A DNA stretch of 20,182 nucleotides, taken from positions 1 through 20,182 of IMG/VR virus record IMGVR_UViG_3300037258_000390, one strand, 5' to 3'. Positions 1 to 20,182 of the stretch are shown here, one piece after another (the first letter of the stretch is position 1; each line of letters starts with the position of its first letter). Below the pieces are notes generated by a model. It saw only the letters and a program-made list of their open reading frames with translations. It did no database searches and was not told the origin of the DNA. This DNA is from a virus. Made by a program: the position numbers and the translations under genes.

Positions 1-295
1 CGTCGGACTCCTCGCCGTCGCCCTCGCCGGCGGTCTCGCCGCGCAGCTCGGCGATCGCCTCGCGACCGGCCTGCTTGGCGGCCTCGAGCTCGGCCTGCGC
101 CTGATCGCGCGCCTCATGCTCGGCCTTCACGGCCTTGGTCTTCTCGACAATGTCGTTGATCGCCGACACGTTCTCGGCGCTGGTCGGCTCGCCGTCGAGG
201 CGGTCGAACTCGGCCTCGAGCAGGTCGGCGAGCTTGTCAAGCTCCTCCGGCGTGAGGTCGTGAATACGGTCGTAAAGCTCGGCGATGGCCTCCAC
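1..295 (-). CDS. Partial coiled-coil head protein (probable major capsid N-terminus or scaffold)
   Basis: Only the first 98 codons are in the window; the gene runs off the left edge. The GTG start at 295 is chosen because an AGAGGAG ribosome site lies 6 bases upstream. The visible protein is almost entirely charged helix: an early ...TPEELDKLADLLEAEF... segment, then a long Ala/Glu/Lys heptad-like stretch ending in an acidic Gly-Glu tail. It lies directly after the portal, maturation protease and one microprotein. In HK97-like phages that position holds the scaffold or the capsid protein with its N-terminal coiled-coil delta domain. Position and coiled-coil character are what I see; the capsid/scaffold role is inferred. 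Without the C-terminal part I cannot tell a capsid fusion from a separate scaffold. Confidence 0.7.
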   Translation of the reverse strand, partial: MEAIAELYDRIHDLTPEELDKLADLLEAEFDRLDGEPTSAENVSAINDIVEKTKAVKAEHEARDQAQAELEAAKQAGREAIAELRGETAGEGDGEESD

Positions 296-403
296 AGCTG
301 GCTCCTCTGGTCAGTCGGTTGATCCGATCGAAGTGGCGGGGCCATGCCCTGCCGGGAGCCGTGCTATGCGCGGCCGACGCCCGGCAAGGTAGCACACACA
401 CAC
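296..403. other. Short intergenic gap with weak hairpin
   Basis: This 108-base gap separates the zinc microprotein from the capsid/scaffold candidate. It contains an 8-bp stem with one G-T pair (335-342 with 346-353, loop CAT) and a short CA repeat (about 392-401). No clear T-tract follows the stem on the minus strand, so it is a poor intrinsic terminator. It may instead be an mRNA stability or processing structure ahead of the highly expressed capsid gene. No convincing promoter hexamers were found. Confidence 0.35.
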
Positions 404-622
404 TTAATAGGCGCGGCCTGGGCCGGAGAGGTCACTCGTGAGATGGTGGCGGTGGCAGTGCTGGCAGCGGTAGACCTTCAGCGGATACGGTCGCCGCTTC
501 GCCGCGCGGACGGCGTCGCGGCGCCGTTTGAACGCCTTCTTCCAGCACGGCAGGCCGTCAGGCCCGTAGACCGCGACGATCGGGTTCTGGCCGCGCTTGC
601 CGTCAACGATTCGGACGCGCAC
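404..622 (-). CDS. Small basic zinc-ribbon-like protein
   Basis: A 72-aa, strongly basic protein starting at GTG 622, overlapping the last 20 bases of the maturation protease gene, so probably translationally coupled. The N-terminal half has an Arg/Lys-rich segment (...CWKKAFKRRRDAV...). The C-terminal part carries YRCQHCHRHHLTS (residues ~51-63), a Cys-x2-Cys followed by His-x2-His-His that could bind one zinc ion. Similar tiny Cys/His proteins are common in actinophage head operons, but no role is established. Nucleic-acid binding is a guess from charge and the zinc motif. The gene ends with TAA at 404-406. Confidence 0.75.
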   Translation of the reverse strand: MRVRIVDGKRGQNPIVAVYGPDGLPCWKKAFKRRRDAVRAAKRRPYPLKVYRCQHCHRHHLTSDLSGPGRAY

Positions 623-2732
623 CGCTAGCGAGCAGCGTCCGCATCTCTTCGCGCGCCTGGTCCTTCACCGTGGTCAGCAGCGGCCGGAGCGCGCTGTGCC
701 AGGTCTCCGGATCCTCGACGCCCGGGGTCTCCGGGTCCTTGAGGTGCGCCATGATCGACGCGCCCGCCGCGACCAAGGCGACCTGGCCGCGACCGTCAGC
801 GGTCACCACGGACACCGGGAAGCCGCCGTCGTTGACCGCCAAGGCGGCGACGAGCTCGAGGTGGCCACCGAGCTTGCGCCAGTCGCCGGAGAGCGTCGAC
901 GCGCGCAGCTTCGCGACCTGCTCCGGCGTCGCGTCGGGTGCGACCGCGCCGGCAACCCAGATGCCGTAGTCGTCCTCGCCGACCGTGACGTAGGCGACCT
1001 GCGTGCCGGTGTCGTCGTAGTGCGCGAGCGCCTGGCGGGCGCTCAGCGCGTGCTCGGTCGACGCGTGACCGGTGTTGATCGTGAGCGCGCCTACCCGGAC
1101 CCGGTCGCCTTCGGCGGTCACGATCTCGCCGGTCTTGAAGTGCGCGTAGTCGTCGGGCGAGCTCGGCGGCGTAATGCACTGGCCGCCCTGGGCGAGGAAC
1201 GCCTTGTGGCACACCCCCCACGGTGCCATGTGCCCGTAGACCTGGCCTTCCTCGGTGACCCTGAGCGGGCACGCGAAGCTCCCGTTCGCGCGGCCGTCGC
1301 CGTCGAAGATCTCGACCACCCGGCCGTCGTCATCGTTGAACCCGGGATCCTGGAACCACGAGGCGGGCGGTGCGAGCGGGCCGGCGCTCGACGCGGTCAG
1401 CGCGCCGTACTCGAGGCCGCACAGGCCGCAGTCCTCGAACGCCATCAGGTGCGTCGAGGCGACCATCGCCGGATCGGCCTGCGGGATCTCCTGCGCCGCC
1501 GGCGCACCGTCGAGCGTGTCACCGAGCACGATGTAGCAGCCCTCGAACGCCGCGAACGGGCAGACCGTCGCTCCCATCACGACGCCCTCGGTCAGCGTCG
1601 ACTCGACCGAGATGGGCAGGCCGATCTCGTCGGTCTCGACGACCGCGACCTGCGTCGCCTCGACCGCAACGTCACCCGAGATGCCCATGCGGCCGAACTG
1701 GCCGACGAGGTCCGCGAAGTAGGTGCCGTCGTCGTTGGCGAGGAAGTTGCCGTGGCCGATCACGAGCTGGGTGTCCTGCTCGCCGGCCTGCCGCTCGATC
1801 GAGTGGATCACGCCGCAGATCACGGCCGGGTCGTTGAGGTCCCAGCCCTCCGGGTCGTGCGTCTCGGTCGCCAGGCCCATGAGCGGGATCGGCGGGTCGC
1901 GCCACGTCAGCGCGTCGACGGCGATGTTGCGGCCGTCGCTCGACGGCTGCCCCTCGATGATCAGGACTGCGGTGAACGCCGGCCCGAGCTGCGCTGAGGG
2001 CTCGATCGGCGGTGGCGGGTTCGCATCTGCCGGCGCCCCAGGCTCAACCGGGGCCGCGGGAGGAACGGCGACGTCGCCCTCGGGCGCCGGCAGTGCGAAC
2101 TCGGAGTCTCCGTCGTCGTCGTTTCCGTCGTTGACATCGTCGGTGTTGCCGGTCGCGCCGACCTTCATGCCGGCGCAGTCGCAGCCTGACATGGCGCACG
2201 CGCCGCTGTTGTCGCCGGTGTCGAGGTTCTGGTGCGATGCGGCGAGGTGGCCGCAGTCGGCGCAGACCTGCTTCGCGTCGACGTCGCCCTCGGAGTCGAC
2301 CGGCGTCTCGGAGTCCGGTGCCGTCGCGTCCGCGGGCGCGCCGGGCGGCGCCGAGGCGGCCGTCGTGGCCGGCGCGTCGTCGGTCTTGTCCGTGGCGGAG
2401 TCCTCGGCGTTGTCGCCAGCCTGAGCCTTCACCGCCGCTTCGACCGCGGCCGCGGCGTCGTCGAGCGCGGTGACGACCGCCTTATCCGCCGCGGTGTCTC
2501 CGCCCGTGTCGGCGCCCTGCGCCTTCTGCGCGGCGGCGATCGCGGCGGCAGCCTTGTCCAGCTGCGAGGTGACCGTGGCGTCCGGATCGGGCTGATCAGC
2601 CTCGGGCTTCTTCTCCTCATCCGGCGCCGCAGGCTCAGGCGGCGGCGGGACCGCGAAGGCGGAGCGCGTCGACGCGAAGGCGGCGATCAGGTCGGCGCGC
2701 GGCTGGGCATGAGTCAGCAGATCGGGCTTCAC
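603..2732 (-). CDS. Capsid maturation protease (multi-domain, 709 aa)
   Basis: This protein is expected to cleave head proteins during prohead maturation. The GTG start at 2732 is supported by GGAGG 6 bases upstream; the frame is open further upstream but that part overlaps the portal gene end. Order of parts: residues 1-155 are Ala/Asp/Pro-rich low complexity; ~156-186 is a zinc-knuckle-like cluster (CADCGH ... CAMSGCDC); ~187-250 is an acidic Pro-rich linker; ~250-400 is the protease-like domain (FTAVLIIEG, DPPIPLMG, ETHD with His ~292, GISGD with Ser ~351); the rest is the C-terminal region typical of actinophage maturation proteases (YGHMAPWGVCHKAF, GDWRKLGGHLELVA). The His and Ser fit a serine-type (S78-like) prohead protease, but assigning them as catalytic is inference. 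It follows the portal/MuF gene directly, as expected. It is long because of the disordered N-terminus, which might act as an in-built scaffold. Confidence 0.88.
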   Translation of the reverse strand: MKPDLLTHAQPRADLIAAFASTRSAFAVPPPPEPAAPDEEKKPEADQPDPDATVTSQLDKAAAAIAAAQKAQGADTGGDTAADKAVVTALDDAAAAVEAAVKAQAGDNAEDSATDKTDDAPATTAASAPPGAPADATAPDSETPVDSEGDVDAKQVCADCGHLAASHQNLDTGDNSGACAMSGCDCAGMKVGATGNTDDVNDGNDDDGDSEFALPAPEGDVAVPPAAPVEPGAPADANPPPPIEPSAQLGPAFTAVLIIEGQPSSDGRNIAVDALTWRDPPIPLMGLATETHDPEGWDLNDPAVICGVIHSIERQAGEQDTQLVIGHGNFLANDDGTYFADLVGQFGRMGISGDVAVEATQVAVVETDEIGLPISVESTLTEGVVMGATVCPFAAFEGCYIVLGDTLDGAPAAQEIPQADPAMVASTHLMAFEDCGLCGLEYGALTASSAGPLAPPASWFQDPGFNDDDGRVVEIFDGDGRANGSFACPLRVTEEGQVYGHMAPWGVCHKAFLAQGGQCITPPSSPDDYAHFKTGEIVTAEGDRVRVGALTINTGHASTEHALSARQALAHYDDTGTQVAYVTVGEDDYGIWVAGAVAPDATPEQVAKLRASTLSGDWRKLGGHLELVAALAVNDGGFPVSVVTADGRGQVALVAAGASIMAHLKDPETPGVEDPETWHSALRPLLTTVKDQAREEMRTLLASGARPNR

Positions 2733-2775
2733 AGCGAGCCTCCGGTCGGTGAATGGTGAGAAGGGTAGCGCAGCA

Positions 2776-5499
2776 TCATGCGGCCCACAGTGGCATGAAG
2801 TCACAGGTACAGCCGATGTGGTCGCCCGGATGGAAGTACTCGCCCGCAGGCCAGTCACCGTGGTTCGCCAGCTGGTCGTCGGTGAAGCTCACGAACTGCA
2901 CGCCATCGAGGTCGGCGTGCGGCTCGAACTCCTGCAGCGCTGGGCCGTGCACCCACTGGTAGCCCTGACGCTGCCCGCCGGCGCTGGTGACGAGATTCGT
3001 GATCGTCTGGCCGGTCCCGATCTGGCCCGCATTCGACAGCGACGTCGACACGACCCCGGTGGTGTGGTCGATCGTGGTCGTGGCGTGAATATCGCCTCCG
3101 GCGACCGCGAGCGCCGACCGCAGCATCCCCGAGGGGACGAGCGTCGCGGGGTTCTTGTCCGCCCAGTCGCTCGTGGCGTTCGGCGCCGGGTTCCACAGCA
3201 GATGGTGCCCGAGCGCGGTCAGCGCCGACTGCAGCGACGCCCACGCGCTCTCACGGTTCTGCTCGAACTCGCCGCGCGCGGCCTCGAGCGCCGGCGAGTC
3301 GTCCGGCAGGCTCGTCAGCCGCCGCGCGAGATCCAGCGACCTGGTCTGCGCCGCGGCTACCCAGTCGAGGAACTGGCCCTTGAACTGCGACCAGTCGCCC
3401 ATCAGGTCGTCCTCGGTCAGACCGGTCGCAGTCAGCACGCTCCGGCCCAGCACGGCGCCGACGCGCTCGTTGCGGGTGTGCGCGATCGACGCCTTCATCG
3501 TCTCGTTCTTCAGCCGGCCGTTGACCTGGGTGCGCAGCCTGGCACCGGCGCTCTCGAGGCGGCGGATCATCGCGTCGTTCGCCGCCGTCTGCAGCCGGGC
3601 GCGGAGGTCCTGGTCGATCATCGCGAGCTGCCGCGACAGCCTGACGTTCGCCGGCGGCGGCGCCGAGGCAGCAGCAGTGATCGCCGGAAGGACGTTCTCC
3701 TCGGTCGCGCGGTCGCGCTCCAGGGCGAGCAGCTGCCCTACGGCGACGAGCGCGTCACGGTCGCCGGTCGCTGCGCGGCGGTGCACCTCGTCGTAGGCGA
3801 TCTTCGCCATCACCACGTCCTCAGGCCAGCCCGCGGCCGTGAGGCCTTCTCCCGGCGCCTGCGGGTCGGGAGGCCCGTCCGCCTCGGGTGGCCCCTTCTC
3901 GTCGGCAGGCGCCGGGGGAGGCGCTCCTGGGCCGCCGGTTGCGGGCGCTGCGGGCGCGCCGATCGCAGCGGCGATCTCCGGTGGCATGTCGACCGCGCCC
4001 GCCTTGATCCCCGGGACGATCCCCGGCCCCGTGATCGGCGGCACGACCAGGCTCGGATCCCACCGCCTGGCGAGCTCCATGAGCAGGTTGAGCGGCAGCG
4101 TCCTGATGTCCTGCACCCGGCGCGCCTCGAGCTCGGTCACGGACGGCGCGTCGTCCTCGGTGAACCCGATCTCGCGCCGGTACGCCTTCGCGCTGATCGC
4201 CTGGTCGCCGTAGGCCTGCGTCGCCGTCGAGGTGCGGTCGGGCTTCGTGACGAGCTCGATCGGGTCATACCAGTAGAGCAGCCGGCCGATCCAGTCCGGG
4301 TCGCACCCGTAGTCCTCGAGGAACGGGCGCAGGTGCGCGCCGGTGAGCGCGTCGACGAGCTGGATCTCGTGCGGCTCAAGGTGGTGGCGGAACGTGTTGT
4401 CGTCGACCTGCCAAGCGCTCCAGTGGTTGAGGTCGACGACGCCCTCGACGACTTCCTTCGGCAGGTCGATGCCGGTCGCGATCACTCCGACGAGCTCGCT
4501 GCGCGTCTCGCTGGCCTTCGCGTCGAGCTGGCCGGAGAGGTCGAGGTGGCGGACCTGCGCGAGCGCGTCCGGTGCGCCGCGGACGACGATCGGGACGACC
4601 GCGGCGGCGGTGCCCTCGTCGTCGATCGGGAGCATCATCGCGAGCGTGAGCTCGTCCATGAAGCTGTCGGCCTGCGGGTCCTGGTTGTCGTCGCCGGGGA
4701 CCTTGATGTCGATGTTGTCCGGGATCAGGAGCATGCCAGCGCCAGCGAGCCTGGACCGGGCCTTCGCCCTGATGTCGCGGCGCATCAGCTGCAGCGACTC
4801 GAGCGTGTCGAGGATCGCCTTCGTCGGCGAGTCCGCGAGCTTCTGCCACCTGGGGTGCGGGTTCCACATGCGCGACAGGTAGGTGCTCTCCGGGTCCAGG
4901 ACCTCGAAGCCGAACTCGCCGCCGATGTTGTCGCCCGGGTACTCGTGCAGCCGCCACTCGCCCTCCTGGATGCGGATCTCGTCGACGGACCGGATCGACC
5001 ACACGTCCTGGCGGGTGAGCGGGTCGACGCGGCCGAGGAGCCACGCCTCGCCGGCGACGTCCCAGTTGCTCGAGAGCGACCCCATGAGGCCGGAGAGCGC
5101 GAGCCGGCCGTTGCCGAGGTTCTTGATCGCGGTCTGCGCGGCCTCGGTGATCTCGGGCGGCACGCCCTGCAGCTGGTCGAGGCGCTTCGGCACGTCGTCC
5201 TCGCCAGCGTTCGCATCGTACGCGCCGACGTAGAGGCGCATCCGGGCTGAGCAGTTGCTCTTGAAGTTCACGGCGTAGCGGAGCTCGGGGACGATGTCGC
5301 GCAGGTCCCACGCCTGCGACTGCCAGCCCTGGCGGAGCTTCATCTGCTTGCGCGTCGTCGTGCGATCGCCGACCGAGAGGACCTGCGAGCTTGCCTCCAG
5401 GATGCGCAGGCCGCCCGCGGCCGGGCCGCGGCGGTGCTGGCGGCGGTCGGGGCGCGGCTCGCCGCTGCCGACGATGACGCGGAGATCGCGGATGCCCAC
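2776..5499 (-). CDS. Portal protein fused to MuF-like head morphogenesis domain
   Basis: A 907-aa protein joining two head functions. Residues ~50-480 resemble actinophage portals, which form the dodecameric DNA gate at the capsid vertex: WDLRDIVPELRYAVNFKSNCSARMRLYVG near the N-terminus, GNGRLALSGLMGSLSSNWDVAGEAWLLG, and a helical ATGIDLPKEVVEGVVDLNHWSAWQ region. Residues ~505-560 are a Pro/Gly/Ala linker. Residues ~615-907 are helical and then end in YFHPGDHIGCTCDFMPLW (888-905), matching the HP..D..GC.C terminal motif of MuF/gp7-type minor head proteins. The GTG start at 5499 is 4 bases after the upstream stop, with GGAG about 10 bases before it. Separate portal and MuF genes are the common arrangement; fusions are known in some actinophages. 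I see no frameshift at the junction. Confidence 0.9.
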   Translation of the reverse strand: MGIRDLRVIVGSGEPRPDRRQHRRGPAAGGLRILEASSQVLSVGDRTTTRKQMKLRQGWQSQAWDLRDIVPELRYAVNFKSNCSARMRLYVGAYDANAGEDDVPKRLDQLQGVPPEITEAAQTAIKNLGNGRLALSGLMGSLSSNWDVAGEAWLLGRVDPLTRQDVWSIRSVDEIRIQEGEWRLHEYPGDNIGGEFGFEVLDPESTYLSRMWNPHPRWQKLADSPTKAILDTLESLQLMRRDIRAKARSRLAGAGMLLIPDNIDIKVPGDDNQDPQADSFMDELTLAMMLPIDDEGTAAAVVPIVVRGAPDALAQVRHLDLSGQLDAKASETRSELVGVIATGIDLPKEVVEGVVDLNHWSAWQVDDNTFRHHLEPHEIQLVDALTGAHLRPFLEDYGCDPDWIGRLLYWYDPIELVTKPDRTSTATQAYGDQAISAKAYRREIGFTEDDAPSVTELEARRVQDIRTLPLNLLMELARRWDPSLVVPPITGPGIVPGIKAGAVDMPPEIAAAIGAPAAPATGGPGAPPPAPADEKGPPEADGPPDPQAPGEGLTAAGWPEDVVMAKIAYDEVHRRAATGDRDALVAVGQLLALERDRATEENVLPAITAAASAPPPANVRLSRQLAMIDQDLRARLQTAANDAMIRRLESAGARLRTQVNGRLKNETMKASIAHTRNERVGAVLGRSVLTATGLTEDDLMGDWSQFKGQFLDWVAAAQTRSLDLARRLTSLPDDSPALEAARGEFEQNRESAWASLQSALTALGHHLLWNPAPNATSDWADKNPATLVPSGMLRSALAVAGGDIHATTTIDHTTGVVSTSLSNAGQIGTGQTITNLVTSAGGQRQGYQWVHGPALQEFEPHADLDGVQFVSFTDDQLANHGDWPAGEYFHPGDHIGCTCDFMPLWAA

Positions 5500-5503
5500 G
5501 GGG

Positions 5504-5857
5504 TTAGCGCTCCGCCAGGAAGCCGGCCGCGGCGGAGAGCGCGAGGCCCATCGCCGGGTACTGCCAGATGCCGGGGATGAACTTCGTGAGCGCGACGACC
5601 GCCGTGGCAGCGTAGATGCTCACACACCACGGGCACGTGACCAGCTCGAACAGCCAGGCGAGCTTCGTCTTGGCCGCGAAGTCCATGATCGCGTAGCCCT
5701 GCTCATGGTCGGCCGCGATGGTCCGCCCGTCCTTCCGCAGCGCGGCCTGGCGCAGCTTCTCTCGCAACGGCTCGGTGATCGTGTCCGCCGTGATCAGCTT
5801 CGCCAGCCGGTACACGGCCAGCGCGTCACACGTCAGCCACCACGCAGAGTGAGTCAT
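5504..5857 (-). CDS. DUF1360-type small membrane protein
   Basis: A 117-aa protein from ATG 5857, whose start overlaps the upstream stop as ATGA. The N-terminus has a helical DALAVYRLAKLITAD segment typical of DUF1360 proteins. The middle has the LVTCPWCVSIYAAT motif with a CPWC pair (~88-91) leading into a hydrophobic helix. A second hydrophobic helix (YPAMGLALSAAAGFLAE) closes the protein. DUF1360 is a family of small integral membrane proteins of unknown function found in bacteria and many phages. Its place immediately before the portal suggests co-expression with head genes, not lysis. Function unknown. Confidence 0.8.
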   Translation of the reverse strand: MTHSAWWLTCDALAVYRLAKLITADTITEPLREKLRQAALRKDGRTIAADHEQGYAIMDFAAKTKLAWLFELVTCPWCVSIYAATAVVALTKFIPGIWQYPAMGLALSAAAGFLAER

Positions 5858-6054
5858 CCGACCACCCGCCACCACTCGCGATCCGTCCAGAAGGCGTCGC
5901 GACGCGGCTTCGGATCGAGAGCGCGGCTGAAGCCGAACGGTTCGCCGGAGCGCCCTGGCGTCTGCCCGCACGTCTGCTCGATTACGCTGATCGTCGCCGG
6001 GTGATGCGTCGCCGCGTCTTCCCACGGCCGGTCCAGATCAAGCTCGCGGGTCAT
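5854..6054 (-). CDS. Small hypothetical protein (66 aa)
   Basis: The ATG at 6054 has GAGG 8 bases upstream and lies 16 bases after the previous gene's stop. The stop shares bases with the next start (ATGA at 5854-5857), so it is coupled to the DUF1360 gene. The protein is Trp-, Arg- and Pro-containing (LDLDRPWEDAA near the start, DAFWTDREWWRVVG at the end) with a single Cys and no membrane segment or recognisable domain. I do not recognise the family. It is accepted as a gene from the ribosome site, coupling and lack of a better frame. Confidence 0.65.
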   Translation of the reverse strand: MTRELDLDRPWEDAATHHPATISVIEQTCGQTPGRSGEPFGFSRALDPKPRRDAFWTDREWWRVVG

Positions 6055-6070
6055 GGCCGTGGCCTCGTCG

Positions 6071-6250
6071 TCATCGCTTGGCCTTCCGCTTCGCGTGAGC
6101 GTCGCAATGGACGACCGGCCGGCTATCGTCATCGGTGCCAACACGCCAGCCGTCCGGTCGCATCGACTCCATGAAGTCCAAGTTTTCGACGACCTTGCTG
6201 TGCGCCGCGTCGCAGCCGTCGACGTCGCAGTGGAAGATCAGGCTGATCAC
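6071..6250 (-). CDS. Small Cys/His zinc-binding-type protein (59 aa)
   Basis: Starts at GTG 6250 (GTGA overlap with the upstream stop), with GGAGG 7 bases before it. The sequence has FHCDVDGCDAAH near the N-terminus, a central GWRVG turn, and VVHCDAHAKRKAKR at the end. The spacing (C-x4-C-x2-H, then C-x2-H) suggests one zinc site followed by a basic tail. Microproteins of this layout occur widely in actinophages with unknown role. Nucleic-acid binding is possible but unproven. Confidence 0.75.
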   Translation of the reverse strand: MISLIFHCDVDGCDAAHSKVVENLDFMESMRPDGWRVGTDDDSRPVVHCDAHAKRKAKR

Positions 6251-6423
6251 GCTGCGGCCTCCGCGCGCTTGAGCTCGGCCGTGATCGCGCCCTCGACGAG
6301 CTTCGCCTCGATCCGCTCGCGCAGATGCCGCTCGCCGCCGGTCGAGATCTCGTTGGCGCGCACAGTCTTGCGCGCCTCGTGCACGGCCTGCCACGCCAGC
6401 CGGTGACGCTGCACCCGCTTCAC
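6247..6423 (-). CDS. Small basic helical protein (58 aa)
   Basis: GTG 6423 overlaps the upstream stop (GTGA), and the end overlaps the next start in the same way, giving tight coupling on both sides. The protein is mostly predicted amphipathic helix, rich in Arg/Lys/Glu (KRVQRHRLAWQAVHEARKTV, then ERHLRERIEAKLVEGAIT). There are no Cys pairs, membrane segments or recognisable domain. It could be a small virion or assembly factor because of its position between fibre-like and head genes. That is inference only. Confidence 0.65.
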   Translation of the reverse strand: MKRVQRHRLAWQAVHEARKTVRANEISTGGERHLRERIEAKLVEGAITAELKRAEAAA

Positions 6424-6755
6424 AGCCAGGTCGACAGGTCGACGGTCGAAGGGGAGTGCGGCAGCGGTTCGGTGAACGCGATCGGCTCCGCGTTGCCGTC
6501 CAAGAGGATGACCCACTCGTACTCGGCGCCCTCGGGCTGCGTGCCCACGTCGTCGGTCGCGGCGAGCTCGAACGCGCCCTGGCCATCTGGCTTCAAGAGC
6601 TGGCCGTTGGTGATCACGGCCTGCACGCTGCCGGCGGGGACGACCTCGGTGCCGTTGACCAGCGTTTCGGTCAGCTTCACCGTGGCGGTGCCGTTCGCCG
6701 GATTGCCCTCCGGGTCGTCGAGGCTCGACGTGATCGTGACCATCGTGAACGCCAT
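6420..6755 (-). CDS. Beta-rich virion protein, tail-fibre N-terminal-domain-like
   Basis: 111 aa from ATG 6755, which overlaps the upstream stop by one base; GGAG lies 7-8 bases before it. A GTG two codons upstream is a possible alternative start. The sequence TSSLDDPEGNPANGTATVKL, the middle NGQLLKPDGQGAFELAATDD and the end PLPHSPSTVDLSTWL follow the pattern of a small immunoglobulin-like or beta-sandwich module that opens many actinophage fibre and minor tail proteins. Here it stands alone and lies between terminase and portal, not beside tail genes. It may be a head decoration or head-fibre subunit. Resemblance is from pattern memory, not a search. Confidence 0.72.
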   Translation of the reverse strand: MAFTMVTITSSLDDPEGNPANGTATVKLTETLVNGTEVVPAGSVQAVITNGQLLKPDGQGAFELAATDDVGTQPEGAEYEWVILLDGNAEPIAFTEPLPHSPSTVDLSTWL

Positions 6756-7084
6756 CACCACTCTCCGATCTGGGCCATGTACTTCGTCGGCGACGTGCAG
6801 TCACACCCCGCCGCGCGGTTCACGTAAACGACGCCCGCCGCGGTCTGGACCTCGAGGCGCTGCCCCGCCCCGAGCTGCGGCACCCTTGACCGCTCGACGC
6901 TCGCGCCGCCGTCCGGAAGCTCGACGTCGACGCGCTTCACCAAGCCGCCTTGGGGCGCCCGGCCATAGGCGATCAGGCGCCTGTCGGTCACGAACACGCG
7001 CACCCCGCGCTGCAGATCGCCATCGGGCATCAGCACGTCTGCCCACCTGACGTCGCGGCGCAACCGCTCAGCGGCATCGACCAC
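6755..7084 (-). CDS. Conserved actinophage-type protein with C-terminal Cys pair (109 aa)
   Basis: GTG start at 7084, 17 bases after the upstream stop, with GGAGG about 10 bases before it. The N-terminal half alternates beta-strand-like segments (GVRVFVTDRRLIAYGR, KRVDVELPDGG). The C-terminal end has VVYVNRAAGCDCTSPTKYM, resembling the GCGCGSPLK-type motif seen in small proteins encoded near head genes of Streptomyces-type phages. The CDC pair could bind metal or form a disulphide. Function is unknown. Confidence 0.75.
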   Translation of the reverse strand: MVDAAERLRRDVRWADVLMPDGDLQRGVRVFVTDRRLIAYGRAPQGGLVKRVDVELPDGGASVERSRVPQLGAGQRLEVQTAAGVVYVNRAAGCDCTSPTKYMAQIGEW

Positions 7085-7101
7085 CGGGCTGTCGCCTCCG
7101 G

Positions 7102-7491
7102 CTAGCCGATGTTCAGGTTGCGCGACTGCTCAATCCAGTTGACGCCGTCCGACTGGAACACGACCTGGTCGATCGACCCGGCCGCAGTCGTCAGCGTCGG
7201 CGCCGCCTTGCCCGTCCACTGGATCGCTCCGGCCGCGCTCGACCACGACGCCACCCTTGAGCCGGTGCCGTCCTGCACGAGCCGCAAGCGCTTGATCGTC
7301 CCCGGCAGCACCGCAGTCGGATCGGGCATGTTCAGCACCGGCGTCGCGCCGTGCAGCGTCAGCACGCTGGTCTCGGCGATGGTCGGCGAACTGATGTTGA
7401 CGGTCGAGGTCGCGCCGGTCGGCGTGGTGATCGCCTCGATGTTCTGCTTGGCCTTCAGGCCAGTGACCAGCTCGTTGGTGTTGATCCCCAC
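7102..7491 (-). CDS. Fibre-like structural protein, possible head fibre
   Basis: 129 aa from GTG 7491, two bases after the terminase stop, with a perfect AGGAGG 8 bases upstream. The N-terminus is Ser/Thr-rich and repetitive (ITTPTGATSTVNISSPTIAETSVLTLHG). The C-terminal part, KRLRLVQDGTGSR ... AIQWTGKAAPTLTTAAGSID ... FQSDGVNWIEQSRN, matches the beta-structured tip pattern seen at the ends of many phage tail fibres (Trp-x-Gly-x-x-x-Pro-x-Leu-Thr, then Asp-Gly-x-x-Trp). Tail fibres normally lie after the tape measure. A copy directly behind terminase suggests a head fibre. Pattern-based call. Confidence 0.72.
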   Translation of the reverse strand: MGINTNELVTGLKAKQNIEAITTPTGATSTVNISSPTIAETSVLTLHGATPVLNMPDPTAVLPGTIKRLRLVQDGTGSRVASWSSAAGAIQWTGKAAPTLTTAAGSIDQVVFQSDGVNWIEQSRNLNIG

Positions 7492-7493
7492 CG

Positions 7494-9218
7494 CTAGCGC
7501 CTCCTGAGTTGCTGTTCGATGATCCGCTGCTGCCGCGACCCGGATCGCACCCCGCTGCTTGGTGCTCGCTCAGGAACCCGGCCTTGCGGCGTGAGTATGA
7601 CACCTTCACCACTGTTTCCGAGGTACAGCTCCGCGAGCGCCTGCGACGCGGCGTCGACCTGGTCGTCGTGCGCGCCGAACGGGAACGCCTTCGCCTCGAA
7701 CACCAGTGCTTGCGGATCCCACGTGAGTTTCGGGTGCTCGAGCGCGACCTCGCTGGACGGTAGGTGCACGTTGCCGGCGCGGAGATACGGTGAAACGGCC
7801 TCCGCGCGGGCGACCTTGCCGGCGCCGGCGACCTTGACCGGCGTGAGGCCGGGGACGACCTTCTTCAGGCTTGCGAGGATCGCCGGCCCGTTCGCGGTGT
7901 CCTCGACGAGGATGGTCCGGGCCTCGGGGAACAGGCGGTGGCCGAGCTTGACGGCGTCCTGCGTTGCCGGAAAGTCGAGCCTGGCCCACACCGAGTAGAT
8001 GAGGAACGCTTCGGCCTGGCGCTTCGCCCACAGCTGACCGCACACGAAGTCGCTGGTGGCGGAGTCCTTGAAGCTCATATCCCACGACCAGACGAGCCGG
8101 TCGACGCCGGGGACCTTGAACGAGCCGTCTGGCTGCTCGGTCCACATCGCTGTCTGGTAGTAGCGCCACCAGCCCTTCAGCCACACGTTGCCCTCGTCGG
8201 GTGCCGGGTGGCCCTGGTACAGCGCCGACCACACGCGCAGCGCGGTCGCGGCCTTCGTCGCCTCCCACTCCTCGCGGGTGCGGCCTCGGGCGCTGGCCAT
8301 GAAGTCGCCGGGATTGCGGCCGAGCGGGTCGTCGTCGCGCTCGGCCTGCGCCGGCACGTTCAGCACGCGCCACCGGTCGATGTGGACGAGGCCGGCCTTC
8401 TCGTCCTCGTCCTGCTTCGCGATCAGCCGTCCGATCAGGTCAGCCTCATGCCAGCGGGTGCCGACGACGAGCACCGGCGCCCCGGGGGCAAGGCGCGGCC
8501 GGCCGACGCCCATCCACCACAGCCATCCCTGCGACGACTGCAGCTCGCTCGTGGCGGCGCGGTCGTCCTTGACCGGGTCGTCGATGAGGAGCATGTCGAC
8601 GGGTCGGCCGGTGAGGCCGCCGCCGATGCCGATCGCGTAGAGCTCGCCGCCGTTCGTGAGGCGCCACCGGCTCACGGCCTTCTGGTCCCTTGCCAGGCGC
8701 AGGCCGAGGTCGGTGTTGCCGGCCGTGCCGTCGAACAGCTCGATGTCGCCGCGGGACTGGTAGCTGATCCGGCTGGCGTTCACGCCGTCGAAGCTCACCA
8801 TCACGACCCGGAGCATCGGGAACTGCCTGAGCAGCCACAGCACCCCGTACCGGCTCACGCTCGTGGTCTTGCCTTCCTGCGGCGGCATCGACAGCAGCAG
8901 CCTCGCGTTGCCGGCCTCGGGGATCTCGCTCGCCGCTTGCTCGGTCGCCTGGTCGACGTCGACGCCAGCGTTGACCAGCGCCGCGAACCGGTCGCGGCGG
9001 GCGAACATGACCTTCAGCGCGTCGCGGACCAGGCCGAGCTCGCGATCGACCAAGTCCAGCGCCGGTGTCCTGACGAGCAGCGGATCCAACCGCTGGCCAA
9101 GCCGGGTGGGCGTCGGGTCGACCAATGGCACCGCGCGGCGGCGGAGCGTCGTGATCTCGTCGCTCAGCCTGGCGAGCTCCGCGAGCTCTTCCGGCGTTGT
9201 CTCAGCGACGACGGGCAA
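7494..9218 (-). CDS. terL: Terminase large subunit
   Basis: A 574-aa packaging motor and nuclease that pumps DNA into proheads and cuts concatemers. ATPase: Walker A MPPQEGKTT (~111-119, Lys117), Walker B VDMLLIDDP (~208-215), coupling motif VVGTRWHE (~251-258). RNase H-type nuclease: WSWDMSFKDS (Asp ~380), LVEDTANG (Glu/Asp ~439-440), and FGAHDDQVDA (Asp ~518-519), which supply the metal-binding acids. Length and motif order fit the family. The start is the only weak point: TTG at 9218 is the first start codon in the open frame, 31 bases after the terS stop, with no good ribosome site. It is followed at once by the fibre-like gene. Confidence 0.95.
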   Translation of the reverse strand: MPVVAETTPEELAELARLSDEITTLRRRAVPLVDPTPTRLGQRLDPLLVRTPALDLVDRELGLVRDALKVMFARRDRFAALVNAGVDVDQATEQAASEIPEAGNARLLLSMPPQEGKTTSVSRYGVLWLLRQFPMLRVVMVSFDGVNASRISYQSRGDIELFDGTAGNTDLGLRLARDQKAVSRWRLTNGGELYAIGIGGGLTGRPVDMLLIDDPVKDDRAATSELQSSQGWLWWMGVGRPRLAPGAPVLVVGTRWHEADLIGRLIAKQDEDEKAGLVHIDRWRVLNVPAQAERDDDPLGRNPGDFMASARGRTREEWEATKAATALRVWSALYQGHPAPDEGNVWLKGWWRYYQTAMWTEQPDGSFKVPGVDRLVWSWDMSFKDSATSDFVCGQLWAKRQAEAFLIYSVWARLDFPATQDAVKLGHRLFPEARTILVEDTANGPAILASLKKVVPGLTPVKVAGAGKVARAEAVSPYLRAGNVHLPSSEVALEHPKLTWDPQALVFEAKAFPFGAHDDQVDAASQALAELYLGNSGEGVILTPQGRVPERAPSSGVRSGSRQQRIIEQQLRRR

Positions 9219-9249
9219 CGCCGTCGACGATCTCGGTGCGCGCGATGGG

Positions 9250-9699
9250 TCAGTCCTCCTCGGGTTGGTCGCCGGCCTCGATGACGGCCGTGAGCTCCGC
9301 GAGCTCGGCCTCCATCTCCGACCGAAGCTCTTCGAACGCGTCGCGGCTGATCACGTCCACGATCTTGCGCTGCGGCGCGTCCAAGCCGAGCAGCCGGGCG
9401 CGGCGCTCCATGATCTTCAAGCAGTTGCGCTGCGCCTCAAGCTGCCGGTCACCGGGTTGCAGCGCGACGATCAGCGCCGCCCGGTACAGCTGGTCGAGAC
9501 TCTCAAGCTCGACACGCCGGAGCTCGGCCGCGGGCTCCTGCAGCGTGCGCCTGAGGGCGCGCTGGACGGCCTTGTACGCGCCGGAGGCGTCCGCGTAGCC
9601 GATCTCTTCGGCTATCGCGGCGAACGGCATGCGGCCGATGCGGAGTTCGAGGGCGCGCTTCTCGCGGGCGAAGTCCTCGGGCTGTGTCAGCTTCGCCAT
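9250..9699 (-). CDS. terS: Terminase small subunit
   Basis: 149 aa immediately upstream of terL. TerS binds the packaging site and loads TerL. The ATG at 9699 has AGGA 6 bases upstream. An N-terminal helix-turn-helix is visible at ~22-50 (MPFAAIAEEIGYADASGAYK: Ala-rich recognition-type helix). A helical oligomerisation region follows (VELESLDQLYRAALIVAL), and the C-terminus is acidic (GDQPEED), as in TerS tails that contact TerL. Position next to terL makes the call firm; sequence alone would be moderate. Confidence 0.88.
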   Translation of the reverse strand: MAKLTQPEDFAREKRALELRIGRMPFAAIAEEIGYADASGAYKAVQRALRRTLQEPAAELRRVELESLDQLYRAALIVALQPGDRQLEAQRNCLKIMERRARLLGLDAPQRKIVDVISRDAFEELRSEMEAELAELTAVIEAGDQPEED

Positions 9700-9734
9700 T
9701 GCCGTTCCTGGTTGCCGGGGCCGTGTCTCACGGG

Positions 9735-10196
9735 CTAGTGGTCGACGACGCGCCCATCGGGCCGCGTGCGCCGCTGCTCATCAGTGATCGCCTGAACCAC
9801 CACGTAGGGGTTCTCGCCCGGCCCGTGATGCGGCGGGAACGGCTGTTCGCCGTCGATGCGAAGGAACTCCATCGCCTCATGGGTCTCGACGTCGATGAGC
9901 CGATCGAGTAACCAGCGCGCCCAGGCAGCGCGCGTGTAGGTCGCGGCCGGCACGATGAAGAAGTGGACGACGCCGTAGTGGGCGCCGGCGTCGACGTCGT
10001 TGGTGTTGTGAATCCCGCGCGCCCAAACCTCGAGCGTCGCGCCATGGCCGACCAGCTCGCCGTCCACGTAGTCGCGGTCCCGGTCGTGCGTTAGTGAGAG
10101 GCGCCAGCCGGGGCGGTAGGTCGCCTTCTCGATCAGGTCCTCAAGCTCGAAAGGCCACGGTGCGGTCTGCGTCAGCGGTTCGTGTTCAGGGGTCAT
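9735..10196 (-). CDS. Conserved actinophage protein of unknown function (153 aa)
   Basis: This matches a family I recognise from actinophages: a GWRLSLTHD opening, a TLEVWARGIHNTND strand, the VHFFIVPAATYTRAAWARWLLDRL segment, then DVETHEAMEFLRIDGEQPF with PHHGPGENPYVV near the end. No biochemical role is known to me. The ATG at 10196 has no Shine-Dalgarno, but a TAGCAT box lies 6 bases upstream on the minus strand, so the transcript may be leaderless. It is the first gene after a terminator-like hairpin and the head of the terS-terL run. Confidence 0.85.
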   Translation of the reverse strand: MTPEHEPLTQTAPWPFELEDLIEKATYRPGWRLSLTHDRDRDYVDGELVGHGATLEVWARGIHNTNDVDAGAHYGVVHFFIVPAATYTRAAWARWLLDRLIDVETHEAMEFLRIDGEQPFPPHHGPGENPYVVVQAITDEQRRTRPDGRVVDH

Positions 10197-10208
10197 GCGC
10201 GGATGCTA
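10197..10208 (-). promoter_or_regulatory. Likely leaderless promoter (-10 box) of packaging operon
   Basis: On the minus strand TAGCAT (10208-10203) fits the actinobacterial TANNNT -10 element and lies 6 bases before ATG 10196, so transcription would begin at or within a base or two of the start codon. The gene lacks a ribosome site, consistent with leaderless translation. No convincing -35 hexamer is seen. The element lies just past the 10236-10267 hairpin, which would isolate it from upstream transcription. Confidence 0.5.
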
Positions 10209-10235
10209 GCGCGCGGGGAGCCATGAAACGAAGAG

Positions 10236-10267
10236 GGCGCCGGGCCGCCCGTAATCGGCCCGGCGCC
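10236..10267 (-). terminator. Terminator-like hairpin, 12-bp perfect GC stem
   Basis: GGCGCCGGGCCG at 10236-10247 pairs perfectly with 10256-10267 around an 8-base loop. On the minus strand it is followed by CTCTTCGTTTC, a T-enriched stretch, so it best serves as a terminator for the leftward small-gene cluster ending at 10284. It separates that cluster from the packaging genes. The weak T-tract means an attenuator or processing hairpin is possible. Confidence 0.7.
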
Positions 10268-10283
10268 TCTCGCGCCCCAGATC

Positions 10284-10556
10284 CTACAAGCCGGCCTGGA
10301 CCGTGACGGCCTCCGCGCGGCGCTTCTTTCTCGCGTTTTGCGCCCTGTCGTAGCAGCGGCGCGAGCAATACAGCGGCGGCCGGCCGCGCGCGATCCGCCG
10401 GTAGAAGGTGTCGCCGCACTGCAGACAGCGCCGGCGCTCCCCGACCTTCTCGTCCGCCGGCGGCTCGTACACGACGTCGCGGCCGCACTTCAAGCAGCGG
10501 TCCTCGCCGCGAATCGGCATCGCCGGATCGCAACGGCAAGGGTTGTGCGCCGCCAC
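10284..10556 (-). CDS. Multi-Cys zinc-finger protein (90 aa)
   Basis: Three or more Cys pairs: CRCDP near the N-terminus, RCLKCGRD (~20-27), RCLQCGDTF (~43-51) and LYCSRRCYDRAQNARKKRR (~62-80), the last resembling FCS/endonuclease-VII-type zinc knuckles. The basic tail suggests nucleic-acid binding. No His-rich HNH catalytic core is present, so a nuclease call is not justified. The GTG start at 10556 is 21 bases after the previous stop with only a weak ribosome site, so the start is uncertain. Just upstream of the packaging genes, phages often carry HNH or zinc proteins, which this may parallel. Confidence 0.75.
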   Translation of the reverse strand: MAAHNPCRCDPAMPIRGEDRCLKCGRDVVYEPPADEKVGERRRCLQCGDTFYRRIARGRPPLYCSRRCYDRAQNARKKRRAEAVTVQAGL

Positions 10557-10577
10557 GATCCGGCCCTACCGGAGAAC

Positions 10578-10883
10578 CTAGACCTCGAGCCGCTCGAGGA
10601 TGCGGTTGACCTCGTCGATCAGGCTCAGCGTCTGCAGCGTGGCGTTGTCGAGGTGGTCGCGGACGCGGTGCTCGCTCGGCGCCGTCGCGCTCTTGACCAT
10701 GTCGAGCGGCGGCAGCGGGCGCAGCACCGGGTCGAGGCGGCCGCGGAGCGCGTCGATCCCCTCGCCCAGCTTGTGCAGCGTCTCCGAGAGCAGGGATGCT
10801 GCGTCGCGGATCGTCGGCAGCGGCTGATCGTCGCCGCGCAAGCCGGGCGCCACGCCCTGGCGCAGTACGTCGTGGGCTTCCAT
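10578..10883 (-). CDS. Small helical protein (101 aa), unknown function
   Basis: The ATG at 10883 has AGGAGG 6 bases upstream, an excellent ribosome site. The protein has two helical regions (LPTIRDAASLLSETLHKLGE and ATLQTLSLIDEVNRILERLE) joined by a Pro/Arg-rich loop (RLDPVLRPLPPLD). This suggests an oligomeric helical-bundle protein. No domain is recognised. It lies 20 bases after the 215-aa gene and is probably in the same transcript. Confidence 0.72.
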   Translation of the reverse strand: MEAHDVLRQGVAPGLRGDDQPLPTIRDAASLLSETLHKLGEGIDALRGRLDPVLRPLPPLDMVKSATAPSEHRVRDHLDNATLQTLSLIDEVNRILERLEV

Positions 10884-10903
10884 CTCAGGCCTCCTGTTCG
10901 GGG

Positions 10904-11551
10904 TTAGGGCCGGGAGGGTACGCCGCGCTCCTGACGCAACGCCATTGCGCTCCGCTCCTGGCGCTCGTCGCCACGCATCGCGCGCTGCCGGCGCTTCTCC
11001 GCTCCGCTCAACCCGCGCACCGTTGGATTGCCGACCGCCGTCGCGGCCTGCTCGATCTCCTGGTCGCGCAACGCCTGCGCGTTGAACTGCCTGGCCGAGC
11101 GGCGGGTCACGATGCCCTTGAACGCCCGCCGGGTCACCTGGTCCGCTGGCCGGTCGTCCGGCGCGCGCTTCAACCACACGACCTTGCCCTCACCGTCGAC
11201 GGTCGGGACCTCACGACGCATCCTCGCCATCACCGCCCGCGTCCCGCGCCGCCGCTCGCGACGGTTCGGCACCGGCGGCAGCGAGCTCAGCCGGACCTCC
11301 GCGTTCTTCTTGCCGGGCAGCCTGAGCACCAGACGGCCGCGGCGGTCCTCGCTGATCATCTCGTCCTGCTTGCGCCGCCGCGACCGCGACTCCCACGCCA
11401 CGGCCAGCCGGTCGAGGAGCTTCACGCGCGGGTCGGTCTTCTCTTGGTCCATCTGCACGAGCAGGCCGCGCCGGGTCCGCTCGAACCGGTCATCCGGCGC
11501 CGGCGCCTTCACGAGCCGAGACTCGTCGTCGCCGGGCTTCCACAGCTTCAT
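10904..11551 (-). CDS. Basic hypothetical protein (215 aa), first gene of leftward operon
   Basis: The ATG at 11551 has GAGGAGG 5 bases upstream; longer in-frame starts lie in the divergent promoter region and are not used. The protein is very Arg/Lys-rich with stretches such as ESRSRRRKQDE, PNRRERRRGTR and GAEKRRQRAMRGDERQ, and a beta-like RRGRLVLRLPGKKNAEVRL centre. No catalytic motif, Cys cluster or membrane segment is visible. Strong positive charge fits DNA or RNA binding, possibly in late regulation or packaging, but that is inference. Low-complexity Arg runs make composition-only similarity searches misleading. Confidence 0.72.
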   Translation of the reverse strand: MKLWKPGDDESRLVKAPAPDDRFERTRRGLLVQMDQEKTDPRVKLLDRLAVAWESRSRRRKQDEMISEDRRGRLVLRLPGKKNAEVRLSSLPPVPNRRERRRGTRAVMARMRREVPTVDGEGKVVWLKRAPDDRPADQVTRRAFKGIVTRRSARQFNAQALRDQEIEQAATAVGNPTVRGLSGAEKRRQRAMRGDERQERSAMALRQERGVPSRP

Positions 11552-11687
11552 CAGGTCCTCCTCGGTCGCGGGTGTGTGGCGATTGTTAAGCATCGCCCGG
11601 ACCCGTTGCTTCACGGCGGCGACCACGCTACATGTGTGGTGCGCCGCAGAACGGGCGCCCCGGAACCGCAACCGAAAGGAACCCACG
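11552..11687. promoter_or_regulatory. Divergent promoter region
   Basis: These 136 bases lie between head-to-head gene starts, so they must contain promoters for the leftward head/packaging side and the rightward early operon. Visible candidates are an AT-rich TTAACAAT patch on the minus strand (about 11586-11593) as a leftward -10, and TTGCTT at 11606-11611 as a rightward -35. No convincing rightward -10 matches it (CTACAT at 11628 is poor). TGTGTGG occurs twice (11573-11579, 11633-11639), possibly a factor-binding repeat or chance. The exact start sites cannot be fixed from sequence. Confidence 0.5.
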
Positions 11688-11879
11688 ATGACCGCAGACT
11701 CCAATCTCGCCGACGCTCAGCGCGCCAACCGCGAGCGCCGCGAAGCGCGAGAGATCGCGGTCTTGGAGACCGCCAACAAGATCATGGCCGAGACCGGATG
11801 CGACTTCTCGGCCGCGTTTGCCGAAGCGCAGAAGACCGCTGGACCGGGGACCATCCGTCCTTGGCGGGCCCAGTCATGA
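11688..11879 (+). CDS. Small helical protein (63 aa), first of rightward operon
   Basis: The ATG at 11688 has AAAGGA 6 bases before it. The protein is almost all helix: DAQRANRERREAREIAVLETANKIMAETGCDFSAAFAEAQKTAG. The segment AETGCDFSAAFAEAQK resembles the short helix-hairpin seen in phage proteins that describe a 'T..DF..A...' unit near mu gpT or capsid assembly factors, but the match is too short to assign. The stop overlaps the DUF3846 start (ATGA), giving coupling. Function unknown. Confidence 0.75.
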   Translation: MTADSNLADAQRANRERREAREIAVLETANKIMAETGCDFSAAFAEAQKTAGPGTIRPWRAQS

Positions 11880-12289
11880 AGGCGCTGGTCATCCCCGTCG
11901 AAGGCCCGCTCTACTGGATGGACCTCGGCGGCGACAACGACCTGCCGACGCTCCAAGCAGCCGTCGGCGGATTCATCGAAGCGGTCCGCTTGCCAGAGTT
12001 CGTCGACCCCGCCGGATGCGCCACCGGCTACATCAACGAGGAAGGCAAGCTCGTCGACGAGCCCGAGGTCAACTGGCGCGCCACAGACTTCATGGTGCCC
12101 GGCGTCGGCCTGCGCTGGGGCGACTTCATTGCCGGGCCCATGGTGCTCGTCGGCTTCGACCCTTCGACCGGCCTGCACGAACGGCTGCCAGAGAAGGTCG
12201 AGGCGCGCGCACGGCTCATCGAACGCGAAGCCGGGACCGTCGCCGAAGACGACCCGCGCCTCGGCGACCGCCAAGACGGTTTGCGATGA
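11876..12289 (+). CDS. DUF3846 family protein
   Basis: 137 aa from ATG 11876. The layout matches DUF3846: a KALVIPVEGPLYWMDL opening, LPTLQAAVGGFIEAVRLPEF, GYINEEGKLVDEPEVNWRAT and FIAGPMVLVGFD. DUF3846 proteins are small phage and plasmid accessory proteins of unknown function, often in early operons. Unlike a usual member, it carries an extra C-terminal part of about 30 residues. This ends in DDPRLGDRQDGLR, which is nearly identical to the tail of the protein at 12693-12968. The stop overlaps the ATG at 12286. Confidence 0.85.
   Translation: MKALVIPVEGPLYWMDLGGDNDLPTLQAAVGGFIEAVRLPEFVDPAGCATGYINEEGKLVDEPEVNWRATDFMVPGVGLRWGDFIAGPMVLVGFDPSTGLHERLPEKVEARARLIEREAGTVAEDDPRLGDRQDGLR
12248..12289 (+). 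repeat. C-terminal tail repeat, copy 1
   Basis: A 42-base segment encoding the last 13 residues plus stop of the DUF3846 protein. It matches 12927-12968 at 35 of 42 bases. Twelve of 13 encoded residues are identical (Gln versus Glu is the only change), and five of the seven base differences are silent. Confidence 0.85.
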
Positions 12290-12490
12290 CCAACGCCGCC
12301 GACCCTCGCGGCCCACTGCGCAACCGTCCGCACGGTCGAGTCGACCCCCGAGGCACACCATGTCACGTTCGAGGAGTGCACGCACTCCTCGCGGCTGACC
12401 CGGCCCCCAACTTCGCCGCAACCGAAGGCCGGGGAGCGCTTGAGGTGCTTCGCCTGCGGACCGAGAACTTCCAACGAAAGGACCCCATGA
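12286..12490 (+). pseudogene. Frameshifted small Cys-pair protein gene
   Basis: ATG 12286 overlaps the DUF3846 stop (ATGA), and the first ~13 codons read MTNAADPRGPLRN. From about 12325 on, the protein-like reading lies one base ahead: EAHHVTFEECTHSSRL then AGERLRCFACGPRTS, stopping at TGA 12488-12490. That stop overlaps the next gene's ATG 12487, as real genes here do. The pattern His-x-Val-x-Phe-Glu-x-Cys ... Arg-Cys-Phe-x-Cys-Gly resembles small zinc-type actinophage proteins. The Cys-containing frame has no ATG, GTG or TTG after the 12289 stop. A one-base indel (real or sequencing error), +1 frameshifting, or a non-standard start are alternatives. The frame from 12286 itself stays open to 12696, but its middle reads unlike a protein. 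Confidence 0.55.
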
Positions 12491-12696
12491 TGGGACGACG
12501 CAAGAAGGAGCCGACGTTCATCGAACGCCTCGGCTACGACCTCACCGACCACTCGCGGCAGCTAGCCGAGCGCCGCCGCGAGATCGCGATCCAGCAGCAC
12601 GTGCTGCACCGCGAGGACCTGGCGCTCACACGGGAGCAGACCGCGACCGCGCGCGCCCGGCAGAAACTCGGCCTCGACAGGGGCGATGGGCGATGA
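12487..12696 (+). CDS. Small charged coiled-coil-like protein (69 aa)
   Basis: ATG 12487 overlaps the upstream stop; a second ATG at 12490 is better spaced from AAAGGA (12477-12482) and may be the true start. The protein is helical and highly charged: MGRRKKEPTFIERLGYDLTD, then HSRQLAERRREIAIQQHVLH and REDLALTREQTATARARQK, suggesting a coiled coil. The end LGLDRGDGR is loosely like the tail shared by two neighbours. Function unknown. ATGA coupling to the next gene. Confidence 0.7.
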   Translation: MMGRRKKEPTFIERLGYDLTDHSRQLAERRREIAIQQHVLHREDLALTREQTATARARQKLGLDRGDGR

Positions 12697-12968
12697 GCCG
12701 CGAGGCCACCCATCACGTGCGCCTGCTCGGCGCCGGCGCAGTACTCGGGCCACACGCCGGAATCTACGCCGCGCAGAAGGACGCGCTCGAGGCCGCGCGC
12801 CAGGCGATGCGCGAGTCTGGCATGTGGCCCGGCGAGGAAGTGCTCCGCCATGTCATCGACTCCTACCTCCAGACCATGGTCGAACACGAGAAGGCGCACG
12901 ACCCGGTCGAGCTCGCATTAGCTCATGACGACCCGCGGCTGGGCGACCGGGAGGACGGGCTGCGATGA
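12693..12968 (+). CDS. Small helical protein (91 aa) with shared C-terminal tail
   Basis: ATG 12693 overlaps the previous stop. The protein has an N-terminal HHVRLLGAGAVLGPHAG segment, then amphipathic helices (DALEAARQAMRESGMWPG, EEVLRHVIDSYLQTMVEHEK). It ends in DDPRLGDREDGLR, matching the DUF3846 protein's tail at 12 of 13 residues, although the rest of the two proteins is unrelated. No known domain. The stop overlaps the next start (ATGA). Confidence 0.75.
   Translation: MSREATHHVRLLGAGAVLGPHAGIYAAQKDALEAARQAMRESGMWPGEEVLRHVIDSYLQTMVEHEKAHDPVELALAHDDPRLGDREDGLR
12927..12968 (+). repeat. C-terminal tail repeat, copy 2
   Basis: This is the partner of the 12248-12289 segment, at the very end of the 91-aa gene. 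Both copies finish in CGATGA, which also supplies the next gene's ATG, so the repeat carries the coupled stop/start junction as well as the peptide. Confidence 0.85.
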
Positions 12969-13267
12969 CCCAGCGCTACACCTACGCGCGGCGAGCAGAC
13001 GGCCTGTTCAACCTGCTCCGCGACGGCCAGGTCATCGGCAAGGCCGAGACCAAGCTCGCCGCGCGCCGCTACGTCGACGACAAGAACGGGCCGCAACAGA
13101 CCGACGTCGCGAGCTGGGGCTGGGCGCTCGCGATCATCATGCCGATCATCGGGTTCGTCCTCGGCGCGATCGTCACCGCGACGCGCCGCGACCAGGCCGG
13201 CCAAGGCGTCGCCATCATGATCCTCTCGGTCGTGATGACGATCGTCTGGGCCGCGGTACTTCGATGA
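12965..13267 (+). CDS. Small two-helix membrane protein (100 aa)
   Basis: ATG 12965 by ATGA overlap. The N-terminal half is soluble and slightly basic (RYTYARRADGLFNLLRDGQVIGKAETKLAARRYVDD), resembling a small beta/alpha cap. Two hydrophobic helices follow: SWGWALAIIMPIIGFVLGAI (~50-70) and VAIMILSVVMTIVWAAVL (~82-99). No signal peptide or holin-like charge pattern is clear, and its early-operon position argues against lysis. Many phages encode small inner-membrane proteins that affect superinfection or host physiology; a role here is inference. Confidence 0.78.
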   Translation: MTQRYTYARRADGLFNLLRDGQVIGKAETKLAARRYVDDKNGPQQTDVASWGWALAIIMPIIGFVLGAIVTATRRDQAGQGVAIMILSVVMTIVWAAVLR

Positions 13268-13731
13268 GCCTGGCGATCCGCGACCTCAGCGTCGACGTCG
13301 CGCTCGTGCATGCGCGCGACGGCCGGCTCGCCACGATCAGAAGCATGCACCGCAAGGACCGGTCGGCCAGCCTTCGCATCGAAGGCATCGGCCAGACCGA
13401 GGTCCCCTTCACCGAGCTTCGCCGCAACTGGCGGCTCGCCACCACTCACCAGGAGGAACCTGTCATGCCCGCAGTCAAGACCCCCGCCACGCCGAAGACC
13501 CCCGCGAAGGCTAAGGCCACATCGAAGGCCCCGTCGTTTCGCAGCGAGGCCGTCGCCGTCCTCAAGGCCACCGGCGAGCCGATGCACGTCAACGAGCTCT
13601 ACTCCGCGATCCTCAAGCGCGGCAAGCTCAAGCCCGGAGGACTGACGCCGCAGGCCACCCTCAACGCCGTGCTGATCCGCAGCAGCGAGTTCGAGCGGAC
13701 CGCGCCGGGGACCTGGAAGCTCGCCGCCTAA
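13264..13731 (+). CDS. HARE-HTH domain protein (155 aa, with internal second start)
   Basis: ATG 13264 overlaps the previous stop. Residues 1-65 are a beta-rich region (DVALVHARDGRLATIRSM, SLRIEGIGQTEVPFTELRR). Residues 68-90 are a Pro/Lys/Ala linker. Residues ~90-155 match the HARE-HTH (HB1/ASXL-type) winged helix: SEAVAVLKATGEPMHVNEL, YSAILKRGKLKPGGLTPQATL, PGTWKLA. HARE-HTH domains link to DNA modification and restriction factors. An AGGAGG (13451-13456) sits 8 bases before in-frame ATG 13465, so an 88-aa form with only the linker and HTH is likely made too. It may be a former two-gene pair whose intervening stop was lost. It ends tail-to-tail with the methyltransferase, 4 bases overlapping. 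Confidence 0.8.
   Translation: MSLAIRDLSVDVALVHARDGRLATIRSMHRKDRSASLRIEGIGQTEVPFTELRRNWRLATTHQEEPVMPAVKTPATPKTPAKAKATSKAPSFRSEAVAVLKATGEPMHVNELYSAILKRGKLKPGGLTPQATLNAVLIRSSEFERTAPGTWKLAA
13451..13467 (+). promoter_or_regulatory. Internal ribosome binding site and start (HARE-HTH short form)
   Basis: AGGAGG at 13451-13456, an 8-base spacer, then ATG 13465 in frame with the long protein. It is one of the best ribosome sites in the window and lies in codons that would otherwise encode an unremarkable linker. The short form is 88 aa and contains the whole HTH domain. Confidence 0.65.
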
Positions 13732-14963
13732 GCGGCCTGACGCCGCCTGGGGCGCGCGGCCAGTTTCGCGCGCGCCCCGGTGTGGCGCTCCCATCTGTCG
13801 ACCACGACGTCGACATAGGCCGGGTCGATCTCCATCGCGTAGCACGCGCGGCCGAGGTTCTCCGCCGCGATCAGCGTCGTCCCCGACCCGACGAACGGGT
13901 CGTAGACGGTCTCGAACTCGTGGTTGCGGATCGGGCGGGCCATGAGCTCGAGCGGCTTCTGCGTCGAGTGGCCACCGTCGACGTTGCGGTCCAGGCCGAC
14001 CTCCCACACCGTCGTCTGCTTCGCGTCGCCGCACCACCTGGCGGTAGCTCCGGCGCGGACCGCGTACCAGCACGGCTCGTGCCGCCAGTTGTAGTGGCCG
14101 CGGCTGATCGGGAAGTGCGGCTTCGACCAGATCAGCTGGTTGCGCACCACGTAGCCGGCCTGCTCGAGGCTCGCCTGGACGGTGCTGGCATGCCGGTCGG
14201 CATGCCAGACGTAGGCGACGTCAGCGCCGGCGATCTCCCACGCCTCGGTCCAGTCCGCGCGATCGTCGTTGGCGACGTGGCCTACGCGGCTCGCCGCGTA
14301 GGCCAGATGCCCGGCCTCCGCGGCCTCCTGCCGCCACTCCGGCCGGTAGTCGACACCATAGGGCGGGTCGGTCACGAGCAGGCCCGCCGGCCCGTTGTCG
14401 AAGAGCAGCTGCACGTCCACTAGCGACGTCGCGTCACCGCACAGCAGCCGGTGCGCGCCTAGCAGGTAGAGGTCACCGCGCCGGGTCTTCGGATCCGCGG
14501 GCGGCTCGCGCGGCTCGGTGTCACGGCCGTCCTGCGGCTGCTGCGAGGCGAGCAGCCGCGCCAAGTCCCGATCCGTGAACGCCGTCGCCTCGAACAGCGC
14601 CCGGTCACCCTCATGCACCGACGTCAGCATGTCGAGGAGCGCCTGGTCGTCGTAGCCGCCAAGCTCCGCCGTGTGATTGTCGGCGAGCGCATAGGCCTGC
14701 GCCATCGTGTCGTCGTCGTCGACCCACACGACCGCGATCTCCGCCCAGCCCAGCCGCTTCGCCGCAGCCAGCTGATGGTTGCCGGCGATCACCGTGCCGC
14801 GACCGCGCGGGCGCCGGCGCGCGACGATCGGCTTGCGCTGCCCGAACGCCTCATACGACCGGGCGACCGCGTCGACGTCGCCGACCCTCGGGTTGCCCGG
14901 AAGCGGGTCGAGCTTCGCGACCGGGAACGCCAGCGCGGCGAGGTCCTTGACGATGCCCGGCAT
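13728..14963 (-). CDS. ParB-like domain / DNA methyltransferase fusion
   Basis: 411 aa. N-terminal ParB/sulfiredoxin-like domain (1-~140) with LPGNPR, IAGNHQLAAAKRLGWAEI (a GxH-type motif) and a helical extension. The methyltransferase follows: motif IV DPPYGVDY (~199-206), HSTQKP (~332-337), and SAM-binding DPFVGSGTTLIAAEN (~355-369). Catalytic motif before SAM motif indicates the beta-class N6-adenine/N4-cytosine type. Phage and mobile-element ParB-MTase fusions usually protect DNA from host restriction; no restriction enzyme is visible here. ATG 14963 lacks a ribosome site but has a TAGGCT box 7 bases upstream. It is a lone leftward gene between rightward operons, looking like an inserted cassette. 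Confidence 0.92.
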   Translation of the reverse strand: MPGIVKDLAALAFPVAKLDPLPGNPRVGDVDAVARSYEAFGQRKPIVARRRPRGRGTVIAGNHQLAAAKRLGWAEIAVVWVDDDDTMAQAYALADNHTAELGGYDDQALLDMLTSVHEGDRALFEATAFTDRDLARLLASQQPQDGRDTEPREPPADPKTRRGDLYLLGAHRLLCGDATSLVDVQLLFDNGPAGLLVTDPPYGVDYRPEWRQEAAEAGHLAYAASRVGHVANDDRADWTEAWEIAGADVAYVWHADRHASTVQASLEQAGYVVRNQLIWSKPHFPISRGHYNWRHEPCWYAVRAGATARWCGDAKQTTVWEVGLDRNVDGGHSTQKPLELMARPIRNHEFETVYDPFVGSGTTLIAAENLGRACYAMEIDPAYVDVVVDRWERHTGARAKLAARPRRRQAA

Positions 14964-14976
14964 GCGATGGAGCCTA
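14964..14976 (-). promoter_or_regulatory. Likely leaderless promoter of ParB-methyltransferase
   Basis: On the minus strand TAGGCT (14976-14971) fits TANNNT and precedes ATG 14963 by 7 bases, with no Shine-Dalgarno in between. A weak -35 (AAGATA) lies 17 bases farther upstream. Together these suggest an autonomous leaderless transcript for this gene. Confidence 0.45.
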
Positions 14977-15266
14977 TCCGTCCGGCCCGGCGGTATCTTC
15001 CCTCGGGCGAACGGGCTCTGCCCGCTTGCGGTTGGGCCGTCACCCCATGAGCCAGGTCCTAGGTTCTGGCGTCCGGGTGGCGGCCCTTCCGGGCTCTACG
15101 GGCGCACGTCACGCCGTTTGCCGCCCGCTCGCCGCGACGCCTATGCCCCGCCCCTCCCAGGCCTTCTGCGCCGCTGTGACCGGCTCCTGTGAGTCCGTCC
15201 GATGCCCGGGCCAATGTGCCCAACCGCGCCGAGTCGCGCCCCGGATCCCGCAAGCCGAGGAGGACC
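14964..15266. other. Divergent non-coding region (303 bases), no clear gene
   Basis: Between the leftward methyltransferase start and the rightward Cys-pair gene. It must hold the rightward promoter, but no clear -10/-35 pair is seen. An imperfect dyad lies at about 15007-15030 (CGGGC-TCT-GCCCG core), a possible operator. A rightward frame from ATG 15047 to 15304 (85 aa, Cys-containing) has weaker third-position bias, no ribosome site and a low-complexity reading, so it is not called. A GTG at 15189 is an in-frame longer start for the next gene. Confidence 0.4.
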
Positions 15267-15485
15267 GTGAGCAACGAACTACCCCCGAACCCCCGCTGCC
15301 GTGATTGCCAAGGCCGAGGCTGGGTGATCGTGCCCGCCCAGATCACCGTCCAGCGCTGGGTGCCCCGCCGGCGCACAGCGACCGGCGAGAGGCCCAGTCA
15401 CTTTCGCACCGTCCGCGTCGACCATCCGCGCGTAGGCCGGATCGTCGAGTGCCACTGCCACGACCCGCAACTGGCCGCCGCATGA
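15267..15485 (+). CDS. Small Cys-pair protein (72 aa)
   Basis: The GTG at 15267 has AGGAGG 3 bases upstream, a short spacing; an in-frame GTG at 15189 without a ribosome site would add 26 residues. Cys pairs sit near both ends: PRCRDCQGRGW (DnaJ-zinc-finger-like C-x2-C-x-G-x-G) and ECHCHDPQLAA. The middle is basic (QRWVPRRRTATGERP) and may be a beta sheet between the two zinc-ligand pairs. This is a common actinophage microprotein form with unknown role. It is coupled by ATGA to the next gene. Confidence 0.75.
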   Translation: MSNELPPNPRCRDCQGRGWVIVPAQITVQRWVPRRRTATGERPSHFRTVRVDHPRVGRIVECHCHDPQLAAA

Positions 15486-16087
15486 CCGACCGCGCCGTTC
15501 TCTACGTCGTAAGCCCCGACGGCGAGGTCGAGGACGAGATCCAGAACCTCGACCAGGCCCGTGTTCGCATCCAACAGCTGCGCGACGAGCTCACCGCCAA
15601 GGAGCGCATGATCCGCTCCCAGGCGCACACCATCGGCGAGATGAGCCGCGACCGTGACGCCGAAGCCGAACGCCACCGCTACTGGCCGGCCGCAGTGAAG
15701 CTCTTCGCCGAGTGGGCCGAGATCACCGGCCACACGAAGGCGCAGTGGACGGCCGACCGGTTCCGCGAGAGCGAGCGCTTCATCCGCCTGTACGGCGAGG
15801 AGGTCGTGCGCGTCGCGATCCACGGCATCCACCACGACCACTACGTCAGCCAGCGCCGCAACGGCACGAGCCGTCACCACGATGGCTGGCAGGTCCTCTT
15901 CCGCGACACCGCCCGGTTCGAGGAGGCCGTCGCCGCCGCGCCCGTCCAGATGCTCCGCGCGCTCCTGGACGCCGGCGAGCTCGACAAGCTCCCGACCGCC
16001 CGCGAGGTCGCCGAGCGCGTCGCCGGCCAAGAGTTCGACAAGCGCGCGACCGCCGGCGACCAGCGCACACTCGACATCGGCGCATGA
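15482..16087 (+). CDS. Replication-associated-type protein (201 aa)
   Basis: ATG 15482, ATGA overlap. Residues 10-65 are a coiled coil (NLDQARVRIQQLRDELTAKE, MIRSQAHTIGEMSRDRDAEA). Residues ~70-150 form a helical domain: WPAAVKLFAEWAEITGHTKA, FRESERFIRLYGEEVVRVAI and HGIHHDHYVSQRRNGT, with a GWQVLFRDTARFEEAV end. That order (crop-like H..a.wT.dR....I..lY..e.v..AI.G) resembles a domain in phage replication-initiation or helicase-loader-type proteins in actinophages. The residual C-terminus is charged and less ordered. The replication role is inferred from pattern and from the adjacent methyltransferase; no ATPase or primase motif is present. Confidence 0.72.
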   Translation: MTDRAVLYVVSPDGEVEDEIQNLDQARVRIQQLRDELTAKERMIRSQAHTIGEMSRDRDAEAERHRYWPAAVKLFAEWAEITGHTKAQWTADRFRESERFIRLYGEEVVRVAIHGIHHDHYVSQRRNGTSRHHDGWQVLFRDTARFEEAVAAAPVQMLRALLDAGELDKLPTAREVAERVAGQEFDKRATAGDQRTLDIGA

Positions 16088-16596
16088 GCCTCGTCCGCTT
16101 CAAGGCGCAGAACCACCAGCAACAGCTGGTCGCGCGCGGGCCGCGCCTCGACGTCGACGAGCGGATCACCGAGCCCGCCTGGTTCGCCGCCTTGGACCGG
16201 CGCTTCCACTTCACCATCGACGTCGCCGCGCTCGCGCGGAACACCAAGTGCGAGCGGTTCTACAGCCCGGACGACAACGGCCTCGATCAGCCGTGGGCCG
16301 GCGAACGCGTCTGGTGCAACCCGCCGTTCTCGTCGATCGAACCGTGGGTCGTCAAGGCCTGGGCCGAGGTCGACGCGCCGCTCATCGTCATGCTCGTGCC
16401 CGCCAACCGGACCGAGCAGCCCTGGTGGCAGGAGCTCGTCGAGCCGCACCGTGACGGGGGGGGGCGTCTATCGGTCGAGTTTCTCGCCGGCCGGATCCGC
16501 TTCCTCCTGCCCGGCCAGGTCACCCCAGCCGCCAACACCCGGCCGCCGTTCGGTTGCGCGCTGCTCATCTGGAGCAGTAGGGTGGCGCCGTCATGA
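16084..16596 (+). CDS. Dam-like phage N6-adenine methyltransferase
   Basis: 170 aa from ATG 16084. Characteristic Dam-type phage enzyme: FTIDVAALARNTKCERFYSP with SAM-site-like Asp, LDQPWAGERVWCNPPFS (catalytic NPPF at 79-82), EPWVVKAW, and C-terminal VEFLAGRIRFLLPG and GCALLIW strands. It methylates adenine in DNA, probably to evade restriction or to mark phage DNA. Length and motif order are normal. An uninterrupted run of nine G (16456-16464) encodes Asp-Gly-Gly-Gly near residues 124-127; one base gained or lost would end the enzyme before its last strands. As sequenced the frame is intact. ATGA overlaps follow on both sides. Confidence 0.9.
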   Translation: MSLVRFKAQNHQQQLVARGPRLDVDERITEPAWFAALDRRFHFTIDVAALARNTKCERFYSPDDNGLDQPWAGERVWCNPPFSSIEPWVVKAWAEVDAPLIVMLVPANRTEQPWWQELVEPHRDGGGRLSVEFLAGRIRFLLPGQVTPAANTRPPFGCALLIWSSRVAPS

Positions 16597-16611
16597 CGAG
16601 CCTGAACGCAA

Positions 16612-16640
16612 CCGGCCGGCACCTTGTGAGTGCCGGCCGG
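16612..16640. promoter_or_regulatory. Perfect 11-bp stem-loop between methyltransferase and DUF3072-like gene
   Basis: CCGGCCGGCAC (16612-16622) pairs perfectly with 16630-16640 across a 7-base loop (CTTGTGA). No T-tract follows (GTAAGGAGC), so it is not a standard intrinsic terminator. It lies 62 bases before the next start and could be an attenuator, mRNA processing site, or operator. The following DNA holds AAGGAGG at 16691-16697. Confidence 0.6.
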
Positions 16641-16701
16641 GTAAGGAGCACCCCCGCGCCCCGACACACCCACCTTCGACGATCAAGAAGAAGGAGGCGG
16701 C

Positions 16702-17043
16702 GTGTGCGCTGAGCATACAGGCCCGAACCGGACAGAAGTCCTCGCCAAGCTCCGCGCCGAACGCCGCCGCCGCGGCCGAAGCCTTCGAGGCCTCTACCGG
16801 CTCACCACCCAAGCCGCGCTCGCCGAGCTCGCGCAACGCGCGCCCGACACCTTCACCCCACCCCCAGTTCCCGCACGCTGGCAACGCCCGCGCGACGAGC
16901 CCACCCCCGCGCAACTCCACGACCTGGCCGTCCTCGCACGCCGCCACGGCCGAACCGTCCCACCCGATCTTTCACGCGCCGACGCCTCCCGGCTCCTCGC
17001 GCGCTGGAAGCAAGCACCACCCGACGCACAGCCCCCGACGTAG
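16702..17043 (+). CDS. DUF3072-like small protein (113 aa)
   Basis: GTG 16702 with AAGGAGG 4 bases upstream. Residues ~15-45 are basic helix (VLAKLRAERRRRGRSLRGLY, TTQAALAELAQRAPD), followed by a Pro-rich spacer. Residues ~67-101 read TPAQLHDLAVLARRHGRTVP then DLSRADASRLLARWK, which fits the DUF3072 pattern (T-x-x-Q-x3-L-x2-L ... L-T-x-A-x-A-S-x-x-I). The family is small, of unknown function, and found in actinobacteria and phages. The Ala/Pro tail is low complexity. The gene ends at TAG 17041-17043, inside a hairpin. Confidence 0.7.
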   Translation: MCAEHTGPNRTEVLAKLRAERRRRGRSLRGLYRLTTQAALAELAQRAPDTFTPPPVPARWQRPRDEPTPAQLHDLAVLARRHGRTVPPDLSRADASRLLARWKQAPPDAQPPT

Positions 17044-17067
17044 GAGCCGGCGCGCGGGACCGGCTCC
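17043..17067. terminator. Hairpin at operon end (8-bp stem)
   Basis: GGAGCCGG (17043-17050) pairs perfectly with 17060-17067 around a 9-base loop, starting at the last base of the stop codon. No T-tract follows, so it is a weak candidate on its own. With the much stronger hairpin at 17255-17282 it probably closes the rightward operon. The 17068-17254 stretch between them shows no ORF with a ribosome site and no recognised RNA; a short dyad GGCCTT-gg-AAGGCC sits at about 17131-17144. Confidence 0.5.
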
Positions 17068-17254
17068 GCGCCTCATACCACCGGCAGGTGAAAGACGCGA
17101 CGCCTCTGCTTGGGCGCAACGAGACCCCCGGCCTTGGAAGGCCGTGGAAATCAACGCAACGCGGTCGCACCGAATCCGCAGCTGTGGTGTGTCTCTTAAC
17201 TGAGAAGGGCGTAGCCGTCCATTACCACCAACGCTCGCGTCGGGACCAAACGAG

Positions 17255-17282
17255 AAGAGCCGCCCACGTGGGGGCGGCTCTT
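17255..17282. terminator. Bidirectional intrinsic terminator
   Basis: AAGAGCCGCCC (17255-17265) pairs perfectly with GGGCGGCTCTT (17272-17282) around a 6-base loop. Its 11-bp stem is A-rich at the outer left edge and T-rich at the right, so it can act in both directions. It sits between convergent genes (rightward 16702-17043 and leftward 17311-17625), exactly where such an element is expected. It is the cleanest terminator in the window. Confidence 0.8.
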
Positions 17283-17286
17283 CAAC

Positions 17287-17302
17287 GCGGGTTCGAATCC
17301 GC
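17287..17302. other. tRNA T-arm-like dyad, possible attachment core
   Basis: GGTTCGAATCC (17290-17300), the classic T-arm core, flanked by GCGG and CCGC as a 4-bp stem with an 8-base loop. A real T-arm has a 5-bp stem and 7-base loop; this is one base short, and no acceptor, D or anticodon arm fits upstream, so it is not a tRNA gene. Phage attachment sites often copy a tRNA 3' end, so this may be an attP core, or a chance dyad. No integrase gene is in the window. Confidence 0.3.
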
Positions 17303-17310
17303 TGCGAAGG

Positions 17311-17625
17311 CTACTCGCCGAGCAGACTGATCCTCGTCTGGCTCCCCGCCGCGGTGTCGAACTCGACGTGACGCTCCGGCGTCGAGCTCGTCTTGATCCG
17401 AAACCGGCCGCACCGCGCGACCGTATCCGGCTCGAGATCGAGGCCGGCGAGCATGCCCTTCGCCGCGTCGTTGGCTTCCTTGAGCGCGCGGGCCGTCACG
17501 GCGTTCTTGTTCTTCGCCGTCTGCCGGCGCTCCAACGCGGCCTCCAACAGATCGTTGGTGATGACCTGATCGAACAGGCTGTCCTGGTCGTCAGGCGCGG
17601 CGCTACTACGTGCTGGCTCCGCCAC
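17311..17625 (-). CDS. Small conserved-type protein (104 aa), lone leftward gene
   Basis: GTG 17625 with AAAGGAGC about 5 bases upstream. The N-terminus is polar and disordered (EPARSSAAPDDQDSLFDQ), then helical ERRQTAKNKNAVTARALKEA and DAAKGMLAGL. The C-terminus is beta-like: DTVARCGRFRIKTS then ERHVEFDTAAGSQTRISL. The RCGRFRI...R..VEF pattern resembles small phage proteins found beside recombination genes, with no known activity. It is divergently placed from the recT-like gene and shares that 141-base intergenic region. Confidence 0.72.
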   Translation of the reverse strand: MAEPARSSAAPDDQDSLFDQVITNDLLEAALERRQTAKNKNAVTARALKEANDAAKGMLAGLDLEPDTVARCGRFRIKTSSTPERHVEFDTAAGSQTRISLLGE

Positions 17626-17766
17626 AGGCGCTCCTTTCGGTGAGGCTGTTTTCGCCAGCGTAACGGCCGGTTCGGAGGGTGCTTTCCGTCCGACCGCGCC
17701 AGTACGGTTGTTACTGCGGTCGCCAGTGCTGGGACCGCCGCAACCAACCCCCGAGGAGGAACCCCG
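17626..17766. promoter_or_regulatory. Divergent intergenic region upstream of recT-like gene
   Basis: 141 bases with the leftward ribosome site at one end and GAGGAGGAACCCCG before ATG 17767 at the other. Candidate rightward -10 boxes include TACGGT (17703-17708), and leftward TACGCT on the minus strand near 17660; neither has a good -35. A nested inverted repeat spans 17706-17745 (separate entry). Expected to be an early promoter region. Confidence 0.45.
17706..17745. repeat. Nested inverted repeat in recT-like leader
   Basis: Three nested arm pairs: GGTTG (17706-17710) with CAACC (17741-17745), GCGGTC (17716-17721) with GACCGC (17733-17738), and CCAG (17723-17726) with CTGG (17729-17732). 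It could form an RNA hairpin just before the ribosome site (starts ~17754) or be an operator for a regulator such as the nearby XRE protein. Confidence 0.6.
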
Positions 17767-18753
17767 ATGACCGAACCGAGCACCGAGCTCGAGCGCTTCC
17801 AGCCACGCCCGCAGGCCGTCGTTCCGGCCGCGCTACCGACCGGCGCGGAGATCGACTCGCTCGTCCGCCTGGGCCGCATGCTCAGCAGCGCGCTCACCAC
17901 CTCAAGCGACCTGCTCAGCGTCGACAAGGCCGTCACGAAGATCCTCTTGGGCCGCGACCTCGGCCTCACGCCGGCGCAGGCGATGCAGCTGATCCACATC
18001 TTCGACGGGCACGTCCAGATGCACTACTCCGGCCTGCTCGGTTTCATCCGCGCCCGCGACGGCTACGACTACCGCATCGTCGAGAACACCGTCGAGCGGT
18101 GCACGATCGTCGCGACCGCGAGCGACTGGCGCGGCATGGGCTTCTATCAGGTCGCCGAGAAGGACGAGCCGGTCGAGGCGGGGGTGACCTGGACGGCGAG
18201 CGGCAACTACGACTTCCGCGTCACGACGACGATGCAGATGGCCGACGCCGAGGGCTGGTCGAAGAAGCGCTCCGGCGCGACGAAGGAGATGTGGCAGAAG
18301 ATGCCCAGGGTGATGCTGCTCGCCCGCGCGGCGTCGACGCTGGTCCGCCAGCACATGCCCGAGGTCTGCAACGGGATGCCGGTCTACGTCGACGACGAGA
18401 TCGAGATGATCCGCGCGCGCCTCAGCGCCGGCGACGGGTCCGGCGACGCCGCCGGGCACGAGCTTCCCCAGGCCGTCGAGCGGCTGCTCCTGGATGCCAG
18501 GGCGGTCGGCTACAAGCCGCTCTCCGACCGCGGCGTGATCGAGCTCGTCGTCCACGGCCGCGACGACAGCGAGGTCACGGCGTGGCTGCAACAGTCGCGC
18601 ATCGAGCTTGACGCCTTCATCGCCGACCGCGACGCCCGCGTCGCAGCCGCCGAGCAGCCCGCAGCCGAGCCTGAGACTCCGCCCGAGGGCGAGGAAGAGG
18701 TCGCCGACGCCGAGGTCGTCACCGAGGCTCCTGATGCCCCGCCAGCCGAGTAG
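17767..18753 (+). CDS. recT: RecT-family single-strand annealing protein
   Basis: 328 aa from ATG 17767 with GAGGAGG upstream. Such proteins anneal complementary single strands during phage recombination and replication. Typical order: AVTKILLGRDLGLTPAQAMQ (~55-75), LIHIFDGHVQMHYSGLLGFI, GYDYRIVENTVERCTIVATA, MWQKMPRVMLLARAASTLVR (~177-196) and HMPEVCNGM. The acidic Glu/Ala tail is common in RecT ends. Starts after a dyad leader and lies in one operon with a PD-(D/E)XK nuclease beginning at 19668, its expected partner. The final 20 bases overlap the XRE gene. Confidence 0.88.
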   Translation: MTEPSTELERFQPRPQAVVPAALPTGAEIDSLVRLGRMLSSALTTSSDLLSVDKAVTKILLGRDLGLTPAQAMQLIHIFDGHVQMHYSGLLGFIRARDGYDYRIVENTVERCTIVATASDWRGMGFYQVAEKDEPVEAGVTWTASGNYDFRVTTTMQMADAEGWSKKRSGATKEMWQKMPRVMLLARAASTLVRQHMPEVCNGMPVYVDDEIEMIRARLSAGDGSGDAAGHELPQAVERLLLDARAVGYKPLSDRGVIELVVHGRDDSEVTAWLQQSRIELDAFIADRDARVAAAEQPAAEPETPPEGEEEVADAEVVTEAPDAPPAE

Positions 18754-18964
18754 CAGCGACGAGTACGCCCGCCGCATCGAGCGTCACCTGCGCGAGTTCC
18801 GCGACGCCGTCAGCATGAGCCGAATGGAGCTCGCCCAGAGGGCCGGGTGCACCGACACCGCGATCCGGTTCTGGGAGACCGGGCAACGCCAGATCGGCGC
18901 CGCCTATCTCGCCCGCATCGCCGACGCGCTCGACCGGCCCATCGAGGAGTTCCTGCAGCCATGA
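18734..18964 (+). CDS. XRE-family helix-turn-helix regulator (76 aa)
   Basis: ATG 18734 with GAGG 6 bases before it, overlapping the recT-like end by 20 bases. Nearly the whole protein is an HTH_3 domain: RIERHLREFRDAVSMSRMEL, AQRAGCTDTAIRFWETGQRQ, ARIADALDRPIEEFLQ. It has no protease or oligomerisation domain, so it is not a classic lambda-type repressor. It may autoregulate the recombination operon; the inverted repeat at 17706-17745 is a candidate site. Confidence 0.85.
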   Translation: MPRQPSSSDEYARRIERHLREFRDAVSMSRMELAQRAGCTDTAIRFWETGQRQIGAAYLARIADALDRPIEEFLQP

Positions 18965-19170
18965 CCCACACCGAGTACGGGCACTGCCCGATGTGCGGCC
19001 GCCGGACCGCGCTCCGCCGAGGCGGCCAGGTCCGACAGCACTACGCCGGCCGCCAAGCCCACCACATGGGCAACGCGATCTGCGGCGGATCCGGCCTGCC
19101 CTGCGTCGAGATCGCCGGCGAAATCCACCCCCTCGAGCAGCTGGCCCTGGCGAAGAAGGCGACCGGGTGA
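18961..19170 (+). CDS. Small zinc-ribbon-like protein (69 aa)
   Basis: ATG 18961, ATGA overlap. It has GHCPMCGRRTALRRGG (C-x2-C knuckle), a basic middle with QHYAGRQAHHM, and ICGGSGLPCVEIAGE (second Cys pair). The C-x2-C ... H ... C-x6-C arrangement suggests one zinc site. Similar microproteins occur in early actinophage operons, with unknown function. Tightly coupled to the next gene. Confidence 0.75.
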   Translation: MTHTEYGHCPMCGRRTALRRGGQVRQHYAGRQAHHMGNAICGGSGLPCVEIAGEIHPLEQLALAKKATG

Positions 19171-19403
19171 TCGTGCTCACCGACCGCGAAGCCGCCACGC
19201 TCGTCGTCGCGCTCAAGACCGGCGAGCACGGCCGCGGCTACACCGAGGCGTACAGCCACCTCCTCGCCGGCGCACGCCGCTTCGCCCAAGACCCCGGCGC
19301 CGCCGACCCGGCCGACCGGCGCGAGCACCGCGACTCCTCCGGTGCCGAGCACCGTGCGGCACGCGACACCGGCCCGTGGGGCGACGAGAGGTTCTGGCCG
19401 TGA
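19167..19403 (+). CDS. Small hypothetical protein (78 aa)
   Basis: GTG 19167 overlaps the upstream stop (GTGA). The N-terminal part is helical (LTDREAATLVVALKTGEHGR, YTEAYSHLLAGARRF). The C-terminal half is polar and rich in Asp/Arg/Glu, probably disordered, ending DTGPWGDERFWP. No domain recognised. Its frame and coupling are good, but the tail's low complexity leaves its extent the only doubt. Confidence 0.65.
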   Translation: MIVLTDREAATLVVALKTGEHGRGYTEAYSHLLAGARRFAQDPGAADPADRREHRDSSGAEHRAARDTGPWGDERFWP

Positions 19404-19675
19404 GCCTGTTCGCCGATGCGCTGGCCGCGATCGCCGACGAGCGCGCCGTCAACCAGGAGCACGCACTCGACGAGGACACCATCCAGGTGATGCTCGACCG
19501 TCACGGCGTCGACTACTCCGACGCCTCGCCAATCGTCGGCCGGATCATCCAGCACTTCTGTGGCGAAGTGGGCCTCAGCGACGACGCGGCCAAGGCGCTG
19601 ATGACGACGTTCGCGTACGGCATCGCGCTCGGCCGCCACATCGAACGACTCGAGAGAGGAACCCCCGATGAGTGA
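19400..19675 (+). CDS. Small acidic helical protein (91 aa)
   Basis: GTG 19400 overlaps the previous stop. The protein is acidic and mostly helical: SLFADALAAIADERAVNQEH, DTIQVMLDRHGVDYSDAS, GRIIQHFCGEVGLSDDAAKA, and GIALGRHIERLERG. No Cys pairs or membrane segments. It lies directly before the nuclease gene, overlapping it by 8 bases, and may act with the recombination module. That is inference from position. Confidence 0.7.
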   Translation: MSLFADALAAIADERAVNQEHALDEDTIQVMLDRHGVDYSDASPIVGRIIQHFCGEVGLSDDAAKALMTTFAYGIALGRHIERLERGTPDE

Positions 19676-20182
19676 ACGCAGCTACCGGCAGTCCCTTGTG
19701 CGCCAGCACGACGCGTGCCCGCTCTCAGCCGTGTGGACCGAACACGACCAGACGCCGGAATGGTCGACGCCCGAGCAGGCGCTCGGCTCGGTGTTCCACG
19801 CGATCGCCGCGGAGATGCTCGCGACGATGCGTCGCACCGACGAGAGCCGCATCCCGACCGAGGAGGCGCTGGTAATCGCGCACGAGGTCCAGGCGCGGCC
19901 CGACGTGCCGCACCTCACGCACGAGCAGCGCGCGACGCTCCGGATCATGGTGTTGCAGTTCGCGTCTCATACCTGGCACGCCGACCGGATCATCGCCATC
20001 GAAGAGCCGCTCGCCGCAGACATCGCTTGCCCCGATGGCGTCGTTCGTAAACTCACCGGCCGTCCCGACCTCCTCATCGGCGACCCGCCCGGCGGACTGA
20101 TCATCGTCGACTACAAGAGCGGGTGGGCCAAGCCGCCCGAGCCCAGGGACGGCAACTGGCTGCGCGAGAACGGCCGGCCCTA
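19668..20182 (+). CDS. PD-(D/E)XK (RecB-like) nuclease, partial
   Basis: Runs off the right edge; 171 codons are visible. ATG 19668 with GAGAGGA upstream. It opens SYRQSLVRQHDACPLSAVW, has GSVFHAIAAEML (~41-52, the family's early His motif), and the active site TGRPDLLI (Asp134) followed by LIIVDYKSG (Asp148, Lys150). This is the D...D-x-K core of RecB/Cas4-type exonucleases. Such nucleases resect DNA ends so that RecT-type proteins can anneal. Whether an iron-sulphur Cys cluster follows (Cys17 would be its first member) cannot be seen. The 5' part is intact. Confidence 0.88.
   Translation, partial: MSERSYRQSLVRQHDACPLSAVWTEHDQTPEWSTPEQALGSVFHAIAAEMLATMRRTDESRIPTEEALVIAHEVQARPDVPHLTHEQRATLRIMVLQFASHTWHADRIIAIEEPLAADIACPDGVVRKLTGRPDLLIGDPPGGLIIVDYKSGWAKPPEPRDGNWLRENGRP

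Follow-up and report, generated by a model that had tools for sequence, protein, structure and literature searches.

A C-terminal tail shared by two unrelated early phage proteins, a candidate case of gene-end copying

The sharing of homologous fragments between otherwise unrelated phage proteins (domain mosaicism) is well documented, in a study that compares profile-detectable fragments and domains (PMC10684548). Short repeats of another kind, the start-associated sequences (SAS/ESAS) of Cluster K mycobacteriophages, are about 13 bp long, numerous, positioned upstream of start codons, and conserved as DNA (PMC3203893). We analyzed a 20,182-nucleotide stretch of viral DNA (IMG/VR record IMGVR_UViG_3300037258_000390; here called the window) in which a DUF3846 protein and a 91-aa orphan protein both end in DDPRLGDR(Q/E)DGLR-stop. 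This arrangement resembles fragment mosaicism in that unrelated proteins have a homologous stretch in common, in our reading through recombination, but differs in that the stretch is 13 residues long, lies at the extreme C terminus, and has both of its carriers in one genome. Like the SAS/ESAS, the repeats are short and lie at gene junctions adjoining start codons; unlike them, they number two, stand in coding frame, are conserved as peptide, and include one copy without a ribosome site. The first protein belongs by its core to the DUF3846 family (PF12957/phrog_3777); its tail falls beyond the domain, and none of the relatives that we examined has it. We give slightly better than even chances to the reading that recombination copied the end of one gene onto another gene of the same phage lineage, leaving the tail in both.

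The shared tail and its two carriers

The two carriers, the tail copies, and the genes that adjoin them are arranged as follows.

11876-12289, + strand: DUF3846 protein, 137 aa (PF12957, E = 1.8e-10; phrog_3777, E = 1.7e-9); the core ends near residue 120 and is followed by the tail
12248-12289, + strand: tail copy 1, DDPRLGDRQDGLR-stop, the end of the DUF3846 gene
12290-12490, + strand: probable zinc-knuckle ORF (EECTH...RCFACG), indicated by GC content by codon position and, for 12296-12391, by codon likelihood
12487-12696, + strand: 69-aa ORF without a family match, with strong codon likelihood and the Shine-Dalgarno sequence GAAAGGA
12693-12968, + strand: 91-aa orphan protein, predicted helical, without family or homologue, carrying tail copy 2
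12927-12968, + strand: tail copy 2, DDPRLGDREDGLR-stop, the end of the 91-aa ORF
12965-13267, + strand: 100-aa membrane-protein-like gene that starts at the copy 2 ATGA overlap, with a strong Shine-Dalgarno sequence (-10.3 kcal/mol); its DUF7144/DUF4190-type matches are weak and below cutoff

The preliminary description of this DNA had reported a tail common to both C termini with 35 of 42 bases matching, which direct translation and a comparison of self-matches confirm. The two copies agree in 12 of 13 residues, and the repeat continues 2 bases beyond the stop codon, to ATGACC (37/44 bases). The 35/42 match is the top ungapped 42-mer self-match in the window (next best, 31), and in 20 order-3 Markov sequences the best 42-mer self-match per sequence ranged from 29 to 32. 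Because the match exceeds these maxima, and because the copies agree in frame and both reach precisely to the stop codon, chance is excluded for practical purposes. The remainder of the two proteins is unrelated, as had also been proposed: the cores give only a weak, out-of-register alignment, leaving the tail as a homologous fragment in two otherwise unrelated proteins. The 91-aa protein had been placed two genes after the DUF3846 protein; in fact, both the probable zinc-knuckle ORF and the 69-aa ORF stand between them.

The window is a single metagenomic contig, and the ORF that follows copy 1 has no start codon and might reflect an assembly indel, both of which could be taken to favor an origin by chance, by convergence, or by faulty assembly. 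We consider this very improbable; 35/42 lies above every simulated sequence, the copies share frame and position at the stop codon, and a misassembly would yield identical copies rather than silently diverged ones.

We also surveyed C termini for pairs of ORFs with at least 10 of 13 C-terminal residues in common, and no other unrelated, nonrepetitive pair was found in 1.19 Mb of fetched phage and host loci plus the window. Other common C termini in the fetched loci belonged to full-length paralogues (L133 and L141), pentapeptide-like or tandem repeats, and spurious frames. The L133 (3884, 6165) and L141 (3472, 5024) paralogues, two per phage, encode a short coiled protein whose C terminus reads LAK(T/V)T..(T/S)VL(V/M)TA, and a DUF3846-like gene is found nearby.

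The 91-aa protein has no family match and no homologue in phages, viral contigs, genome contigs, or six related phage records; a comparison to a related metagenome-assembled genome (MAG) gave a single insignificant match (E = 0.05). Its model, a single-sequence fold of low confidence (pLDDT 61.7), is helical. No solved structure matched either protein significantly, and a fold search of the DUF3846 model against the PDB likewise returned nothing significant.

Silent divergence and distribution of the tail

The two copies differ at seven bases, of which six are silent or silent given the other; the preliminary description had counted five. Six codons are changed, five of them synonymously, and the sixth (CAA/GAG) accounts for the Q/E difference. 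The probability of at most one residue change arising from seven random substitutions is 0.0007 to 0.0026, depending on the model (approximately 0.001 to 0.003). With silent changes at all but one of the seven differing bases, the sequences support purifying selection on the peptide somewhere in the history of the copies. Silent divergence is near saturation by a hand estimate from the counts (∼10 silent sites), which indicates that the copies are not recent in-place duplicates of each other. The earlier proposal of selection on the peptide without a fresh copy is therefore backed by the silent bias, and the comparison of silent with nonsilent changes that it had called for is the one given here (6/7 silent; P ∼0.001 to 0.003). 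The bias points to no particular gene, nor does it establish that both proteins were selected; the differences could predate transfer, having arisen between 91-aa orthologues in two phages.

The DUF3846 assignment rests on a PF12957 profile match over residues 1 to 107 that scores 41.4 bits against a gathering score of 27.5. We compared the protein to five sequence-distinct relatives, comprising four phage sequences (L024/L025, near-identical to each other and counted as one, L026, L027, and L028) and one Actinomycetes MAG (L104), which are 54 to 60% identical to it over the core only. The 13-residue tail is absent from all five, and the more distant relatives examined also lack it, so that it does not appear as a feature of the family. 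Conservation ends at a common helix, RARLIEREA, and the C termini of the relatives all differ (EARTREETR, EREAS, EREATSRDLPRVADADVVD..., EEEAGPPSV..., and EREAC). Different genes follow DUF3846 in these relatives, indicating that its 3' boundary is a mosaic junction. In L027, the DUF3846 protein is extended as well, and the extension faintly resembles the tail (RDLPRVADADVVD). The resemblance could be a sign that the tail is native to DUF3846, although it is too weak to weigh much.

Four degenerate DNA pattern scans, strict and loose, were run over 2.9 million viral contigs (IMG/VR) and recovered 0, 18, 0, and 28 stretches. No genuine C-terminal copy of the tail was present among them, with the proviso that tails of strongly diverged sequence would escape patterns built on exact codons. 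Stretches near a stop codon were antisense, frameless, or noncoding, and the rest were internal. The most tempting match (L173; ...DPRLGDREDGLV-stop) is antisense to a 1,065-aa gene, and another (L018) is internal to a long ORF. A widespread C-terminal tag is not supported, as the tail was not seen to recur at C termini in related genomes. The functional-tag reading of the preliminary description, which was to fall if homologues in related phages lacked the tail, fails on that ground for DUF3846, and its suggested search for the tail as a C-terminal pattern across phage genomes found no genuine copy elsewhere.

These results bear on the possibility that the tail is a lineage-private C-terminal short linear motif, spread by gene-end duplication and then selected on both proteins, through which the two small early proteins would bind one phage or host partner. 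The retention of 12 of 13 residues against six silent changes in seven (P = 0.001 to 0.003) and the exact C-terminal position in both proteins would be expected of such a motif, and the tail is predicted to follow a helix in both proteins and to be disordered in DUF3846. An AlphaFold2 model of the latter (six sequences; mean pLDDT 78.7) places residues 123 to 137 below a pLDDT of 50, a value partly expected because the homologues lack that part, and the predicted disorder is compatible with a remnant and a binding motif alike. The motif is nevertheless missing from all close DUF3846 relatives, the four pattern scans found no further instance in IMG/VR, and with two copies only, selection in one family would be enough to produce the silent bias. 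We accordingly regard a binding motif as the main rival reading, with odds clearly against it. Its stronger form, in which a lineage-specific C-terminal address tag moved from one early protein to an unrelated one and selection then maintained it so that both reach a common partner, appears doubtful, at perhaps one chance in five.

The two ATGA junctions

Both copies carry the ATGA junction that had been described as coupled, and to that extent the description stands; a Shine-Dalgarno sequence and a convincing downstream gene are found at copy 2 only. Copy 2 encodes a strong Shine-Dalgarno sequence for the next gene (CGGGAGGA; GGGAGGA; -10.3 kcal/mol). Copy 1, with only CAAGACGGT (-2.9 kcal/mol), lacks a ribosome site, and translation from the ATG at 12286 would run in a frame other than the coding one. 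Farther along the early operon is an 88-aa HARE-HTH protein (13465-13731, + strand; PF05066, E = 1.6e-13), and on the opposite strand lies a 411-aa fusion of a ParB-N-like domain and an N6/N4 DNA methylase (13728-14963, - strand), with a ParB_N match just below cutoff.

The probable zinc-knuckle ORF after copy 1 lies in the DUF3846 frame directly after the DUF3846 TGA and encodes a CxH...CxxC knuckle. It has no ATG, GTG, or TTG near its beginning and hence no usable start codon, and neither the phage records nor a set of six related phage records gave a homologue. The codon signal shifts to the 12286 frame after ∼12392, which makes the zinc-knuckle assignment uncertain. Possible explanations for the missing start are a frameshift, loss of the start in recombination, stop readthrough, or an assembly indel. 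A junction of this kind would be expected if a gene end had been copied along with a foreign start codon, although an assembly indel could mimic it.

Could the repeat instead be a junction element that acts as DNA or RNA, serving translation coupling in the manner of start-associated sequences, with the shared peptide as a by-product? Both copies do lie on an ATGA stop/start overlap, a Shine-Dalgarno sequence falls within copy 2, and the Cluster K sequences offer a precedent (PMC3203893). Those sequences stand in many copies immediately 5' of starts, whereas the window holds two copies with no third at its other junctions, and ribosome-binding complementarity is not a property of each copy. 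The base differences also fall at silent positions, and this explanation is disfavored because the copy 1 ribosome site is missing while the peptide is kept; we consider it improbable.

Origin and implications of the tail

In the reading we favor, recombination at a gene boundary would have attached the 3' end of a 91-aa-type gene, with its last 13 codons, its stop codon, and the ATGACC at which the next gene begins in overlap, to the DUF3846 3' end, giving DUF3846 a disordered extension that its relatives do not have. Purifying selection on the peptide would most simply have acted within the 91-aa family, possibly before transfer between phages. The sequences show that the tails match beyond chance, that their differences are mainly silent, that DUF3846 relatives lack the tail, and that copy 1 has no ribosome site; which way the end was copied, by what route, and where selection acted are what we infer, and proof of the direction would take a 91-aa homologue. 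Two further genes in the window may have aided the event.

17767-18753, + strand: RecT-like single-strand annealing protein, a possible recombination agent (PF03837, E = 2.9e-5; 24.1 bits against a cutoff of 24)
19668-20182, + strand: PD-(D/E)XK nuclease that runs off the window, a possible partner of the RecT-like protein (PF12705, E = 5.6e-16)

A RecT-like protein and a PD-(D/E)XK nuclease are a pair typical of annealing-based recombination, and these two are likely such a pair, which makes them a plausible agent for the copying and no proof of it.

Gene-end copying is favored because the five relatives, each ending differently after RARLIEREA, lack the tail; because the DUF3846 3' boundary is a mosaic junction in those relatives; and because the repeat takes in the start codon of the downstream gene. 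It is favored also because copy 2 has both a strong Shine-Dalgarno sequence and a real next gene where copy 1 has neither, because the ORF after copy 1 appears without its start, and because the tail is disordered in the model. The nearby RecT-like and PD-(D/E)XK genes and the documented sharing of protein fragments among phages (PMC10684548) favor it as well. The preliminary description had offered a remnant of gene-end duplication as an alternative to a tag, and this fits better, with relatives that lack the tail and no other tail found.

Several observations count against gene-end copying. Six silent changes in ∼10 silent sites point to an old separation or to different source phages, and a useless DUF3846 tail should have drifted by now, yet the copies differ in a single residue. 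The analysis found no donor genome, and the faint resemblance in L027 could mean that the tail is native to DUF3846.

If gene-end copying is the true explanation, the locus would be a small, clear case of phage proteins gaining new C termini at gene boundaries. If instead both proteins make use of the peptide, the tail would be a tag specific to the lineage and would indicate a shared partner of two uncharacterized early proteins.
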